Shown: one piece after another, positions 1 to 64,000 of the stretch
Layout of the letters: each line of letters begins with the position of its first letter
Numbering within the stretch: position 1 is the stretch's first letter
Origin: a virus
Length of the DNA: 64,000 nt
Reading direction: 5' to 3' (one strand)
IMG/VR virus record: IMGVR_UViG_3300033064_008235
Span: 1-64,000 of that record
Position numbers and translations under genes: made by a program
Notes under the pieces: model-generated
Seen by the model: the letters and a program-made list of their open reading frames with translations, nothing else
What the model was told of the DNA's origin: nothing
Databases searched by the model: none

Positions 1-14
1 ATGGTTCCTCTAGG

Positions 15-38
15 AGTGGCAGGGTAATTCCTGCCACT
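15..38. other. Stem-loop downstream of hsp20
   Basis: A 9-bp perfect inverted repeat (AGTGGCAGG / CCTGCCACT) with a 6-base loop follows the end of the hsp20 gene. There is no clear U-run on either strand, so it may be an RNA 3'-end stabiliser or weak terminator rather than a classical terminator. Confidence 0.5.
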
Positions 39-55
39 GTATTTACACAATTATA

Positions 56-502
56 TTACGAAGTGTATGTGATTGCAATAGTCTTCGGCTTGGCTGATTC
101 TGGAATCTTACGCTCCAGGTACACAGTCAATATACCATCCTTGATGGCTGCACCATTCACTTCCACGTGTTCAGCAAGCGGAAATGTTTGCTTGAAATCA
201 CGGCTGGAAATACCACGATGAAAATATTCATGTTCAATATTGTCATCGCGCTTGCTGTTACCTGTTACAGTAAGCAAACGTTGGTCTAAACTGATATCAA
301 TTTCACCTTCAGAAAATCCGGCCACTGCGATTTCAATGATGACTGTGTCGTCACCGGTCTTGATCACATTGTGTGGAGGATAGTTGGTTGAACTTTGAGT
401 TTGTGTGACCCGCATTAGGTCGTCAAACACATTGTCAAAACCAATTCCAAATTTGTTGAAAGCGGGGATATCGAAACTACGAAGATGTAGAGTTTTTGTC
501 AT
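56..502 (-). CDS. Small heat-shock protein, Hsp20/IbpA type
   Basis: 148 residues, close to bacterial IbpA length. An alpha-crystallin domain covers about residues 45-135, with the motifs VIIEIAVAGF, ISLDQRLLTVTG and GILTVYLERKIPE near its end. Family role: an ATP-independent holdase that keeps unfolding proteins soluble for refolding; phage copies are thought to help virion protein folding or to counter host stress. A T4-type late promoter box lies about 70 bases upstream, which suggests late expression. It is followed by a stem-loop. Hsp20 genes are common in T4-like cyanophages. The family is clear; the role in infection is inferred. Confidence 0.93.
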   Translation of the reverse strand: MTKTLHLRSFDIPAFNKFGIGFDNVFDDLMRVTQTQSSTNYPPHNVIKTGDDTVIIEIAVAGFSEGEIDISLDQRLLTVTGNSKRDDNIEHEYFHRGISSRDFKQTFPLAEHVEVNGAAIKDGILTVYLERKIPESAKPKTIAITYTS

Positions 503-570
503 GTTGTTTCTCCTTTAATAAAGCAAGTGTGACTGAATAATGTAGACCCCACCATGGGCATCTACAAATG

Positions 571-578
571 TATTTATA
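571..578 (-). promoter_or_regulatory. T4-type late promoter before hsp20
   Basis: Exact TATAAATA on the minus strand in the gap between the 78-aa gene and hsp20, giving a leader of about 60 bases. It matches the T4 late consensus read by a gp55-type sigma factor. Confidence 0.65.
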
Positions 579-587
579 CAGGAAATT

Positions 588-824
588 TCATTGGTTGTCA
601 AGTTTCATTGGCTCAACCACACGATAAGTTTTAAGGTACGCATGTGGTGGATTCCAACTTAGAGCAAAAAAACTATAAAGTTCGTCGGATGCAAATGCCA
701 CACGGGTTACATTCTTGACTACTTTGATTTGATAAGGTATATCGTATCGTTCTTGCCACTCATCTAATGCAAGTTGAATATCATACAAGTGATTAAAGTT
801 CACAAGATCAAATGCAATATACAT
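588..824 (-). CDS. Small conserved phage protein
   Basis: 78 residues, no recognised domain, no signal peptide or membrane segment. It is rich in aromatic residues (YDIQLALDEWQERYDIPYQ) and probably a compact alpha/beta protein. Its start is 4 bases below the clpX stop, so it is probably the last gene of the clpX transcript. Function unknown. Confidence 0.7.
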   Translation of the reverse strand: MYIAFDLVNFNHLYDIQLALDEWQERYDIPYQIKVVKNVTRVAFASDELYSFFALSWNPPHAYLKTYRVVEPMKLDNQ

Positions 825-828
825 AACA

Positions 829-2031
829 TCAGTCTGTACCAGTTAGTGCAGTTGGTTTGTTCACTTGTGCAGGATCAATTTCCACACACTTAATACCTGT
901 ACTGGCATAACGACGTAGATTAAACATGTGTGGAATCAATGTGCGTTCCAGTTCTGAATGCAATCCACGAGCGCCAGTTTTGTTGGCCAGGGTATGTTCA
1001 GCAATGAGATCCAATGCAGGTTCTGTGAATGTCAGTTCCACTCCGTCTTCTTGAAACAACCAATGGTACTGTGCAACGTAATTGTTCTTGACTTCAGTGA
1101 GTATACGGATCAGGTCGGCTTTGCTGAGTTCTTTGAGACTGACCCAATTAGGAAAACGGCCAACAAACTCTGGAATCATTCCAAACTTTACTAGATCATC
1201 AGGAGTGGTCATGTCTAGGTTTGTGTTTATATCAGCGTTTACTTGAGCATTGAATCCAATACTTGTGCCTTGCACACGGTTTTTCACAATGCCGTCTAGC
1301 CCCACAAATGCTCCACCTGCAATAAACAAGATGTTCTTGGTGTCAATTTCAATCATTTCTCCACCTGGGTGTTTACGTCCACCCCCGGCATTGACTCGAC
1401 ACACAGTACCTTCAACTAGTTTTAACAAGGCCTGCTGCACACCTTCGCCGGATACATCTCGTGTGATGCTGGTGCTTTCGCCCTTGCGAGAAATTTTGTC
1501 AATTTCATCCACAAACACAATACCTTGTTGTGTTTTGGCCACATCATTTCCTGATGCTGCATACAGTCGACTGATCAAACTCTCCACATCGTCACCAACG
1601 TAACCTGCTTCTGTAATACTGGTAGCATCTGCAATAGCAAACGGTACATCAAGATATCGTGCTACACTTTTGGCCAGCAAGGTCTTGCCCGAGCCTGTGG
1701 GGCCTAACATCAAGATATTGGCTTTGTCTAGTTCGGGCTCTGCTGTGGTTTTGTTGATTCGTTTGTAATGATTTACAATGGCCACAGCCAACATGATTTT
1801 GGCAGCATTTTGTCCAATCACATATTGGTCCAGATAATTCTTCAATGCAACAGGATCCATCCGGTCAGATGGTTGTGCAGGTGCCGCAGGTGCTTCTTCG
1901 TCTGTGAGTAGATCTTGACAAAAGTCCACGCACTCGTTGCAGATACCTGCGTATTCTCCAACAATTAGTTTTTTCACTGAATCTTTGTTTTTGCCGCAGA
2001 AGCTGCAGGATGTATGTGTTTCTTTGGTCAT
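829..2031 (-). CDS. clpX: ClpX, ATP-dependent unfoldase subunit
   Basis: 400 residues, near full length for ClpX (E. coli 424). The N-terminal zinc-binding domain has C9-x2-C12 and C31-x2-C34. Walker A GPTGSGKT is at 110-117, Walker B VFVDEID at about 172-178, the pore loop GYVG at 143-146 and an RKH-type loop (GGRKHPGG) is present. The tripeptide IGF (in SIGFNAQV), which in ClpX docks on ClpP, is retained. ClpX unfolds tagged substrates and feeds them to ClpP. The phage product could redirect host ClpP or act alone as a remodelling ATPase. Its start overlaps the stop of the upstream membrane-protein gene by 4 bases, so the two are probably translationally coupled. Confidence 0.95.
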
Positions 2032-3494
2032 GTAGTTTGTGTTATACGTTGTTCAATTTGGTCACGTTCACTGTCACTCAGCTGATCAGGATCATATAGT
2101 CCTTGTTCAATTTGGTCAATCAAGTGATCAATATAAGCTGTATCGTAAGTATAGTTATCTTGTTGAGTATTGTCAACACTGATCCACGCAGATCCATTAT
2201 GTTTATATAGCCTATGTGGCCAAACATTGGTGGACATAAATGTATCACCTTTGCTTGCTTGTTGGGGCAATACAGTACCAAATCCCGATTCAGGAATTTT
2301 AGGCAAATATTTCATCCAGGGCAGTTGATCTATCACTCCAACTTCTAGCAAACGTCGATGACGTTTTAATGTATCATCTGGATTATCAGCTTTCCATTTT
2401 TCCTTGGCATGTTTGAGTTCAACGCTGTCAGTTTCATCTTGGTCATCATCAACTTGCACTGTGGGCAGAATAACTTTGATCTGTATGGGTTCTTGATCAT
2501 CACAAAATGGACCGTCGGCCACCTCACACATTCGGTTAGGGCAGAAGGGACCAATGCCAGGGGCATTTATCAATTGCGTACCGCATTTATAGCAAGGGTC
2601 TAGTGCTGGATCGCTGGCCTGGTGTTCCCGGATATCAACTGGTGGTTGGCTTGGAACAGTGCTGTCAGCAATTGAGTTGGACCATGGTGTTTCTTGCTCA
2701 TGTTCGGGTATGTCTTCATTAATTTCTTTTGTCAATGGTTTGGGCGCCCACTTGAGACTTTCTGTAGCAGCTAACAACATCATGATGGCCAATGGATCAA
2801 ACACGCATACCAGCAGTATGATCACCCAACGCACAGACCGTTCTAACAGGTTAGAATCAGGATTGTCTCCGTAAATCATCGAAGCTATGTATTTTATTGG
2901 TCCGACTTCTGCTTCCACCTTACGTACTTCTGCGCGAATAGGTGCGGCTTCTTCATTAAGAATACCAATAAGTTTCTGGTTGGCTTCAATGTCTTTGGCC
3001 AACGCACTGCGATCACGAGACTGAGCTTTGCGTATTGAAACTGCTTTGTCGGCACCTTTTTCATCTGTCGAGCGGCCCATGACTTGGTCAACCGCCTCAT
3101 CCATCTGTTTAATTTGTTTGCGGTTGGCTTCAATGTTTTCTTTTGCTGTTTTAATTTTTTCATCATATATTGCGATCTTGCTTTGGGTATCACCACTTAT
3201 CAAAATTTGATCACTGTGTGCTTTTGACAAAAAACCAAAGATACCCATACTAGTAATCAGCATCAGCATACACACAGCCGACACTAGATACAGTTTCATC
3301 AACCAACGGCAGCGTGACCAGTATTCGTGCAGCCACAATGTGACCACAACTTTTGCCAATTCTAATACAGAACCCATGATTATGATGGGTATCACAGCCG
3401 CGGCAAATATAGTAGCAAGACCAGCAATACTGTAATATGCAGCAATGGCACTGAGGCTTAGGGCCACCGCCAAAGTAATAAGACTAAGAAACAT
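2028..3494 (-). CDS. Membrane coiled-coil protein with zinc-ribbon-like motif
   Basis: 488 residues. Hydrophobic segments lie at about residues 3-22, 27-50 and 68-90, then a Lys/Glu/Gln-rich coiled coil at about 95-215, a further membrane segment at about 222-245, and a long polar C-terminal part. That part carries a zinc-ribbon-like pattern, CYKCG followed about 20 residues later by CPNRMC. A protein of this layout occurs in T4-like cyanophages, from memory, but has no known role; membrane anchoring with a long coiled coil suggests an envelope scaffold or sensor. It overlaps clpX by 4 bases. Confidence 0.75.
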
Positions 3495-3498
3495 AAGA

Positions 3499-3849
3499 TT
3501 ATTTACCAGGCGATGCTAGCACAGTTACCGGATACTTTATAGCTATCCAGGTAGCAAACTTTTCATCAGGCACATCAAACCACACACGACAGGTGATCTT
3601 AACACTGGGTGGCCACCCATTTACACTGCTGGGCCATATATGGTGCAGTCGATCTAGTCGACGTTTCACACCTGATTGGCTACGCCACCCACCAATGCCA
3701 AATTCACGATTGGCCTCGGCAATGATTTTGTACCAGACTTTGGTACTGTCAATCTCTATCCAAATACGGTGCATGGGCAAGGGCGTTACTCCAAGCGAAT
3801 TGAATGATTCGGACATACTCAACGCAGAGGTCCCAACTTCAATAGACAT
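3499..3849 (-). CDS. Hypothetical protein behind structured leader
   Basis: 116 residues, no recognised family, rich in Trp and Arg (e.g. FGIGGWRSQSGVKRR, WIAIKYPVTV), probably cytoplasmic. The start is supported by a purine-rich GAAAGGA about 9 bases before the ATG. It is the first gene after a strong sigma70 promoter and a roughly 185-base structured leader, which suggests RNA-level control or an independent small RNA upstream. Its end is 4 bases above the start of the membrane coiled-coil gene, so it may head that transcript. Confidence 0.6.
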   Translation of the reverse strand: MSIEVGTSALSMSESFNSLGVTPLPMHRIWIEIDSTKVWYKIIAEANREFGIGGWRSQSGVKRRLDRLHHIWPSSVNGWPPSVKITCRVWFDVPDEKFATWIAIKYPVTVLASPGK

Positions 3850-4036
3850 TTACATATCCTTTCCAGATTATTCCTCGTGGCATACTCCCAGGGTACCAGC
3901 CTGGTTTTGATCTTTCGATCGAGGTCCTTGTCGCATCCTCAGAGAATTACATCTACCTGCCACGGATGTCCGCAGGCCCGGGTGATTGACTCACTCCGCA
4001 GACATCCACTTGACTACTCCACCTCCCTGCCCATGC
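3850..4036 (-). ncRNA. Structured RNA leader or small RNA, family unknown
   Basis: No ORF is supported here, but the minus-strand RNA has several helices. A 12-bp helix with two G-U pairs joins 3996-4007 to 3964-3976, and its loop contains a smaller GTGA/TCAC stem. A long-range helix joins 3958-3963 to 3877-3882 (GTGGCA/TGCCAC). There is a CCAGG/CCTGG hairpin at 3888-3904 and a GATC-GAAA-GATC tetraloop hairpin at 3909-3920. It starts from a near-perfect promoter and ends just before a ribosome binding site. It could be a cis-regulatory leader or a processed ncRNA. I cannot match it to tRNA, tmRNA, 6S, RNase P or a riboswitch I know. Confidence 0.5.
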
Positions 4037-4042
4037 ATAGTA

Positions 4043-4071
4043 AGTATAGCAAAGATACAGAGGGTTGTCAA
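4043..4071 (-). promoter_or_regulatory. Strong sigma70 promoter for the RNA leader
   Basis: TTGACA (4071-4066), 17-bp spacer, TATACT (4048-4043); predicted start near 4036. It drives the structured leader and the 116-aa gene. Confidence 0.8.
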
Positions 4072-4105
4072 TTTTAACTTGAACAGTAAGTGCCCAATTT
4101 GTTTC

Positions 4106-4324
4106 TTAATGAAAGTCGCCGCGTGGCATAGTGCAGGCTTCTGCCACTAGAGATTGCACTTCTTGTACTGTATTGCACAGTATCCTGACACTGACATAAT
4201 CGTCTTTTTTGTTGTAGCCGCCGGCTTCAACCATGAAGCCATTGTCATACAAGTGAACGGTAAAGTAGTCATTTACTTTGATCAGCTTGTCACTGAGTTG
4301 AGTTACTGTTTTTTCTGTTGCCAT
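4106..4324 (-). CDS. Small conserved phage protein
   Basis: 72 residues, acidic and soluble, with a beta-rich pattern (FTVHLYDNGFMVEAGG, DDYVSVRILC). A ribosome site CAGGA lies about 9 bases before the ATG. No domain recognised. It precedes the strong promoter at 4043-4071 and so probably ends the transcript that includes ligase. Confidence 0.65.
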   Translation of the reverse strand: MATEKTVTQLSDKLIKVNDYFTVHLYDNGFMVEAGGYNKKDDYVSVRILCNTVQEVQSLVAEACTMPRGDFH

Positions 4325-4357
4325 AATTTATTCCTGAGTTAGAGGTTACCAATTGAA

Positions 4358-4693
4358 TTAGTCATGAAATTGTCCTTGAAAACAATGGCGCAATTTGTGA
4401 CCAAATATTTGATGTGAAGTGTTTGTACTGGTATAAATCACGCATGTGGGCACTCCGACTGTACCTGGACTCACAGCCGCACAACCCAAAAACACTTTGT
4501 CAAAGATAAGTGTTTTATCTTTTGGTCTACATACCGTTTGTAACTGTTGATCTGACACCCTGATCCACTGAAGTATAATTTTACTACTGCCTTCAGCTTG
4601 ATAAAAGTGCTGATTTTCAAATACCCAAGCACCACTGATATTAGATGCGCATCCAACAAGAAAAACAAGTGAGGCCAAGATGAGATGTCTCAT
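4358..4693 (-). CDS. Phage lipoprotein
   Basis: 111 residues with a short lipoprotein signal peptide: MRHLIL, a hydrophobic stretch and the lipobox LVGC (C15), so the mature protein should be lipidated and membrane anchored. The C-terminus has a His-rich segment, HQIFGHKLRHCF followed by FHD, which recalls the GHExRHxFxGxxH pattern of small bacterial lipoproteins, with Lys where a metallopeptidase would have Glu. It could be an outer-membrane spanin subunit or a superinfection-exclusion lipoprotein; neither is shown. The lipobox is clear, the function unknown. Confidence 0.7.
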   Translation of the reverse strand: MRHLILASLVFLVGCASNISGAWVFENQHFYQAEGSSKIILQWIRVSDQQLQTVCRPKDKTLIFDKVFLGCAAVSPGTVGVPTCVIYTSTNTSHQIFGHKLRHCFQGQFHD

Positions 4694-4706
4694 TATTCTA
4701 TGCCTA

Positions 4707-5006
4707 TCATTGCTCGTATGCTACCCAACATTTATTTCTGTGATCCCAATGACGATTATCGTGTACACCAGTATGGAATTCCCATCCTAACAATCCTAGT
4801 TCAAGTCTAATACCGGCATGGTCTTGCATAGTGGTATATTGGAATTCAAATCTAAACCAGTTGTTGGTTTTAAGCACTTCAATTTCTAATGTTTTGTGTT
4901 TGGTAATCGGCTTTGCTCTATTCCAAACATTTTCAAACTGTTCAGACCAAGGATTGCGGATATTAAAATTTAAATAGATCACAGCACTTTGCCTAATCCC
5001 AGCCAA
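4707..5006 (-). CDS. Hypothetical protein
   Basis: 99 residues, rich in aromatics and His (WFRFEFQYTT, LGWEFHTGVHDNRHWDHR), predicted beta-sandwich-like, no signal peptide. The start overlaps the end of the 74-aa upstream gene by 28 bases, so a later start is possible, although residues before any later Met look coding. Function unknown. Confidence 0.6.
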   Translation of the reverse strand: MAGIRQSAVIYLNFNIRNPWSEQFENVWNRAKPITKHKTLEIEVLKTNNWFRFEFQYTTMQDHAGIRLELGLLGWEFHTGVHDNRHWDHRNKCWVAYEQ

Positions 5007-5203
5007 ATTAGTTGATCTAACTCTGTTTGATAGTCATTGCACAATCTACGCTTTTCGTAGATTGCTTGCAACAGTTCTTTACCATCGCCAAAGTCGCTGC
5101 CGCCAGCACCACGAGCGTCTAGTTCATCAATGAGATCATCTGTGTCAAAGTCTGACAGATCAACATCTACTTCAACTTCTGTATAAATTGTTTTATATGT
5201 CAT
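4979..5203 (-). CDS. Small acidic phage protein
   Basis: 74 residues. An acidic N-half (EVEVDVDLSDFDTDDLIDELDARG) is followed by a helical, more basic C-half (LLQAIYEKRRLCNDYQTELDQL). It overlaps the ligase stop by 4 bases, so it is probably coupled to ligase translation. Proteins of this kind sit among replication genes of T4-like cyanophages, from memory; role unknown. Confidence 0.65.
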   Translation of the reverse strand: MTYKTIYTEVEVDVDLSDFDTDDLIDELDARGAGGSDFGDGKELLQAIYEKRRLCNDYQTELDQLIWLGLGKVL

Positions 5204-6588
5204 AGTTTATCCCCTGGTTCAAATCCGCGAAATCTCATGAATCTTGGGAACCTGAGGCTGTAGGTTCCGTTTTGATTTTGCGTAACTGCGTCCGCTTCAA
5301 CTTCAACCACATGACCAAGTAACTGATCCCGGGAAGCCCAATACTCATCACGATCGCTGTCAGACAAACCACTACCAACATTAACTCTGATGTTTCTGCC
5401 ATTATCAACTCCTTCACATACTATAGCACCCAACCGGCCAGCATTGCGACCAGTTCCTTCCTCAAATCCCACAATATTGAGATCCACAGTGATTGTAGGC
5501 TTATATTTCATCCAGCTGCTGGATCTCTTGCATTCGTAAGGTGCAGACAGATCTTTGATCATAATGCCTTCGAATCCATCTCGTACTGCATCTTGGGCAT
5601 AACGATTCATAACGTCATGGCCCTCGGCAGTGTCCAGATCCACGTCAATGCCCGACATGATGCGCAAACAGTTGGTATTCATTAGTCGATCTCGACTGCT
5701 TTCCACCCAATCAAGACGCCTGGCTTGATTGGCATTACAATGCCCTTCCATAAACTCATCCAGTGGCATGGCATCAAAGATATGATATACCATGTCTGAA
5801 GTTTCTGCATTGCTCTTGCGATGTGCTTGGCGCATGAGCTTTTGAAAACTCTCACCCACCACTTCGCCATCAAGAATAAAGCTGCCTTTGATTGGAGAGT
5901 GTGCCAGTAGTGCAGCTCGAGATTCCATCACAGCATCGGCAATCTGTGGAAAGTTTGTGAATTCTTTACCGTTACGGCTGTACAATGTGCAACCATTTAC
6001 ATTTACCACGGCTATAACCCGTACACCATCCAGCTTGACTTCCAAGCGTTTAATGCCTTTCATCTTGGCCGGACGATCTGTGGAGTCTTGTGCCAGTTGG
6101 CAAGAGAACACAGGAATACGATATTGTGTTTTGCCCAGTACCTTGTTTAGTGTCTTTTCGCTGATGCCACAACGTAGATCTTTGCGAATCACCGGAGCAC
6201 AGATTGTGTTCCATTCTTCACTATCAAATTCTTCACTCACACGAAGCATAAAGTCACGAGCTGCATGTCCAGTGCTAGATCGTGTGCGTAGACTTTCCAG
6301 TAAGGCCCAAAACATCGGCCAGGGATTGTCACGTCCAACAAGTCCTTGAGTTTCGGGCACTTGTTTTACATGAAAAGTATAAAACGGATTGTATGCTTGA
6401 TAACAATTGAACAAAAAAGACTGTGCGTCGGCACTGCCCAATTTTGCCGCCATCAATGCTTTTTCAATCACTTTCTCTTTGTGAATGCGACTGTCCGAAC
6501 TATTGAGATCTGTTATCCAACCCGAGGACATGAATCCTTTGAAACGATCATCATCGATAGTGTATGGTGCAAGTGGCTCATAAATCAT
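5200..6588 (-). CDS. ATP-dependent DNA ligase (T4 gp30 type)
   Basis: 462 residues (T4 gp30 is 487). The adenylation lysine is in motif I, KLDG at 185-188; motif III is LDGEVVGE, motif IV EGIMIKD and motif V WMKYKP, followed by an OB-fold domain ending in FPRFMRFRGF. The N-terminal 160 residues are the helical DNA-binding region of T4-type ligases. It seals nicks on the phage DNA, joining Okazaki fragments and recombination joints. It sits within a run of small minus-strand genes with overlaps of a few bases. All nucleotidyltransferase motifs are intact. Confidence 0.95.
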   Translation of the reverse strand: MIYEPLAPYTIDDDRFKGFMSSGWITDLNSSDSRIHKEKVIEKALMAAKLGSADAQSFLFNCYQAYNPFYTFHVKQVPETQGLVGRDNPWPMFWALLESLRTRSSTGHAARDFMLRVSEEFDSEEWNTICAPVIRKDLRCGISEKTLNKVLGKTQYRIPVFSCQLAQDSTDRPAKMKGIKRLEVKLDGVRVIAVVNVNGCTLYSRNGKEFTNFPQIADAVMESRAALLAHSPIKGSFILDGEVVGESFQKLMRQAHRKSNAETSDMVYHIFDAMPLDEFMEGHCNANQARRLDWVESSRDRLMNTNCLRIMSGIDVDLDTAEGHDVMNRYAQDAVRDGFEGIMIKDLSAPYECKRSSSWMKYKPTITVDLNIVGFEEGTGRNAGRLGAIVCEGVDNGRNIRVNVGSGLSDSDRDEYWASRDQLLGHVVEVEADAVTQNQNGTYSLRFPRFMRFRGFEPGDKL

Positions 6589-6591
6589 TAT

Positions 6592-7053
6592 TTACTCTTC
6601 TTTCTGTTTGGTTAATGCACATACGAACAAAAACTTTTCGTAGGCATCACGCACTGCTGGATTAGAGTATAACACATCTGCTTCGGCAAATAAAGCATTG
6701 ATTCCTGCTTGTGCAATATCGTGGGCACTAGTGCCGTGCAGTGTATATAGTTCAGTACCATACAGTTTGGCCAGTTTCTTCCAAGCCCGATGTTGTTCAT
6801 CTGTTACAGGTTTTGGTGCTGGTTTCAACTCACTGGCCATATGCATGGCTCTGACCATGGCATCCTGGGCAACCCTACTAGCAGCAATCAATCCAGCATA
6901 GTCAGGATCAATATTGCGACGGGTGCTGCTGCCACCGGGATTTGTCACAACAAGATGAGCGCCCTTGGGGAACGATTCCCCAAGCCGGCTGTCGTGCTCA
7001 CGCACAGGTTTATACCTGCGTCCTACTTTTTCGTAAAATACTGTTGTTACCAT
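6592..7053 (-). CDS. Conserved phage protein
   Basis: 153 residues, soluble, with a basic N-terminus (FYEKVGRRYKPVREHDSRLG) and a helical remainder including DEQHRAWKKLAKLYG and a TSAHDIAQAG segment. I do not recognise a catalytic motif. It lies 3 bases before ligase and overlaps the upstream gene by 7 bases, so it belongs to the ligase transcript. Confidence 0.65.
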   Translation of the reverse strand: MVTTVFYEKVGRRYKPVREHDSRLGESFPKGAHLVVTNPGGSSTRRNIDPDYAGLIAASRVAQDAMVRAMHMASELKPAPKPVTDEQHRAWKKLAKLYGTELYTLHGTSAHDIAQAGINALFAEADVLYSNPAVRDAYEKFLFVCALTKQKEE

Positions 7054-7418
7054 GAGCTGTTGTAAAACACTTTTAGTCCCAGGAACAACTCAGCCTTGGC
7101 ATTGCGAACAAATGCAAGATCATGTTCTAGGTAACGGTCGTCGCTGTTGGAGCCAAAGAAGAATCCGCTGGTGGCAGGCAACTGTTTTTTGTTGATATCC
7201 TGCTCCAGTGCCTCAAGATCTTCCCATGTGAGTTCTAGTTCAGTACCGTTGAACGGATCGCCAGGACAATAGCCCGGTCGGCCTTTGTGTTCCCACAACT
7301 GTTGCATCCATCCATGCAGATTAGGGTGTTTTCGCCAGTAGGCAATTTCACGATGTGATGATTCATCATCACCGTCACGCGGTTTTGTGGCTGTGTATGC
7401 ATACATATCTAACCCCAT
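7047..7418 (-). CDS. Conserved phage protein, GLDMYAY type
   Basis: 123 residues starting with the distinctive MGLDMYAY. It contains IAYWRKHPNLHGWMQQLW in the first half and FFFGSNSDDRY later. This family recurs in many phages and some bacteria without known function; it has sometimes been labelled phosphoglycerate kinase, which I see no support for. Soluble, no signal peptide. Confidence 0.75.
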   Translation of the reverse strand: MGLDMYAYTATKPRDGDDESSHREIAYWRKHPNLHGWMQQLWEHKGRPGYCPGDPFNGTELELTWEDLEALEQDINKKQLPATSGFFFGSNSDDRYLEHDLAFVRNAKAELFLGLKVFYNSSW

Positions 7419-7428
7419 TTCTTGCTCC

Positions 7429-7770
7429 TCATGTTTTGACTAAGTTTGGCATTTTGCCATCTTTGAGTGTGCGCAGTAGAATACGATTGCGTTCATCTTG
7501 CTCTTTGCGCTCACGCTTCTTGTCCATGTCTTTGCCAATTACCATACAATCATAGTCACGTGCCCATTCAATGCCGCGCATGAAATAATCAGCAGCTTCT
7601 AATGAGCCTGCAAACAATTCAGCATCACGGCAGTAGATGGGCAATACATCCTTATCCTTGGGAATCAATGCTACATTTTCACTATACTTGCATGGAGCCA
7701 ATTTCATTCCAAGACGATCTGCCTTTTCTTCTAAAGTACGAATTTGTTGAATTGTTTTCCAGCCTGTCAT
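7429..7770 (-). CDS. Hypothetical protein
   Basis: 113 residues. A helical N-terminus (IRTLEEKADRLGMKL) leads into a beta-containing middle (ALIPKDKDVLPIYCRDAELF) and a highly charged helical C-terminus (KDMDKKRERKEQDERNR). It may bind nucleic acid or a partner through the charged helix. Function unknown. Confidence 0.65.
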   Translation of the reverse strand: MTGWKTIQQIRTLEEKADRLGMKLAPCKYSENVALIPKDKDVLPIYCRDAELFAGSLEAADYFMRGIEWARDYDCMVIGKDMDKKRERKEQDERNRILLRTLKDGKMPNLVKT

Positions 7771-7801
7771 GATAGTTCCTATGTGTGCAAATAATCAATG
7801 A

Positions 7802-8212
7802 CTATTTGGTGCCATACACAGCCATCATCAGGCTGTCAACTTCGGCTTCGGTTACCACCACTTGAGCTGCTGCTGCACGAGCTCGGGCTGCTTTGGCACG
7901 GATGGAATCCATGGTAGGAGCAGTTTTGGCACTCTTGACTGTTTTGGACACACGCACAGTCACAGTACGAGCAGGCTTGGCTTTGGGAGCCACTTCTGCT
8001 TGTAGTGCTTCACGAACTGCATCGGAGGTAGCAAAGCTGCTGGCCAAAAGATGTGCAACTGCACTGGCCTTGTCCATGGTAGACGGCAGCGGAACAATAT
8101 TCACATCGGTGTCGCCCAGCTTGGCCAGCTGTTTGGCACGAGCCTCTGAGTTGGCAAAACGAACTTTGAGAACACCTTTGAGAACGGAAGTACCAGCGAA
8201 AGTGTAAGACAT
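7802..8212 (-). CDS. Basic Ala/Lys-rich early protein
   Basis: 136 residues. A small folded N-terminal part (residues 1-70, FAGTSVLKGVLKVRFANSE) is followed by a basic, alanine-rich tail with repeated KxxKxA and RAKAARARAAAAQ stretches that resembles histone-like or nucleoid-binding tails. A consensus early promoter lies 29 bases upstream and a ribosome site CAGGAG precedes the ATG, so it should be made early and strongly. A host nucleoid- or DNA-binding role is an inference from composition. Confidence 0.6.
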   Translation of the reverse strand: MSYTFAGTSVLKGVLKVRFANSEARAKQLAKLGDTDVNIVPLPSTMDKASAVAHLLASSFATSDAVREALQAEVAPKAKPARTVTVRVSKTVKSAKTAPTMDSIRAKAARARAAAAQVVVTEAEVDSLMMAVYGTK

Positions 8213-8240
8213 AAAAACTCCTGAGTTAAATTAAAAATGT

Positions 8241-8269
8241 ATTATAACCGAAAACTTAATACCTGTCAA
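8241..8269 (-). promoter_or_regulatory. Consensus early promoter (1)
   Basis: TTGACA (8269-8264), 17-bp spacer, TATAAT (8246-8241): a perfect sigma70 consensus. It reads into the basic 136-aa gene. Confidence 0.9.
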
Positions 8270-8280
8270 CTTATACCCTT

Positions 8281-8478
8281 TTAGGCTGTAGGAGTATAGC
8301 CAACAAATTTAGTGTAGGATTCGCCTAGACGATATCGCACACCCGCAAATTGTACAGTCTGATCGCTCTCACGAATAACTTGATCGCCTTTGCTAATCTT
8401 GCCAATTGCCCAACCTGGTACTCGTACAACCACATCAATGCGGTATTGAGTTAGTGTATACGGTGCTTTTTGTTTCAT
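8281..8478 (-). CDS. Small conserved protein
   Basis: 65 residues forming a likely small beta-barrel (YRIDVVVRVPGWAIG, VQFAGVRYRLGESY). Basic, soluble, no known domain. It lies 9 bases after the preceding gene, within the early region. Confidence 0.55.
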   Translation of the reverse strand: MKQKAPYTLTQYRIDVVVRVPGWAIGKISKGDQVIRESDQTVQFAGVRYRLGESYTKFVGYTPTA

Positions 8479-8487
8479 TGGTACAGC

Positions 8488-8721
8488 TCAATAGTGGTGG
8501 CGCGAACCAACATAGTTATAGTGGTTGAGTGCAGCATCGGGATCCGCACACTCGTCCCAATCCTCATCAGCTTCGCCAATCAGCAGATCGTTGGCGCTGC
8601 ACATATCTTTAACATCGTTTTCGCTCATGTAAGCCATTGCCATTGCCATTTCTGCAACGTCTTTTGCTGAAATAACGCCCTCTTCCATCATTTCAATCAG
8701 CTTGCTGGTGTATTCACGCAT
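8488..8721 (-). CDS. Small acidic early protein
   Basis: 77 residues from the ATG chosen because AAGGAG stands 6 bases upstream; an in-frame start 18 bases further up lacks such a site. The helical N-half (YTSKLIEMMEEGVISAKDV) resembles a small helical bundle and the C-half is very acidic (EADEDWDECADPDA). It has its own consensus promoter just upstream. A DNA-mimic or host-protein inhibitor is possible but not shown. Confidence 0.6.
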   Translation of the reverse strand: MREYTSKLIEMMEEGVISAKDVAEMAMAMAYMSENDVKDMCSANDLLIGEADEDWDECADPDAALNHYNYVGSRHHY

Positions 8722-8746
8722 GTCAGCTCCTTGTTGCAATGTATGT

Positions 8747-8775
8747 ATTATAACACCGTTTCAATAACCTGTCAA
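8747..8775 (-). promoter_or_regulatory. Consensus early promoter (2)
   Basis: TTGACA (8775-8770), 17-bp spacer, TATAAT (8752-8747). It fills the 55-base gap between two small genes. Confidence 0.9.
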
Positions 8776-8776
8776 C

Positions 8777-9010
8777 TCAAAGGGTCTTTGCAAGTTCGTA
8801 CTCAGCGTCACGTTCGTCCAGCACGCGGTTGAAGTCTTCAACAAGGACACGCTCGCGAACTTCGCCGTAGACATTGAAGGGCTTGTCAACGATCACAGTG
8901 TGCTGGACCTTGCCACCGTACTTGACACGGCTAGATTCCACGGTGCCAGTGTAGGGGAACAGACCCATGTACAGTCCATTGATGCGTTCCCCGGTAAGAT
9001 TCCATTTCAT
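8777..9010 (-). CDS. Small early protein
   Basis: 77 residues, predicted beta-rich (INGLYMGLFPYTGTVESSRV, GKVQHTVIVDKPFNVYG) with a charged C-terminal helix. A ribosome site AAGGAG lies before the ATG. The fold resembles small phage proteins that act on host targets, but no family is recognised. It is driven by promoter (3). Confidence 0.65.
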   Translation of the reverse strand: MKWNLTGERINGLYMGLFPYTGTVESSRVKYGGKVQHTVIVDKPFNVYGEVRERVLVEDFNRVLDERDAEYELAKTL

Positions 9011-9040
9011 ATGCTGCTCCTTGTTGCTGTTTATGTGTAT

Positions 9041-9069
9041 ATTATAGCCGATCTAGCAATTCCGGTCAA
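9041..9069 (-). promoter_or_regulatory. Consensus early promoter (3)
   Basis: TTGACC (9069-9064), 17-bp spacer, TATAAT (9046-9041). The whole segment of about 43 bases is nearly identical to promoter (4), so one is a duplicate of the other. Confidence 0.88.
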
Positions 9070-9070
9070 C

Positions 9071-9304
9071 CTATACGTTTACTTTATTCTCGTAGGAATA
9101 GCGTTTGAATTCCACGTATTCCACAGACCCCAGTACGTCTTCCACTTTCTTGCCTAGTTCGCACTCTACGTATCCCATGTTATCGAAGTACCATTTTCCG
9201 TTGCCGGACTCCACACATTTCATCACATCCTCTACGGAACCAAACACTCCTACTAGGTCAGAACCTTCGTAATCCACAAAACCCAATAACGAATAAACTT
9301 TCAT
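9071..9304 (-). CDS. Small early protein
   Basis: 77 residues with acidic, glycine- and valine-rich sequence (LVGVFGSVEDVMKCVESG, ELGKKVEDVLGSVEYVEF), likely alpha/beta. No domain recognised. It is the first gene after the duplicated promoter and the porin terminator, so it is transcribed independently. Confidence 0.65.
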   Translation of the reverse strand: MKVYSLLGFVDYEGSDLVGVFGSVEDVMKCVESGNGKWYFDNMGYVECELGKKVEDVLGSVEYVEFKRYSYENKVNV

Positions 9305-9333
9305 TTTGAACCTCTTTTACTGTTTAAGTGTAT

Positions 9334-9362
9334 ATTATAGCCGGTCTGGCAATTCTGGTCAA
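9334..9362 (-). promoter_or_regulatory. Consensus early promoter (4)
   Basis: TTGACC (9362-9357), 17-bp spacer, TATAAT (9339-9334); near-copy of promoter (3) about 290 bases away. Confidence 0.88.
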
Positions 9363-9385
9363 CCAAAATTTCGTGGATTTTTTCA

Positions 9386-9415
9386 ATAAAAAACCCTGCC
9401 TTGTGCAGGGTTTTT
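9386..9415 (-). terminator. Terminator of the porin gene
   Basis: A CCCTGC/GCAGGG hairpin extended by A-T pairs, 5-base loop, with U-runs on both strands. It closes the porin transcript on the minus strand and could work in both directions. Confidence 0.85.
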
Positions 9416-9459
9416 GTGGTTATTTTGCAACAGATTGTTGCAAAATTAGGTTGACACAA

Positions 9460-10368
9460 TTAGAAATTGTATTCTATACCAACGCCGTATTGTTTAACAT
9501 CGGCTACTGATTTTACATTGTCAATATTAGCCCAACGACCATGCAGAGTCAGTGACTTGCTTATGTGGTAAGCCACACCAAGTGCTTTGGCAGTTACACC
9601 AGTGCTGGTTTCGCCGTAGCTGCCCAACAATGCAACATGTGAATTGATTGCTTGACGAACACCCACGCTCTTGCCTGTGCTGTTAACACCAGACACTTTG
9701 TCATCGCTGTACATGCCAAACACTGTGGTACCTGTTTTGGCCACAGTGTACTTGGCACCAAGGATGGTGCTTGAGCTGTTTACACGGTTGGAGTAACTTG
9801 CCACGGTAGCCGACACAGGGCCTGCTGAATAATCAATGCTGGCAGTGTGTGCATTGGTCACGCCGGCTGTTTCGCTGTTGGACACTGCGTAGTTACCTTT
9901 GAATCCGGCCACAGTTGGGGTGCTAACAAATACTGCGTTTTGCAAACGGCTACCTTGTGCATTATGAATTGTGGTTGCGGATGTGCCATACGCATTTTCC
10001 ATCACATCAAAGTTATCCAATGCACGAGTCACACTGTGCTTGTCGCGGCCTAGACCAATGGCACCAAACTTGCCGTCCAAACTGAACAGCGCAGTACGAT
10101 CACCCAGTGTAGTAGCTCCAGGTGCGTCCATGAAAATTCCAGTTTCGATCACAGCACTGGCTGTGATACCATTGCCAACATTGGTTGTGGCCTTAAATCC
10201 CAGGCGACTGGAATCATTGGTCAATCGTGTCAATGCACCAGCGGTGCCCAAGGTATAAGATTCTTGATACTGACGGACTTTGCCATAGACGCTGACTTGC
10301 GGGGTGGTTTGTGCCTGAGCAAAACCTGCGGCCAATGCCAGGGCCATTAGTAAAGCATATTTCTTCAT
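9460..10368 (-). CDS. Outer-membrane porin, betaproteobacterial type
   Basis: 302 residues. A signal peptide of about 19 residues (MKKYALLMALALAAGFAQA) is followed by mature sequence VSVYGKVRQY, the porin hallmark SSRLGFKATTNVGNG, then LGRDKHSV, and a C-terminal IEYNF ending in Phe, the signal used by the BAM machinery for beta-barrel insertion. General diffusion porins of Burkholderiales and Methylophilales look like this, though they are usually about 350 residues. It should form a 16-strand trimeric channel in the host outer membrane. It has its own promoter and terminator. Possible roles: replacing the phage receptor porin to block superinfection, or changing nutrient uptake. Confidence 0.88.
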   Translation of the reverse strand: MKKYALLMALALAAGFAQAQTTPQVSVYGKVRQYQESYTLGTAGALTRLTNDSSRLGFKATTNVGNGITASAVIETGIFMDAPGATTLGDRTALFSLDGKFGAIGLGRDKHSVTRALDNFDVMENAYGTSATTIHNAQGSRLQNAVFVSTPTVAGFKGNYAVSNSETAGVTNAHTASIDYSAGPVSATVASYSNRVNSSSTILGAKYTVAKTGTTVFGMYSDDKVSGVNSTGKSVGVRQAINSHVALLGSYGETSTGVTAKALGVAYHISKSLTLHGRWANIDNVKSVADVKQYGVGIEYNF

Positions 10369-10426
10369 GAAGTTTTCCTTTTAAAAAATTGTTGTTATGT
10401 ACCCAAAGGCACATTCTTACTTAGCT

Positions 10427-10455
10427 AGTATAGCAATGTAATTGTTATTTTACAA
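10427..10455 (-). promoter_or_regulatory. Probable sigma70 promoter for the porin
   Basis: TTGTAA (10455-10450), 17-bp spacer, TATACT (10432-10427). It overlaps the last codons of the upstream large gene. Confidence 0.6.
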
Positions 10456-12373
10456 CTAGATTGGCTGCTTCCGCCTCGGTGTATGTGCTCGGAATCAAGT
10501 TTGCACGGGCAGGAACTGAATTGGGTGTGCTAGGAACCACTGTGTCTTGTCCGGTTCCCACAGCATCCAGAACGGATACATTTCTACCTTCTCTCAAACA
10601 GGCCACTATGGCTTGCCCACCTTGTGTGCTGAGATTGGCAATGGTTTCAAGGAACTGTGCTGGTCCATCTTGTTCAGTATTGATTCCATAAGCAGGCAAA
10701 CTCTGCACCAAACTTAGAATTGGTCCGCGGCTGGTCGGATCTAGATTGGCCACGTCTATACTGGCCAACGAAAGATTGATGTTCTCTGTGTTGAGATTAG
10801 CAGCCATGGAAATAAAATTACTGTTCAATACTGAAGATTGTGTGGGATACAGACTTTCAATTCCAACAACTTCCGCAGCAGCCACCGTGATCAATGCATT
10901 CAGTGCTGCATCGGGATTGATATAGGTTCCTGTGCCCGGCCCTGGGGGAATATACACTATATCGTCTATGCCTGTATTATAAACTCCATCCACTGTGTTT
11001 AGCATGCGAGTGTAGATGACAATCAATGTGTTCAAGATTCCATCTGATGTCATGCTATTGATCGTGGTGGTAACATTGGTAAGATCACTTGTAAACGGTA
11101 CTCCAACTGCTGCACCCAACAGATCAGTTATGACCAATGTTCCATTGGGCCCTGTGCCAGTTGCATACGTGTCAGCATAGAATTCCGCCACTGATGGTGG
11201 AACTGCTGTGGTCAATGAACTTATGAGATCAAGGTCTCGAGTGGTCTCCATGTTGGCAAAGGCCAACGCCAACTGTATCAAACTCATGTTGTTGATATTT
11301 TTAATTTGTTGCAAACTCACTGTGATAGCCTTGCAAGCCAATGCTTGATCTGGAGGAATGATCAAACTCAATCTTTGATATGTGATCATATTGCTACCAC
11401 CCAGGATCAGCACATATCGTGGCAAATAAATCAACAACTTTGAATTCACAGCGCCTTGGTTGTTGTCATAGATGGCGCGAAGCACAGTTGATGTCGATTG
11501 ATTGTAAGTTCTCACTGTGAGACTGGGATAGCTGTTGGGCAATATCTTGACTGGATTTAACAAGTCAGCCATGTTATTGATGTTTGGTGTGCTTACTCCA
11601 AACACAGCCAGCACCTGTTCTAGTTCTGTGCCGGTGACATTCAACATGCCCTGATATGCTAGTCGTTGCAAATTGTCACTTACGGTGACATTTGGAGTTG
11701 CAATGTTGTTGATATCAGCTTGGTCAATTCCTGCTTGAATCAATGCATTGCTTACTCCTGGGGTGAGGTTGGTCAATGAAGCCAATCGTCTCAACAACGA
11801 AGCCGGTGATCCAAAATTACCAAGGTCGGCAAGATCAATCAATTGTCCTAGCGCAGCTAGATCGACACCAAATGCCAACATGGCCAAATTCACATCACTG
11901 AGATTTCCAGTGATTAAACTGTTCATTGTGGTAAAGGTTGATCCTAGATAAGTTTGGCTGTTGATACTGGTATTGATATAGTTGTTTGTTGCACTCACAT
12001 ATCCTTGTGCTGCCGGGAACACCTGTGCAAACACAGTCACATTACCGTTGCCAAGATAACTATTGCCTTGTTCAGTGATTACTCCAGTGAATCCAGAATT
12101 TACATTTATCCCCAAATCAAGATAGGCCGCAGGTGTGTTGTCAGCCAGTGCTGGTACTGTGGAAGAGCAAAACGTAGACATACTGATCAATGTGCTGGCA
12201 GTGATACCAGCTGATCCTGAATTAGCTATTGCAGCAAAGAAAGGAACAAGCAAAGAGGTACCGGTGTAAGAAGTTGCCGCAGCAGTCCAAGTGTTGGCAA
12301 TTCTGATGCCACCGTTGTTGCTGAGCGTGGCACCAGCAATCATTTGCAAAGGAGTCAGAATGCCAATGGTCAT
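10445..12373 (-). CDS. Large virion-like protein next to PAAR
   Basis: 642 residues, very rich in Asn, Thr, Ser, Leu and Ile, with no signal peptide and repeated short units such as NLTNLTPGV, LADLGNFG, NNMADLLNP and NINLSLASIDVANLD. The composition is typical of phage baseplate or fibre proteins. It starts 3 bases after the PAAR gene, which caps the tail spike, so a tail-tip, baseplate or adhesin role is likely. T4-like cyanophages carry similar large proteins beside PAAR, from memory. Exact function unknown. Confidence 0.6.
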   Translation of the reverse strand: MTIGILTPLQMIAGATLSNNGGIRIANTWTAAATSYTGTSLLVPFFAAIANSGSAGITASTLISMSTFCSSTVPALADNTPAAYLDLGINVNSGFTGVITEQGNSYLGNGNVTVFAQVFPAAQGYVSATNNYINTSINSQTYLGSTFTTMNSLITGNLSDVNLAMLAFGVDLAALGQLIDLADLGNFGSPASLLRRLASLTNLTPGVSNALIQAGIDQADINNIATPNVTVSDNLQRLAYQGMLNVTGTELEQVLAVFGVSTPNINNMADLLNPVKILPNSYPSLTVRTYNQSTSTVLRAIYDNNQGAVNSKLLIYLPRYVLILGGSNMITYQRLSLIIPPDQALACKAITVSLQQIKNINNMSLIQLALAFANMETTRDLDLISSLTTAVPPSVAEFYADTYATGTGPNGTLVITDLLGAAVGVPFTSDLTNVTTTINSMTSDGILNTLIVIYTRMLNTVDGVYNTGIDDIVYIPPGPGTGTYINPDAALNALITVAAAEVVGIESLYPTQSSVLNSNFISMAANLNTENINLSLASIDVANLDPTSRGPILSLVQSLPAYGINTEQDGPAQFLETIANLSTQGGQAIVACLREGRNVSVLDAVGTGQDTVVPSTPNSVPARANLIPSTYTEAEAANLVVK

Positions 12374-12376
12374 TGT

Positions 12377-12658
12377 TTATCCTGCAAACACAGTTGCACT
12401 GCCAGTGGCAACAAAAGTACAGCCAGCCAGGCCATCACCAACTCTTGCCAATGGCCTCAGATTGGCAAATACTGTGATACTGCCACTGGAAATTGGTGCC
12501 ACGTGTGGTCGACATCGATGACCTAGATGAGGCGTACTGAGATCACCAAGACTAGCCGCTGGTTTCAAATTAACAAATACTGTGGGACTGCCCGTTGCAA
12601 TCACAAAAGGACTGCAATGTGGTACTCCGTGATCACCCAATCTTGCTACTGGTCGCAT
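12377..12658 (-). CDS. PAAR-domain tail spike tip protein
   Basis: 93 residues from the ATG preceded by GGAGAAGG. The sequence has the PAAR pattern: RLGDHGVPH near the start, repeated Pro-His turns (STPHLGHRC), and beta turns such as TGSPTVFVN, SSGSITVFAN and TGSATVFAG. Three ATVFAN-like strands suggest the trimeric cone fold. PAAR proteins sharpen the gp5 spike of contractile tails and bind metal by His/Cys at the apex. The start is 25 bases inside the upstream gene. Confidence 0.85.
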   Translation of the reverse strand: MRPVARLGDHGVPHCSPFVIATGSPTVFVNLKPAASLGDLSTPHLGHRCRPHVAPISSGSITVFANLRPLARVGDGLAGCTFVATGSATVFAG

Positions 12659-12848
12659 ATGCCTTCTCCATAAGTGTATTAAACAGACCCGGCCATGCTT
12701 CAATTTCTTCGTGCTGCTGTTGAGTATGCGGCTCTGAAGGAATTTCTGGGAGAAATTCTATCACATGGTCTAGGTCGTCTGGGATATCGTCATAGCAATC
12801 GTATACTTCAATCACATCACGACGCATGATCACAAATCTATGTCCCAT
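12633..12848 (-). CDS. Small conserved acidic protein
   Basis: 71 residues from the ATG 4 bases after a TATAAATA box; longer in-frame starts exist upstream (12923). The sequence is acidic with VIEVYDCYDDIPDDLDHVI and EPHTQQQHEEIEAW. Proteins like this occur near tail genes of T4-like cyanophages, from memory; function unknown. No ribosome site is evident, consistent with a leaderless late message. Confidence 0.6.
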   Translation of the reverse strand: MGHRFVIMRRDVIEVYDCYDDIPDDLDHVIEFLPEIPSEPHTQQQHEEIEAWPGLFNTLMEKAYATSSKIG

Positions 12849-12860
12849 ATTGTATTTATA
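12846..12860 (-). promoter_or_regulatory. Late promoter fused to start codon
   Basis: TATAAATA (12860-12853), then four bases, then ATG at 12848. With T4 spacing the transcript would begin at or within a base or two of the start codon. Confidence 0.6.
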
Positions 12861-12876
12861 GGAGCAAAAACTCGTA

Positions 12877-13167
12877 TCAACCCAAATGTATACTGGTGGT
12901 ACTTTGCATGTATTGGTCAGCAAATGATTTGTCGCTGGCCACTGCCACGGTCACGGTGAGTTTGTTCAAGCTGATATCTTTGTCCGGTGCCACAGTAAAC
13001 AAGTATGGCATCAACCCTGGTCCCTTGGCACCCATGGCAATTACCATGGGTTTTGACAGTTTGTAATGTGTGGCTGTTTCTTCGTTGAGTCTTGCTACCA
13101 ATTCCTCACCTGATGTGAGTTTGAGTGTAACTACTTCGCCTGCGCTAACGCCTTTATCTATAAACAT
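12877..13167 (-). CDS. Conserved small beta-barrel (Sm-like?) protein
   Basis: 96 residues. The N-half has an Sm/RNA-chaperone-like pattern, VVTLKLTSGEELVARLNEE followed by YKLSKPMVIAMG, which resembles small phage Hfq/LSm-like proteins, then KLTVTVAVASDKSFADQYMQ. No catalytic motif. It lies 29 bases inside the longest reading of the next gene and one base below glutaredoxin. The LSm comparison is from pattern only. Confidence 0.6.
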   Translation of the reverse strand: MFIDKGVSAGEVVTLKLTSGEELVARLNEETATHYKLSKPMVIAMGAKGPGLMPYLFTVAPDKDISLNKLTVTVAVASDKSFADQYMQSTTSIHLG

Positions 13168-13413
13168 TTATTCTCCATATCCACCAGCGGTTTCTTCAAT
13201 GTATCTTCTTAGTTCTGTGAACCCGCCAATGTAGTTTTTGTTCACAAAAATTTGTGGTAGTGTTTTTGCTGCAGGAACTGCTGCCAACAACTGTTCCTGG
13301 GTGTATCCATTACCAATTTTCTTTTCTTCATACGCGATATTGCGCTGCTCCAACAAGGCTTTGGCTTGGTCGCAGAATGTGCAATTGTCCCGACTCCAGA
13401 CTATAGCTGACAT
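13168..13413 (-). CDS. Glutaredoxin
   Basis: 81 residues. Thioredoxin fold with active site C11-TF-C14 in IVWSRDNCTFCDQAK, the cis-proline region TLPQIFVN and GGFTEL near the end, all standard for glutaredoxin. It reduces the C-terminal disulfide of class I ribonucleotide reductase using glutathione. It stands directly downstream of nrdB and so supports dNTP production with NrdA, whose C-terminus keeps the CIAC pair. Confidence 0.93.
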   Translation of the reverse strand: MSAIVWSRDNCTFCDQAKALLEQRNIAYEEKKIGNGYTQEQLLAAVPAAKTLPQIFVNKNYIGGFTELRRYIEETAGGYGE

Positions 13414-13422
13414 AATTTTCCT

Positions 13423-14526
13423 TTATAAATTTGGTAGTTGATCGTAATCAACTTCCCCGCCAAGCACACCAATAACATAATTTGTACTCTCGGTTTCCTG
13501 TAACGCGGCCTGTTTGTTTGATATTGAAACATGCTTGTTGAACCATGGAATAGGTGTGTTGCGTGGTGCTGCAGATTGATATTTGATGCCAATATCTTTG
13601 AGAGCACCAACTGCTGTGTAATCCACAAAATCTTTGAGAATGTTGGCATTGAGACCAATCACTGGGCCCATCTTGAACAAGTAGTCAGCCCAGTCCTTTT
13701 CTTCACGAATCACATCCTGATACAATGCATATACTTCTGCTTCGCAGGCGTCTTTGGCAGCAGCAAATCGACTGTCTTCTTTGATCACTTGATTGATAAG
13801 ATATGCAGTCCATCCTTTGTGCAGCAATTCGTCTTGCAGAATCAATCCAATGATATTACCATTGCCAATGAAGATTTTGTTTTCTACCATGGCCAAGCTG
13901 GTGGCAAACGATACCATGAATCGGAATGCTTCTAATGCATAGCTGGCATTAAGCGCCATCCAAATTGCCCGAATGTGTTCTTTTTCAGATACAAGTTCTG
14001 GGTTGACTTCTTTAAAGCAATTTAGTCTATGCAGGTTATCATAATATTTGCCCACACTTGACGCCATGTCTACAATTTCTGTAGTGTCATGAATGGTATT
14101 AAAAACATCCTTGGGCACATTGTAGATGTTACGAATGATATGGCTGTAACTCTTTGAATGAATATTTGTTTCAAAAAACCCCCAGTTATACATCAATGCT
14201 TCTACTTCGGGTAGGCTGCACACTGGAGTAAACACTTGTGTGGGCCCGCGTCCTTGTAAACTGTCTAGTGCAGTCTGACGCAACAAATTGCTGGTAAAAA
14301 TATGCTTGACCGCATCACTTGCCTCCTTAAAATCGTTTGCGTCTTTTGTGAGACTGATCTCCTCAGGTTGCCAGAAGAAGCCACGTGCAGTAGATTCAAA
14401 GTCTGCAATCTTTTTATATTTGACTTCTTCAAAGCGTTGAATAGTTACTGGTCCTGCCGGGTCCAAAAACATCTTACGATTTAAATAATCTGTCTTGGTG
14501 GTTAAGTTGTATTGCGCTTGACTCAT
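13423..14526 (-). CDS. nrdB: Ribonucleotide reductase class I small subunit
   Basis: 367 residues from the ATG that overlaps the stop of the preceding lipoprotein gene (ATGA). Iron-ligand motifs are visible: ETNIHSKSY (Glu-x2-His) and LQDELLHKGW (Asp-Glu-x2-His). NrdB holds the di-iron tyrosyl radical cofactor and passes the radical to NrdA for reduction of ribonucleotides to deoxyribonucleotides. The gene is intact, in contrast to nrdA. The grx-nrdB-lipoprotein-nrdA order makes it part of a nucleotide supply operon. Confidence 0.95.
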   Translation of the reverse strand: MSQAQYNLTTKTDYLNRKMFLDPAGPVTIQRFEEVKYKKIADFESTARGFFWQPEEISLTKDANDFKEASDAVKHIFTSNLLRQTALDSLQGRGPTQVFTPVCSLPEVEALMYNWGFFETNIHSKSYSHIIRNIYNVPKDVFNTIHDTTEIVDMASSVGKYYDNLHRLNCFKEVNPELVSEKEHIRAIWMALNASYALEAFRFMVSFATSLAMVENKIFIGNGNIIGLILQDELLHKGWTAYLINQVIKEDSRFAAAKDACEAEVYALYQDVIREEKDWADYLFKMGPVIGLNANILKDFVDYTAVGALKDIGIKYQSAAPRNTPIPWFNKHVSISNKQAALQETESTNYVIGVLGGEVDYDQLPNL

Positions 14527-15434
14527 TTTATCACACCCTCGGCAGTTACTTGAATATTGCTTATGCTCCAGTATGCTCCTGTACTGTTGCACAATGAACC
14601 CCATGAACAACTGTTGTTCCACCACGGTGCCGAACTAGGACCTGCTGGACTATAACCTTGCCAAAAAGATAGATTCAACCAGTAACCATTCTTCATACTG
14701 GCTACCAATGAAGTCATATCCACAGTACCGCTGCCCTCTGCACCTGATCCAACTGAACTATTGTAAACCACCACGCTTTTGTCATTTTGTGAATATGTCA
14801 CAGTCATGGTAGGGGTTGTTCCATACGTGAAATCAGTTACCATATCGAATGGTTTTGTCATATCAATAGTACCAACCAGACTATGCAACCCATTGGTAGC
14901 AGTGGGTGAACTGGTCATTGCTGAGTAGTTGAAGCAACTGTTGTTGGCAGTGTCTGCAAATGAGTATTCATATCGTTGAGGAGCACTTGAACCGCCTGTG
15001 CCCAAATGCATAGTGGTTTGTGTAATCTTGTTACCATTGGTTTCTAAGAAATCAATTTCTTGGCAGTTCCATTGTGTACCATTACCACCTGCATCACAGT
15101 AGTTAGTACCCGTGGGTTGAACACTGGGTTGAACTGGATTTGATACCATGTAGAAACTGGCATTAACATAGTTCTGTGATAGTTTTGACAAATCAACAGT
15201 TGCCTTGATTTGTGTGATGTTCACATACCCTTGTTCGGACACAACTCTACCTGCTGCACAATTTGTGCCTTCACCAAATGTCACTGAGTTGCCAGATATA
15301 ACAGGATCAGTTCCGCACTTGTTGTAGTCCACTACAAACGCAGGAGTAAATGTGTTTGCGGTTGCAGACGGTGCTGATGTTTTACCACAGGCCGCCAATG
15401 CCAATATGCCGAATATAACTAATAATTTTTTCAT
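14523..15434 (-). CDS. Lipoprotein glycoside hydrolase, GH7/GH16 (clan B)-like
   Basis: 303 residues. Lipoprotein signal ending in LAAC (C16). The catalytic-type motif E126-I-D128-F-L-E131 matches the ExDxxE centre of clan GH-B (GH7 EMDIWE, GH16 ExDxxE). Further GH7-like landmarks are YCDAGG before it, CQEIDFLETNG, DMVTDFTYG, WLNLSFWQGY and a closing WSISNIQV strand. Several Cys could form disulfides, fitting a periplasmic or surface enzyme. The target may be a beta-glucan or other cell-surface glycan. It is inserted between nrdA and nrdB, with its own ribosome site AAAGGA and a 4-base overlap with nrdB. The fold assignment is from motifs only. Confidence 0.65.
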   Translation of the reverse strand: MKKLLVIFGILALAACGKTSAPSATANTFTPAFVVDYNKCGTDPVISGNSVTFGEGTNCAAGRVVSEQGYVNITQIKATVDLSKLSQNYVNASFYMVSNPVQPSVQPTGTNYCDAGGNGTQWNCQEIDFLETNGNKITQTTMHLGTGGSSAPQRYEYSFADTANNSCFNYSAMTSSPTATNGLHSLVGTIDMTKPFDMVTDFTYGTTPTMTVTYSQNDKSVVVYNSSVGSGAEGSGTVDMTSLVASMKNGYWLNLSFWQGYSPAGPSSAPWWNNSCSWGSLCNSTGAYWSISNIQVTAEGVIK

Positions 15435-15445
15435 GTGTTTTTCCT

Positions 15446-17275
15446 TTAGAGTTTACATGCGATGCAATCATCTTGATCGTCAAAGTCAATAGGTTCCAAC
15501 ATTGTTGGAGCTTCTTCTGCCACTGCTTTACTACCTGCTTTGTTGATCAAACTGTAGTAAAAAGTTTTTAGTCCCCACGCATGAGATTGCATTAGATTTT
15601 TAGCAATCAATGTAGTAGGAACTTTACGATCTGGAAAATGTGCAGGATTATAAAAAGTATTGGTACTGATCGATTGATCAACATACGCCGCAATCACTGC
15701 GGCTGTTTTCAAATACCCGTCGCAATCTTTCTGTTCCCACATCAGTTGATACTTGTTCTTTAGTTTATGATATTCAGGAACAACTTGTACAAATGATCCT
15801 GCTTTGCTTTCTTTCACGCTGATCAAACTCATTGGCATTTCAATACCATTAGTTGAGTTAATAGCAACGGAACTTGATTCCACAGGGGCCACAGCACCAT
15901 TGGTAGCATTACGCACACCATAAGTGATCATGTCTTTGCGCATGGGTTCCCAGTCTAGTTCAGGAGAGAAGTCAGTTAGTTCATTCACCCCCTCGGCTCG
16001 TAGTTCCCAAGGAAATACTCCTTGCCCATAACGTGTGTGATCTGAACTCAAACACTTGCCGCGTTCTTTAGCTAACTCTACTGACATTTCTGTAAGATAG
16101 AATGTTTGATGTTCCATCCAGGTTTTGAGTTCAGCTAATGAATCTTTTTCACCATACTTGAGATTGCGTTTTGCATGCCAATAAGCAAGATTAGTAATAC
16201 CAATGCCCAGTGGACGAATCTCATCATTGCTTAGTTTGCTTTGAATTGACAAGAAGTCTTGGTAATCTAAAATGTTGTTGAGACTGCGATGCAATATACG
16301 GCAAGCACGGCGCATGTCTTCTGGGTGTCTGAACGCACCCCAATTTATACTCCCGAGGGTACAAAGCGAGATTCGGCCCTGGTCATCATCGAGTCGTTTA
16401 AAGCTCTTGGTAGGCAAAAGTATTTCTTGACAGAGGTTACTCTGATAGATAGGATCAACCTTTGTATCAAACGGACCTTGTCGCTGAACATTGTCAATGT
16501 ATGTTAGATATATTCTGCCAGTATCAGTTCTTTCTTTTAATATTCCACCTTTGAATACTTCTTCAGCACTCATTGTTTTCTTCCGAATATCAGTGCGTTT
16601 TTCGTATTTTACATATAGAGCCTCAAACAAATCAATGTCTCTATAAAATGCCTCATACAGATCGGGGACTTCATTAGGGTCAAAGAATGTAATATTACCC
16701 TGATCTTTGAACCTGCGCCAAAAGAATGCTGATAATACTACATTATAGTCCATATGCCTAACTCGAGTCTCCTCAGTGCCTTGATTATTCTTTAATACAA
16801 TCAAATCATCAAACTGATAATGCCAAATTGGATATGTGATTGTGGCACTGGCATTACGAATTCCGCCCTGGCTATTATGTGTTAAAACCATTGGCCCATC
16901 ATTGCTAGAAGAAGCAAAAAAGGTATGAGTATCTTGTACTGTGATATCGATATATTCCACCTTGTTACTCTGCCCCACAGCCGAGACAAGTAACCGAGTA
17001 AATCCCAGTTCTGTCAGAACACGATGGTCACTGGTTAGTTCTTTGGGGTTTTTTTGTAAGAATTTGCCGGTTTCACCCAGTACCATTATAGGATGATTTA
17101 TTGAACAGTTTAGCACCACTCCATTTTCAAACTCTAATCGAACCTGGTCCTCAACATCAACCCTGGTGTTGAACTTGTCAGTAACTGTTTTAAAAACAAT
17201 TTCTCCCAGTTTGTTCATGGTTTTTATTTCCATACCTATCACTAGGTCTTTTATTTGTATTTTTTTAGTTTTCAT
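15446..17275 (-). CDS. nrdA: NrdA C-terminal fragment with split-intein C half
   Basis: 609 residues from the ATG at 17275, which overlaps the stop of the homing endonuclease by 11 bases. Residues 1-134 are an intein C-half: VGxEIK-like start, block-B-like NCSINHPIMV, then EYIDITVQDTHTFFA and the terminal VLTHN. Residue 135 is Ser (+1), starting the C-extein SQGGIRNASATITYP, the usual NrdA sequence. The last residues, CIACKL, are the redox pair reduced by glutaredoxin. The N-terminal fragment is at 18859-19815. After splicing the enzyme would be about 773 residues (T4 NrdA 754). Confidence 0.92.
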   Translation of the reverse strand: MKTKKIQIKDLVIGMEIKTMNKLGEIVFKTVTDKFNTRVDVEDQVRLEFENGVVLNCSINHPIMVLGETGKFLQKNPKELTSDHRVLTELGFTRLLVSAVGQSNKVEYIDITVQDTHTFFASSSNDGPMVLTHNSQGGIRNASATITYPIWHYQFDDLIVLKNNQGTEETRVRHMDYNVVLSAFFWRRFKDQGNITFFDPNEVPDLYEAFYRDIDLFEALYVKYEKRTDIRKKTMSAEEVFKGGILKERTDTGRIYLTYIDNVQRQGPFDTKVDPIYQSNLCQEILLPTKSFKRLDDDQGRISLCTLGSINWGAFRHPEDMRRACRILHRSLNNILDYQDFLSIQSKLSNDEIRPLGIGITNLAYWHAKRNLKYGEKDSLAELKTWMEHQTFYLTEMSVELAKERGKCLSSDHTRYGQGVFPWELRAEGVNELTDFSPELDWEPMRKDMITYGVRNATNGAVAPVESSSVAINSTNGIEMPMSLISVKESKAGSFVQVVPEYHKLKNKYQLMWEQKDCDGYLKTAAVIAAYVDQSISTNTFYNPAHFPDRKVPTTLIAKNLMQSHAWGLKTFYYSLINKAGSKAVAEEAPTMLEPIDFDDQDDCIACKL

Positions 17276-18921
17276 TGTTTGTTCTCCACACATACACATT
17301 GTTGCCGCAGTCCCAGAATTTATAGAAGTTGTTGTCTTCCATATTTTGCCATTCGGACTTGTTGGGGTCATACAATGCTAGTTTATTTTTAAGTTTGTGC
17401 TTTTGAAAGGCCGACCTGTGTTCGAGCCCTTTGTTTGTTATATACCAGTAGTTTGGTAATGTGGTATGAGAAAATGTCAATCCAATTTTTTCGTACATTG
17501 CACCGGTATTCCACCTCAAGTCTGCATAGCTAATAATACTGACAGGTAAATTTTGGGTTATGAAATGTTTAAGTAATTTACTAGCACCACCCACTACCGT
17601 ATTTTTTGATGCATATCGTACCAGTTCCCACTGATACTGTTTATTAAATCTAGCCTTAGAAAATGACATAACTGCTTGTATCTCTTGTTTCCATATCAAT
17701 GCATATCTAATACTAGCTGCTGCATATCCTTGTATATGATGTGTTGAAACAAATAGCTTATATGTGGAATTGTCAATTTCAATAAGTTTACACTTCCGGC
17801 CGTGTACTCGGCTGCTTTTTCCTAATTTATTATATAATCTTTCTCGAACAATATCAAACTTATTATGTATTTCGTCATCTGTGATATGTAATAGCTGAAT
17901 AGATTTGCTTTTTGCAACAATCATTTTTTGTTGGTGGTACAAAGGATCTTTAATAAACTGAGTAGAATGCCAATAAATGCCATCAATTTCAATTCCAAGA
18001 TTATGAGAAGCAATAAAAATATCTATTTCTTTTCCGTTAAGAATTTGTCTATTATTAATTTCATATTCTATATTCATACTGTCTAATAGCTCGCATACCT
18101 TTTGTTGTGTGCTAGACACAGTGAATTTGGTACGAATGATATTGTATTTGTCGAAGTAGTGGAGCACTGTACTCCACGCAATTCCTAATTTTGCAGCTAA
18201 CACCACGCTGGATACATCTTTATTTGCTTCTAACCATAATATGTCGTTTAATAACGTATAAACAACAGAATCCCGTCTGGCAGCGTTTGCCTTTTGCCTA
18301 TTCTGTTCTAACACAAGTGTGGATTTGACGCCATAACGAATTATATTAGTTTCAGCAGTTTTAAGTTTGATTCCTTCGTTTTGCATGGGATTAGCGTATC
18401 CATACTTTTTTAGATTAGTGTTATTTCTTTTTTCTACCGCGGTGTCTGAGTGGCTGAAGCTTGCGACTCCGTGTGTGTCCGCCCACAATTCCTTTAGCCC
18501 TGTTATATAATTTTCCGACTGTCTAGCCCAATCTACTCCGTATTTTTTCCTACATGTGCTTTTCTTTTTCTCAGTTATCTCCAATGATCCGTATCCGCCG
18601 TAGTTTGCCAGTACAGTTTGTTGTCTTTTTTCTATTACTTCTTTATTTCCCGAAGCACATGCTTTAGAACAAAAATTAGAATATCCTTTGGCAAATGAAA
18701 TTAACTTGGTTATTGTGTTACAAGATTTGCACGTGGAAGGACCAGTGAGACCGTGAAACAATTGATATGCAGTCTCCCCACTTATATTAACTTTCTCTAA
18801 AGCACGTGGATTTAACCTGCCGGATTTGGTCAGTAAGTTATCAATCACAAACTGCCGGTCAATTTGTGTCATCTGACTCATCCTCGTCTAATACTTCTAC
18901 CCAAGTTTCAGGAGTTACGCA
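16874..18921 (-). other. Split intein in NrdA (atypical split, HEG between)
   Basis: N-half 18921-18862: 20 residues, CVTPETWVEVL plus an acidic tail. C-half 17275-16874: 134 residues ending HN. It joins ...LRSC to SQGGIR. The split is very near the N-terminus. Confidence 0.88.
17265..18881 (-). CDS. Hef-like homing endonuclease inside nrdA
   Basis: 538 residues. An N-terminal Cys-rich element (FCSKACASGN) and repeated helical units (LKKYGYANPMQ, NIIRYGVKSTL) suggest DNA binding. The central Vsr-like nuclease core is EIDIFIASHNLGIEIDGIYWHS. The C-terminal part has SYADLRWNTGAMYEKIG, PNYWYITNKG and FWDCGNNVYVW, seen in free-standing phage Hef-type homing endonucleases. It would cut intein-free nrdA alleles and so spread the locus. 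It overlaps the NrdA N fragment by 23 bases and the C fragment by 11 bases, an arrangement suiting one operon. Confidence 0.85.
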   Translation of the reverse strand: MSQMTQIDRQFVIDNLLTKSGRLNPRALEKVNISGETAYQLFHGLTGPSTCKSCNTITKLISFAKGYSNFCSKACASGNKEVIEKRQQTVLANYGGYGSLEITEKKKSTCRKKYGVDWARQSENYITGLKELWADTHGVASFSHSDTAVEKRNNTNLKKYGYANPMQNEGIKLKTAETNIIRYGVKSTLVLEQNRQKANAARRDSVVYTLLNDILWLEANKDVSSVVLAAKLGIAWSTVLHYFDKYNIIRTKFTVSSTQQKVCELLDSMNIEYEINNRQILNGKEIDIFIASHNLGIEIDGIYWHSTQFIKDPLYHQQKMIVAKSKSIQLLHITDDEIHNKFDIVRERLYNKLGKSSRVHGRKCKLIEIDNSTYKLFVSTHHIQGYAAASIRYALIWKQEIQAVMSFSKARFNKQYQWELVRYASKNTVVGGASKLLKHFITQNLPVSIISYADLRWNTGAMYEKIGLTFSHTTLPNYWYITNKGLEHRSAFQKHKLKNKLALYDPNKSEWQNMEDNNFYKFWDCGNNVYVWRTNNEN

Positions 18922-19815
18922 GCAACTACGCAGGTCGCCAAACCATTTCTTTAAAAATGGTATCATGCCGGTGTGCATGATCTCACCACCACGGATGGGT
19001 GAGCCCAGTGACCGTAGTCGTCCAATCTCCAAACCAATGCCAGCACGTTTGCTGGCATACTTGGCCATCATTTCTCCTGAAGCAAATATGCTATCCAGGT
19101 TATCATCGCTGCGTATAAGCACACAGCTTGAAAATTGCTTTGTAGGAGTACCCAGTCCAGCAAGTACAGGAGTAGCAAGAGTAAAGAGACCGTCCGAAGC
19201 GGCATTGTAGTATTCTTTGATGAATCGCATTCTGGCTGAGTTCGGTTCTTCTGAGTGAAATACAGTAGCGGCCGCGACCATGTATCTAACTTGTGGAGTT
19301 TCATAAGTTTCCTTTGTGGCACGATTTTTCACCAGATATTTTTCAATCAATTGCTCAATAGCAGCATAGCCGTATTGTTCGTCCTTGGAATGATCTATCA
19401 TGTCTTGCATACGGTTCCAATCGGCTTCATCGTACCATTCCAACAGTTCAGGAGTGTACAAGCCTGTGGCCACGTTTTTCTTTACAATTTCGTACAGGTG
19501 GGGAGGCTCATAAGAGCCATATACATCTTTTCTCAACATGCTGAGACGTTGCTTGCCTGCCACATATTGATAGTTGGTGTGCCCAACATCAGGATTGTGT
19601 TCTATATCAATCAGGTCCACAATGGCTCTGAGTGTGATGCCATCAATTTCTTTGGTAGTAATGCCATCGTAAAAGTGCATCTGTGCTTTGATTTCCACCA
19701 TGCTTTGACTCACGTCAGCAATACCTGCACATACTTTGGCAATTTGGGTTTGCCACTTCTCTAGGCTTAATTGTTCTTTTCTTCCGTTACGTTTGATAAC
19801 TGTGATTTGTGTCAT
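18859..19815 (-). CDS. nrdA: NrdA N-terminal fragment with split-intein N half
   Basis: 318 residues. The ATP-cone allosteric domain is at the start (ITVIKRNGRKEQLSLEKW). The reductase core begins with FSSCVLIRSDDNLDSI, IGLEIGRLRSLGSPIRGG and ends FGDLRSC at residue 298. The next 20 residues, beginning CVTPETWVEVL, are the intein N-half. The catalytic core is finished only by the fragment at 15446-17275, so alone this ORF cannot be active. No promoter is obvious; it follows the 140-aa gene by 4 bases. Confidence 0.92.
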   Translation of the reverse strand: MTQITVIKRNGRKEQLSLEKWQTQIAKVCAGIADVSQSMVEIKAQMHFYDGITTKEIDGITLRAIVDLIDIEHNPDVGHTNYQYVAGKQRLSMLRKDVYGSYEPPHLYEIVKKNVATGLYTPELLEWYDEADWNRMQDMIDHSKDEQYGYAAIEQLIEKYLVKNRATKETYETPQVRYMVAAATVFHSEEPNSARMRFIKEYYNAASDGLFTLATPVLAGLGTPTKQFSSCVLIRSDDNLDSIFASGEMMAKYASKRAGIGLEIGRLRSLGSPIRGGEIMHTGMIPFLKKWFGDLRSCCVTPETWVEVLDEDESDDTN

Positions 19816-19819
19816 ATAC

Positions 19820-20242
19820 TCAATATAGTTGTTGTTTTACATCGCCCTGTGTGATGTGATGTTTGTTTTGCTGTAGATTGATATTTAACCTAATAGATTG
19901 GTCCCAATTCAATACATATTTCTCACTCTCTACCAGGACTAAATTGCCCTGGTCAGAATCAACCAGCACAGCGTCTTGAAGATCCACACGATCCAGCACA
20001 GTAATAGTATACAGTATTCCTAGTCCGCGAGCAAGATCACAATAGATATTGTCACTCAAAAGTTGCCAGGGATCTGGCCAATCCGCTTGATCATCCCAGT
20101 GTAAATGATAAGCTCGCCAGGGGGTTTGCTGCCACCAGGAATTGATCTCTTCCAGGGCATCCGGCTTAGGCAGTGTGCCAACGCGATCTCTCAATGCGTT
20201 CCACGCTGCTAAACGTTGTTCAAAGGTTGAACACCACATCAA
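19820..20242 (-). CDS. Conserved T4-like phage protein
   Basis: 140 residues starting MMWCSTFEQRLAAWNALRDR; Trp-rich (WWQQTPWRAYHLHWDDQADWPDPWQLL). This type is common in T4-like cyanophages, from memory, without a fixed function. It contains CDLARGLGILYT and ITVLDRVDLQDAVLVD. It overlaps the stop of the spike-like gene by 4 bases (ATGA), linking virion-type and nrd genes in one transcript. Confidence 0.65.
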   Translation of the reverse strand: MMWCSTFEQRLAAWNALRDRVGTLPKPDALEEINSWWQQTPWRAYHLHWDDQADWPDPWQLLSDNIYCDLARGLGILYTITVLDRVDLQDAVLVDSDQGNLVLVESEKYVLNWDQSIRLNINLQQNKHHITQGDVKQQLY

Positions 20243-21837
20243 GCTAGTTTGGTTACTGAATAATTAATAGTGGCTGCAACACCAGTGTTAGTGGTAGCAG
20301 CTTTCCAACTTACAATATCAGCAGTTTCGCTCACTGTGAATGTGACCCCAGGTGCGGCATTTTGCACACCTGAATCTGATCCTTGAATGTTTGTGCCTGC
20401 ACCGTCGGTGCCGGCCACAATGGTATACACACCTGTTCTGGTATTGACACCTCGCACAATGGTATAGTCGATCTGTACTGCTCTAATGTTTGTGGCATCA
20501 AATGTCAAAATGGTCTGATCAGCTGTGTTGTCAAGCAATGAACCGTTGACGCCAGTTTGCCGCACATAGGTTCCTTGCTGCGTTTGACTGGCTGAATCAA
20601 ATGCTATGTTGATACCGTCATTGACGTTGATACGAGCATGAGTGCCGGCATACGCTGTGGTACGTTGAAACATGTCACCAACACTGACATTGTTTTGGCC
20701 TACAAAATTGATCACTGCTGTTGCAGGCGATGTGGTTCCGTTAAAGTGATTGCCCACATCATAAAACGTGTTATAACCACTGGCATTCATTCCAGTATCA
20801 GCAGCAATTACAATGCCTTCGGCATAGATATTATCAAACACATTGCCCAGGAAACGGAATCCAGTAGGGCCGCCATTTAACGGAGCAGGATTTCCTAACA
20901 ACACACCTTGATAGTGTGTATCAAATGTGCTCTCTGTTACCAATACACCTTGCACCTGATTGGGAGTCTCAAATGCCCAGGTGGTGCCACCAAATGTACA
21001 CCGACGGAAAGTGATGTTATTACAAACTAAACTTGCAGTGGAGCTAAAATGCACACATGCTACACTATCAAGTGCATCTGTTAGATTAGCTTCGACTAAT
21101 GGTCCCCGGAAACTCACATCTGTAAATGTGCATTGTTCAGCATCTTGCACAAGCAATATATCCGCTAGATCCAGGCTCTCAAAACCCATGTTTGATACAG
21201 AGATATCCACAGGGGGAGTAGCGCCATTGTTGCCAATGTTCACACCAGTCTGTTGCAAGCTGTCGCCAAATCTTGCCACATACTCACTCAGGGTAGACGT
21301 GGCAGCGGAAGAATCTAATACAATAACGCTGGAGTTAATACCTTCACCATACAATGTAGCATAAGGTGGAATCACGATTGATTCGGTAATTAGGTATCTA
21401 CCTGCTGGGAAGAACAATCTACGGCGTATCTGTGGATTTGGTTCTCTACAATACAGTTGAAACAATGCACGATTGATAGCATCGGTATCATCAGTTACGC
21501 CATCGCCTACTGCACCAAAGTCCAGCACAGTGGCAAATTGATCCAACCATTGCTGTAGATTCAAAACTACCGGGCTACCCGATGATGCTCCTGTTTGTAC
21601 TGTGTATCCGGCTGCGATGCCTTGGTAAGTGTATGCTCCACCCACTAACAATATGTCACTGTATTCGGTGAGAACTTCTGTATTGCCGATTACAGGTGCG
21701 CCATCTTGCAAGGTTCCATTGCCGATGTATAATCGACGTTCGTCGATTGCCCAGCCTAGTTCTGCGCCAGCTAATTGTGGCAGATTTTCTGCTAGACCTT
21801 TACGTTGGGTGATCCTCGAGACCTGGACTATAGCCAT
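20239..21837 (-). CDS. Tail fibre/spike-like beta-helix protein
   Basis: 532 residues. The N-terminus VSRITQRKGLAENLPQLAG followed by ELGWAIDERRLYIGNG is the tail-fibre N-domain found in phage fibres and structural proteins. Next comes a pectate-lyase-type start (VLDFGAVGDGVTDDTDAIN, residues about 107-125) and a right-handed beta-helix to about 400, then a beta-sandwich-like C-terminal domain. Such proteins bind or cut host surface polysaccharide. Catalytic residues cannot be named. It starts at the GIY-YIG stop codon. Confidence 0.85.
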   Translation of the reverse strand: MAIVQVSRITQRKGLAENLPQLAGAELGWAIDERRLYIGNGTLQDGAPVIGNTEVLTEYSDILLVGGAYTYQGIAAGYTVQTGASSGSPVVLNLQQWLDQFATVLDFGAVGDGVTDDTDAINRALFQLYCREPNPQIRRRLFFPAGRYLITESIVIPPYATLYGEGINSSVIVLDSSAATSTLSEYVARFGDSLQQTGVNIGNNGATPPVDISVSNMGFESLDLADILLVQDAEQCTFTDVSFRGPLVEANLTDALDSVACVHFSSTASLVCNNITFRRCTFGGTTWAFETPNQVQGVLVTESTFDTHYQGVLLGNPAPLNGGPTGFRFLGNVFDNIYAEGIVIAADTGMNASGYNTFYDVGNHFNGTTSPATAVINFVGQNNVSVGDMFQRTTAYAGTHARINVNDGINIAFDSASQTQQGTYVRQTGVNGSLLDNTADQTILTFDATNIRAVQIDYTIVRGVNTRTGVYTIVAGTDGAGTNIQGSDSGVQNAAPGVTFTVSETADIVSWKAATTNTGVAATINYSVTKLA

Positions 21838-22490
21838 TATATTTCTCCCTTAATATTCCAGACACGCTTCCCATCTATTAATTTCCATGTTTTTCCTTTA
21901 CATGCAATATTTTCGTGTCCTATTTTTCTTTTATTTACATACGGTGGCAATTTAGGCATATCTGCTCTACGAATTCTCCAACCTTTGGTTTGTTTCAAAA
22001 AAAGTCGACTTGTTGGCGTGTTTAATAATGTTGGAATTGATTTGTCAACATTATGTTCTTTACACCACTTAGATATGTTGTTAACGTACACTTCAGTAAA
22101 GTCATTAATGCCACTGACATACCATCCTTTTGATCTACTTTCTGCTTGTTTAGCATGCCATAACTTTTTGTGATCATTGGATAACATTTGAAACCATTTG
22201 TTACAACCTTTGAAGTTGTCACCTGGTCCGCCTTGTCCACCAATTGCAATGTTGTAACTTTGTTTGGAATTTACTGCATTGGTGTATCTTATCCAGGCAA
22301 TTTCTGCACAATTAAGATCAGTAACTGACTCACATGTTTCAAGAACAAACTTTTTAAAATTCTGTTTACCGTGTTGTTTTATTGCTTTTTTAAGTAAGGT
22401 ACCAGACCCAAGGTACCCAGTACGGCCGTTCTTGTCTTTGCCTATATACCACTTTTTATTAACAACATTGACACTAAGATAAATCTGCAT
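21837..22490 (-). CDS. GIY-YIG homing endonuclease
   Basis: 217 residues from ATG at 22490. The N-terminal GIY-YIG-type nuclease has IYLSVNVVNKKWYIGKDKNG, RTGYLGSGTLLKKAIKQHG and an Asn/Glu-rich helix (NCAEIAWIRYTNAV). The first half-motif is IYL rather than GIY, a common variation. The C-terminal part has NUMOD-like DNA-binding repeats (SKWCKEHNVDKSIPTLLN, LFLKQTKGWRI). It is inserted between the spike-like and exonuclease genes as a free-standing element. A TAAATA box lies 4 bases upstream of the ATG, suggesting leaderless late transcription. Confidence 0.85.
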   Translation of the reverse strand: MQIYLSVNVVNKKWYIGKDKNGRTGYLGSGTLLKKAIKQHGKQNFKKFVLETCESVTDLNCAEIAWIRYTNAVNSKQSYNIAIGGQGGPGDNFKGCNKWFQMLSNDHKKLWHAKQAESRSKGWYVSGINDFTEVYVNNISKWCKEHNVDKSIPTLLNTPTSRLFLKQTKGWRIRRADMPKLPPYVNKRKIGHENIACKGKTWKLIDGKRVWNIKGEI

Positions 22491-22519
22491 CACGTATTTA
22501 GCCAGAATCCGTCAGGCAA

Positions 22520-23299
22520 CTAAATGTGTTTGGTATAGTATTCTTCTACCTTGTGCCACCATAAGTTACAATAACGATCGTACTCAGAACCTTCCAATAC
22601 AAATTCTTGATATTGAGGTGGGCTTATGATGTTATGATTGGCGTCAAGTTCAGGTTTCACACACATGAGAATCACTCCCTTGCGTATTTTTGTGCCATGC
22701 AATTCATTGTGAGCTTCTGCATAAGCACACAGTTGAACAAAGTAATCATCAATCCATTCACGCTTTTTTGGCTTGTTGGATTGTTTGTAATCCAAGATAC
22801 TTTCTTGATTCAAGTGCAATCCTGCACCATCAGTGGTGCCTGCATATATCTTGGGGAAATATACTGGTACTTCAATTCCCCAGAATTCATTTACATTTTT
22901 CAATCCATCACGGATCACAGTCTTGGCCATTTCATGACTGCTCCACGAAAATGGATTGGTACCACGTTCTTTGATTGAACCTTTTTTCACGTAGTCTTCA
23001 AGATACGTGTGCATACGTGTGCCACGATTGGCAGCTTCGGTAGTAATCTGTTGTGCTTTTTCTGCACCCACTGCACGCCGCCAATTATGCAGTGCTGCTT
23101 TGCTTTCTTCGCTTTTGGTCTTGTCAAGAATAGTAGTCACTGATGGCAACTTGTTTCCATCTGGTGTGGCATAAAAACGTTTGCCGTCTATTGTGACTCT
23201 GGGAATCTCTTGGTAATCAAATTTTGGATTGTACAAATTAAACTCTAAAACTTTCTCCACAACCGCAGCGGTCACGTTCATTTTTGTTGATAAATTCAA
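22520..23299 (-). CDS. PD-(D/E)xK exonuclease (RecB-type)
   Basis: 259 residues. RecB-like motifs: LPSVTTILDKTK near the start, GTRMHTYLEDYV with the active-site His, GTTDGAGL (Asp) and SILDYKQSNKPKK (Asp-x-Lys), ending with a Gln-Tyr helix (FVQLCAYAEAHNE). The family degrades or processes DNA ends; in T4-like cyanophages it is annotated as an exonuclease. The start is uncertain because the reading overlaps iscA by 62 bases; a start at 23281 or later is possible. Confidence 0.82.
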   Translation of the reverse strand: MNLSTKMNVTAAVVEKVLEFNLYNPKFDYQEIPRVTIDGKRFYATPDGNKLPSVTTILDKTKSEESKAALHNWRRAVGAEKAQQITTEAANRGTRMHTYLEDYVKKGSIKERGTNPFSWSSHEMAKTVIRDGLKNVNEFWGIEVPVYFPKIYAGTTDGAGLHLNQESILDYKQSNKPKKREWIDDYFVQLCAYAEAHNELHGTKIRKGVILMCVKPELDANHNIISPPQYQEFVLEGSEYDRYCNLWWHKVEEYYTKHI

Positions 23300-23558
23300 A
23301 ACCTTCGTTGAGACCTTGTCGCTTGTAGTCTACTAGCATGCCGTCAAGATAAGGTAAGTGTTTGGGATCAACAAATAATTTACAGTTGTTAGCATCAATA
23401 TAGATATCGTCCGGTTGCACAGTGTCTACATATTCTAACACATAAGCAAGACCAGAGCAACCGGTTGTTTTGACCCCTATACGGATGCCAATTCCGTATC
23501 CTCTACGTTGAATGGTTTGAGTTATTTTTCCAGCAGCAGTTTCAGTTAACGAGATCAT
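23238..23558 (-). CDS. iscA: IscA/HesB-type iron-sulfur carrier
   Basis: 106 residues, exactly the family length (E. coli IscA 107). The three conserved cysteines are present: C34 in KTTGCSGLAY and C98/C100 in DRCGCGESF. It carries or transfers Fe-S clusters. Together with iscU, 0.7 kb away, it forms a phage Fe-S assembly pair separated by a homing endonuclease. Possible clients are Fe-S enzymes of the host or phage. It overlaps the exonuclease gene and the endonuclease stop. Confidence 0.93.
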   Translation of the reverse strand: MISLTETAAGKITQTIQRRGYGIGIRIGVKTTGCSGLAYVLEYVDTVQPDDIYIDANNCKLFVDPKHLPYLDGMLVDYKRQGLNEGFEFINKNERDRCGCGESFRV

Positions 23559-24280
23559 AAGGTCTTAATAAATTCTAGTAAATGGCTTTCCCATACAACT
23601 GTTACTGTGTATCCTAGAGATTCAAGATGCTTCTTTCTATCTTCGTCTAATTTTCTACGCTCTACAGCGGTCATTTTAAAATGCTGGTGCATAAAATCGT
23701 CTGCATATTTAATGGGATTACAATGCCAATAATCGCCATATACTTCGATAATATGTTTGGTTTGTTTGTTGATAAAATCAACATTGTAATAACTTATCTG
23801 AACGTTATTTTCATAGTTTGGCAAATATGGTAATAACTTGTCTTCAAGACTGCTTCTTTTTTTGGTCAGCAACACTTCATTCATCTTGGACATAGACATG
23901 GAATTCTCTAATCGTCTACGATCAGCGACTTCTTTGCCATACATTTCATCCCACGACTTACCTTTGAATCTACCTTTGTTGGCAGCACCAATTGCCAATT
24001 TGGTAGATTCTGAATGCCATTGGTCTGATCTAGGGTGTCCAATTGCTTTCCATCGTGCAGTTCGGTTGTCAATCGACGATTTAAACTTGGTCTGATAATC
24101 AGCATTCTGTTTTTGAGCAATACTTTTTTGTCGTTGTACTTCTCTTGCAGCTGGATCACTAAATTGTTTTACAGTAATTTGTCTTGCAAGTTCATTTTTG
24201 CAGACCTTAGAGCAGGTTCGGCGTTTTGATCCCGGATATTTTGTCTCAAATTCTACAGCACAGATTGCACATTTATTCAT
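23555..24280 (-). CDS. Vsr/EDxHD-type homing endonuclease between iscA and iscU
   Basis: 241 residues. An N-terminal zinc-binding element (CAICAVEFETKYPG, RTCSKVC) precedes basic DNA-binding repeats. The C-terminal Vsr-like nuclease core is VDFINKQTKHIIEVYGDYWH followed by CNP and TVVWESHLLEF, the same class of nuclease as at the UvsW and UvsX breaks. It has its own late promoter and ribosome site. It overlaps the iscA start by 4 bases. It is free standing: neither neighbour carries intein sequence. Confidence 0.88.
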   Translation of the reverse strand: MNKCAICAVEFETKYPGSKRRTCSKVCKNELARQITVKQFSDPAAREVQRQKSIAQKQNADYQTKFKSSIDNRTARWKAIGHPRSDQWHSESTKLAIGAANKGRFKGKSWDEMYGKEVADRRRLENSMSMSKMNEVLLTKKRSSLEDKLLPYLPNYENNVQISYYNVDFINKQTKHIIEVYGDYWHCNPIKYADDFMHQHFKMTAVERRKLDEDRKKHLESLGYTVTVVWESHLLEFIKTL

Positions 24281-24295
24281 ACTTCCCCCTGTAAT

Positions 24296-24303
24296 TATTT
24301 ATC
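24296..24303 (-). promoter_or_regulatory. Late promoter of the homing endonuclease
   Basis: GATAAATA on the minus strand, 15 bases before the endonuclease ATG, which has a GGGGGA ribosome site. Confidence 0.55.
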
Positions 24304-24329
24304 AGATAAATATCCACAAGGGGTAATTA

Positions 24330-24721
24330 TTACGGACTGATTTGTTTTGATCGATAGTCGGCGATAGCAGCCTTTAGGCTATCCTCCGCTAATATAGAGC
24401 AATGAATTTTGACTAGGGAGGGAGACTAAGTTCGCTGGCTATCTGCGAATTCTTAATCTCCCCTGCCTCCTTTAATGTTAGCCCTTTTATCATTTCGGAT
24501 ACTAAACTTGAACTAGCCAAAGCAGATCCGCAACCATAAGTTTTCCATTTTGCATCTAAAATAATATCAGTGACAGGATCAACTTTAATTTGTAATTTTA
24601 AAACATCTCCGCAAGCAGGTGCTCCCACCAGTCCTGTTCCTACACTTGGATCATTAGGATCAAACTTACCTACATTACGTGGATTTTCAAAATGGTCAAT
24701 CAACTGAGAAGAATAAGCCAT
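24330..24721 (-). pseudogene. iscU: iscU, Fe-S scaffold, frameshifted at LPPVK
   Basis: The frame from 24721 encodes 102 residues of a clear IscU: MAYSSQLIDHFENPRNVG, GAPACGD (C37, D39) and YGCGSA (C64). It stops at TAG 24413-24415 right after LPP. The lost remainder continues in another frame to the stop at 24330: VKIHCSILAEDSLKAAIADY, including the third cluster Cys and the rest of the LPPVK motif that binds the chaperone HscA. Two extra bases (TA), or one missing base, separate the parts. It could be a pseudogene, a sequencing error or a programmed frameshift. The promoter region has a ribosome site AAAGGAAA. Confidence 0.85.
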
Positions 24722-24781
24722 GTACGTTTCCTTTCATAAATTTATATAACAACTACTCAAATGTAATCCCAATCATTAGGA

Positions 24782-25129
24782 TTACACTCCGCGGTCTTTT
24801 TTCATTGCGGATTGTGCTGCTTGTGCTACAATGTTTTGTGCTTGATTAACTGGCATTGTGACCGGGACTGGTTTTTCGCCGCCTTTGAATGTTAGTTCTG
24901 TTGCATTGGGCGCCATTGGTTCAATCAACCCACTTAGTGGTGGTTGCCCAACTAGTGTTTGTAAAGTATCAGGGTTGATATCTATACCCATGCTTCGTGC
25001 TCGATTGATAAATGCCTGCACTGGCATTTGCATCTTGGCAGAAGTATCTTGTGCTCTACCCACAGCAAACTTGGCCAAGGCCAGGAGTTTGTCTGCGGTA
25101 ACATCTGCGTCTACTTCATTGATTCGCAT
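24782..25129 (-). CDS. Small virion-region protein
   Basis: 115 residues, helical N-half (ADKLLALAKFAVGRAQ), Pro/Gln-rich middle (GQPPLSGLIEPMAPN) and helical C-terminus (NQAQNIVAQAAQSAMKK). It begins at the last base of the next-upstream virion-type gene. No known domain; probably a small structural or chaperone protein. Confidence 0.6.
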   Translation of the reverse strand: MRINEVDADVTADKLLALAKFAVGRAQDTSAKMQMPVQAFINRARSMGIDINPDTLQTLVGQPPLSGLIEPMAPNATELTFKGGEKPVPVTMPVNQAQNIVAQAAQSAMKKDRGV

Positions 25130-26022
25130 TATCTGCGCTCGCGGCCTAGAGCTGCTGCTGGCGCTGCACCAGGTTCAATGTCTGCTACTTCAACTTCCTC
25201 GCCCGGTGCAGGACCAGCTAGGCCCATATCTCCTGCTGGAGGGGCCATGCCTGCATCTGCACCAGGCATGGCCACAGGAGCTTGTCCAGTAACCACGCCC
25301 AATGCTTGTTCTAGCTGTTGTTTGCTGGTTTGCAAATTCTGCACCAGACCACTCAATGCTGCTTGTGCATCATTGTTGAACTGTGCAGCTTGGTCAGACC
25401 CAATTTGATTTTTAATTGAGTCAACTAATGCTGGCAATTCTTTAAATTGCATTTCAGTACTGTCTTCAATCATGTCTTGCAGCTTGTCAACCATGTCTTG
25501 TGCGGCCAATACAACCTGAGCTTGTTGCACTTCACCTTCGCTGAGATAGTAACCATATCCTTGCGCACGTAGACGAAGTTCAGTTTCTTGCACTGTGGCA
25601 GTGGTGTTAATATTGTTCAGTTCGTTCTGTTTATCAGTTACTTGTTTTTTCAAGTCGTCAAGTTCTTGCTGCACCTGCTTCTTTTGATCCATTTTTTGCT
25701 TCATGGCCATGGCAGCAGCCTGTTGAGGATTCACACCCGGAGCTTCACCGGGTACAGCAGTTGCACCCATTTCAGCTTCGTAGATCTTTTCAGCTAATGC
25801 TTGTTCTACCATCATGAGCTTGAGATAACTTGGATTCTTTTCGCTGGTGTGTCGAGCAGGACTGCTACGAACTTCGCTTAAAACACCACGCACCTGACGA
25901 TACATGTCATGCAGTTGTTTGCGATTCAAAGTGTCAAATTGAACCGATTGGTCAAAATGACTTTCAAATACCTTAGAGATTTGTCGTGTAGGGCGTGTTA
26001 CGGCCAGTTCGTTTAGTTTCAT
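25129..26022 (-). CDS. Virion-region coiled-coil protein
   Basis: 297 residues. Starts MKLNELAVTRPTRQISKVF, then LHDMYRQVRGVLSEVRSSPAR, a Gln/Lys coiled coil (QKMDQKKQVQQELDDLKKQV), further helices, and a Pro/Ala/Gly/Met-rich C-terminal tail. Proteins of this layout are found in T4-like cyanophage virion clusters, from memory. It may be scaffold-like. A ribosome site GAGGAAA precedes the ATG. Confidence 0.65.
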   Translation of the reverse strand: MKLNELAVTRPTRQISKVFESHFDQSVQFDTLNRKQLHDMYRQVRGVLSEVRSSPARHTSEKNPSYLKLMMVEQALAEKIYEAEMGATAVPGEAPGVNPQQAAAMAMKQKMDQKKQVQQELDDLKKQVTDKQNELNNINTTATVQETELRLRAQGYGYYLSEGEVQQAQVVLAAQDMVDKLQDMIEDSTEMQFKELPALVDSIKNQIGSDQAAQFNNDAQAALSGLVQNLQTSKQQLEQALGVVTGQAPVAMPGADAGMAPPAGDMGLAGPAPGEEVEVADIEPGAAPAAALGRERR

Positions 26023-26464
26023 TTGAGTTTCCTCGTAGTTGCCAGTATTTAGCCAAATTTATACATTTTGCTAGTTGTTTTTCTAGGATCAGAGTATGTT
26101 CTTGCCTAGCACTTGTTTTATTAATCAAGTTTTCCCATGTGTTCCCAGCTGTGCGATCAGCCAATGCACGCCGTACAAATATGTCATTGTGTAATCTCAC
26201 AATAGATTGATCTAATTCTTTTATTTGTCTAGCCAAGTTAAATTGATTTAAATTATCTGCCACGCACCAGGCCAAGGCAGATTTTGTACCAGAAAATTCA
26301 CCAATGTCATCATCACGCAGGCAAACTTGAAATCCTGTGGGCACAGGGAGTATGGTGTATTTGCCAAATACTCGATACTTCTTGCCATCTTCTATGATCA
26401 CTTTGTTCAGAAGCAGCGGCAGCTCTTGTTCTGCCAGGGCAGCCAATTTACCACTGGCTTTCAT
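25973..26464 (-). CDS. Conserved phage protein
   Basis: 163 residues from the ATG overlapping the previous stop (ATGA at 26464). Sequence features: MKASGKLAALAEQELPLLLN, KKYRVFGKYTILPVPTGFQV and FSGTKSALAWCVADNLNQF, followed by basic helices. Conserved in T4-like phages, from memory; no assigned role. It overlaps the coiled-coil gene start by 50 bases. Confidence 0.65.
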   Translation of the reverse strand: MKASGKLAALAEQELPLLLNKVIIEDGKKYRVFGKYTILPVPTGFQVCLRDDDIGEFSGTKSALAWCVADNLNQFNLARQIKELDQSIVRLHNDIFVRRALADRTAGNTWENLINKTSARQEHTLILEKQLAKCINLAKYWQLRGNSNETKRTGRNTPYTTNL

Positions 26465-26721
26465 TTGAATACGTAATTTGTTAGCATCCAACCCACTGTG
26501 GCCACAAGGAATCCAATTATAGCAATTCCCCATCCAATCAGTTGATCATTGCGTTTGGCTGACATGGCATGCACCATTTCATGCACTGACTCTACCATGA
26601 CTTTTACCGAATCAATGCCGCTATCAACAGTCTCAATTTTGAGTTCCAGCATGCGATAACGCTCTGCACAAAGCTCAACATGTGCTTCTAGACTTTTCTT
26701 TTCAATATCTGTAGTGTCCAT
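26461..26721 (-). CDS. Small protein with C-terminal membrane anchor
   Basis: 86 residues: an amphipathic helical part (LEAHVELCAERYRMLELKIE, SVHEMVHAMSAKRN) and one membrane helix at about 61-82 (LIGWGIAIIGFLVATVGWML). The layout resembles small phage membrane proteins near tail genes and could anchor a lysis or assembly factor. A TAAATA box lies 4 bases before the ATG. Confidence 0.65.
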   Translation of the reverse strand: MDTTDIEKKSLEAHVELCAERYRMLELKIETVDSGIDSVKVMVESVHEMVHAMSAKRNDQLIGWGIAIIGFLVATVGWMLTNYVFK

Positions 26722-26724
26722 GAG

Positions 26725-27135
26725 TTATTTATGGTCCAACGTCTCAAACCAAATGTTCACATCTGGGCGTAACAATGTGGTCAATTGTTGTTCAACATAA
26801 TTAATGATAGGTACACCATCGCAGGCTTGTCGCAGTCTTCCCACAGGATCATTTGCAACTGAAAACACATCATCAAATTCTGTATCAAACTCAAATTGCC
26901 AGCGTTGATCCTTGGCTCGCACACGAGAAACTCGTACTGGTTGTGTGTAAAGACCAATCAACTGCATGATAGTTTCCCAGTTGCGTTGTTGGTTACGACT
27001 ACGAACCCATGTGGATATGTTGGTCACTCGCTGACCCAATTGATCTGTAAACGGCAGTAAATTTTCTCTTATGTGTCCAGTAACTCCAGTGGGTCTGCAA
27101 TCAAAGTCAGTGGTTATTTGTATACTCAATGTCAT
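26725..27135 (-). CDS. Conserved T4-like phage protein
   Basis: 136 residues: MTLSIQITTDFDCRPTGVTG at the start, then ISTWVRSRNQQRNWETIMQL and VWFETLDHK-like end. Found in T4-like cyanophages among virion genes, from memory; no function assigned. The start is preceded by TAAATAC and four bases with no ribosome site, as expected for a leaderless late gene. Confidence 0.65.
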   Translation of the reverse strand: MTLSIQITTDFDCRPTGVTGHIRENLLPFTDQLGQRVTNISTWVRSRNQQRNWETIMQLIGLYTQPVRVSRVRAKDQRWQFEFDTEFDDVFSVANDPVGRLRQACDGVPIINYVEQQLTTLLRPDVNIWFETLDHK

Positions 27136-27150
27136 ATGGTATTTACGGCC

Positions 27151-27182
27151 AAAAAAAAGCCTTGAAATTAATCCAAGGCTTT
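27151..27182 (-). terminator. Terminator after the 143-aa virion protein
   Basis: A 9-bp stem AAAGCCTTG/CAAGGCTTT with a 9-base loop and a U-run on the minus strand. The next gene's late promoter box overlaps its downstream edge. Confidence 0.85.
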
Positions 27183-27203
27183 TGTGGTTTACTCTGCGTA
27201 AGA

Positions 27204-27635
27204 TTACACAGGAGCAAAGCCAGCTGCGCTGGTGGTAAACACAGCATTACCTGCACATGAATTCAATTGAATGTTTTGTCCACCGGAAGCTACAGTAGCA
27301 CTGGTATTAGCAGTGGCCAACAATGTTGTACTGGTGAAAGCACCTGTTGGATACACAGCCAAGTTAAGAATTGTGGGTGCTGCTGGGCTGACCTGATACA
27401 TGGCCACTGTGCCTTTGGTCTGGACGGCTTGCATCACATTGTTGATGTAACCATTGACGTTAGCGGAACTGACCAATGAAGCGTTAGCCACAAAGCTGAA
27501 GAAATCCAGCTTGGGGCCTTGAAAGTTCACTGAGCCAGTTGCAGCAATGTTAGCTGTGCCTGCGATGTTACCATTGGCTGTGTCCATGTTGAACACTGGT
27601 TGTGTGGTACCGTTTGTTTTTGTAAATTGTGCCAT
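27204..27635 (-). CDS. Probable virion decoration/structural protein
   Basis: 143 residues, Ala/Thr/Ser/Asn-rich and beta-predicted (GNIAGTANIAATGSVNFQG, TSATVASGGQNIQLNS). It stands alone between a late promoter and a strong terminator and has an excellent ribosome site (TTAGGAG), signs of very high expression. This suits a small abundant virion protein such as a capsid decoration or tail protein; identity unknown. Confidence 0.65.
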   Translation of the reverse strand: MAQFTKTNGTTQPVFNMDTANGNIAGTANIAATGSVNFQGPKLDFFSFVANASLVSSANVNGYINNVMQAVQTKGTVAMYQVSPAAPTILNLAVYPTGAFTSTTLLATANTSATVASGGQNIQLNSCAGNAVFTTSAAGFAPV

Positions 27636-27674
27636 TTTAAAATCTCCTAAGTTAGTGGGTTTTTGCCCTACACT

Positions 27675-27682
27675 TATTTATG
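27675..27682 (-). promoter_or_regulatory. Late promoter of the 143-aa virion protein
   Basis: CATAAATA on the minus strand, 40 bases upstream of the ATG, with TTAGGAG as ribosome site in the leader. Confidence 0.6.
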
Positions 27683-27696
27683 AATTTGGTAAAAAA

Positions 27697-29673
27697 TTAG
27701 GCCCTTGGCGGATTGTTTCTTGCTTTGTTTCTGGCAGTGAAATCAAATCTGTTCACTGCCTTGCCATAGCCTGCAGGGGTGGCAAACACCCATCCTTCAT
27801 TGCCGGGCACCTGTGTATCTAATTGTGATAGCAAATCTAATTTTAAATCGTGCAACAATTCAAACAACAAAAACGCAGCAGCCAGTGCCTGTTCATTTGA
27901 AGTGGGGCTACGCAGATACTGTGCAATGTTGTTTACCTTTTGCGGAGTTTGTGTTTGTTGTAACCAAGACAAAAATCCCGGAACTAGATCATTAAAATCT
28001 CCAGTGTATGCAGCATGATTGGGATCCACACGCTTGTTGATATAATCAATTGCTAGTTTGGCCAGGTCGGTTATTTTCATAGCTCGCAATTCTGTAGGAT
28101 TAAACAATATATCTAATGCTGCACGATTTTGGCGCAATAATTTTTTAATCTCTTTTGTTATGGTGTCATTCTTGGGCACAGCTTTGGCATAGATTGGCTC
28201 AATCAACAACAAACCAGATACCGGGTTGAATTTGACTCTGCTGAGTGGCTGCTTGGCTGCTCCGGCATCTTCATACATGGTGTGTACTGCCACCCCTACA
28301 TCACTGTTGGCAATTTGTTGCCCAAGTTTGCTGTTGGCAGGAATACGATACTGTACAGTGTTGGGTTGGAATACTAGATTACCAGCTTCTACAGGTGGGG
28401 TCTGTATGTATAATAAATCACCCTTTACATACCCACGGAAGTTGGTAGGAGTGGCTGCTTCAAGATATGGCCAAATGGTTTGATACACCGGCAGTAATGT
28501 TTTAATTCGGGTAGCTGCATTTCCTTTGGCTGCTGCATTAGCATCTCTGCGAGCCATATCGTCAGCAATAGCATCCTGACTAGTGAACAGCCCATCGTAA
28601 CCAGCTGCTGTGAATCCTGCGTCATCTGTGAGCACAAACTCACCAGTATCGGGCTTGCGACCAAACACCACTGCTGGTTTGCCATCCCATTTTACTGATC
28701 CAGTTTTAGGATTGGTGTAGAATGAATCTGCAATGGCCAATGCTTGATCAACACCAGCGGTTCCGCTACGGAAAATATAATCTTCTAGATGTTCAATGCC
28801 CTTGGCTTTACCGCCTATAGCAGCAGGTTCTTGTTCATACAGCTCATATGTTTTTTTAGTCTCAATCAATGGCAGCATGCCTTGATTTACAATTCTATCA
28901 CGTAGCCTTGCCAAGAAGTTGACATCATTTTCTTTTACTGTGGTCACGGGCTCTTGTAATCCTTCACGTGAGAGATATTCACGAAAGTCGGCTAGCTTGG
29001 TATTTCGTGCAGGATCTTGTGCCAATGCAGCATAGATGGATTCTACATTCTTTAGATTGTCACGGTCGGCACCTTGCCCTAGCAGCACACTGGCCACATA
29101 GTCAGGGTTCATACCGCCATCAATCAGCTGATTTGTCACTCTAGAGAACATGCCATTGGCGCCCACTTTGAGGCCCAGTTGTTTGGCCACGCTGCTCATC
29201 AACACATTGCGATTCATGCCCTTGTATGCAGAATCTGTACCACCAGCATAAAAGAACTGTCCCCAATCTAGGTCTGGAAAGAACATAAAATCTGTTTGCA
29301 CAAAGCCCTTGTTGGAATCTCCTGCAATAGGTGTTCGCAAGTGTACTTCGCCGCCCTTTTTGACCCATTCTTTAGGATCAAGTTGTTGACTCTGCACAAA
29401 CTGTGTGAGAATAGCAGCCAATTGTTCTTTGCTGATTTCATTGAGATCCACAGCTAGATCTAAATCGCCCGATGTAGGCTTTTTGCCTGTGCTGCCTAGC
29501 CAACGCAAGGGTATGCCGTCTGACCCTTTTTCTGTGGTAAAGTCAATGCCAGTGACTTGTTCAATCCAGTCAATTGTGGCCGGCACATCTTCAAGATTGA
29601 TGCGTTGTGTCAACGATTCGCCCGACTTGGTTTTGAATACGTTGCCACCTTCAAGTAGCTGTTTAATTTGCAT
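27697..29673 (-). CDS. Nucleotidyltransferase-fold plus ligase-like fusion protein
   Basis: 658 residues. The N-terminal domain has the polymerase-beta-like NTase signature: G60-S61, D70-x-D72 in SGDLDLAVDL, and a third acid D128 in VQTDFMFF. Further on, K328-W-D-G-K-P-A-V resembles ligase/mRNA-capping motif I (KxDG), with TGEFVLTDDAGF and a later EGWVFAT like motif IV. If both domains are active, the protein joins two nucleotide-transfer chemistries. Members occur in T4-like cyanophages among virion genes; from memory they fall in a DUF family without biochemistry. It overlaps the 81-aa gene by 11 bases. Confidence 0.7.
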   Translation of the reverse strand: MQIKQLLEGGNVFKTKSGESLTQRINLEDVPATIDWIEQVTGIDFTTEKGSDGIPLRWLGSTGKKPTSGDLDLAVDLNEISKEQLAAILTQFVQSQQLDPKEWVKKGGEVHLRTPIAGDSNKGFVQTDFMFFPDLDWGQFFYAGGTDSAYKGMNRNVLMSSVAKQLGLKVGANGMFSRVTNQLIDGGMNPDYVASVLLGQGADRDNLKNVESIYAALAQDPARNTKLADFREYLSREGLQEPVTTVKENDVNFLARLRDRIVNQGMLPLIETKKTYELYEQEPAAIGGKAKGIEHLEDYIFRSGTAGVDQALAIADSFYTNPKTGSVKWDGKPAVVFGRKPDTGEFVLTDDAGFTAAGYDGLFTSQDAIADDMARRDANAAAKGNAATRIKTLLPVYQTIWPYLEAATPTNFRGYVKGDLLYIQTPPVEAGNLVFQPNTVQYRIPANSKLGQQIANSDVGVAVHTMYEDAGAAKQPLSRVKFNPVSGLLLIEPIYAKAVPKNDTITKEIKKLLRQNRAALDILFNPTELRAMKITDLAKLAIDYINKRVDPNHAAYTGDFNDLVPGFLSWLQQTQTPQKVNNIAQYLRSPTSNEQALAAAFLLFELLHDLKLDLLSQLDTQVPGNEGWVFATPAGYGKAVNRFDFTARNKARNNPPRA

Positions 29674-29908
29674 TACTGCGCCTCACTGTTCTGGCAAACT
29701 TGCTTGTATCTCGAGTACGGATAGCATTAAGCAATTTGCGTGTTAAATTTTCTGCTTGTTCCTGGGTGTACGAAGCATCAATCTGTTCCAGTAGATTGAT
29801 TGCACCAGCAATCACATTTGCAGCACGGCTCTCTATCACTAGGTCGCGTTCACGCTCGATATACATAGAATCTAATTCTTCTAATAGACTGCGAGTTCGT
29901 TTTTGCAT
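29663..29908 (-). CDS. Small helical protein
   Basis: 81 residues, all helical and highly charged (MQKRTRSLLEELDSMYIERE, LTRKLLNAIRTRDTSKF). It precedes and overlaps the NTase-ligase gene by 11 bases, so it may be its partner. Function unknown. Confidence 0.65.
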   Translation of the reverse strand: MQKRTRSLLEELDSMYIERERDLVIESRAANVIAGAINLLEQIDASYTQEQAENLTRKLLNAIRTRDTSKFARTVRRSNAN

Positions 29909-29940
29909 ATGGATAAAGACCTTTGACTTATTTATTGGTT

Positions 29941-30489
29941 TTAAGTTGTTTTAATCTTGCCCAATAATTGTTTGAGCTTGGAACTTTGCACATCTGCTGA
30001 GATCTTTGAATCCAATGGCTCATTACCATCCTTGGGTTTTGATCGATCCCATCCGCCTGTGGAGCCAGTGGTTTCTGTCGAAGTAACCGATGCTTTTGCC
30101 TTGATGGAATCCATCAAGCTGGGTTTGCGGAATGAGTTTTCGCCATCATCACCTCCAGCATCTGTAATACGCATGGTATCAATGTTGTATTCAAGATCAA
30201 TCTTTTGCCCCACGCCTGTTGAACTACGCGACTTCATACATTGAATTTGATACTTGCCACGCTCTTTCATTTGTCTGCTGGTGAAAATACCAAACACATT
30301 GTCTGCTGTGTTGATCTTGCTGATACCACCTGAAATATGACTGTGATCAAACTCTACTTCTTCCACGGCAGAATTATGAGTCAGAATGTCATTGGCATAA
30401 AACAATCTATTACCAGACACATTTATGTCTATTGTTTCTTCTTCTCCGATATATTCGATTGATTCGATCTCGTCCCAAATATTATTCAT
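29941..30489 (-). CDS. gp41 helicase C-terminal fragment with split-intein C half
   Basis: 182 residues from the ATG at 30489, which overlaps the homing endonuclease stop by 8 bases. Residues 1-39 are the intein C-half: WDEIESIEYIGEEETIDINV and SGNRLFYANDILTHN. The C-extein begins SAVEEVEFDHSHISGGISK, typical for gp41/DnaB helicase, then MKERGKYQIQCMKSRSS with the arginine-finger region. The intein half looks like the published gp41-8 split intein, from memory. With the N fragment it gives a helicase of about 478 residues (T4 gp41 475). Confidence 0.93.
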   Translation of the reverse strand: MNNIWDEIESIEYIGEEETIDINVSGNRLFYANDILTHNSAVEEVEFDHSHISGGISKINTADNVFGIFTSRQMKERGKYQIQCMKSRSSTGVGQKIDLEYNIDTMRITDAGGDDGENSFRKPSLMDSIKAKASVTSTETTGSTGGWDRSKPKDGNEPLDSKISADVQSSKLKQLLGKIKTT

Positions 30490-32198
30490 CAGCGTTCCGT
30501 AATATAAAATGTTTATGCCCGCAATCAAAAATTTTGATTGCCCCAATCTCGCGCATCAGTACCTCTTCGGTCTTGTTACTATCGAATCCCATGGCAACTA
30601 ATTTTTTCTTAGTCCAGGACAACCGATGGTACATCCTACCATTCACGTAGTACCAATATCCCGGGGAAGTAACATGAGTTTCAGTAAACTTATTGTTATT
30701 GTACACTGCCCCAGTACCGTAACGCAAGTCTGCATACGTCACAATGTCATGATTTTTGTACTTCTTACTGATTTCTTTGACAAATTTGCCCAATGCTCCG
30801 GGAACACTGGCTGGGCCAAACGATAAACGAACAATTTCGACCACGTGGGCACTGTTAGAAAATCTATTTTTCTTCATGCAAGAGAGTACAGCACATAACT
30901 GATCGTGATGAAATAGTCCGAAATGCGCGGACGCTTTGCTGTATCCGTGAATGTGAGTTTGTTCCAGGAAGTGTTTTGCAACCGATGACTCAATTTCTCT
31001 AACAGTGCATTTCCTGGCAAAAATAGTTTGGGTCGTTAGTTTTAACCTGTGTTTGATCATTGCGCACACTAATTCTTTGTGGTTTGTCCACTCATCGTCA
31101 GTTATCATCAATAACGTAATTCCTGCACTGTTGCACATTTTGAATTTTTCATAATGATAGTTGCTTGATAATCGGTCATTACTGTGCCAGTAAATTCCAT
31201 TGATTTCTATTGCAAATTTCTCAATGGGAAAATAAATATCAATTTCTTTAGGCGGAATAATTTTCCTGCTATTCTCAATTATTTCCCCGCTATAGAATTT
31301 TCTTACTTCAGCAATCACATCTTTTTCAATTGAGCTTTGTCCACCAGGGGCGGTTGGTGGAAAACACACGGTGCATTTTGGTAGCCTGCCGAACAAACTA
31401 GAGCTAAATGAATTGTGACACCCGGTACATTCCCACTCTAATTCTTTATCTCTAACATGTGTGTAGTCATCAAAATCAAATTTTGGAATTGCAAACTCAG
31501 AAACCTTAGAGATGATGTAGGTGTAAAATGTCAGCTGCTTTTGCCTTGATCGCTGGGACATTTTTTCAATGATTTGTCCCGGGTTTGCTACTCCGTATTT
31601 TGCAATACATGTTGATTGAAATTTTTGTTTAAATTCATTGGTTGAGGAGTAATGTTTGACGCCGTATTTGATAATATTAGCAGTCTCTTTTTTAGCTGTG
31701 ACCTGGGCACTATTTGCAGTGCAACGGGTGCTGCAAAATTTTGCATACGCCCTGCCAAAATCCAGGTACTTGGTGGGTTTTTGGCAGTGATTGCACTGGC
31801 CGCCGAGGGCATTGTGACTCCATTTCCACGCCTTTTCAGAAAACGATTTACCATCGATCTTGGATATTAATTCAAATAGCTCAGGCTTCCTGGCCCGTAG
31901 TATGATCGATGCCACTCGTGGAAGATTCTTCCACAGCTCTAATATATAATCTTTCTCCAGCTGATAATCCATTTGCTATTGTCCTTAATCCAGTTTGAGT
32001 GGGAAATTTATGTTGTGCGCTGCAATCGATAAATTTACCAGATTTGAGTTTGATTCGATAAACTGGTTGCGTGGTGGTTGGCAATATTTCATACACAGTA
32101 ACTTGTCCGTTGTTTGAATCTAATTTATCACCAGTTTTGACGTATCGAATTTCAATTTCTTTCCCGTTGGCTATTACTTTAGTGTCAAGTGCAAGGCA
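30373..32198 (-). other. gp41-8-like split intein (usual split site, HEG between)
   Basis: N-half 32198-31884 (105 residues, starts CLALDTKV, contains CSAQHKFPTQTG). C-half 30489-30373 (39 residues, ends LTHN). It joins SQLNR to SAVEE, the site known for gp41-8. Confidence 0.92.
30482..31972 (-). CDS. Hef-like homing endonuclease inside gp41
   Basis: 496 residues, related in layout to the nrdA endonuclease. N-terminal zinc element FCSTRC, a second Cys pair WECTGCHNSF/CTVC, Vsr-like core EIDIYFPIEKFAIEINGIYWHS, TLLMITDDEW, then TYADLRYGTGAVYNNNKF, PGYWYYVNG and a final IFDCGHKHF. It overlaps the gp41 N fragment by 92 bases, wholly within the intein N-half and its tail, so the start of the endonuclease is hidden in intein coding sequence. 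It should spread the fractured locus by cutting unbroken gp41 genes. Confidence 0.87.
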   Translation of the reverse strand: MDYQLEKDYILELWKNLPRVASIILRARKPELFELISKIDGKSFSEKAWKWSHNALGGQCNHCQKPTKYLDFGRAYAKFCSTRCTANSAQVTAKKETANIIKYGVKHYSSTNEFKQKFQSTCIAKYGVANPGQIIEKMSQRSRQKQLTFYTYIISKVSEFAIPKFDFDDYTHVRDKELEWECTGCHNSFSSSLFGRLPKCTVCFPPTAPGGQSSIEKDVIAEVRKFYSGEIIENSRKIIPPKEIDIYFPIEKFAIEINGIYWHSNDRLSSNYHYEKFKMCNSAGITLLMITDDEWTNHKELVCAMIKHRLKLTTQTIFARKCTVREIESSVAKHFLEQTHIHGYSKASAHFGLFHHDQLCAVLSCMKKNRFSNSAHVVEIVRLSFGPASVPGALGKFVKEISKKYKNHDIVTYADLRYGTGAVYNNNKFTETHVTSPGYWYYVNGRMYHRLSWTKKKLVAMGFDSNKTEEVLMREIGAIKIFDCGHKHFILRNADE

Positions 32199-33203
32199 CC
32201 TATTCAACTGACTTGCAGTTACCATCAAGATGCCCAGCTCTTTGGCCAGGTTGCGCAGCTCCTCGCTAACATATTTATCTTTCACAAACAAGTCATTAGG
32301 ACTTACCTTTGCACTCACTGGCATCAACAAGTCCAAATAGTCAATCATCACAAAGTCCACACGCTTGCCTGTTTGTATTTGATATTCTTTCAAATAAGCT
32401 CTAATGTCATTGATGTTGCTTTGTGCAGGCAATCCTTTCACTTGATAGTTACCAGATTTCTTACCTACCAGTTTGACTTTGAGCTCAGTGGTACCAATAT
32501 CCTTGCGAATATCCTTGGTACTCATATTAGTAAGCATAGCATCGGTTCTCAGACTTGTGAGTTCTTCGCTCAACTCCAGTGTGATGTATACTCCGCTCAG
32601 TCCGGCTTGAACCCAATTCAATGCTATGTTCATCATCACAAGACTCTTGCCCGAGCCCGAGCCGCCTGCAAAGATGTTTAGTTCACCTCGACTGAATCCA
32701 CCATACAACAGTCGATCCATCTGCGACCATCCTGTGCTAACTTGTCCGCCAGAGTTGAAATATTTCTCAATTCTGCCTTTGGGATCAGCAAAGTAATCAG
32801 TGCCCATGTCCTTGGTCAAACTGATCTGTACAGCATCTTTGATCAGTTTCTCTACTGGATCATAATCGCCCTTTTCCAACAAGTCTGCTGCTTTGAGAAT
32901 TGCACGTTCCAGCTCTTGACGTCGAGTGAATGCTTCAAATTCTGCCATGAACCATTCAAAATGGCCTTCATTGAGTTCAGGCACTGGCTGTAGTTTCACT
33001 CCTGTTGTGGCTGATATCTGTGCCCTGTCAGGTAATGTTTTGTATTTGTCTCCGTGTTCTTTGAGAAACTCAGCAACTGGTCTCAAACTTCGATCAAAGT
33101 TCTCTGCATTAAAAATGTTCTGCACACGCACATAGCCTTGTGCGTCCTCTAGCATCATTTCCAAAAATAACTTTTGTACTTCAATAGAATAATCTTTAAG
33201 CAT
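31881..33203 (-). CDS. gp41 (DnaB-type) helicase N-terminal fragment with split-intein N half
   Basis: 440 residues from ATG 33203. Helical N-domain, then RecA-like core with Walker A GGSGSGKS at 180-187, Walker B-type VDFMVMIDYLDLLMP-like segment and SQLNR at the end of the extein (residue 335). The last 105 residues are the intein N-half. gp41 is the hexameric replicative helicase that unwinds ahead of the polymerase with primase gp61, whose gene ends 5 bases upstream. Function needs the fragment at 29941-30489. Confidence 0.94.
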   Translation of the reverse strand: MLKDYSIEVQKLFLEMMLEDAQGYVRVQNIFNAENFDRSLRPVAEFLKEHGDKYKTLPDRAQISATTGVKLQPVPELNEGHFEWFMAEFEAFTRRQELERAILKAADLLEKGDYDPVEKLIKDAVQISLTKDMGTDYFADPKGRIEKYFNSGGQVSTGWSQMDRLLYGGFSRGELNIFAGGSGSGKSLVMMNIALNWVQAGLSGVYITLELSEELTSLRTDAMLTNMSTKDIRKDIGTTELKVKLVGKKSGNYQVKGLPAQSNINDIRAYLKEYQIQTGKRVDFVMIDYLDLLMPVSAKVSPNDLFVKDKYVSEELRNLAKELGILMVTASQLNRCLALDTKVIANGKEIEIRYVKTGDKLDSNNGQVTVYEILPTTTQPVYRIKLKSGKFIDCSAQHKFPTQTGLRTIANGLSAGERLYIRAVEESSTSGIDHTTGQEA

Positions 33204-33208
33204 GATTA

Positions 33209-34195
33209 TCAAGAATTCCGTATTCTTTTAACAAGATTTTTTTTCCTCATTTCAATTTTGATCCGACTGGTTTCACGATTTTCAAATATAGTTAGCAGTG
33301 TTGCCAACCTACCATAACGAACCACGCTGTCATTTACATCCTTGATATCCGCAGGCCAAGGTGGCATACTCACTGCCCATCCTAATTCTACAGCACGATC
33401 CACAAGTTCCATACCTGCCAAATCCTGATCGGGTACCACAGTAATCTCTCGACCAAGACTGCGAATTAGTCTAGCTTGTTCATCTGATATAGTGTTATGC
33501 ATCACTGCCAGACCGCCAATGCTGAGTGCATCAAATATGCCCTCTACCACAATTGTGTTGGTCCAATCCGCATGTTGCAAATCTGCGCCAAACACATATC
33601 CCTGTTGGCTGTCAGTGATGTATTTGGGTGTTTTATTGTCCAAAAATCTGCGAGTATATCCCACAATACGATTATCATGGGTAAATGGTATGATTACATT
33701 GGGTCGTGTGAGAAATGCACGTTCTCTATGTAATTCTATTATTAATGGATAATCATCTGGTACCTGTCTGTTTCTTACATAGGTTCTAAATGGTTCTTGA
33801 TTGACCAACAATTCTCCAAACTCTGGTAGCTCGCGTTCTTCAAAACTGATACCTGCCAATGTAGAATACAGGCGCTGCCGGTCATCAACAATACCGTATA
33901 TGCCTCGATGTCTTAGACTTTCTAAGTTTAGCATATCAATTTCAGTAACAGGCACACCCAACCAACTCAGCAGCCTACGGGCCTTGTAACTTAGTGTTCG
34001 GCCAAGGATAAAGCTAGCGGTATAATTGCAGTTGAAGCAATGATAACCCCAACCTTTTTCTGTTGGCTTAAGACCGCCACGATTACGATGATCTTTTGTA
34101 CTGCCATTATGTTGACAACATACTGCATTGAAACTAGTCCAGCCCGACGGCGTGGTCTTTCTTTTGGCTGGCAAATACTCAAGGACGTCTAGCAT
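33209..34195 (-). CDS. DnaG-type primase (T4 gp61)
   Basis: 328 residues (T4 gp61 342). N-terminal zinc-binding region C26/C27-x-H29 and H52-C53-x2-C56. Toprim motifs: VVEGIFDAL with E218 and D222, and VVPDQDLAGM with D256/D258. It makes RNA primers on the lagging strand with gp41. A good sigma70 promoter ends only 7 bases before the ATG, so the message may be leaderless. Directly followed by gp41 N, so primosome subunits are co-transcribed. Confidence 0.94.
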   Translation of the reverse strand: MLDVLEYLPAKRKTTPSGWTSFNAVCCQHNGSTKDHRNRGGLKPTEKGWGYHCFNCNYTASFILGRTLSYKARRLLSWLGVPVTEIDMLNLESLRHRGIYGIVDDRQRLYSTLAGISFEERELPEFGELLVNQEPFRTYVRNRQVPDDYPLIIELHRERAFLTRPNVIIPFTHDNRIVGYTRRFLDNKTPKYITDSQQGYVFGADLQHADWTNTIVVEGIFDALSIGGLAVMHNTISDEQARLIRSLGREITVVPDQDLAGMELVDRAVELGWAVSMPPWPADIKDVNDSVVRYGRLATLLTIFENRETSRIKIEMRKKNLVKRIRNS

Positions 34196-34201
34196 CCTTA
34201 C

Positions 34202-34230
34202 ATTGTAGCAGAGTTCATGATAGAAATCAA
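34202..34230 (-). promoter_or_regulatory. Sigma70 promoter for primase-gp41
   Basis: TTGATT (34230-34225), 17-bp spacer, TACAAT (34207-34202). The expected start falls at or close to the primase ATG. Confidence 0.65.
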
Positions 34231-34276
34231 CTTTTCAGCAATCAGACAGTTGCCGAATATTGCAATTTGTTATATT

Positions 34277-35365
34277 TTATCTAACCAGTATGCTTGTGAT
34301 AGCTCCACGATTGAGACTGATTGCAGCAATCTGGTTGCTTTGTTGCGGATTGGCCACATATCCTTGGCCACCATTGACAACATTTATGGCGCTGACCGAG
34401 TTGCCTTCAATTTCTGCTTCGGCCACAGCACCTGCACCTAGACCAATGATATTCACACGCGGTGGTGCCAGATACCCGTAACCAGATTGAGTCACAGTGA
34501 TAGAGGTTATCACTCCATTGGCTCCGTACGCTGTGGCTGTGGCCAGTTGTACTTGTTCTGTGCCTGGCCATTGATCTGCCACAAGTCTTAACAAAGGATG
34601 ATATCCCAATACATTGATATAATCTGCACCAGTTTTGTTGTAATAGCTTTGCTGTTCAGTAACATCTGTCCAAACTGATTGATAAGTTTGAGCACCTTGT
34701 GCTTTGACATTGCCAGTAAAGTGATCCATCTCCATCTGAAACGTGGTCAAACTGCTGCCATTACTGACCACATGACTGCTGAATCGTTGCGGGTCATTGA
34801 AAACATTTCCAAATGCACCCGGTGGATTTAATGCCCAGTCTGGATAATTGGCATTGAACACAGGATCTATGTATGCGTCTGGACCGTAGATGGTAGGAAT
34901 AGTTACCAAATGGCTGGGCACAAAAGCAGGTTTTACACTGTCTACAATATCCACATCGCCACGAGCTTGTGCTTGTGCATCCACAAACACAGCTTCTACT
35001 AGATTGCCACTGGCACGTTCTATACTGTAGCTGCTTGGGTCAGGTGGAAATTCAGAAGTTTCTGCAGAAGTCAATGTTACTTTGGCTCGACCGTATTGTG
35101 CATTGATAATCACCATGTCTTTTTCAATCAACTGAGCAGTACCTGCTAGATTGATCAATTTGAATCGCAATTCACTGCCTGTGATGTTCACAGGCTTTTG
35201 GTCTTGATTAATAAACTCAAACAAGATCACGTTGTCAACACCTTTGTTGATGGTTAATTTTTTAGCGTACACAGGATCCCACCTCCGGTCAAAATAGGCA
35301 CCGCTAGAATCCAAGACCAACACTCGTTGGATTTGTTGATAGATATAGATCTGAGTTGAATACAT
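34277..35365 (-). CDS. Tail/virion structural protein
   Basis: 362 residues from the ATG with GGAG 8 bases upstream (a TTG 12 bases higher is less likely). N-domain: QIYIYQQIQRVLVLDSSGAY, RRWDPVYAKKLTINKGVDNV, then beta-sandwich strands (LFEFINQDQKPVNITGSELR) reminiscent of baseplate upper proteins; C-terminal half contains repeated Ala/Gly-rich strands (GLGAGAVAEAEIEGNSVSAI). Common in T4-like cyanophage virions, from memory. It faces the + strand gene across divergent late promoters. Confidence 0.7.
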   Translation of the reverse strand: MYSTQIYIYQQIQRVLVLDSSGAYFDRRWDPVYAKKLTINKGVDNVILFEFINQDQKPVNITGSELRFKLINLAGTAQLIEKDMVIINAQYGRAKVTLTSAETSEFPPDPSSYSIERASGNLVEAVFVDAQAQARGDVDIVDSVKPAFVPSHLVTIPTIYGPDAYIDPVFNANYPDWALNPPGAFGNVFNDPQRFSSHVVSNGSSLTTFQMEMDHFTGNVKAQGAQTYQSVWTDVTEQQSYYNKTGADYINVLGYHPLLRLVADQWPGTEQVQLATATAYGANGVITSITVTQSGYGYLAPPRVNIIGLGAGAVAEAEIEGNSVSAINVVNGGQGYVANPQQSNQIAAISLNRGAITSILVR

Positions 35366-35380
35366 ATGGTGCTCCAATGA

Positions 35381-35388
35381 TATTTATC
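35381..35388 (-). promoter_or_regulatory. Late promoter, minus strand
   Basis: GATAAATA pointing at the 362-aa tail-type gene; its partner on the plus strand starts 13 bases away. Confidence 0.55.
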
Positions 35389-35401
35389 CTGAGTCTCCGG
35401 G

Positions 35402-35409
35402 TATAAATA
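35402..35409 (+). promoter_or_regulatory. Late promoter, plus strand
   Basis: Exact TATAAATA, 16 bases before the ATG of the plus-strand 125-aa gene. Confidence 0.65.
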
Positions 35410-35425
35410 TCCAAACTAGTACAAT

Positions 35426-35803
35426 ATGGGCAGAGACTTATTTCAAAAACTTGCAGACAAATATCCGTTTATCACGCTATGTGTGTACGCCACCAACGAA
35501 TACGTGGGTATCGTACAAAACAGAGATGACATAATCACCACCATTTATGACTTTGGGAATGTAAAAGATCTAGAGCAAAAACGACGGTACTTGGATTTGG
35601 CCAACACCTGGTGGTGGGAATCAAATCGTAGCATACCCATCAACATATTCTTACGTGGTGAATGGGACGAATTCCGCAGTTGTTTAAGAACTTTTGTAAA
35701 CAAGGACTTGGAAATACTTCATGGTCCTGTGTGCAGCCTAAACGATATTGTTCGTAGAAAAGGCAAGCGTAAATCAATTACCTTGGTCAGGCGTATGGAG
35801 TAA
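35426..35803 (+). CDS. Conserved T4-like phage protein
   Basis: 125 residues, start MGRDLFQKLADKYPFITLCV, middle DFGNVKDLEQKRRYLDLANT with WWWESNRSIPINIF, and a basic C-terminus (RRKGKRKSITLVRR). Common in T4-like cyanophages as an unassigned protein, from memory. First plus-strand gene here, driven by an exact late promoter; no ribosome site is visible. Confidence 0.65.
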   Translation: MGRDLFQKLADKYPFITLCVYATNEYVGIVQNRDDIITTIYDFGNVKDLEQKRRYLDLANTWWWESNRSIPINIFLRGEWDEFRSCLRTFVNKDLEILHGPVCSLNDIVRRKGKRKSITLVRRME

Positions 35804-35878
35804 AATATACTAAATAAGGGTGTAGTTCGCGATATGGGGATATCCAACTACTCTAACGATCAGGAAGGATCATCAGCT

Positions 35879-36616
35879 ATGTGTACTTATTGTAGTACAA
35901 AAAACTACCGCAAAATCTACGAAAATCATATAGGACCTATTCCTACAGAGGCCGCCGGAAGGACTTACGAAATACATCATATTGATGGTAATCGTGATAA
36001 TAATAACTGCAATAACTTAAAAGCTGTAACACTACAAGAACATTACGACATACATTATTCACAAGGGGATTACGCAGCTTGTAAATTAATGAAACTTCAG
36101 CGTATGAACAAAACACCAGAAGAGATTAGTGAACTATCTCGTCTTCACTCAGTAAAACAGTTCCGAGAAGGTAATTCTCCTTTACAGAGACCAGACGTAG
36201 TCAACCGTTCTCTAAAAACTAATAGAGAGAAGCTAGAGAACGGAACTCATGCTTTTTGTGATCAAGAATTAAGAAAACAACAAAACAAAGAAAGACTTGA
36301 AAATGGAACTCATCCATTTTCAAAGAGGGAAGATGGTTCTTCCTTGGGAAGAGACAATGGGATTCAAATGATGGCAGACGGATCACACCCATTTTTAGAC
36401 TCAGAATGGCACAAAGAACAATCAAAGAAAAAACGAGAACGAGGAACGCACAACTTTAAGGGCGGTGATATTCAACGCAACCGAGTTAAGAACGGAACTC
36501 ATCCATCACAAGTTAAATGGACGTGTGAGTACTGCGGATTATCTGGAAAAGGCAAAGGTAATTTCACCCGCAGTCATGGAAAGAATTGCAAGTCTAAAAT
36601 AAATTTACTCACTTAA
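35879..36616 (+). CDS. HNH homing endonuclease with NGTHPF repeats
   Basis: 245 residues from the ATG with AGGAAGG upstream. HNH core EIHHIDGNRDNNNCNNL (residues about 36-52) and further HYDIHYSQGD. Then five short repeats of the form NGTH-x-F (ENGTHAF, ENGTHPF, ADGSHPF, ERGTHNF, KNGTHPS), probably DNA-contacting, and a C-terminal zinc element CEYCGLSGKGKG. Converges on the minus-strand gene at 36605, overlapping its end by 12 bases. Its insertion on the opposite strand marks it as a recent mobile element. Confidence 0.85.
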   Translation: MCTYCSTKNYRKIYENHIGPIPTEAAGRTYEIHHIDGNRDNNNCNNLKAVTLQEHYDIHYSQGDYAACKLMKLQRMNKTPEEISELSRLHSVKQFREGNSPLQRPDVVNRSLKTNREKLENGTHAFCDQELRKQQNKERLENGTHPFSKREDGSSLGRDNGIQMMADGSHPFLDSEWHKEQSKKKRERGTHNFKGGDIQRNRVKNGTHPSQVKWTCEYCGLSGKGKGNFTRSHGKNCKSKINLLT

Positions 36617-37159
36617 AATATTCATGTGCAATTTTACTAACATTGCGTAGGAAATTGAGTGGCTACGCTTAAACGAATAGCCTCGGCTGTGATCACCATC
36701 CCATACTGATTCAAATACTCGAGACCAAGACTGATTCTGCAAGTGTGCCTTTCCTGGACGTATTACCGAGATAAATGCTGCCATCCTGACAATTGAATCA
36801 GGCCGCATACTTTTCAATAACTCACAATAGTTGCCAATATGAACTAGTTTTTTGGCCCAGACTGGGTCATTCCACAATCTATCCCACGGCGGCGTAGCTG
36901 CCAGCATGATTTCATAATGTGCAGGATCCTGAATCAAGTTGTACACACTCATGTTCAGCAAGTCAATCTTAAAGTAACCGCGAGATTCTGCTGTTTCATA
37001 ATCCAACGCTGCACAACCCAACACAGGATCACATGGTATGTCAGTGACGTAGATTCCAGAGTTATGTTTCTTTCCATTACTTTGCCGTGCTGCTGTGTGC
37101 GGGATCAATGCCAGCACAGCATCCCTATTGGGCACGTCAATATCAATATCAGCGCTCAT
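36605..37159 (-). CDS. Conserved protein, DnaE-fragment-like
   Basis: 184 residues. Start DIDIDVPNRDAVLALIPHTA, then YETAESRGYFKIDLLNMSVY, MRPDSIVRMAAFISVIRPGK and KRSHSISYAMLVKLHMNIL. The last two stretches resemble bacterial DNA polymerase III alpha, where RPGP and SHAVAYALV occur, but the polymerase active-site acids are absent. It is thus probably a non-catalytic relative. T4-like cyanophages carry similar proteins, from memory. Function unknown; near gp62-like and zinc-finger proteins. Confidence 0.55.
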   Translation of the reverse strand: MSADIDIDVPNRDAVLALIPHTAARQSNGKKHNSGIYVTDIPCDPVLGCAALDYETAESRGYFKIDLLNMSVYNLIQDPAHYEIMLAATPPWDRLWNDPVWAKKLVHIGNYCELLKSMRPDSIVRMAAFISVIRPGKAHLQNQSWSRVFESVWDGDHSRGYSFKRSHSISYAMLVKLHMNILSE

Positions 37160-37160
37160 A

Positions 37161-37847
37161 TCACCATCCTGCTTGTGTTAGAATTTCTTTTGCATAGGCC
37201 TGGTCTTCAGGATAATCAGCAAACTTCTTCTGCCATACGTCTGAATCAATATAAGGCCATATTATTGCCACTTGCTCTGCATTGAGATCATTCAAGAACT
37301 TCTGTCCTGATTCACTATTGTAAATCACCCAAGCACTTATCCTACCTGTGGTAATTGCATAGCAATTGGCATTTGCACTGCCATATCTTAGACAATCATG
37401 AGATGGAGCATGTTGCTTTTCACTCCACCCTATACCGTGTTCGATGGCTCGAGCCAATGCATCATCTACTGATTCGCGCCGCACATATTCCACTAGATAT
37501 TCTGTGTATAGTTTATCACTGCACCAGTTGTCAATTTTCTTGTTGTTCTTTAACAACCATTCCAAGAAACGCACAGGATTGATCACCTTGACATCTACAC
37601 AATATCGTCCCCACTTGACAAATGCACGGTAATAAGAAGATGTAGCAAAGTCATCCCACACCTTGGGCTTGGCAGATCCTTGTGTGTATTCATAGAACTT
37701 CAAGTAACCTTGTAGTCCCAGTTGTACTCCACGTTCCGACGATTCCTGGTAGCGTTTTTTCTGTTCACACACATGCACACTCAGTGTGGATTCCTTGCTG
37801 AATGATCGATTACAATACTTACACGTGAAGTTACTTGTCGTTGCCAT
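37161..37847 (-). CDS. Zinc-finger phage protein
   Basis: 228 residues from ATG 37847. A C2H2-like finger at the N-terminus: CKYCNRSFSKESTLSVHVCEQ with two Cys then His and Cys. The remainder is helical and aromatic (GYLKFYEYTQGSAKPKVWDD, YRAFVKWGRYCVDVKVINP). Found in T4-like cyanophages beside replication genes, from memory. Probably nucleic-acid binding. Overlaps the gp62-like stop by 17 bases. Confidence 0.65.
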   Translation of the reverse strand: MATTSNFTCKYCNRSFSKESTLSVHVCEQKKRYQESSERGVQLGLQGYLKFYEYTQGSAKPKVWDDFATSSYYRAFVKWGRYCVDVKVINPVRFLEWLLKNNKKIDNWCSDKLYTEYLVEYVRRESVDDALARAIEHGIGWSEKQHAPSHDCLRYGSANANCYAITTGRISAWVIYNSESGQKFLNDLNAEQVAIIWPYIDSDVWQKKFADYPEDQAYAKEILTQAGW

Positions 37848-38274
37848 GGTCACGTATGAGTTGTGTGACTTCTTTTTTAGTGGTCATTGTGGCCATCAAA
37901 TCAATTTCATCTTCTTTGAAGTGTGGATACAATTCACGCAATTGTTTTTTCATAGCCGAATCACCAGCTTCTTTTTTCTTGAGAGAGATCCAACTATGCC
38001 GCATGGCACCCAGGCCTGGACTGGCTGCTGTGGCCATAAGCCATTGTAGTTTAGGATGCCGATGCATTGTGAAGAAATGCTTGTTCAAGTAATGATTTAC
38101 ACTTTGCACATAGTATTCTTGAAGTTCCTGGGCACCGTCTACTGTGCTGCCCCAACGTACCATAAGGAACGTGCTGAACTTCTTGCGTTCCTCAGGAGTT
38201 AGCTCATCGTAGAATGCTCGGTTCTTGGCATCCATTTGCCGCATCTCGTTGCTGATGTTTAGTTTGTCGCTCAT
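37831..38274 (-). CDS. Probable clamp-loader small subunit (gp62-like)
   Basis: 147 residues. The pattern KKFSTFLMVRWG, a Tyr/Asn helix (ELQEYYVQSVNHYLNKHFF), HPKLQWLMATAASPG and RHSWISLKKK parallels T4 gp62 in layout (FMVENAL, then VYAMN, then YLMAAVPRGKR). gp62 with gp44 ATPase loads the sliding clamp gp45. Neither gp44 nor gp45 lies in the window. The assignment is by motif order; a conserved protein of other function is possible. Confidence 0.5.
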   Translation of the reverse strand: MSDKLNISNEMRQMDAKNRAFYDELTPEERKKFSTFLMVRWGSTVDGAQELQEYYVQSVNHYLNKHFFTMHRHPKLQWLMATAASPGLGAMRHSWISLKKKEAGDSAMKKQLRELYPHFKEDEIDLMATMTTKKEVTQLIRDHGNDK

Positions 38275-38510
38275 GTTGTCTTGGTAAGGTGATAGATCAT
38301 TATAGCATGGTCTAGCGCATCTTGTAAAGTAGGGTTAGTTCTGGCTGCTCTGCGTATGTTGCCCCAGAGTTGGTCTTCCATAATGTGGGTGTGTAATGAT
38401 CTACCGTCATGCGTTCTAGAATCGTACTCTTGTAACAACTCACGTTTGTACGACCCAAGCTCACGAGAGTATACAGTATTACCGCCATCCGGACTTTCAA
38501 ATATTGGCAT
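38271..38510 (-). CDS. Small conserved protein
   Basis: 79 residues: MPIFESPDGGNTVYSRELGS, then basic and His-rich segments (THDGRSLHTHIMEDQLW) and a helical end with HAIMIYHLTKTT. It overlaps the gp62-like start by 4 bases. No domain recognised; known-type small protein near cyanophage replication genes is possible. Confidence 0.6.
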   Translation of the reverse strand: MPIFESPDGGNTVYSRELGSYKRELLQEYDSRTHDGRSLHTHIMEDQLWGNIRRAARTNPTLQDALDHAIMIYHLTKTT

Positions 38511-38513
38511 AAT

Positions 38514-39326
38514 TTACTCGTTCACAGTTATAGCATCTTTCAAGTCCAATGTTGCTCCTTTAGTGCGCCATTGTTCAGCAATCAACCTATGCGACCAATA
38601 CTGTGCATCGTTGGCCCTTTCTACTCCCACTGCGATTTTGTTTTTGTTATGAAAAGTGGTATCAATTGATGCGTCCTCAACCAGCATGGGAAAATTAAAT
38701 ATCCCGTCTGCTTGCAGATACAGTAAATTTTCTATAATAGGCATGGTAGGAACTCCATCATGCTCAATTAAATCCAGCTGATATTCGTTGTAACCTCGGC
38801 ATACCTTGTCTAATAGAAATTTAACATATGGCCTTCTTAACAACGAATATGCTCCCCACCAACGACCACGTGTGATCTTCAATGATAGATAAGGTTCACC
38901 AGCAGGATTACAGTAAGGCATTGTGACTTTGGTCAATTGTATCGCATTCCAAAGTTCAGGAAGATTTTGCACAAACTGTTCCCAGGTAAAATTCCAATGC
39001 TTTATGCTTTCAAAACTAACGTCATCTTCACAAAAGATAGCGTATTCTTCATCGGTTGAAACGTACCAATTTCTCAAAAGATTTATATGAGAGATTATGG
39101 TTCCCATCTGCGTTTGAACTTGGGGCGCCAACAATCCTGTGCCTGTCACTTGCACATGATTAGCAATTTTTTCAAATCTTTCAGTTATGTATACATTTGT
39201 TTTTGTAATACCATAATGATCAAATTGATTTTGCATGTATGCTCTACGATCCACACTTTCACGCAAACTGACATAGTTCACCGAAGGGAAATTTTTTAAT
39301 TTTTCACTGTAGGATAATTCTGTCAT
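38514..39326 (-). CDS. Glycosyltransferase family 25-like
   Basis: 270 residues. GT25 hallmarks: VNYVSLRESVDRRAYMQNQF near the start, EYAIFCEDDVSFE with the acidic metal-binding motif at about 93-105, and GRWWGAYSLLRRPYVKFLLD. GT25 enzymes add galactose or related sugars to lipopolysaccharide or proteins. A single glycosyltransferase here, distant from the 45-55 kb cluster. It may decorate virion proteins or host surface glycans. Confidence 0.8.
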   Translation of the reverse strand: MTELSYSEKLKNFPSVNYVSLRESVDRRAYMQNQFDHYGITKTNVYITERFEKIANHVQVTGTGLLAPQVQTQMGTIISHINLLRNWYVSTDEEYAIFCEDDVSFESIKHWNFTWEQFVQNLPELWNAIQLTKVTMPYCNPAGEPYLSLKITRGRWWGAYSLLRRPYVKFLLDKVCRGYNEYQLDLIEHDGVPTMPIIENLLYLQADGIFNFPMLVEDASIDTTFHNKNKIAVGVERANDAQYWSHRLIAEQWRTKGATLDLKDAITVNE

Positions 39327-39329
39327 GAT

Positions 39330-39830
39330 CTACCAAGCCTTGTTGTAATCCACAATCTCACAGTTGCGACTGATGTCTTTGACAAAATACACACAGTCTG
39401 GTTGCGGTTCATCATTGATGGGAATGCATAACATCTGCCCATTTTTTAATTTGGGTGCATACCATGACACTTCTTGATACACATCCACAATTTCTATAGG
39501 AGGAAAACTTGGGCGAAAACTGGAGAGAGGATTGAATTGAAACAGTTTGAATCCACGATCATTAATACTGGTCAGTGGTAACATTTCTAAATCACCCACA
39601 TCGGGTTCTCCAATCAACACTTGCCAATCCATGGGCATTTTGATTCGAGCATCGCCTATCTGCAATACCAATGCAGGTGCGGTAAAACTTTCCAGGAAAA
39701 TTAAAGGTATGTAATGATAGTCAGGGTTGGCTGGATCAGAATTATCTAATATAGCAAATCTCATGTCATCTACTTCTTCGGGTAAATGTGTGAGATCATA
39801 TGGTCGGTTGTCTAATGTAAGGATACGCAT
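39330..39830 (-). CDS. Conserved T4-like phage protein
   Basis: 166 residues from MRILTLDNRPYDL (an ATG 18 bases upstream is possible). Features: RFAILDNSDPANPDYHYIP, IPLIFLESFTAPALVLQIG, PMDWQVLIGEPDVGDLEML, LTSINDRGFKLFQFNPLSSF. Widespread in T4-like cyanophages, from memory, with no assigned role. It follows the UvsW C fragment by 37 bases. Confidence 0.7.
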   Translation of the reverse strand: MRILTLDNRPYDLTHLPEEVDDMRFAILDNSDPANPDYHYIPLIFLESFTAPALVLQIGDARIKMPMDWQVLIGEPDVGDLEMLPLTSINDRGFKLFQFNPLSSFRPSFPPIEIVDVYQEVSWYAPKLKNGQMLCIPINDEPQPDCVYFVKDISRNCEIVDYNKAW

Positions 39831-39867
39831 GAGTTTATTGTACTGCATTTTTTATAAAAATACAACC

Positions 39868-40710
39868 TCATTGCCAGTTTAATTTTTCTTGAGTATAAGG
39901 ATATTCAGCATCATTATAGTAGGCCTTGCGCTTGGCCAAATGTCTTTTGCTGAATCTGCATGTTGATGTGATATCCCAGATCTGCACATGATCTTTGTCT
40001 TCGGCTTTTCTAATACCACGCCCAATTGATTGGATTACCCTGGTGAAACTTTTACCGGACTCGATCATGACCAAGTTAAAGATTCTTGGTATATTGATAC
40101 CCACAGCAGCCACACCATATGTGGCCACAATGATTTTGCCAGTGGCTGTGGCCACTTGGTCGTATTCTTCCTGCCGTGCAGCACCTTTGGTTGCTCCTGA
40201 CACAAACACTGCTCGATCACCCAGTCTTGCAACCAATTCACGTCCGGGTGCCACACGATCTACCAGCACTAGGGTATTACCAGTTTCATTCACTTGCAAT
40301 ACCAACTGAGCAATGGCGTCCAAACGTCCTGATTCTTCCAGTAGATATTTTAATTCTTGCTGGTAAGTTTTATGCTCTACTGTGTCAACCATTTGCACCA
40401 CATTCACATGACACTGTGCCAATACACCCCGTTCTTGCAGTTCACTGGCAGCTAATTTCGAAATCACTGGGCCAAGACTTACTAGCAATGACTGGCTTTC
40501 AAACGCTTCTTTGGGAATGGTGCCAGTCAACCCCCAACGAATTGGCACTTGCGCCATCACACCTGTCAGCAGAGTTTTGAGTGCATCTGCTTTGGCCATG
40601 TGACAATTTGATACTACTGCACCATCTACAATGTAGTTGTGATCGTTTTGTATGTGCAAATTAAACACTGCAGAGGGTTTTGGTATTTCAATTCTCTTTA
40701 TTAATTTCAT
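39868..40710 (-). CDS. uvsW: UvsW helicase, third fragment, with split-intein C half
   Basis: 280 residues. Residues 1-35 are an intein C-half (LIKRIEIPKPSAVFNLHIQN, DHNYIVDGAVVSN); Cys36 is +1. The extein starts CHMAKADALKTLLTG, finishing the DECH box of superfamily 2 helicase motif II, then GLTGTIPKEAFES (motif III), VLVDRVAPG (IV), KIIVATYGVAAVGINIPR (V) and QSIGRGIRK (VI). UvsW remodels recombination intermediates and R-loops. It needs splicing to the middle fragment; both lie 9 bases apart with no endonuclease between. Confidence 0.92.
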   Translation of the reverse strand: MKLIKRIEIPKPSAVFNLHIQNDHNYIVDGAVVSNCHMAKADALKTLLTGVMAQVPIRWGLTGTIPKEAFESQSLLVSLGPVISKLAASELQERGVLAQCHVNVVQMVDTVEHKTYQQELKYLLEESGRLDAIAQLVLQVNETGNTLVLVDRVAPGRELVARLGDRAVFVSGATKGAARQEEYDQVATATGKIIVATYGVAAVGINIPRIFNLVMIESGKSFTRVIQSIGRGIRKAEDKDHVQIWDITSTCRFSKRHLAKRKAYYNDAEYPYTQEKLNWQ

Positions 40711-41058
40711 ATAATTTCTTTATCTTTCTTGCTGTGCAGATACCAAATCTGCTGTAGTTGATATTAATTTTTTATTAATAATGTCATGTTCATGAGTCAA
40801 CTCATCTGCTCGTATCCATCCTTGATCAGTGAGAAACTTATGATTACCGGTGACTTGTATTTTGTTACCATTATCAAATTCTAACTCAAACATAGTTTCG
40901 CTAGCAGAATTTGTTAGGTTCTTATGCTGTTTAACTACCGTATCTACTTTAAACTCTTTAGTAGTCTCGGAATAGTTAATAATCTTATCACCTGAGGTTA
41001 TATCTTTAATCGCAACATATCCAGTAGGAGTTAACACCCTGCTATCTGCCGAAAAACA
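40606..41058 (-). other. Second UvsW split intein (usual split site, no HEG)
   Basis: N-half 41058-40723: 112 residues starting CFSADSRVLTPTGYVAIKDI. C-half 40710-40606: 35 residues ending VVSN. It joins VIVDE to CHMAKA, inside helicase motif II. Confidence 0.9.
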
Positions 41059-41742
41059 TTCATCCACAATAACACAAACAACATCTTCGATAAACTCTTG
41101 TATGGTGAAATCACCCGTGCCATCCTTGGTGTTCTTCATGAGATTGTTTAGACTTTGCCATGTGCATATGGTATGACTACGACCATATTCTTTTCGGTCT
41201 CCAAAATACACACCCACATCCAACTCCATGTTGATGTAGTCTTTTTCTGTTTGTGTCACAAGACTTTTGTTAGGCACAATCACAATACTACGGCCATACT
41301 TGCTCACTGCATCGCTTAGTGCTGCTGTCATAATGGTATTATGATGTATTAGTCCGTTAGCATCATAATATAAATGCGGAGCATCGATTGAAATATCAAA
41401 ACAATTTTCGTTGGCTGTGTTAAGTATTTTAGTAATCGTTATGCTGCCGGTCAAATGATCTACTGTTGATCCAATGGTCAATTGTTTGGCAAAAATATCA
41501 TTGCCGTGCTGTTGTAGAATATGATTCTTTGCTACACGTATTACATATCCGTTATCAAATTCCAACTCAACCATTGGCAAATCAAACTTCTTTATGAAAG
41601 AGTTCACTTTTACATTTTTATCTAACGCCGAGACATAAATTCCAAAATTATCTACTGATATTTCTTGGTTATCTATTAAGGTTGTAGCATTGAATTCCTC
41701 GATATATTCACAAAGTTTTCCAATTGGTATTTTAATTATCAT
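40720..41742 (-). CDS. uvsW: UvsW helicase, middle fragment flanked by two intein halves
   Basis: 340 residues in three parts. 1-135: intein C-half of the first split (MIIKIPIGKLCEYIEEFNAT, NHILQQHG, then APHLYYDANGLIHHN), +1 residue Thr136. 136-228: UvsW core between motifs I and II (TIMTAALSDA, SIVIVPNKSLVTQTEKD, TICTWQSL, VCVIVDE). 229-340: intein N-half of the second split. A protein with intein halves on both ends must be ligated twice to make UvsW. It overlaps the endonuclease stop by 4 bases. Confidence 0.93.
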   Translation of the reverse strand: MIIKIPIGKLCEYIEEFNATTLIDNQEISVDNFGIYVSALDKNVKVNSFIKKFDLPMVELEFDNGYVIRVAKNHILQQHGNDIFAKQLTIGSTVDHLTGSITITKILNTANENCFDISIDAPHLYYDANGLIHHNTIMTAALSDAVSKYGRSIVIVPNKSLVTQTEKDYINMELDVGVYFGDRKEYGRSHTICTWQSLNNLMKNTKDGTGDFTIQEFIEDVVCVIVDECFSADSRVLTPTGYVAIKDITSGDKIINYSETTKEFKVDTVVKQHKNLTNSASETMFELEFDNGNKIQVTGNHKFLTDQGWIRADELTHEHDIINKKLISTTADLVSAQQER

Positions 41743-42840
41743 TTAATAAAGTCCCGGCACTTTTGTAATATTTCTACTGGACTGGATATATAATCATTTT
41801 CCCATACGATCATTACGGTATAATCGTTATCTTCTAAATCCCGAACTTTCTTTGAATCATGTAGCCAAACATCATTTACTTTCTTTTTTCGTATCATTTC
41901 ATTACCTGTATATATTTTAGGATTCCCGTGCCAGTAGTCACCGTAGTATTCTATAATTTTTTTACCATATAAAAAATCTACACGATGAACCTTTTGTTTT
42001 CCGCGGACTGTTTTTTCATCAGGACCATAATAACCTATTTCAAGTTGTTTGAATAATTCTATAGACTTTTTGCTACGGTTTGCTACCATTCTTTTATTAC
42101 CTGGCGAATCAAGCCACTGTCTAATACGGGCATTGAACATCTCTTTACCGTTGCTACCATACTTAGATGTATAAAAATCTAACCCATTTGTGACTTGCAC
42201 TTTACTAACCTTCAGAGTAGCTTCTTCGTGCGTGAGCCCTTTTTTGATCCAATATTCGACGGTCCTAATAGAATATCCACGTGCGCCTTTTTTTGCAGCT
42301 GGTGATTTTAACGATCTATCTTTTTGAACTTCTTTAGTCTTACTAAGGGCAGCCACTGCTGAATATCCCTTGCTAACCCAATATTCAATTGTATTTTGTA
42401 GGCCTTGTCTTTTGGCCAAGTTTACTGAATTTATAATGTCATTGGCGGTGGAAATAGAATAGAAGCAAGTTAATTTTTGTAAGGTCATTTGGTTTGTGCC
42501 ATCGTGGCCGCATTGACAATTTTTCTTTGCAATATAATTACCTTTGTATATGCCAAGATCAAATTGAGTATAACAATGATGGCACAATTTGGTAGAAATT
42601 GGCGGCGCTTTTCCAATGAACAATTTACTCGAAAACACCGGTTTCTTTGATATAGCAATAATATCCCATTTGTCAATTTTGTGTAAGGTGCATAATCGTG
42701 GCCAGCTTTTTTCTTTAAAATTATCCATTATTTGATGTAACATCATTATCCTGCTCCTGTTGTAATTTATTTATTATAAATCTACCAAAAGAAGTATTTT
42801 CATCAATATTAACACATAATAGGGTGTTACTTGCTAGACA
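41338..42840 (-). other. First UvsW split intein (N-terminal split, HEG between)
   Basis: N-half 42840-42724: 39 residues starting CLASNTLLCV. C-half 41742-41338: 135 residues ending LIHHN with Thr at +1. It joins EVATGAGK to TIMTAAL, restoring the P-loop GAGKT. Confidence 0.88.
41739..42746 (-). CDS. EDxHD/Vsr-like homing endonuclease inside uvsW
   Basis: 335 residues. N-terminal zinc-type Cys pairs (CHHCYTQF, CQCGHDG), then repeats of the form YW-x-KG-x-EEA-x-KV (TIEYWVSKGYSAVAAL, TVEYWIKKGLTHEEA) with SPAAKKGARGYSIRT, and a Vsr-like nuclease at the end: VDFLYGKKIIEYYGDYWHG, NPKIY and TVMIVWENDY. It strongly resembles the endonuclease in the uvsX break (57686-58759). It overlaps the UvsW N fragment by 26 bases and the middle one by 4. 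Confidence 0.88.
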   Translation of the reverse strand: MMLHQIMDNFKEKSWPRLCTLHKIDKWDIIAISKKPVFSSKLFIGKAPPISTKLCHHCYTQFDLGIYKGNYIAKKNCQCGHDGTNQMTLQKLTCFYSISTANDIINSVNLAKRQGLQNTIEYWVSKGYSAVAALSKTKEVQKDRSLKSPAAKKGARGYSIRTVEYWIKKGLTHEEATLKVSKVQVTNGLDFYTSKYGSNGKEMFNARIRQWLDSPGNKRMVANRSKKSIELFKQLEIGYYGPDEKTVRGKQKVHRVDFLYGKKIIEYYGDYWHGNPKIYTGNEMIRKKKVNDVWLHDSKKVRDLEDNDYTVMIVWENDYISSPVEILQKCRDFIK

Positions 42841-43284
42841 TTTGCCTGCACCAGTGGCCACTTCCTGCAGGCACTGCGGGTTGGCTAGAAAATTATTGAT
42901 GATTTCCACTTGATAGTCACGTAGCTCAATGGGTTTGCCTGCCATTGGGTGATTGTGTGGCCAGGCTTTGTGGGCATAGGTCTGTTCGTGTACCTGATCA
43001 AACTCAAATGTGGTTGTGTAGGTACGTTGATCATCAAGCTCAACATCATAATTGTGTTTGTCTAGGATGGGCAAAATCTCAGGCAACAAGTTTACATAAG
43101 TGCTGCCGCCAAGTTGGAAGTAGGCCACTTTACCATCCCAGCGTCCTAGTCTCACTGCTGGCAGATAACGTGCGTAAGGTACATCATATTTGAATTTCTT
43201 TACTAGATCTCTGCGAGTGTCAAGATCTAGGCCTTCAATCTTAATGTTGACTTCGTCACGTATTATTATGGTTGCTTTTTTCAT
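42721..43284 (-). CDS. uvsW: UvsW helicase, first fragment, with split-intein N half
   Basis: 187 residues from ATG 43284. The N-terminal UvsW domain (ATIIIRDEVNIKIEGLD, ARYLPAVRLGRWDGKVAYF) and LRDYQVEIINNFL lead to EVATGAGK, residue 148, the first part of the P-loop. The remaining 39 residues are the intein N-half. The P-loop Thr is supplied by the next fragment. Assembled UvsW would be 148 + 93 + 245 = 486 residues (T4 503). Two terminators lie upstream, so it begins a separate transcript. Confidence 0.92.
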   Translation of the reverse strand: MKKATIIIRDEVNIKIEGLDLDTRRDLVKKFKYDVPYARYLPAVRLGRWDGKVAYFQLGGSTYVNLLPEILPILDKHNYDVELDDQRTYTTTFEFDQVHEQTYAHKAWPHNHPMAGKPIELRDYQVEIINNFLANPQCLQEVATGAGKCLASNTLLCVNIDENTSFGRFIINKLQQEQDNDVTSNNG

Positions 43285-43343
43285 TCTGTAATTATTTGTA
43301 GTAGTGAGCAAGTATATAGCAGATACAAATAAAAGTCAAAAAG

Positions 43344-43403
43344 ACAGGCACCAAAGTGCCTGTGTAAAAGAGTCGCTGGGGCTAGAAAAACGTTAGCGAC
43401 TCT
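43344..43403 (-). terminator. Tandem terminators upstream of uvsW
   Basis: Two hairpins in tandem on the minus strand: 9-bp stem AGAGTCGCT at 43369-43403 and 8-bp stem ACAGGCAC/GTGCCTGT with a 4-base loop at 43344-43363, each followed by U-rich sequence. They end the transcript of the 35-aa gene and AAA+ ATPase. Confidence 0.85.
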
Positions 43404-43424
43404 ATTTGGGATAAACCCAAAATC

Positions 43425-43532
43425 TTAATCAGCATTGATATGAATTTGAAAGCCAGCTTCTGCAGCCTCGTCAGCTTCGTACTCAGTATCCACAGCAAAC
43501 AAAAACAGATCACCATCCCAAATTTCGTACAT
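43425..43532 (-). CDS. Tiny conserved acidic protein MYEIWDGD
   Basis: 35 residues starting MYEIWDGDLFLFAVDTEYEA, with an acidic Ala-rich helix. AAGGA lies 8 bases before the chosen ATG; another ATG 6 bases higher is in frame. Similar tiny proteins occur in T4-like cyanophages, from memory; function unknown. It sits just before the tandem terminators. Confidence 0.65.
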   Translation of the reverse strand: MYEIWDGDLFLFAVDTEYEADEAAEAGFQIHINAD

Positions 43533-43623
43533 ACACATTCCTTAAAAGATTAAAATCAGGCACTCATTATCAAATCATCTGTAGCTGCAATACAATGCAG
43601 CAATCACAGCTACCCCAGTCATA

Positions 43624-44643
43624 TTAGGCTGCTTTCATACAAGTTGTTTCCGCAAGGCGTTTCCAGTTGCTTTCGCTGAGTTTGCGCAGATCAGCAATCT
43701 TCAATGCCATGCGCAAACTCATCTCACGCAGACGAGTCTGATTCGTTTCCATAAACTCAAAGATTGCGTCTTGTGTTTCAGGTTCAAAATCGTAACCTTC
43801 AAACAATACACCATCTTTGGCAATTTGCTTGATACGCAGGATCTTGTCACGCATGGTGTCCAAGGTCAAGTCCAAGTAGTGGCAGCGACTTTGCAATGCA
43901 TCCAAGTGATCCCGTAGCTTCTGCGATTTCATAGTCTCAAACTTCAAGTTAGTGATAAAGATCACTGAGCCTTTGAAGTCAAAGCTGTCTGGGATGCCTT
44001 CGCGGCGCAGTGCGGAACTTTCGCTCAACCAGGAAATTTTACGCTTCTTGCCAGAGTCCAGGGCACCTTTCAGCAAGTTCAGTGCAACGTCATCCACAAG
44101 AATGCTGTCGCAGTCATCAAACACCAGCACACAGTTTTCGTCTGAATACTTGTAAAGGGTTTGATACAGGCCAATAGGAGTGGCACTGCCTTTCACAACT
44201 TCTGCACGAATACGCTTGCCTGCAATACGATCAAACAATGTGGCCTTGTCAATTTCTTGTTCAACGCCAAAGCTCTTGCCAACTCCAGGAGGGCCGCTCA
44301 CAATCATGGCACGGATACCGCCGTCGATTGCAGCACGAGTCATTTCTGTGAGAATTTCAAAACGCTCGCGGATACGATTCATTGCAGCTTCCTCAGTCTC
44401 CGCCACAAAAGACGTCACTGGCACTGCAGGTGTATGCACAGTATCACCATTCACCATCTCATAGTCAGTGATAGCATCAACACGAATGCGAACAGCAGCA
44501 GGGCAGTTGGGAAAGTGTCCGTCATTTTGCACTGTCACAAAGCCGCCCTTGGCACCTGTTTGAAACCCGTTGATCAATGTGAAGTTTTGATTTTTCACAG
44601 ACTTGCCGCGATACTCGCCGCGGATAATACGAATTGCGCTCAT
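43624..44643 (-). CDS. AAA+ ATPase
   Basis: 339 residues. N-terminal beta-rich domain of about 90 residues (IRIIRGEYRGKSVKNQNFTL), then the ATPase: Walker A SGPPGVGKSFGVE at about 114-126, Walker B VLVFDDCDSIL, sensor 1 VIFITNLKF. Such proteins are found in phages with a single-ring AAA+ module; the substrate is unknown. Not obviously gp44. It is driven by two tandem early promoters, so expressed early and strongly. Confidence 0.85.
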   Translation of the reverse strand: MSAIRIIRGEYRGKSVKNQNFTLINGFQTGAKGGFVTVQNDGHFPNCPAAVRIRVDAITDYEMVNGDTVHTPAVPVTSFVAETEEAAMNRIRERFEILTEMTRAAIDGGIRAMIVSGPPGVGKSFGVEQEIDKATLFDRIAGKRIRAEVVKGSATPIGLYQTLYKYSDENCVLVFDDCDSILVDDVALNLLKGALDSGKKRKISWLSESSALRREGIPDSFDFKGSVIFITNLKFETMKSQKLRDHLDALQSRCHYLDLTLDTMRDKILRIKQIAKDGVLFEGYDFEPETQDAIFEFMETNQTRLREMSLRMALKIADLRKLSESNWKRLAETTCMKAA

Positions 44644-44675
44644 GGTTTCTAGCCCCGTTTTGTTAATATGCCACT

Positions 44676-44704
44676 ATTGTAGCAGTGGTTGAATTACCAG
44701 TCAA
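44676..44704 (-). promoter_or_regulatory. Early promoter (near) for the AAA+ ATPase
   Basis: TTGACT (44704-44699), 17-bp spacer, TACAAT (44681-44676). Confidence 0.85.
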
Positions 44705-44806
44705 CTGTTTTTTACAGGATTTTTCCAAACTTTTTTGCAAAAACTGTGAGATTTTTGCCACATGATTCGGCAGTGTTTTTGTTGGTATCTTTGTTGACCT
44801 GCAGCT

Positions 44807-44835
44807 ATTGTAGCCGATCATGCACAACCAGTCAA
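44807..44835 (-). promoter_or_regulatory. Early promoter (far) for the AAA+ ATPase
   Basis: TTGACT (44835-44830), 17-bp spacer, TACAAT (44812-44807). The spacer end GATCGGC matches that of promoter (3) at 9041-9069. Confidence 0.85.
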
Positions 44836-44845
44836 CCAGGATAGT

Positions 44846-45670
44846 TTAGCGCCAGTGTTGTTTTATTACAACATCTGTAGTTTCGTGCGGTTTGGGATCT
44901 CCATGGAATACCAACACACTGTTGCTGGGTTCAAGGATGGTGCCACGCCCAGGTCGGTAGTAAGTTCTATTTTTCAAATTCATACCACCATCCAGTGCAG
45001 TCCATCTCCAACTAACAATTCGATCAGAGTCCATGAATTGGCGTTTTTCCGGAGCAATCACTGAAGTGAGATATTCCTGATCGCCGCCGTGCTGATATCT
45101 GTTGATTATTTTTTTAGCGCCATTTTGTTCAAAGTTTGACCACACATGTGACCATTTGGTTGTATCCCAATACATCACCGATGAGTTGATATTTTGTATA
45201 TCTGGTTTCCATAGCACTTTGAAATCTCGTATGGTCCAAAAATAAAATGAACTGAGATTAACTATCCAATCTATGTTGTCAACAATCACTGTGTCCAAGT
45301 CAAAGTACAACAATTGCCCTTGATGGTGTACTGGATTAAACATTTGCATTTTGTACCACCAGCTGCGTTTACGTCCACTTATGCCGGACCATTCTGTCAA
45401 ATCATGTCGGATCATGTGTGGTGGTACTGATCGATTAGATTCTGTATACACATGCAATCTCACGCCACGTGACAAATGGCGACTCAACATGCTGTGTAAT
45501 TTTTCTACATAAATCCAATCATACCCATTGCCATGTATCACACAGGCGCAATCAACAGGTCCTGTTGGGTCAGTCACAGTAGGGGCAACATATCCAAGTA
45601 GCTTTCTTGCTCGATGTGCTTGTCTTTCGGCACGATGCCGTTCTTTTTCCAACTGAGTGGCCACGATCAT
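44846..45670 (-). CDS. Glycosyltransferase (GT-A, DxD)
   Basis: 274 residues. A GT-A type enzyme with DCACVIHGNGYDWIYVEKLH, then YFDLDTVIVDNIDW carrying the DxD motif, and SWRWTALDGGMN near the end. It has a basic N-terminal extension (EKERHRAERQAHRAR). It transfers a sugar from a nucleotide donor; the acceptor may be phage or host glycan. Last gene of the minus part of the glycan island; its start overlaps the GT17-like stop by 4 bases. Confidence 0.8.
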   Translation of the reverse strand: MIVATQLEKERHRAERQAHRARKLLGYVAPTVTDPTGPVDCACVIHGNGYDWIYVEKLHSMLSRHLSRGVRLHVYTESNRSVPPHMIRHDLTEWSGISGRKRSWWYKMQMFNPVHHQGQLLYFDLDTVIVDNIDWIVNLSSFYFWTIRDFKVLWKPDIQNINSSVMYWDTTKWSHVWSNFEQNGAKKIINRYQHGGDQEYLTSVIAPEKRQFMDSDRIVSWRWTALDGGMNLKNRTYYRPGRGTILEPSNSVLVFHGDPKPHETTDVVIKQHWR

Positions 45671-46452
45671 ACCGGTGGATTATGCCAATAACCGGGATAT
45701 CTTTTTAGAATCGCCTGTACTGATTCAGGATATTGAGTATCCACCACATGTGTAGTGGCTTTGTGATTTATTGCAGAAATGGTGTCTCTTCTTTTGAATG
45801 CCTGCAACATCTCTTCAGGATCTCTGTGCTGGGTTTCTATACAACTCACTACCTTGTTGCGTATGAGATCGTCTGACCCCATCCAGGTCCAGTGCCAGCC
45901 CACAGGAGTGCTGATTCCCACACAATGATCTCTATTTTTGCGTTTGATGCTGGCACCTTTGTATAACTCGTGAGGTGTGTGAAACATACTGCGGCGTGCT
46001 ACCACACTGCCTTTCCACCCACGCTCGGCCCGTTGATCAAACTTGTACATGTACATTTCAAATCCGCAGCTGACAGGTCGATCATGTTGATCCATTGTGG
46101 CCACGATTGTTGCCCAGCACTCAGGATTGATGATCTCATCCAGATCACCGTGGATGATGATATCATCGCTGTGGTATTGTGCTAATGCAGGTGCTATAGC
46201 TTGCCGCATCATGGTCTCGCACACAAGATTGGTTTGGTCTGCTGTCAGTTCCAATGTGACCACTTGGATTCTATTGCCGTAACGCAATTGATACTGGGCA
46301 AGATTGTCCGTGAGATAGTAAGGTTTAGGAATTCCGCTGAAGGCTCTGCTGGCTTCTAGTATCACCCAGCGATCCACATACTGGTCAGTGATGGCCAGAT
46401 GTATGTCCAGCATGTCAAATTCGTTGTTGAAGAGAAGTGTGTCAATAACCAT
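45667..46452 (-). CDS. Glycosyltransferase family 17-like
   Basis: 261 residues. GT17 (beta-1,4-GlcNAc transferase) features: MVIDTLLFNNEFDMLDIHLA, ILEASRAFSG, IIIHGDLDEIINPE and FEMYMYKF, and WHWTWMG. GT17 enzymes bind a nucleotide sugar through HGDxDE. Likely builds a surface or virion glycan together with neighbouring transferases and methyltransferases. Confidence 0.83.
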   Translation of the reverse strand: MVIDTLLFNNEFDMLDIHLAITDQYVDRWVILEASRAFSGIPKPYYLTDNLAQYQLRYGNRIQVVTLELTADQTNLVCETMMRQAIAPALAQYHSDDIIIHGDLDEIINPECWATIVATMDQHDRPVSCGFEMYMYKFDQRAERGWKGSVVARRSMFHTPHELYKGASIKRKNRDHCVGISTPVGWHWTWMGSDDLIRNKVVSCIETQHRDPEEMLQAFKRRDTISAINHKATTHVVDTQYPESVQAILKRYPGYWHNPPV

Positions 46453-46454
46453 GA

Positions 46455-47087
46455 TTAGAATCTATAAATGATCTGATAAGCGTCGTACAAAGGTTCATGA
46501 CCTTTTGCTTGCAAGTAGTCTGCAATGTAATGGCCTTTTCCTGTGCGTTGATTGCTGTTTAAAAATCTGCTGTTATCGTCTATCACCACCAGGGCACCGG
46601 GTTTGAGACTGGGTTCAATTACCTGAAATTCCCGTAAATGATGATCAGCACTGTCGTGATCGTTATCCCATTTTACATCATAGCTGTCCAGGTAGAAAAG
46701 ATCCACACGATCCAGATCCAATTGTGTGGCCAAATACAGCACACTGTCCATGCATGTGGCTTCAAATCTGTCAGACTGGATGGCACCACGGGCAGCGGCC
46801 ACTGCGGTGGGATCTATATCCACACTACGCACACTACCACTGTGATGTTCTACAAATTCTGTAAACAATCTAGCACTTTGTCCATCTTTCCAATTGCCGG
46901 GATTACGCATGGTGCCAGTTTCAATCATGTGATATTCTGATTGGTCAAGACTTTCAAGATGTGCAAACACCAGATCAAATCCGTCTGCCCGTTGATAAAG
47001 TCCTTCTGTGAGTCCTCTTTTGGCACCGCTCACTCGGGGATTTAACAAGTGGTAATAGTTGCTGCGATAATGGTCAAGCCAAGTCAT
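46455..47087 (-). CDS. Class I SAM-dependent methyltransferase
   Basis: 210 residues. A SAM-binding core with HMIETGTMR, SVDIDPTAVAAARGAI (acidic loop), VDLFYLDSYDVKWDN and PGALVVIDDN. Such proteins methylate sugars or peptides in glycan clusters. The ATG is preceded by TAAATA plus four bases (leaderless type). Confidence 0.78.
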   Translation of the reverse strand: MTWLDHYRSNYYHLLNPRVSGAKRGLTEGLYQRADGFDLVFAHLESLDQSEYHMIETGTMRNPGNWKDGQSARLFTEFVEHHSGSVRSVDIDPTAVAAARGAIQSDRFEATCMDSVLYLATQLDLDRVDLFYLDSYDVKWDNDHDSADHHLREFQVIEPSLKPGALVVIDDNSRFLNSNQRTGKGHYIADYLQAKGHEPLYDAYQIIYRF

Positions 47088-47094
47088 ATTTTAT

Positions 47095-47679
47095 TTAAAT
47101 CAAACTGCTGTCATCAAATGGTTTTGTGACCAGCCAACAACGACCGGATCTACGCACCTGGATATCTCTTGGTCCAAAAAAGTCCCACACTGCCTGTTGC
47201 ACTCCGGGGTATCCTTTGGTATAGTCGTCGCCAGCGAACATGGATCCAGGGCGCATTTTTGGCCACCAAGCAGTTAAATCGTTTGTGACAGCTTCATAAC
47301 TGTGTCCGGCATCCACATAGCAAAAATCTACTGACTCGTCTGAGAAATGGTCAGCAGCGTCCCAACTGATCATGCTTAACATTGTTATGTGTTCTATCAC
47401 CGGAGTTAGATTCTGTTTAAAAATATTTTCAAGATCCTGCACCGTGGCCGGATCATACGCGATCGCTGCTTCGCCCTTCCAGGTATCCACACAATAAAAA
47501 GGTCCTAGCTTGTTTCGGTTGATCAGTTCGACCATACAATATGCAGCACTACGCCCGGTCCAGGATCCCAATTCTACCCAAGTGCCCGCAGCAGGAAATT
47601 GATCTAATGCCTGATCCAGCATCACAGTATTTTTGTGACTCATAAAGCCATTTATATCTTGATAGAAATGTTCCATCAT
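47095..47679 (-). CDS. Class I SAM-dependent methyltransferase
   Basis: 194 residues. SAM-binding motif I WVELGSWTGRSAAY, DTWKGE, a methyltransferase-24-like block SVDFCYVDAGHSYEAV, and PGSMFAGDDYTKGYPG. Possibly modifies glycan residues. Its start overlaps the FkbM-like stop by 4 bases. Confidence 0.8.
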   Translation of the reverse strand: MMEHFYQDINGFMSHKNTVMLDQALDQFPAAGTWVELGSWTGRSAAYCMVELINRNKLGPFYCVDTWKGEAAIAYDPATVQDLENIFKQNLTPVIEHITMLSMISWDAADHFSDESVDFCYVDAGHSYEAVTNDLTAWWPKMRPGSMFAGDDYTKGYPGVQQAVWDFFGPRDIQVRRSGRCWLVTKPFDDSSLI

Positions 47680-48389
47680 TGATTTTCAAATAGCGCCTGA
47701 TGATCAAATTCCATTAAATGGTGAAATGCGTCAATTGTGAGATTGGCATGTTTGGGATACATTCTCCAAGCATGCGTGGGCAGATCGGCTAATATACTGA
47801 TGTCTCGTATTCGGTCAGGATGATAAAAGAAGCTGTTGACTCCGCAAGTGTCCACAGTGAAGAATCGATATCCAAATTGTTCAGTCAACAGTTGATATGC
47901 GCTCAGGCTGCACCCACAATAGGTTTTTTTATATTTGGTCAAGCCAGGTCTTGCACTCACGACCTGATCTCTGTAGTAACTGAGATATTCCAAACACATC
48001 ACAGCCGGACGAAAATCATGATTGTACAAGAGATCTTTAAGCACCCAGAAATCAAAACTGTCAATGTCTAGACTAAAAAAGTCCGGGGTGCGTGTGGGCC
48101 AGGATTCTATTAGAGATCCCATGTGATCAATTGCCACAGTGCAATTTCTGTGTTCATAGTCAGGATGTGTCCAAGCAGCTGGTCTTAGATCATGTCCCAC
48201 GCCGTGGTATCCACGATTTTCAATCAGATTGCGGATCATGTTCTGTTCACCTGTTCCGGAACCTATTTCTATTGCCCAATGATCAGGATCTTGAATATGT
48301 GAGCAAAGTAAATCAATTATACCATCTTCTCGGTGTTGCGAGCTGAACTTGTATTCGTAGGGTAAAAAGTGTTCATCCTTGGTGGTCAT
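47676..48389 (-). CDS. FkbM-like methyltransferase
   Basis: 237 residues from the ATG preceded by TAAATACATT; a longer frame exists upstream but would cross the start of the divergent gene. Motifs: DHWAIEIGSGTGEQNMIRN, GHDLRPAAWTHPD and FFSLDIDSFDFWVLKDLLYN. Family FkbM methylates sugar hydroxyls. Divergent from the cytidylyltransferase gene across about 37 bases. Confidence 0.75.
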   Translation of the reverse strand: MTTKDEHFLPYEYKFSSQHREDGIIDLLCSHIQDPDHWAIEIGSGTGEQNMIRNLIENRGYHGVGHDLRPAAWTHPDYEHRNCTVAIDHMGSLIESWPTRTPDFFSLDIDSFDFWVLKDLLYNHDFRPAVMCLEYLSYYRDQVVSARPGLTKYKKTYCGCSLSAYQLLTEQFGYRFFTVDTCGVNSFFYHPDRIRDISILADLPTHAWRMYPKHANLTIDAFHHLMEFDHQALFENQ

Positions 48390-48413
48390 AATGTATTTAC
48401 CGTTATGTGCGCC

Positions 48414-48429
48414 GATAAATATTTCTATG
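48414..48429 (+). promoter_or_regulatory. Late promoter fused to start codon (plus strand)
   Basis: GATAAATA at 48414-48421, then five bases, then ATG 48427. With T4 spacing the transcript begins on the A of the ATG. Confidence 0.6.
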
Positions 48430-49194
48430 AAAATTGTAATTGTAACAGGGGGATTTGATCCCGTGCATTCCGGGCATATCAAATATTTCAAAGCTGCACG
48501 ACAGTTAGGAGATCGACTCATAGTTGGACTCAACAGCGACGCTTGGCTAACCCGTAAAAAAGGTCGACCGTTCATGCCTGTATGGGAGCGTGATCAAATC
48601 ATCAGAGAATTAAAGATGGTTGACATGACTGTGATGATGGCGGACGATGCGGACAATAGTTGCACAACATTTATTCGAGAAACGCTTGAGTTATTCCCGG
48701 ATGATGAAATTATTTTTGCCAATGGTGGCGACAGAACCAAAGATAATATTCCTGAGATGCAGATACAAGACCCTAGATTGAGTTTTGTATTTGGTGTAGG
48801 TGGTGAGAACAAAGCCAACAGCTCAAGCTGGATTCTTGAAGAATGGAAAACACCCAAAACAGATCGTGCCTGGGGACACTATCGTGTGCTGCACGAAGTT
48901 GGGCCACATGTGAAACTGAAAGAACTAACTGTGCTGCCCGGCCAACGGCTCAGCATGCAACGTCATGAACACCGTGCAGAGTTTTGGTTTGTGGCCGAAG
49001 GTGAGGCCACTGTATACACAGTAGATCCATACAGCACAGACTATGATTTACTGGCCAGTCCTGCTCGGCATCAACACACCTGGATTCAACTGGGAGAATG
49101 GCATCAGTTGTGCAACCATACTGACCAATTGCTTAAACTAATTGAAATCCAATATGGTGAAGATTGTGTGGAAGACGATATTCAACGTAAATGA
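48427..49194 (+). CDS. Cytidylyltransferase-cupin fusion
   Basis: 255 residues from ATG 48427. N-domain (1-130): a nucleotidyltransferase with HSGH at 14-17 (GGFDPVHSGHIKYF), VGLNSDAWLTRKKGRPFMP and FANGGDR, related to RfaE/TagD-type enzymes that make CDP- or ADP-activated sugars. C-domain (about 145-255): a cupin barrel (LKELTVLPGQRLSMQRHEHR with His ligands) like the mannose-6-phosphate isomerase tail of ManC. A single enzyme could activate and then bind or isomerise a sugar. First of five overlapping plus-strand genes. Confidence 0.85.
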   Translation: MKIVIVTGGFDPVHSGHIKYFKAARQLGDRLIVGLNSDAWLTRKKGRPFMPVWERDQIIRELKMVDMTVMMADDADNSCTTFIRETLELFPDDEIIFANGGDRTKDNIPEMQIQDPRLSFVFGVGGENKANSSSWILEEWKTPKTDRAWGHYRVLHEVGPHVKLKELTVLPGQRLSMQRHEHRAEFWFVAEGEATVYTVDPYSTDYDLLASPARHQHTWIQLGEWHQLCNHTDQLLKLIEIQYGEDCVEDDIQRK

Positions 49195-49883
49195 AAAACA
49201 TCATACCAGTATTTGTAGGGTACGATCCCAGAGAAGCTATTGCATATCACACCTGCGTGAATTCAATCATACGCAACAGTAGCAAACCTGTGGCCATTAT
49301 ACCATTGGCATTGAATCTTTTTAAAGATTATTCCGAAACACACACCGACGGATCTAATCATTTTATATACACACGTTTCTTGGTGCCGCACTTGATGGAA
49401 TATCGTGGCCATGCTATCTTTATAGATGGTGATATGATTGTGCGTGGAGACATTGCTGAGTTATGGGATTTGAAAAATAGTTATATGGATGTGCAAGTTG
49501 TCAAACACGATTACAAAACACGCATGACTGAAAAGTATCTTGGCAGCAAAAACGAAAACTATCCACGCAAAAACTGGAGCAGTGTGATGTTATGGAACTG
49601 TAATAGCTTTCCTAATCGCAAACTTACTCCAGCATTCATTGAAGGTTCCACAGGGGCAGAACTGCATAGATTTACCTGGCTTGAAGATGCCCGTATAGGA
49701 GAATTACCTGCTGAATGGAATTGGTTGGATGTGGAATACGAATATAACCCGTCAGCAAAATTAGTTCACTTCACATTAGGAACTCCTTGTTTTCATGAAT
49801 TTGCCAATCAAGGCAATTTCTCAAATGAATGGCATCGAGAACGTGTGTTTACTGAATACTGTCAACAGAGAGATATTTTATGA
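49191..49883 (+). CDS. Glycosyltransferase (GT8-like)
   Basis: 230 residues. GT-A with IPVFVGYDPREAIAYHTCV, FIYTRFLVPHLMEYRG, AIFIDGDMIVRGDIAELW (DxD) and WNWLDVEYEYNP. Same class as the GTs in many phage and bacterial capsule clusters. Overlaps its neighbours by 4 bases on each side, so translation is coupled. Confidence 0.82.
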   Translation: MKNIIPVFVGYDPREAIAYHTCVNSIIRNSSKPVAIIPLALNLFKDYSETHTDGSNHFIYTRFLVPHLMEYRGHAIFIDGDMIVRGDIAELWDLKNSYMDVQVVKHDYKTRMTEKYLGSKNENYPRKNWSSVMLWNCNSFPNRKLTPAFIEGSTGAELHRFTWLEDARIGELPAEWNWLDVEYEYNPSAKLVHFTLGTPCFHEFANQGNFSNEWHRERVFTEYCQQRDIL

Positions 49884-50692
49884 GCAATTGGATCTTTCTC
49901 AGCAAAGGCGGCACGGACGAATACATAAACATGCTGGCCCACAGTGCAAAAATGCAACCAACAAATAGTGATTACTTTGATTATCATTATGATGTAGAGG
50001 TGGACCATAATCAGCTGGTACTGCGTGGCATTCTCAAACACAAGATCATGAAAAAATGCCTAGCTGATGGTAACAATTTTTACTACATGGATTCAGGATA
50101 TGTTGGAAACAATGTAGGTAATAAAAACAATCAAGGCGTCAAGCAATATCACAGAATCGTGCTTAATGATTTGCAGCATCGTACTATACGATCACGTCCT
50201 AGCGACAGATGGGATTTGCTTGGTATTACACCTGCTGCTCGACGATATGGATATAAAATCATAGTGGCGGCACCAGATGAAAAACCTTGCAAGTATTACG
50301 GTGTTGATCAGCATCAATGGATTCAAGATACTGTGGCTGAAATTAAAAAGCATACTGACCGTCCAGTAGAAGTTCGTGAACGTGCAGCATTGCGTATAGA
50401 TAGAGTAATTAATACACCTTTAAGCCATGTATTAACACAGGATGTGCATGCATTGGTAACATTCAACAGTATTGCAGCAGTAGAAAGTATATTGGCTGGC
50501 GTTCCTGCATTTGTGATGGCACCCAGTCATGTGGCAGAACCGGTGGCCAATCGAGAGTTATCTAAGATAGAAAATCCTTTTTATCCAGATCAAGACTTGT
50601 TGATGGCTTGGTGCCACAGCATGGCATACGGACAATATCATGTACGCGAATTAAAAAATGGGACGGCATTTAGAATGATGCAAGAAATATGA
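49880..50692 (+). CDS. Surface-glycan transferase-like protein, paralog 1
   Basis: 270 residues. The C-terminal half shares a pattern with two other genes here: HTDRPVEVRERAAL, then VHALVTFNSIAAVESILAGV and NRELSKIENPFYPDQD. The order HTDRP, VTFNS, SKIENPFYP is close to capsule export/Kdo-transferase-like (GT-B) proteins. The first half (LSKGGTDEYINMLAHSAKMQ) is unique. Acts probably in glycan synthesis. Confidence 0.65.
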   Translation: MSNWIFLSKGGTDEYINMLAHSAKMQPTNSDYFDYHYDVEVDHNQLVLRGILKHKIMKKCLADGNNFYYMDSGYVGNNVGNKNNQGVKQYHRIVLNDLQHRTIRSRPSDRWDLLGITPAARRYGYKIIVAAPDEKPCKYYGVDQHQWIQDTVAEIKKHTDRPVEVRERAALRIDRVINTPLSHVLTQDVHALVTFNSIAAVESILAGVPAFVMAPSHVAEPVANRELSKIENPFYPDQDLLMAWCHSMAYGQYHVRELKNGTAFRMMQEI

Positions 50693-51654
50693 AAGTTATA
50701 AGTTATACAGCAACCCTGCCCCGAAAAGAGCAGCACACTGAAGAAAGTCTCAAGAACGCCACATATAAATTGGATACACTGAGATATTTTGCACAAGGTG
50801 TAAATGCGCAAGATGACGAAGGTATTGTCGAAACCGACATGACGTATCAACCCAGCGAAGTGGCTGTGATACTAGGATGGGTACACGAACACGGCAAAAC
50901 TTCTGCACATTTGCAATTCCGTCAAGAGATACTGGATCAACAGCGTGCGTGTGGTGGTAGGACCGTGATAGCAGACAGCAACTTGTTCTTGTACCGGAAC
51001 AAGGCCAATCCCGGCTATTGGTTGCGTTACAGTTATGATGGCATCTTTGCCAACACCGGAGAATATTGTGATGGTGCGCCCAACCCTGAGCGATGGAATC
51101 AAGTGCAGAGTTTTTGCGATGTAAAATTACAGCCTTGGCGACAGTTGGGCAATCATGTGTTGCTGTGTTTACAACGTGATGGTGGATGGAGCATGGCCGG
51201 GTGGGATGTAGTAGACTGGGCGTTGAAAAACACAATTGAAATACGCAAGTATACAGATCGACCCATACGCATACGTCCACATCCTGGTGACAAGAAGGCC
51301 AGGAAATACTGTGAGAGAATAATGAAACTGTGTCAGGGTCGCAGATTGAAAGACATAGAGATCAGTATAGAAGGGCACAGTCTTGTGGATGATTTCACCA
51401 ACTGCTGGGTAGTTGTAAACCACAACTCCAGCCCAGGGGTAGCAGCAGTTATGGAAGGCATCCCTGTTATATTAACTGATCCTGTGCGTAGTCAAGCAGG
51501 GGATGTGGCCACCGTCGGCATCAACCGTATAGAAAATCCACTCATGCCCGACCGTGAAGTATGGGCACAAAGAATCAGCCAGTTTCACTGGAGTCACGAA
51601 GAACTACGCACCGGAGTATGCTGGGCACACATGAAAAAATGGGCAAAAAAATGA
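50689..51654 (+). CDS. Surface-glycan transferase-like protein, paralog 2
   Basis: 321 residues. C-terminal half: KYTDRPIRIRPHPGDKKAR, CWVVVNHNSSPGVAAVMEGI, VILTDPVRSQ and INRIENPLMPDREVW, parallel to paralogs 1 and 3. RPHPGD resembles the motif of capsule-type transferases (KpsC/KpsS family). First half: AVILGWVHEHGKTSAHLQFR. Starts on the stop of the previous gene (ATGA). Confidence 0.68.
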   Translation: MKVISYTATLPRKEQHTEESLKNATYKLDTLRYFAQGVNAQDDEGIVETDMTYQPSEVAVILGWVHEHGKTSAHLQFRQEILDQQRACGGRTVIADSNLFLYRNKANPGYWLRYSYDGIFANTGEYCDGAPNPERWNQVQSFCDVKLQPWRQLGNHVLLCLQRDGGWSMAGWDVVDWALKNTIEIRKYTDRPIRIRPHPGDKKARKYCERIMKLCQGRRLKDIEISIEGHSLVDDFTNCWVVVNHNSSPGVAAVMEGIPVILTDPVRSQAGDVATVGINRIENPLMPDREVWAQRISQFHWSHEELRTGVCWAHMKKWAKK

Positions 51655-52382
51655 TACAAGTAATAACCAGTTTTGATCAACGGTACTATGATCTTATAGG
51701 TAAGGATTCGGTCAGCAGTTTCCTAGAGTATTGGCCTGAAGAACTATCACTTACTTGTTACGTGGAAAAATTCAAGTTGCCTACTCATGCTCGTATACAG
51801 CAGATTGATTTTTCAAAGTTGGATCCAGACTACAAAAAATATCAACTGGATCCTGCGTTAAATCAGAGCATGAAAAAGTTTGCCAAAAAAGCATACAGCG
51901 TGATGCATGCCATGCATAATAGCTCAGCAGATTGGATCATATGGTTGGATGCAGATGTGATTACTGTTCGATCCTTACCTATTGAACTACTACAACGGGT
52001 ACTCAAGCCTGGAAATCTTTCAGCATATATGGGTGTGAAATACACCATAGACAAGAGTGGTAATCCTGGAAATTGGTTAGTGCCCGAAACTGGATTTTTT
52101 GCTGTGAACACTCAGCATAAGGACTTTGCTGTATTCACAGCAGAATACTGTCGCAGATATCACCAACGAGACTATGCTGATCTGCGTAGATTCTACGACA
52201 ACGATGTGTTTGGTGCTGCATTATTAACAGTGCCCAATGCCGAGGTGTTTGATCTATGTGAGAGTTTTGGTAAAAAATACAAGACTCCACTGCGTCATAC
52301 TATACTGGGAGATCATCTCTTACACTACAAGGCCAAGCACAGCAAGGCCGAATACAATCAAGACGACGCTGACAACCAATAA
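51651..52382 (+). CDS. Glycosyltransferase (GT-A)
   Basis: 243 residues from ATG 51651, overlapping the previous stop by 4 bases. MIQVITSFDQRYYDLIGK start, IIWLDADVITVRSLPIELL (DxD), ETGFFAVNTQHKDF and DNDVFGAALL follow. Related in pattern to the minus-strand gene at 52358-53185 (TFNQSGYDKYASRMID, LFWMDADMI). Their 3' ends overlap convergently by 25 bases. Confidence 0.8.
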   Translation: MIQVITSFDQRYYDLIGKDSVSSFLEYWPEELSLTCYVEKFKLPTHARIQQIDFSKLDPDYKKYQLDPALNQSMKKFAKKAYSVMHAMHNSSADWIIWLDADVITVRSLPIELLQRVLKPGNLSAYMGVKYTIDKSGNPGNWLVPETGFFAVNTQHKDFAVFTAEYCRRYHQRDYADLRRFYDNDVFGAALLTVPNAEVFDLCESFGKKYKTPLRHTILGDHLLHYKAKHSKAEYNQDDADNQ

Positions 52383-53185
52383 GATTCACGCCTGGGTTGT
52401 ATGAGATCAGATTCAAGGCTTCGTCCAACAGTTTTTCTATTGCCTTTGAGATGATCCAAGTATGCACCCCATGTTGTGTTGATCAGTGGATGCCCTTCAC
52501 CCTTGATCAATCCCGCGCTCCAGTTTAACACTTTCCATTCAGGGTGTAGGGCTTGCACTTCTTTTCTGGTCTCATCAAACACCCAACAATCGTTCCATTC
52601 AGACATGGTCATAAGTCGTCCAGAATCATATGCCAATTGAAACTCTCCAAGCCATTTGCGAGTGATTGGGTTTCGCAAATTCATTCCGTACAACCCACAT
52701 TCAGAGAACTTTTTTTCTCGTCCCAGGTATGCTAGTCCCGTATCTGATGGCATTTGCAGTAACAAAAATGCTTCATTGAGTCCGGTATGACATATCATGT
52801 CAGCATCCATCCAAAATAACACATCAGTTTTGCAGTTGGCGGCGGCATGAAACACAGAATAGGCCTTGTGGCTAAATCGTATGGCATCCCAGCGGAATCC
52901 AATACCGGGTGCCTTGCCTTTTTTATCTGTGGGACCAGTTGCCACCTTACCACTAGCCCTGGGATCTGATCCCCATCGTTGCTTGAATGCAACAATTTCA
53001 GGACTAACTTCATGTAGATTTCTCACATGTAGATTCTTAGCTGTTTGTGTAATAGCACAATCTTCGGTGTATACATAGAGGTTAACTTCGCTGGGCCAAG
53101 TGTTTAAAAATGTATCAATCATTCGGCTGGCATACTTGTCATAGCCTGATTGATTAAATGTGGTCACTACTGCATATTTGGTCAT
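52358..53185 (-). CDS. Glycosyltransferase (GT-A), relative of the convergent gene
   Basis: 275 residues. Start YAVVTTFNQSGYDKYASRMI, VNLYVYTEDC, FSHKAYSVFHAAANCKTDVL, FWMDADMICHTGL (DxD), CGLYGMNLRNPITRKW and WNDCWVFDETR. Transfer of a sugar is likely. Being a divergently placed relative of 51651-52382, it probably arose by duplication and inversion. Confidence 0.78.
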   Translation of the reverse strand: MTKYAVVTTFNQSGYDKYASRMIDTFLNTWPSEVNLYVYTEDCAITQTAKNLHVRNLHEVSPEIVAFKQRWGSDPRASGKVATGPTDKKGKAPGIGFRWDAIRFSHKAYSVFHAAANCKTDVLFWMDADMICHTGLNEAFLLLQMPSDTGLAYLGREKKFSECGLYGMNLRNPITRKWLGEFQLAYDSGRLMTMSEWNDCWVFDETRKEVQALHPEWKVLNWSAGLIKGEGHPLINTTWGAYLDHLKGNRKTVGRSLESDLIQPRRESYWLSASS

Positions 53186-53240
53186 TTAAAATCCTTGTAG
53201 ATATTTTGACTAGATCCCTGGCGTTCATACAGTAAATGCT

Positions 53241-53888
53241 TCATAGTGGTTTCCAAATTGTGTTGCTCTTACTTTTGACCTGAGCAGATTGATATGGGCC
53301 GCACAAGTCGTTTAACCATTGCTTGTGATATTCTTGTTGCCCGTTGTCTTCAATCAGCAACCAGGGTCTATTATGTTGTATGGTGTTGCGACTTCCTTCC
53401 AGCACTGCATTTTCAAAGCCTTCAACGTCTATCTTGATCCAGTCAACTGATTGAAAATTGAATCGATCAAGAGTGGTCAGTTCGCCGGTGTGTTTTTCAA
53501 ACTCAGGATTGGGAATAAATTCTTCAACTTGTTTGGTATGTCCACATTTAAGAGTTTGTAATTCAAATGTCACTGTTTGATCTTTGTCACCGAGTCCTAG
53601 ATTATGCAATTCAACATTGCTGTAACTTTCTAGATTTTTTTGCAAGACTTCAAAGTTTTTAAGCACTGGTTCAAAGCATATCACACGTTCAAACTGCTCG
53701 GCACTGGGTCTGGCAAAGATACCAATGTTGGCCCCAATATCAATCATGGTGCGTTTGCGTGGAATATTTTGAAATACATAATAACGATACCGTTGTTGAT
53801 AGTGTATATCCACATCTTCGGACAAGCGTTCACTAAAGAATCCATTGGGAGGTTCAGAACTGTACCAGAGTGAATTTATTTTATACAT
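53241..53888 (-). CDS. FkbM-family methyltransferase
   Basis: 215 residues. FkbM core: RTMIDIGANIGIFARPSAEQ, ERVICFEPVLKNFEVLQKNL, VELHNLGLGDKDQTVTFEL, DRFNFQSVDWIKIDVEGFE with the invariant KIDVEG and LLIEDNG. FkbM enzymes O-methylate sugars. Member of the glycan island; separate transcript, ends 55 bases above the glycosyltransferase. Confidence 0.88.
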   Translation of the reverse strand: MYKINSLWYSSEPPNGFFSERLSEDVDIHYQQRYRYYVFQNIPRKRTMIDIGANIGIFARPSAEQFERVICFEPVLKNFEVLQKNLESYSNVELHNLGLGDKDQTVTFELQTLKCGHTKQVEEFIPNPEFEKHTGELTTLDRFNFQSVDWIKIDVEGFENAVLEGSRNTIQHNRPWLLIEDNGQQEYHKQWLNDLCGPYQSAQVKSKSNTIWKPL

Positions 53889-53921
53889 AGTGTTTATTCA
53901 ATAACTATTTAATACCATATC

Positions 53922-54764
53922 ATGAACATCAGTATATTTAATCGCTTTGGAGCCCTTAATTCAGGGCCAGTTTTTGAAGCATTTGGTAACGGTTGTAAAA
54001 AACATTGTATACGGGTGTCCGAACACAATATGTCAGCAGACGTAGCTGTGATTTGGAGTCAGCTATGGACTGGACGCATGGCCCCTAATCGTGTTGTGTG
54101 GCAGGAATTTATAGCAAGTGGGCGCCCTGTAATCATACTGGAGGTTGGGCAATTAAATCGCGGTGTGACCTGGAAGATGGGTATCAATGGTGTAAATGCT
54201 CGTGCGTGGTTTGGTGAGGGCACAGAACCTGGGCGAGCAAAGAAACTAGCAATGCGATTACAACCGTGGCATCAAGGTGATCATATCTTGATTGCCATGC
54301 AACGTAGCGATAGTGAACAGTGGGCAGGGTTGTTACCTCCAGAAAAATGGTTGGATCATACTGTTGCTAAATTACGTGAATACACTGATCGCCCCATTGT
54401 GGTACGCCCACATCCAAGACAAAAAATTCAACCAAAGATGGGTATAAAATTTCAAACACCATTGGCATTGCGTGGAACCTACGATGAATTTGATTTTAGA
54501 TCAAATTTGCCCAGGGCATGGGCAGTGGTTAATGAAAACTCTGGTCCCGGCAGTCAAGCTGTATTAGATGGCGTACCGGCATTTGTGGGTACATATTCAA
54601 TGGCAGCACCTGTGGCCAACATGGACTATTCTTTAATAGAAAAACCACTCATGCCTGACCGCACTGCGTGGTTGGAAGATCTATGTCATACAGAATGGAC
54701 ACTGGGTGAAATTTCGTCTGGCAGGCCAATTGGAAGATTATTGGGTAGATTGCAGCCTAGCTAA
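53922..54764 (+). CDS. Surface-glycan transferase-like protein, paralog 3
   Basis: 280 residues. N-half: RFGALNSGPVFEAFGNGCKK, VAVIWSQLWTGRMAPNRVVW and VWQEFIASGRPVIILEVGQL. C-half: EYTDRPIVVRPHPRQKIQPK, AWAVVNENSGPGSQAVLDGV and YSLIEKPLMPDRTAWLEDL, matching paralogs 1 and 2. Probably a capsule-type (KpsC/KpsS-like) transferase. On the plus strand alone; its end overlaps the gmd stop by 27 bases. Confidence 0.68.
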   Translation: MNISIFNRFGALNSGPVFEAFGNGCKKHCIRVSEHNMSADVAVIWSQLWTGRMAPNRVVWQEFIASGRPVIILEVGQLNRGVTWKMGINGVNARAWFGEGTEPGRAKKLAMRLQPWHQGDHILIAMQRSDSEQWAGLLPPEKWLDHTVAKLREYTDRPIVVRPHPRQKIQPKMGIKFQTPLALRGTYDEFDFRSNLPRAWAVVNENSGPGSQAVLDGVPAFVGTYSMAAPVANMDYSLIEKPLMPDRTAWLEDLCHTEWTLGEISSGRPIGRLLGRLQPS

Positions 54765-55718
54765 ATCAGCATCCACCATGTTGCGTATCATTGTGCCAAA
54801 ATCAGTACGTGGTTTCCATCCTAACTGATTCCGAGCCGACATTGAATCTCCACACAAGCTGTACAGTTCAGCAGGTCTTTTAAATCTAGGATCAGATTTG
54901 ATTAGTGATTGCCACTCAGTGATACCTGCATGGCAAAATGCAATATCGCATAGTTCGCCAATGCTATGTTGCTCGCCAGTGGCAATAATATAATCGTTGG
55001 CTTTGGGCTGTTGTAGCATTAACCACATGGCTTCAACAAAGTCTCCCGCAAACCCCCAATCTCGTTTGGAATCAAGATTACCCAATGTGATAGACTCGGC
55101 CAATCCCAATTTAATTCTGGCAACACCATCGGTGACTTTGCGTGTGACAAACTCACGTCCGCGCAATGGGCTTTCGTGATTGAATAATATTCCCGAGCAA
55201 GCATATAAGCTATAACTTTCACGGAAGTTTATAGTCATCCAATGGCTGTATAGTTTACTAATCCCATATGGACTGCAAGGGCGGAATGGAGTGGTTTCAT
55301 TTTGTTGCCATAGTTCAGTTGCATTTCCAAACATCTCACTTGTGCTGGCTTGATAAAATCGTGTATTAGGATTGTGAGTACGAATAGCATTGAGCAAATT
55401 CAATACTCCAATGGAGTTCACTTCTGTTGTGAGTTTGTTGAGATCCCAACTTGACCCTACAAAACTCTGCGCTGCAAGATTATACACTTCTGCAGGTTTT
55501 AGAGTTTGCATGAGATGGTTCATGTTGTTTTCGTCAGTGATATCTCCAGTGACCAACTCAATATCGTTTTCTATCCCCAACCACTTGATATTGTCCAAGT
55601 TTGGGTTTGAGTATCGTTTGATCAGGCCATACACATGATAGCCTTTTTCAACCAATAGCTTGGCAAGATATGGACCGTCTTGGCCGGTCATGCCTGTTAT
55701 AAATGCAGTGCGTTTCAT
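54738..55718 (-). CDS. gmd: GDP-mannose 4,6-dehydratase
   Basis: 326 residues from ATG 55718. SDR fold with GMTGQDG at 9-15, SxExFG-type active site ASTSEMFG and the YGISK catalytic pair at 151-155. It converts GDP-mannose to GDP-4-keto-6-deoxymannose, the precursor of GDP-fucose and of 6-deoxy sugars such as rhamnose and perosamine. No reductase or epimerase for the next step is visible, so host enzymes must complete the pathway. It supplies sugars for the island's transferases. Start codon could also be 5 codons earlier. Confidence 0.93.
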   Translation of the reverse strand: MKRTAFITGMTGQDGPYLAKLLVEKGYHVYGLIKRYSNPNLDNIKWLGIENDIELVTGDITDENNMNHLMQTLKPAEVYNLAAQSFVGSSWDLNKLTTEVNSIGVLNLLNAIRTHNPNTRFYQASTSEMFGNATELWQQNETTPFRPCSPYGISKLYSHWMTINFRESYSLYACSGILFNHESPLRGREFVTRKVTDGVARIKLGLAESITLGNLDSKRDWGFAGDFVEAMWLMLQQPKANDYIIATGEQHSIGELCDIAFCHAGITEWQSLIKSDPRFKRPAELYSLCGDSMSARNQLGWKPRTDFGTMIRNMVDADLARLQSTQ

Positions 55719-55742
55719 AACATTATGTATCACAAAAGTCAG

Positions 55743-56195
55743 TCACACTGTAATATCTTCCATTCCCGCTGTACGGAGCTTGACCACGTGCCCCATTTGC
55801 CACTGTTTGCTGTCTAGACCTTTGAGAATACCCAACCAGCGATTGCGTAAGTATGCCACTTCGTTGATTATGGTTTCATAGTCAATTACTTCATCTTCAC
55901 CTTCGGCATACTTTTCAGCATCTCTACTGGTAAGGGCACGAGCATATGCTTCAAGATATTTCTTATAATGTTTTCTACGTATCTTGCGTAGTTGTATGTT
56001 GAGATAGTTCAACACTGCCTCAACTTCTTGAAGCTGATTGAATCTTTGTTCTGTAACGCCAGGAAGAGCCGTGATGTTCTTTTCTAAAACACCACGGATC
56101 CTACAATCATTTTGAGCCGCTACTAGCTCTGTCTCGTAGTATGTGATAAAATCTGGAATGGCTGAAAGATCAGCTACCACGCGGCTATACCACAT
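55743..56195 (-). CDS. uvsY: UvsY recombination mediator
   Basis: 150 residues (T4 UvsY 137). Helical with IPDFITYYETELVAAQNDCR, then VLEKNITALPGVTEQRFNQL and EAVLNYLNIQLRKIRRK, the conserved core of UvsY in T4-like cyanophages. UvsY loads UvsX onto gp32-coated single-strand DNA. It sits beside uvsX and gp32, giving all three presynaptic partners in 5 kb. It begins one base into the 89-aa gene's stop. Confidence 0.85.
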   Translation of the reverse strand: MWYSRVVADLSAIPDFITYYETELVAAQNDCRIRGVLEKNITALPGVTEQRFNQLQEVEAVLNYLNIQLRKIRRKHYKKYLEAYARALTSRDAEKYAEGEDEVIDYETIINEVAYLRNRWLGILKGLDSKQWQMGHVVKLRTAGMEDITV

Positions 56196-56464
56196 TAATT
56201 TTCCCAGTCGTCAGCGTGATAATCTTCTTCTTCATCAGCTTCTTCATCTTCGTCTTCAAAGCTCTTGTCATTGTCAAGATATGCTGTGAGAGCACGTTTG
56301 ATGTCTGGATCACCTTTGAATGCATTTCGAATGTCATCCACATCACAATCATTGTCAATCAAAATTGCAACTATAGTTTCGGTTGCCTCATTACGATCAA
56401 CGGTGTTTACATATCTCTTGAGTTCAGACCAGAGTTCGCTGGCCACTGCTACTGCTTCATTCAT
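56195..56464 (-). CDS. Small acidic protein between uvsX and uvsY
   Basis: 89 residues. Helical (VASELWSELKRYVNTVDRNE, TIVAILIDNDCDVDDIRNAF) with a very acidic C-terminal tail (EDEDEEADEEEDYHAD). It overlaps uvsX by 4 bases and uvsY by one base, so it is part of the same operon. The acidic tail could bind DNA-binding partners or mimic DNA. Unknown function; T4-like cyanophages have a gene here, from memory. Confidence 0.7.
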   Translation of the reverse strand: MNEAVAVASELWSELKRYVNTVDRNEATETIVAILIDNDCDVDDIRNAFKGDPDIKRALTAYLDNDKSFEDEDEEADEEEDYHADDWEN

Positions 56465-57696
56465 TCTGCTGTCTCCTCCTGGGTACTTACCTCTTCCCTG
56501 TGATTTCCAAAATCCGCCATTGCACGGTCCAAGCAGCCTTCCTCATTGGCTTCCCACTTCTTGCGAAACTTCTTGATAATCTCACCGTCAGTAGTAACAA
56601 ACACTAAACTATTGCCTTCTTTCTTCAGCATGTTGCGCTTCTCCATGAGATCCACCATACCCGAGTATGGACTCATACCTGTTTCATACGGAATCTTTAC
56701 CTGCACACCTTCAAAAGGTTTGGCATAGCGTGTTTTCATTACTTTGCAAGCAGCACGGATGCCCATAACATCTGAGATCTTGTTGCCGTCTTCATCTTCT
56801 TTCAGCTTGAGTTTCTTCATGGCCACAACAATTGAGCTGGCATAGATAAAGCCTTGACCACCGGATATCTTATCATCCGGATCAAACATGTCCTGACTTG
56901 CATAAGTGTGATTGGTACAAACCAATCCCACATTGTATGAACCAAACATATTCACACAGTTACGTACCAAACTAGTAAGTGCTTTGGGTTTGCGGCCCAT
57001 GTCACCTTTCATCTCGCCTGCTTCGAACTGATTCACATCAGTTGGTGTAAGCAACATTCCCAATGAATCAATAACAAACATGACCTTAGGACGATCAGTA
57101 TCGGGCAATGCCTTGTAATCAATCATGAATGTGGAGATGGCTTTGGCCACATCATCAATCATGGACATGCTTAGTTTAAGCAATTTTGAATCGCTGGTAT
57201 CCACGCCCAGTGCTTTGAGCCAATCCTCATCTAGTGCGTTTTCACTATCCACTAGCACTACATAGATGCCCTGTGCTTGTGCGTTCTTGATAATGTTGCC
57301 GGAGCAGATATAACTTTTTCCGCTATTGTGGCTTGAGATACCATCTCCCCAATATCTATGATTAGGATGATCTACCGTGAAGTCATAACACTCTTCAGGA
57401 GTAACTTCAATAACCGAAACTATTGGATCAGACTTATTAGATTTAGTGATCAACAATGTACCCACATCAACATTACCTGCCGGAACCCAATTGTTGTTAG
57501 ATAACTGCAATAAATGATTGTTAGCACATCGAGTAATTAGTCCACCTAGTGTGATTACTTCAACCATTGGCAACACCCCTTTGTTAAACCAAGCCGTAAT
57601 AGGCTCAAATCCGTCGGGTGTATCAATTTCTAAATTATATTCCCCACATTCCCATAACTTTTTTAGTTCGCCAACGGTAACTTCTTTAAATGCCAT
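56461..57696 (-). CDS. uvsX: UvsX recombinase C-terminal fragment with split-intein C half
   Basis: 411 residues. Residues 1-124: intein C-half (EVTVGELKKLWECGEYNLEI, CANNHLLQL, ECYDFTVDHPNHRYWGDG and terminal SSHN), +1 Ser. Residues 125-411: UvsX core from SGKSYICSGNIIKNAQAQG, Walker B-type VMFVIDSLGMLL, L2-type FDPDDKISGGQGF and the C-terminal DNA-binding end. It completes the P-loop GESGSGKS with the N fragment. Spliced UvsX would be 351 residues (T4 391). It overlaps the endonuclease stop by 11 bases. Confidence 0.93.
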   Translation of the reverse strand: MAFKEVTVGELKKLWECGEYNLEIDTPDGFEPITAWFNKGVLPMVEVITLGGLITRCANNHLLQLSNNNWVPAGNVDVGTLLITKSNKSDPIVSVIEVTPEECYDFTVDHPNHRYWGDGISSHNSGKSYICSGNIIKNAQAQGIYVVLVDSENALDEDWLKALGVDTSDSKLLKLSMSMIDDVAKAISTFMIDYKALPDTDRPKVMFVIDSLGMLLTPTDVNQFEAGEMKGDMGRKPKALTSLVRNCVNMFGSYNVGLVCTNHTYASQDMFDPDDKISGGQGFIYASSIVVAMKKLKLKEDEDGNKISDVMGIRAACKVMKTRYAKPFEGVQVKIPYETGMSPYSGMVDLMEKRNMLKKEGNSLVFVTTDGEIIKKFRKKWEANEEGCLDRAMADFGNHREEVSTQEETAE

Positions 57697-58759
57697 TTTT
57701 AATCTCCTTAATAATTTTTTCTGCTACGCAATGAGGGTTAGTCATAACTTCACTTTCCCATACTATGATAACATTATTGACTTCTTTATGCGCGGCAATT
57801 TTTGCCATTCTTTCATTATCTGTATTCCATATTTCATCCGATGATCTATTGTATGCCACAAAATCCGCATTATATTTTTTAGGATTCCTATGCCAAAAGT
57901 CTCCATAATATTCAATCACTGTTTTTGATATACTATCATAGAAATCAACGCACCAAGTTCCAATCTGCTTCTCATAGTTTTTTGTTTTATAATACGTTCC
58001 TTCATGTCCCAACATTTCATCTAATATCATAAAGAATACCTGAGACGTCTTGGAGAAACTATTTCTCTTTGCATAATATCGATTTGATAATTTAGTTGCA
58101 TCTGCTAATTCATAACCACGTAAAACAAAAGCATCAATGCTATGTCCTTTTTTCTGATTTATTAATATCTTCTCTTCTTCAGACTTGGCAGCTAATGTAG
58201 CTAGCCATTGTGCTATTACCACGGGAGACCTAGCATGAGATTGTGATTCAGATACTTTAATTTTGGCCTCTTCCTCCGAATATCCCCGCATTACCCAATA
58301 CCCAATGCATCTAATAGAATAATCAGTTGCTCCTTTTTGTGCTGCTGGAGATTTTGCTGACCTCTTGGATTGAATCTCTGTAACTTTTTTTTGTGCGTTT
58401 TCTACAGTGTATCCTTTATCTTGCCAGTAAATTACTCTATTCTGAAAATGATTAGTTTTCTTTTTGGATGCTTCCACATAATGCTTTCTCCAGTGATCTC
58501 CATATCTTAATACAAATGAATATTTTGAAGGGCTCGACGGCATTGCCTTTAATCGTCTGAGTCGACCCAAATAGTTACTTAAATCATATTTTATCATATA
58601 TGCCAATGCAGGTAACCAATTCTCACATTTTTTTGGTGATCCATAAGTATCAAATACTAATAATAAACGTTCACATTGCTTATTCGTCAAGGACGCCCCG
58701 TTACCTATAATTGCGCCAACTGCTTTTCTTTTTAGAAATCTATCTATATTTTTAGTCAT
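57686..58759 (-). CDS. EDxHD/Vsr-like homing endonuclease inside uvsX
   Basis: 357 residues from ATG 58759 (AGGA 8 bases upstream). Helical DNA-binding repeats VIYWQDKGYTVENAQKKVTE, SPAAQKGATDYSIRCIGYW and GYSEEEAKIKVSESQSHARS, then a Vsr-like nuclease with VDFYDSISKTVIEYYGDFWH, NPKKY and NVIIVWESE. Clearly a paralog of the uvsW endonuclease. A TATAAATA late promoter lies just upstream, in the gap after the UvsX N fragment, so it can be expressed separately. Confidence 0.9.
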   Translation of the reverse strand: MTKNIDRFLKRKAVGAIIGNGASLTNKQCERLLLVFDTYGSPKKCENWLPALAYMIKYDLSNYLGRLRRLKAMPSSPSKYSFVLRYGDHWRKHYVEASKKKTNHFQNRVIYWQDKGYTVENAQKKVTEIQSKRSAKSPAAQKGATDYSIRCIGYWVMRGYSEEEAKIKVSESQSHARSPVVIAQWLATLAAKSEEEKILINQKKGHSIDAFVLRGYELADATKLSNRYYAKRNSFSKTSQVFFMILDEMLGHEGTYYKTKNYEKQIGTWCVDFYDSISKTVIEYYGDFWHRNPKKYNADFVAYNRSSDEIWNTDNERMAKIAAHKEVNNVIIVWESEVMTNPHCVAEKIIKEIKNGI

Positions 58760-58780
58760 GCACAATTCCTAAGTTATGAG

Positions 58781-58788
58781 TATTTATA
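58781..58788 (-). promoter_or_regulatory. Late promoter of the uvsX endonuclease
   Basis: Exact TATAAATA on the minus strand, 21 bases before the endonuclease start. Confidence 0.6.
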
Positions 58789-58815
58789 CAAATGCGTTAG
58801 TATGTGGGCATAAAC

Positions 58816-59058
58816 TTATGTCTTTTTAGATATTCTAATTGTTACTTTGGCCGATTCGGGCAAGCACCCCGACTCGCCTGCAAAAACAGTAACCTTACCC
58901 AATGGAATACCTCTATTGAAGTCTCCAGAGATCAAATAGTTCAATGCAAAGTTGCCAGTAGACACCCAGTCGGTTGGGTCGTTGAAACCAATGCTCAATC
59001 CTTCAATTGACTTGGTAATTTCTTTTCTAAACTTACTAACATCGAAGGGCTTAGACAT
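58816..59058 (-). CDS. uvsX: UvsX recombinase N-terminal fragment with split-intein N half
   Basis: 80 residues: 64 of UvsX (SIEGLSIGFNDPTDWVSTGN, ALNYLISGDFNRGIPLGKVT, ending FAGESG) and 16 of intein N-half (CLPESAKVTIRISKKT). It holds the first half of the P-loop, so activity depends on splicing with 56461-57696. A ribosome site TTAAAGGA precedes the ATG. UvsX catalyses strand exchange in phage recombination-dependent replication. Confidence 0.92.
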   Translation of the reverse strand: MSKPFDVSKFRKEITKSIEGLSIGFNDPTDWVSTGNFALNYLISGDFNRGIPLGKVTVFAGESGCLPESAKVTIRISKKT

Positions 59059-59201
59059 TTGTTTTTTCCTTTAATAATTTATAATTTTTAGATATAGTTT
59101 GATCTACATCTATTAGAGATATACCCACGTGAACATAGCTTGCCTGAAAAATAGGTAGGCGAACTGTTCATTTAAGCAATTTCTCTTGGTGTTATATTAC
59201 A

Positions 59202-59235
59202 AAAGAACACAGAGAGCTGCCTCTCTGTGTTCTTT
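59202..59235 (-). terminator. Terminator of the gp32 gene
   Basis: AAAGAACACAGAGAG / CTCTCTGTGTTCTTT hairpin (15-bp stem) followed by U-rich sequence on the minus strand. It sits between gp32 and uvsX. Confidence 0.88.
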
Positions 59236-59241
59236 GGTTGC

Positions 59242-60234
59242 TTACTTGGCGGTGCGTGAGCGTATCATGGCCAAAATGTCTTCGGCCTTTCTGCTGCCTT
59301 CTGCTGACTTGGACACAGGTGCTGATGTCACTGCTGGTTCGTCATCAAAGTCCGTGGCCACAGGTGCTTTAACTGCTGGTTTAGACACTGGTTTAGACAC
59401 TGGTGTATCTTCATCCGCATCTGCCGCAGACGCTGTTCCGGATGGCGCACTCATCCCAGCTGGGCGATAGTATTGTCCCCAACGTTCAGAATCAAATGGT
59501 TGGCCATCCACGCTGGCTTCAAACATCTCTTTGATCACGTTGAGTTCTACTGCTGTGGGTTTCTTGGGCAAGAATGTGCTGAGATCAAACAAGCCATATT
59601 TTTCAATTGCTGCTTGTTCAGCTTCAGTCAGTGCAGACTCTTTACGTGACCACTTGCTGGTGTTGTAATCTGCATACCCACCCTTTTGAGTTTTTGCAAT
59701 ACGGAAGTCAAGACCAGCTGAATAATCAGTTGGCAAGTTTTCCAATTCTGGATCCATCAATGCACCTTTGATGATTGCAAAGATCTGAGGTCCAATCACA
59801 AACTTGCGGATGGGATTGTCTGGAGTTCTGTCATCTGCAAGAGAATTGTCACGCACAAAACCTTGATAGATGTAGCTGCGCTTTTTCCAATACTTGCGAC
59901 CCATTTCTTCAAGACTCTTGTCCTTGAACCAGGGGCGTACTTCAGTGAGGATGGGGCAAGTGTCGCCCCACATTTCCATACAAGGTACTTGTACCATAAC
60001 CTGTTTGGATTCCATCTCTCCTTTGACGCCGTTGAAGGGCAGTCGAATCATGGCCCGTTCGGCCCAGAAGAATGTGTTTTTAGTGTTGCCATCCGGTAAG
60101 AATCGAAGATTACAAGATTGTCCTTCTTCAAGATTCCAATGAGGATAAATGGAGTTGTCTCCGCCAGAGGATTGTCCTCCTTGTTTGTTTTCTGCTGCCT
60201 GTAGTCGTGCTCGAATTTCTGCTAAAGTTGCCAT
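59242..60234 (-). CDS. Single-strand DNA-binding protein gp32
   Basis: 330 residues (T4 gp32 301). N-terminal basic helix (IRARLQAAENKQGGQSS), OB-fold core with WNLEEGQSCNLRFLPDG, FWAERAMIRLPFNGVKG, CMEMWGDTCPI and RSYIYQGFVRDNS, then linker and a Pro/Ala/Asp C-terminal tail (PVSKPVSKPAVKAP). It coats single-strand DNA and coordinates replication, recombination and repair. Between a strong promoter and a terminator, so transcribed as a monocistronic message at high level. Confidence 0.93.
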   Translation of the reverse strand: MATLAEIRARLQAAENKQGGQSSGGDNSIYPHWNLEEGQSCNLRFLPDGNTKNTFFWAERAMIRLPFNGVKGEMESKQVMVQVPCMEMWGDTCPILTEVRPWFKDKSLEEMGRKYWKKRSYIYQGFVRDNSLADDRTPDNPIRKFVIGPQIFAIIKGALMDPELENLPTDYSAGLDFRIAKTQKGGYADYNTSKWSRKESALTEAEQAAIEKYGLFDLSTFLPKKPTAVELNVIKEMFEASVDGQPFDSERWGQYYRPAGMSAPSGTASAADADEDTPVSKPVSKPAVKAPVATDFDDEPAVTSAPVSKSAEGSRKAEDILAMIRSRTAK

Positions 60235-60308
60235 AGTTTTTTCTCCTGTAAATGCCTATGTAAAATGCCTATCTAAGTATTTAGATTGTGTTGCCTGTGT
60301 CACAAATG

Positions 60309-60342
60309 AAAAAGCGCAAACACAGTAGTAGTATATGCGCTT
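60309..60342 (-). terminator. Terminator of the 532-aa virion gene
   Basis: AAGCGCA/TGCGCTT 7-bp stem with a 17-base loop and U-run. The loop holds the -10 box of the gp32 promoter. Confidence 0.6.
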
Positions 60343-60358
60343 CTTGTCTCTGTGTCAA
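60330..60358 (-). promoter_or_regulatory. Strong sigma70 promoter for gp32
   Basis: TTGACA (60358-60353), 17-bp spacer, TATACT (60335-60330). Predicted start near 60323, inside the loop of the upstream terminator hairpin. Confidence 0.8.
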
Positions 60359-60369
60359 TGTTATTTATG

Positions 60370-61968
60370 TCATTTGAGCAAACTCAATGATTTTATTCTT
60401 GCCAATTGTGTTTCGTAGATGCCGTCGGAGCATTCTGTTAAGCCATGTACAGGACAGTAATGATTCTCCATGGTGTAATTGCATTCTTTTGAAGGACTCA
60501 CAATGTGCTCATCTACTTCTTCTTCAAATGTGGATGGATCGTCACCTTCTGCCACTGGTGCCACCGGAGCCACAGGAGCTGCCTGATCCGGAGGAGGTGC
60601 TTGTACTGGCTCAGATTGTGCCACTGGTTCTTGCACCGGCACTGGCTCAGCCACTGGCTCTGCTGGTTGTTTCAATGCACTGGACAGTTCAGCAAGTTCT
60701 GGTATGCGATCTTCGTTACGATCAACCCAGGCTTGTACCAGTGGTACTGCATCTGCTGTAGGATCTTCTTGGGCCATTGCTGCCAGTTGATCAAACAATG
60801 CATCATCGCCGATCAAGTTGAACAATACATCTGTCACATCTTCTGCATCAGGTCCCAGTGGGCGAGGCTGACTCATCCACATTTTGAGTTCATCAATCTG
60901 TGCTGGGGTCTCGGGCACAGCCCATGTTCCTTCAACTAATTTACTTGCCCAAGATTCAAATATGTCAGCTTCTTTCATGGCCTGCGATTCTTTTTGTATA
61001 CGTGCCAACATAGGCAATGCTTGCTCTATTCTAGGATCAATACGTGTTTCAATAAACATTTCACGCAGATCCTCCACAACCATATCTGATTCAGAAATCT
61101 CTGCAGGTTGCCAGGATTCAAAATACTTTTGATATCCACGACTGTGGGCCATGTGTTTTAAATTTTGATTAAGTTGTTGAAAGTAATGATTGGTTTCTGT
61201 TACCAAATTGGCAGCAGATCCTTCGTACACACGACCTTGTTGTGCTCTGCGGAACTGGCTCAAGGTATTAAGTTGGCTTACTGTTTCGGATATGTGTTGT
61301 CCACGCAGGTCGTAAGGATTGCCACCTTGGCGAACATGTTCTACCATGGCTCGGCCACCGGCTAGTTTACGGAATGGCAAACGGAATCGTTCACCCAATG
61401 CAGTTTCAATAAACAAACTTTCCACATAGCGATAACGCTTGTCACCTTCTGATATGGGTTTGGAATGTTTGATCATGAGTCTAGCATCTGTTGGCTCACC
61501 AGAGTAACTGACCTTGCGTGTGCCATAAAAACTCTCTGTCAGTGCTGCTTGACCAGCTATAGCATACTTGAGTCTGCTGATGTTGTTCAGACTAAATCCA
61601 TCGCCGCGTACTTTATTAGCACGAATAGCAAAGTTTTTTAGTTGTTCCAAGAATCCAGTGGATCCGCCATAATCAGGATCACCCTCACCATACCAGGCTT
61701 TTTTATCTTCTGGGTCCATGGTGCGACCCAAGTTGTCACCAAAGTATACCTCAAAACCAGAGTTTGGGGTCAACAGTATAACCATGGTTCCGTAGTTTTT
61801 GCCAGTGGGCCCGACCCAATCAAAACTAAACATGTCTGCTTGGGAGACATCAGGAACGCCGCGATTGTTTACAGCGGGTTTTCCGGTCCGGGTACTGAGT
61901 GCGTCAACATCAAAATCACGGGTGATTAAGAGATCGTTGAGTTCGCTTGCGATTGAATTTTGTGCCAT
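60370..61968 (-). CDS. Virion-type protein with Pro/Val-rich segment
   Basis: 532 residues. The N-part (IASELNDLLITRDFDVDALS, FDWVGPTGKNYGTMVILLT, RANKVRGDGFSLNNISRLKY, TESFYGTRKVSYSG) is conserved in T4-like cyanophage virion proteins, from memory. Middle helical; then a Pro/Val/Glu linker (PVAEPVPVQEPVAQSEPVQA) and a Cys/His-rich C-terminus (CNYTMENHYCPVHGLTECSD) that could bind zinc. Starts right after terminase; TAAATAC and 4 bases precede the ATG. Confidence 0.7.
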   Translation of the reverse strand: MAQNSIASELNDLLITRDFDVDALSTRTGKPAVNNRGVPDVSQADMFSFDWVGPTGKNYGTMVILLTPNSGFEVYFGDNLGRTMDPEDKKAWYGEGDPDYGGSTGFLEQLKNFAIRANKVRGDGFSLNNISRLKYAIAGQAALTESFYGTRKVSYSGEPTDARLMIKHSKPISEGDKRYRYVESLFIETALGERFRLPFRKLAGGRAMVEHVRQGGNPYDLRGQHISETVSQLNTLSQFRRAQQGRVYEGSAANLVTETNHYFQQLNQNLKHMAHSRGYQKYFESWQPAEISESDMVVEDLREMFIETRIDPRIEQALPMLARIQKESQAMKEADIFESWASKLVEGTWAVPETPAQIDELKMWMSQPRPLGPDAEDVTDVLFNLIGDDALFDQLAAMAQEDPTADAVPLVQAWVDRNEDRIPELAELSSALKQPAEPVAEPVPVQEPVAQSEPVQAPPPDQAAPVAPVAPVAEGDDPSTFEEEVDEHIVSPSKECNYTMENHYCPVHGLTECSDGIYETQLARIKSLSLLK

Positions 61969-61975
61969 ATAGTAT

Positions 61976-63547
61976 TTACCTCATCATTACAGAGATAAAC
62001 GGCATGGGTTCTATGACCTCTTGGCCATGATCTCGCATGTGTGTGCTTAATTCAGCATAGAAACTTTGCAATACTGTAAGCATGCGAACTGCTAAAATAG
62101 TGGCCATAATTAGGTCGTCAGTCTCGCCGGGTTTGGCAGCATAGCTGGTGCCGTGTGCTACAAAGTGCTTGAGCTCACTAATCAAGCTCTTGCTGTTAAT
62201 GGTCATTCTTCCTGATTCTATTAGATTCTTCAGTTTGGAACAAGCAGCCAGTTTGGATTTATTTGTGGTGTTGAATCCTTTGCGGAACCTGCGCGGTCCA
62301 GCAGACGCAGTGTCACTAAGAAAGTATCCTTTGATATTTTCTTCACCCCATTCAGCAATAGAAATCAATGCTGCTTCACCAATGGTATTGTTTTCCACTG
62401 AATAGTAAATGCTTTTTTCATCTCCTACAGTATCGTATATGTGTTTGATGATATCTTTTAAGATGCGTATCTGTTCAGGTATAGGTGTTTTGTTATGCCG
62501 CCATTCACCAACTTGACGTGTGGTGTTGGCTTCAAATATTTGTATAGCAGCAGGATCTCCACCTGTGCCCAAACTGGGATCCAATGCCACAACGTACACT
62601 TGATCTTTGCGTATGGGTTCATACCAACGCACCTGCCCAGTCTTGTGTGTAGGGTCGCGCCCAGTGAGATCTAACAATTTGGCAGGTGCTATTAAAGTCT
62701 CATCATTTACAATGAATTCACAATTTATCTCACGACGGAATCGATCATCGCCCAACTGTGCTCGCATTGAATCCCCCCAGGCTTGATCACGATCCGGATG
62801 TTCTTCCCAGTAGCTGCGATAGGCTTTGAAACCGTTCATGCCCAGTTCAGTAGGATTGCCGTATTCATCTTCACACTTGTTAGCACCTTTCCACAAGTAT
62901 GCAAACTGATCTTCGTCCGAGTTGGGGGTCGATGTGATAATGGCTTTACCTCCAGTGGCCAGTGTGGGTGCCATGGCTGTCCAAAACTCTGTTGCTATAG
63001 TAGGTCGCACATACGCAAATTCATCTAAGTATAGCAAGGTAATACTCATACCACGACCAGTTGTTTCAGTTGTGGTGGCTGAAACTATTCGGCTACCGTT
63101 TTCAAAGTCTATCGAACCTTTGTTGTAGTTTGTGGCACCTGCTCTAATGTGATCCGGGCATAGTTCGTAAGCAAAGCGGATACGCTGCATAATCTCTTGA
63201 GCACCAGTGTATTTGTGTGCTGCTATCAAGATTGTACTGTCTGGCACGAACATAGCATACCATAGGATGTAACCAGCAGCACTGGTTGATTTTCCTACCT
63301 GCCTGGGCATCATTGCAATCGAATATCGATTGTGATGATATGTATCAATCAGTTTCTTCTGATAATCAAAAGGATGATACAGCATCTTGCCCTGTGTAGG
63401 ATGCTGGATGTAAAAGAAGTTGTCCATGAAGTAGTGCGGACCGGTATCAGGGTCGGCACATTTAAGGAATTCGTCTAGTTCTTGTTCGGTGAATTTCTGA
63501 CGACGATGTGGTGCTTTGATCAGCACCCCTTCAATTGGTTTAGCCAT
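61976..63547 (-). CDS. Large terminase subunit (T4 gp17)
   Basis: 523 residues. ATPase domain: Walker A PRQVGKST at 81-88, Walker B LLYLDE at 171-176 and coupling motif IITSTPNSD. Nuclease domain with VVALDPSLGTGGDP (catalytic Asp), YYSVENNTIGEA and GETDDLIMATI. It cuts concatemeric phage DNA and powers its packaging into proheads. Uninterrupted here. Seven bases separate it from the next virion-type gene. Confidence 0.96.
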   Translation of the reverse strand: MAKPIEGVLIKAPHRRQKFTEQELDEFLKCADPDTGPHYFMDNFFYIQHPTQGKMLYHPFDYQKKLIDTYHHNRYSIAMMPRQVGKSTSAAGYILWYAMFVPDSTILIAAHKYTGAQEIMQRIRFAYELCPDHIRAGATNYNKGSIDFENGSRIVSATTTETTGRGMSITLLYLDEFAYVRPTIATEFWTAMAPTLATGGKAIITSTPNSDEDQFAYLWKGANKCEDEYGNPTELGMNGFKAYRSYWEEHPDRDQAWGDSMRAQLGDDRFRREINCEFIVNDETLIAPAKLLDLTGRDPTHKTGQVRWYEPIRKDQVYVVALDPSLGTGGDPAAIQIFEANTTRQVGEWRHNKTPIPEQIRILKDIIKHIYDTVGDEKSIYYSVENNTIGEAALISIAEWGEENIKGYFLSDTASAGPRRFRKGFNTTNKSKLAACSKLKNLIESGRMTINSKSLISELKHFVAHGTSYAAKPGETDDLIMATILAVRMLTVLQSFYAELSTHMRDHGQEVIEPMPFISVMMR

Positions 63548-63592
63548 AGTCAGTTAGTTATGCCGAATTTATTCAGATCGGCCTTATTCAGT

Positions 63593-64000
63593 CTAATTAC
63601 ACCAGCTTTGCTTTGCTTCACCGTAGTATTCACGGGCAAGACCGTTGGCAATTAACTGTTGACGTAGACTTTGTCCGTTGAGTATGACATCACCTAATAC
63701 ACGCCCACCATACTTGTCCCAGTCCATGATCACAACCTGACGTTTAGTGCTGGCAGCAACGGCTTGTTTTGTAAATGCTGACGCAGCTTCCCCAAGCTGT
63801 GCTTCACTGGGGCATCGAGCGCGGAATCCTTTTTCAGGAGTATCAACTCCAAACACTCTAATGCTGAGTTCTTTCTTTAGTGGTGCTGGCAAAAAGTCTG
63901 CTTGAAAAGCCACAGTGTCGCCGTCTATAACTCTAGTGATCACAGCATCATATGTCACCCCTGGACGTTGTCGGGGTTGTGCCAGCACCAGCACAGGTAC
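63593..64000 (-). CDS. Staphylococcal-nuclease-like secreted nuclease (partial at window edge)
   Basis: The frame continues beyond the window edge, so the N-terminus is missing; at least 133 residues are present. SNase core: YDAVITRVIDGDTVAFQAD, IRVFGVDTPEKGFRARCP (catalytic Arg, Asp, Glu), DKYGGRVLGDVILNGQSL (Arg) and LIANGLAREYYG. The visible start is hydrophobic (VPVLVLAQP), suggesting a signal sequence. SNase hydrolyses DNA and RNA, perhaps in the periplasm. A lysis or host DNA breakdown role is an inference. Confidence 0.85.
   Translation of the reverse strand, partial: VPVLVLAQPRQRPGVTYDAVITRVIDGDTVAFQADFLPAPLKKELSIRVFGVDTPEKGFRARCPSEAQLGEAASAFTKQAVAASTKRQVVIMDWDKYGGRVLGDVILNGQSLRQQLIANGLAREYYGEAKQSWCN

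Follow-up and report, generated by a model that had tools for sequence, protein, structure and literature searches.

Organization of the UvsW Locus

The window analyzed here, 64,000 nucleotides of a T4-like phage fragment, carries the UvsW gene on the minus strand as three ORFs in the order E1-IN1, IC1-E2-IN2 and IC2-E3, where E stands for an extein and IN and IC for the N- and C-halves of a split intein. The first ORF (42721–43284) reads ...QEVATGAGK/CLASNTLL...NNG up to its stop codon, the slash marking the junction. It consists of the N-extein E1 (148 aa, 42841–43284), which ends in the Walker A sequence ...VATGAGK and matches, over its whole length, UvsW relatives that have no interruption, and of IN1 (39 aa, 42724–42840), which has Cys1, a conserved core of about 28 aa and homologs holding junction 1 in other loci with split intein 1. 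The second ORF (40720–41742; MIIKIP...GLIHHN/TIMTAALS...CVIVDE/CFSADSRV...QQER, then a stop) starts with IC1 (135 aa, 41338–41742), recognized by predicted structure and Foldseek, with block B NHIL, the end GLIHHN and a +1 Thr. It continues through the middle extein E2 (93 aa, 41059–41337, TIMTAALS...CVIVDE), which is 90–97% identical in the nearest relatives, and finishes with IN2 (112 aa, 40723–41058; Pfam Intein_splicing, 2.2e-12), whose last 15 or so residues are the translated scar of a second homing endonuclease gene (HEG2). The third ORF (39868–40710; MKLIKR...GAVVSN/CHMAKAD...) joins IC2 (35 aa, 40606–40710, with a +1 Cys) to the C-extein E3 (245 aa, 39871–40605), the helicase C-terminal domain (tblastn to phage UvsW/DNA helicase).

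Pfam assigned UvsW_N (E 0.0072, below the cut-off), ResIII, and Helicase_C (6.3e-08) to these pieces, and thousands of phage helicase/UvsW records matched them by tblastn. SF2 motifs I (GAGKT) and II (DExH) and the helicase C domain were all present, with both motifs interrupted. A preliminary description had placed UvsW in three pieces with junctions at GAGK/T and DE/CH, the middle ORF bearing an intein C-half at its start and a different N-half at its end. We confirmed this: the pieces align to uninterrupted relatives, in agreement with Pfam and tblastn; the Walker A and DECH motifs are interrupted at exactly those points, where empty homologs are intact; and the ORFs read as claimed, with two inteins that differ in split position. 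The three fragments stood, but the description left out HEG1, which separates piece 1 from piece 2, and missed the HEG2 relic between pieces 2 and 3.

HEG1 (335 aa, 41739–42746, minus strand) is a predicted free-standing homing endonuclease. It begins within the IN1 tail, sharing 26 nt with it, and ends with a stop codon that overlaps the IC1 start. The homolog in contig L004 matches DUF559/MTES_1575 (PD-(D/E)XK, Vsr-like) in Pfam; HEG1 of the window itself had no convincing match. Break 1 has the makeup of a fractured gene, in which a conserved enzyme gene is interrupted at an intein and the gap houses a free-standing endonuclease gene. A frameshift or annotation artefact was ruled out there, as the gap holds a 1-kb ORF recurring in relatives. 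Four genes are fractured within the window, and its mobile-element load is heavy. The phage-late-promoter motif TATAAATA had 4 matches, not above shuffled sequence.

Two Split Inteins of Different Type

Intein 1 (39/135 aa) belongs to the atypical N-short split inteins, with a very short IN and with block B inside the long IC. Its junction residues, GAGK/C...HHN/T (Cys1 after the extein, the final Asn followed by Thr), are those of a class 1 split intein. Block B reads AKNH, in which the His is kept and an Ala, invariant in 10 alleles, replaces Thr; the catalytic residues of IC1 are conserved across 10 divergent alleles. Within the model of the middle ORF, IC1 folds alone (pLDDT mostly 70–94), and Foldseek matched it to inteins, including VidaL (6vgv). 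The length of IN1 to the stop is mostly 27–42 aa in split alleles and at least 80 aa in the L146 group. AceL-TerL and VidaL UvsX (PDB 6vgv) share the very short IN and the long IC with block B, and VidaL UvsX also has Ala at the block B Thr position; the match to VidaL was weak in sequence (E 0.013) and clear in fold. Unlike both, intein 1 is inserted in UvsW at GAGK/T, with an IN of about 28–39 aa.

Intein 2 (112/35 aa) is split at the canonical position, with class 1 junction residues (VDE/C...VSN/C), block B TGNH and block F DHNY. Ser, not His, precedes the final Asn, as also occurs in the active Npu DnaE. When IN2 and IC2 were read through the stop codon, a confident Hint domain was predicted (pLDDT 85.6, pTM 0.80) with disorder confined to the scar (residues 100–113), and the best Foldseek matches were inteins or intein-like domains (DnaB mini-intein, E 6e-9). 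The residue after junction 2 was Cys in 96 of 96 intein-2 alleles and Val (95), Ala (4) or Cys (4) in empty alleles (Val/Ala 99/103).

By analogy with genes in pieces such as that of phage Aeh1 NrdA, which works as an enzyme although split (reviewed in PMC2988022), the UvsW fragments might form a working helicase without splicing. We regard this as scarcely credible: the breaks fall within the P-loop and motif II, and both carry intein halves that are complete and keep the conserved catalytic residues; such halves are not expected from free-standing endonuclease genes inserted without inteins.

Two splicing reactions in one protein were said to require orthogonality. This holds for IN2, which must avoid IC1, but not for the reverse pair: IN1 with IC2 would be short of about 70 residues, block B among them, which leaves only one cross pair that matters. 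IN2 with IC1 would be over-complete. Because the break in the Hint fold falls at a different point in each intein, cross-reaction would be limited and orthogonality partly built in. The only risk would be IN2 reacting with IC1, which would cyclise the middle piece; such cross-talk is possible because the IC of an N-short intein can work with an IN from elsewhere, even one that forms part of a longer intein (PMC3443213). When the middle ORF was modelled alone from a six-sequence alignment, confidence was low outside IC1 and IN2 was mostly below pLDDT 57. Since IC1 folds while IN2 stays at low confidence, no partnership between them is predicted, a result that is only suggestive of orthogonality. 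A forced alignment of the IN1 and IN2 starts (9/23 identical, score -1) was uninformative on this point.

The Scar at Break 2

Full-length HEG2, which is weakly TnsA-like PD-(D/E)XK, was found in 75 of the 97 intein-2 contigs and is reduced to a scar in the window. The relic (40709–40762, minus strand; INYSRFGICTARKIKKLY) aligns to the ends of HEG2 genes, for example that of L004 (IDYNRFDDKTAKKIKALY). Judged from these alignments, break 2 marks the place where HEG2 was deleted, and the last 18 or so codons of that gene are left there, out of frame. For the window, an ancestral state without HEG2 was rejected on two grounds: in the HEG frame the linker matches the HEG2 C-terminus, and HEG-less intein-2 alleles nest among HEG-bearing ones in the tree (at least 5 changes).

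Break 2 of the window rests on one in-frame TAA (40720–40722) in one assembly, and the scar had no exact match and no near-identical contig among the contigs searched. This codon closes the middle ORF and is the sole separator of IN2 and IC2 (TAA, 9 nt, ATG). If it were an assembly or sequencing error, or were read through, intein 2 would be continuous and UvsW would be in two pieces only. The two halves do share a frame with one stop between, and L190–L194, whose similar scar reads TTA in place of TAA, are single ORFs whose linker is the out-of-frame HEG2 end. However, the TAA derives from an Ile codon ATA in the HEG2 relic (AAG ATA AAG), and ATA is common at the corresponding position of intact HEG2 genes (L004, L014, L023). 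Other HEG2-less alleles are plainly split, by several stops (L006/8/9, L074), two in-frame stops (L238), TAA-ATG (L022) or loss of frame (L066, L181, L225), and in other double-intein alleles the intein-2 halves are separated by a complete HEG2 or by several stops. A continuous intein 2 in the window is therefore improbable.

Distribution and Evolution among Relatives

Split intein 1 and intein 2 occurred together in one UvsW in 19 of 215 distinct contigs, the window included, the others having one or neither. The arrangement, described beforehand as rare, is recurrent within one phage group and not unique. The usual double-intein layout is a five-ORF array (E1-IN1/HEG1/IC1-E2-IN2/HEG2/IC2-E3). 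Lack of conservation of the middle ORF in related genomes, proposed as grounds for refutation, does not hold, as the ORF recurs in 18 other contigs with divergent inteins. Because 83 UvsW loci are uninterrupted at exactly both insertion points and the nearest relatives (L028/L029; 98% aa and 88–93% nt identity across the locus) have neither intein, the two-break arrangement is, on this sequence comparison, far beyond chance.

On the extein tree of 108 UvsW, site 1 must have changed at least 7 times and site 2 at least 12 times, and the window adjoins empty alleles. Between the window and L003, dS was 1.4 for the exteins, 0.20 for HEG1 and 0.28 for IC1; between L023 and L024 it was 2.9 for E2 and 0.07–0.22 for IN2/HEG2/IC2. 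The inteins therefore move horizontally, as their synonymous divergence and that of the endonuclease genes is far below that of the exteins. No clear tract of local co-conversion was found beside the insertion sites between the window and L028, synonymous changes being spread over the gene.

Considering the mobile-element burden and the four fractured genes of the window, the fragments could also be remnants left by mobile elements, with UvsW no longer made. This is very improbable, since the splice-junction residues are intact, no extein or intein half contains a stop or frameshift, the exteins are under purifying selection against empty alleles (dN/dS 0.02–0.03; 0.016–0.032 against L028), and the arrangement is found in the 18 further contigs.

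It is highly probable that the window UvsW is a doubly fractured gene whose three fragments are joined by two different split inteins. Points against it are the dependence of break 2 on one TAA, the block B Ala of intein 1, the Ser before the final Asn of intein 2 and the possible IN2-IC1 cross-talk. Two split inteins, each originally with its own homing endonuclease gene, would have invaded the best conserved ATP-site motifs, two in number, within their codons. Each of the three fragments would be made separately, IC1-E2-IN2 following HEG1 with overlapping start and stop codons and IC2-E3, which starts 9 nt past the TAA, plausibly by termination-reinitiation; the Shine-Dalgarno ahead of IC2-E3 is weak, so translation of piece 3 is uncertain. 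IN1 would associate with IC1 and IN2 with IC2, and two trans-splicing reactions would link E1, E2 and E3 and so restore GAGKT and DECH in an ordinary UvsW about 486 residues long, presumably a functional helicase. HEG2 has already been lost from this genome, the scar holding the halves apart by one stop codon. The peptide spanning both junctions that was suggested for mass spectrometry is not attainable, as E2 has 93 aa and no single ordinary peptide could cover it; junction 1 needs a protease other than trypsin because trypsin cuts GAGK/T.

Relation to Known Systems and Significance

The fractured genes of Dassa et al. (2009, Nucleic Acids Res 37:2560), as far as the account cited in PMC7090010 goes, likewise combine a phage DNA-metabolism enzyme, a split intein and a free-standing endonuclease gene in the gap, as at break 1 and, in most relatives, break 2; the endonucleases there are Vsr-like, and HEG1 may be as well. 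The window differs from that account in having two breaks, three polypeptides and two splicing reactions, with the endonuclease gene gone at break 2. No paper on a natural three-piece gene with two split inteins was found in the literature searched; a double case in Dassa et al. (2009), outside its scope, is possible. Two cultured phages, Salmonella phage S16 (gp114/gp114.1/gp115) and Proteus phage PM2, have the same DE/CH insertion, homologous IN and IC and a PD-(D/E)XK endonuclease ORF between them; unlike the window, they have one fracture only and no site-1 intein. Their loci are annotated merely as helicase/hypothetical protein/helicase. Engineered multi-fragment assembly (PMC7090010) also joins several fragments in order by mutually non-reacting split inteins, whereas the window arrangement occurs in nature and has its two inteins split at different positions.

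The intein-2 relatives form a series of intact HEG2, partial relics, split scars and re-fused continuous inteins with a scar, and intein 1 in L138/L139 occurs as single-ORF alleles retaining the ribosome-binding and start region of HEG1. The UvsW group likely displays the full life cycle of a split intein at two sites: empty, arrival with an endonuclease, decay of the endonuclease gene with the fracture kept (the window), and re-fusion with a scar. Given the scarred single-ORF alleles of both inteins, gene fracture by split inteins would therefore be reversible in nature, and at intein 2 a single base (TAA versus TTA) separates the window from re-fusion. This natural allele series bears on the origin of split inteins and on the healing of fractured genes. 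Co-resident natural pairs with different split positions may be useful for multi-fragment ligation. The parts of the middle piece stand in the order IC-extein-IN, which serves elsewhere to make cyclic proteins, so orthogonality should face direct selection. If splicing is confirmed, UvsW would be a natural protein that becomes active only after two trans-splicing reactions, mutually orthogonal, both ATP-binding motifs being absent until then.

UvsW Is Encoded in Three Pieces

The window comes from an IMG/VR virus record 65,690 bases long, in which UvsW is encoded by three separate ORFs from 43284 to 39868 on the minus strand. Piece 1 (42721–43284, minus strand) contains 148 UvsW residues that run to the P-loop GAGK; the 39-residue intein N-half after them (IN1) has Cys as its first residue. 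Piece 2 (40720–41742, minus strand) has the order IC1 (135 residues), E2 (93) and IN2 (112), and piece 3 (39868–40710, minus strand) that of IC2 (35) and E3 (245), where E denotes exteins and IN and IC the halves of split inteins 1 and 2. Pfam recognized ResIII and Intein_splicing (2.2e-12) on piece 2 and Helicase_C on piece 3, and the joined E1–E2–E3 was a normal UvsW, alignable with uninterrupted relatives. The preliminary description had proposed this layout, with a C-half at the start of the middle ORF and a different N-half at its end, and the ORFs bear it out; what it did not name was a predicted homing endonuclease of 335 residues between pieces 1 and 2 (HEG1), an ORF that shares 26 nt with the IN1 tail at its start and whose stop overlaps the start of IC1.

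The second endonuclease, HEG2, an ORF of about 300 residues with a weak TnsA-like PD-(D/E)XK match, lies between IN2 and IC2 in 75 of the 97 intein-2 contigs and is absent from this position in the window. Read in the HEG frame, the IN2–IC2 linker is INYSRFGICTARKIKKLYE, and its counterpart in the related contig L004 is IDYNRFDDKTAKKIKALYE; in the intein frame the same linker encodes an unusual tail of IN2 that stops at a TAA, 9 nt ahead of the IC2 ATG. The second break is thus the scar of a lost HEG2. Other contigs are still split after different HEG2 deletions (L006/L008/L009, L022, L066, L074, L181, L225, and L238), part of HEG2 is left in L203, L222, and L237, and the intein 2 tree, built on a smaller set of alleles, required at least five changes to the split state without HEG.

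Predicted Structure and Orthogonality

Read through the TAA, IN2 plus IC2 was predicted to fold with a mean pLDDT of 85.6 and a pTM of 0.80, disorder being limited to the scar (residues 100–113); the best Foldseek matches were DnaB and DnaX mini-inteins and an intein-like domain. In the middle ORF modelled alone, IC1 formed a near-complete Hint domain (pLDDT mostly 70–94) matching the RadA, VidaL, and gp41-1 inteins; values for E2 and IN2 were mostly below 57. Intein 1 resembles AceL-TerL and VidaL in its short N-half, and by sequence IC1 matched VidaL with an E of 0.013. Block B is located in IC1 in intein 1 and in IN2 in intein 2. The cross pair IN1+IC2, having no block B, should therefore be inert, and IN2+IC1 has it twice. 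In engineered systems the order IC–extein–IN cyclises the extein; because IC1 and IN2 lie on one polypeptide in this order, IN2+IC1 would be the dangerous pair for orthogonality.

Distribution and Mobility of the Inteins

Viral contigs were searched with the middle ORF and in later scans, and 215 distinct ones were left once repeats had been discarded; since these were sampled by sequence query, counts among them are not frequencies. Eighty-three were uninterrupted at both points, 78 had intein 2 alone, and 16 had intein 1 alone. Conservation of the middle ORF, on which the preliminary description had made the arrangement depend, was checked, and split intein 1 and intein 2 were found together in one UvsW in 19 contigs (the window, L003–L009, L062, L064, L146, L147, L150–L152, L155, L158, L161, and L164), several of which break off inside UvsW. 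The five-ORF array E1-IN1/HEG1/IC1-E2-IN2/HEG2/IC2-E3 occurs in L003 (which stops just past IC2), L004, L005, L007, and L062. Occurrence of each intein alone shows that the two do not depend on each other, and occurrence of both in 19 contigs shows their ability to coexist. Three further contigs (L072, L218, and L233) combine split intein 2 with an unrelated continuous LAGLIDADG intein exactly at site 1 (GAGK|T).

The closest relatives of the window, L028 and L029, have 98% of extein residues in common with it and possess neither intein; L028 is 88–93% identical in nucleotides over the neighbourhood. A quick tree of 108 UvsW exteins, with some weak branches, required at least seven changes at site 1 and at least 12 at site 2. 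Between the window and L003, dS was about 1.4 for the exteins but 0.20 for HEG1 and 0.28 for IC1; between L023 and L024, it was 2.9 for E2 but 0.07–0.22 for IN2, HEG2, and IC2, and the pairs L004/L010 and L014/L017 gave the same contrast. Synonymous divergence thus sets the history of the intein elements apart from that of the exteins. At junction 2 (DE|CH), the +1 residue was Cys in all 96 intein-2 alleles reaching that point, whereas empty alleles mostly had Val (95 of 103; Ala in four, Cys in four), and intein 2 appears to carry in its own +1 nucleophile. The Cys of the four empty alleles (L140, L148, L149, and L163) could be natural or the footprint of precise intein loss.

Two contigs (L058 and L059) encode a very divergent UvsW-like helicase, with exteins 25–27% identical, together with HEG2 and the same intein 2 (61–63% identical), which suggests long-range transfer. 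Another T4-like UvsW, in L132, is on a contig assigned to a Pacearchaeota MAG and is probably mis-binned phage DNA.

Probable Re-fused Inteins

Five contigs (L190–L194) have a scar of the window's kind without the stop, reading RFDNNTARKIKTLYE in the HEG frame and TTTQQEKLRHC in the intein frame. All five share the same open intein of 417 nt, and in the two checked, L190 and L191, UvsW is a single ORF of 625 codons. The window has TAA where these have TTA, because ATA, not ATT, was the isoleucine codon in the vanished endonuclease. In L138 and L139, intein 1 is read through continuously and retains CAACAGGAGCTGGATAATGATGTTACA, a match to the window's HEG1 ribosome-binding and start region, CAACAGGAGCAGGATAATGATGTTACA. 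These seven are best read as split inteins re-fused to continuous ones, with DNA of the lost endonuclease; to our knowledge, within a limited literature coverage, natural re-fusion of a split intein has not been reported. HEG1 was lost with break 1 kept in L154/L155, and in L170 the inteins at both sites are continuous and free of endonuclease scars.

Other Fractured Genes in the Window

UvsX is also fractured (58816–59058, 57686–58765, and 56461–57696, minus strand), with a HEG between; an IN of only 16 aa (CLPESAKVTIRISKKT) follows AGESG, and the 124-aa IC ends at SSHN|SGKS, an extremely N-short intein of VidaL type. The T4 late-promoter motif TATAAATA (58781–58788, minus strand) lies immediately upstream of that HEG within UvsX and showed no excess across the whole window. 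NrdA (18859–19815, 17265–18881, and 15446–17371, minus strand; IN about 19–20 aa, IC about 166 aa) and the gp41/DnaB helicase (31881–33212, 30482–31972, and 29941–30546, minus strand; a canonically split intein at SQLNR|SAVE) each have a DUF7487 endonuclease ORF between. With the UvsW breaks, five split inteins therefore coexist in the window.

Relation to Known Systems

Genes fractured by split inteins that come with free-standing endonucleases are known (Dassa et al. 2009, as cited in PMC7090010), as are genes-in-pieces (PMC2988022) and N-short split inteins, so each half of the UvsW case is known in kind. In two cultured phages, Salmonella phage S16 (L133, 2662–5388) and Proteus phage PM2 (L134, 2530–5262), an orthologous intein 2 with endonuclease splits UvsW; the annotations of both list helicase and hypothetical proteins separately and do not name intein 2 as an intein. 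A literature search of limited reach found no description of a natural protein that two split inteins assemble from three pieces. Such a protein is what the sequence predicts for this T4-like phage: a UvsW joined by two split inteins, with splicing, orthogonality, and helicase activity all part of the prediction.
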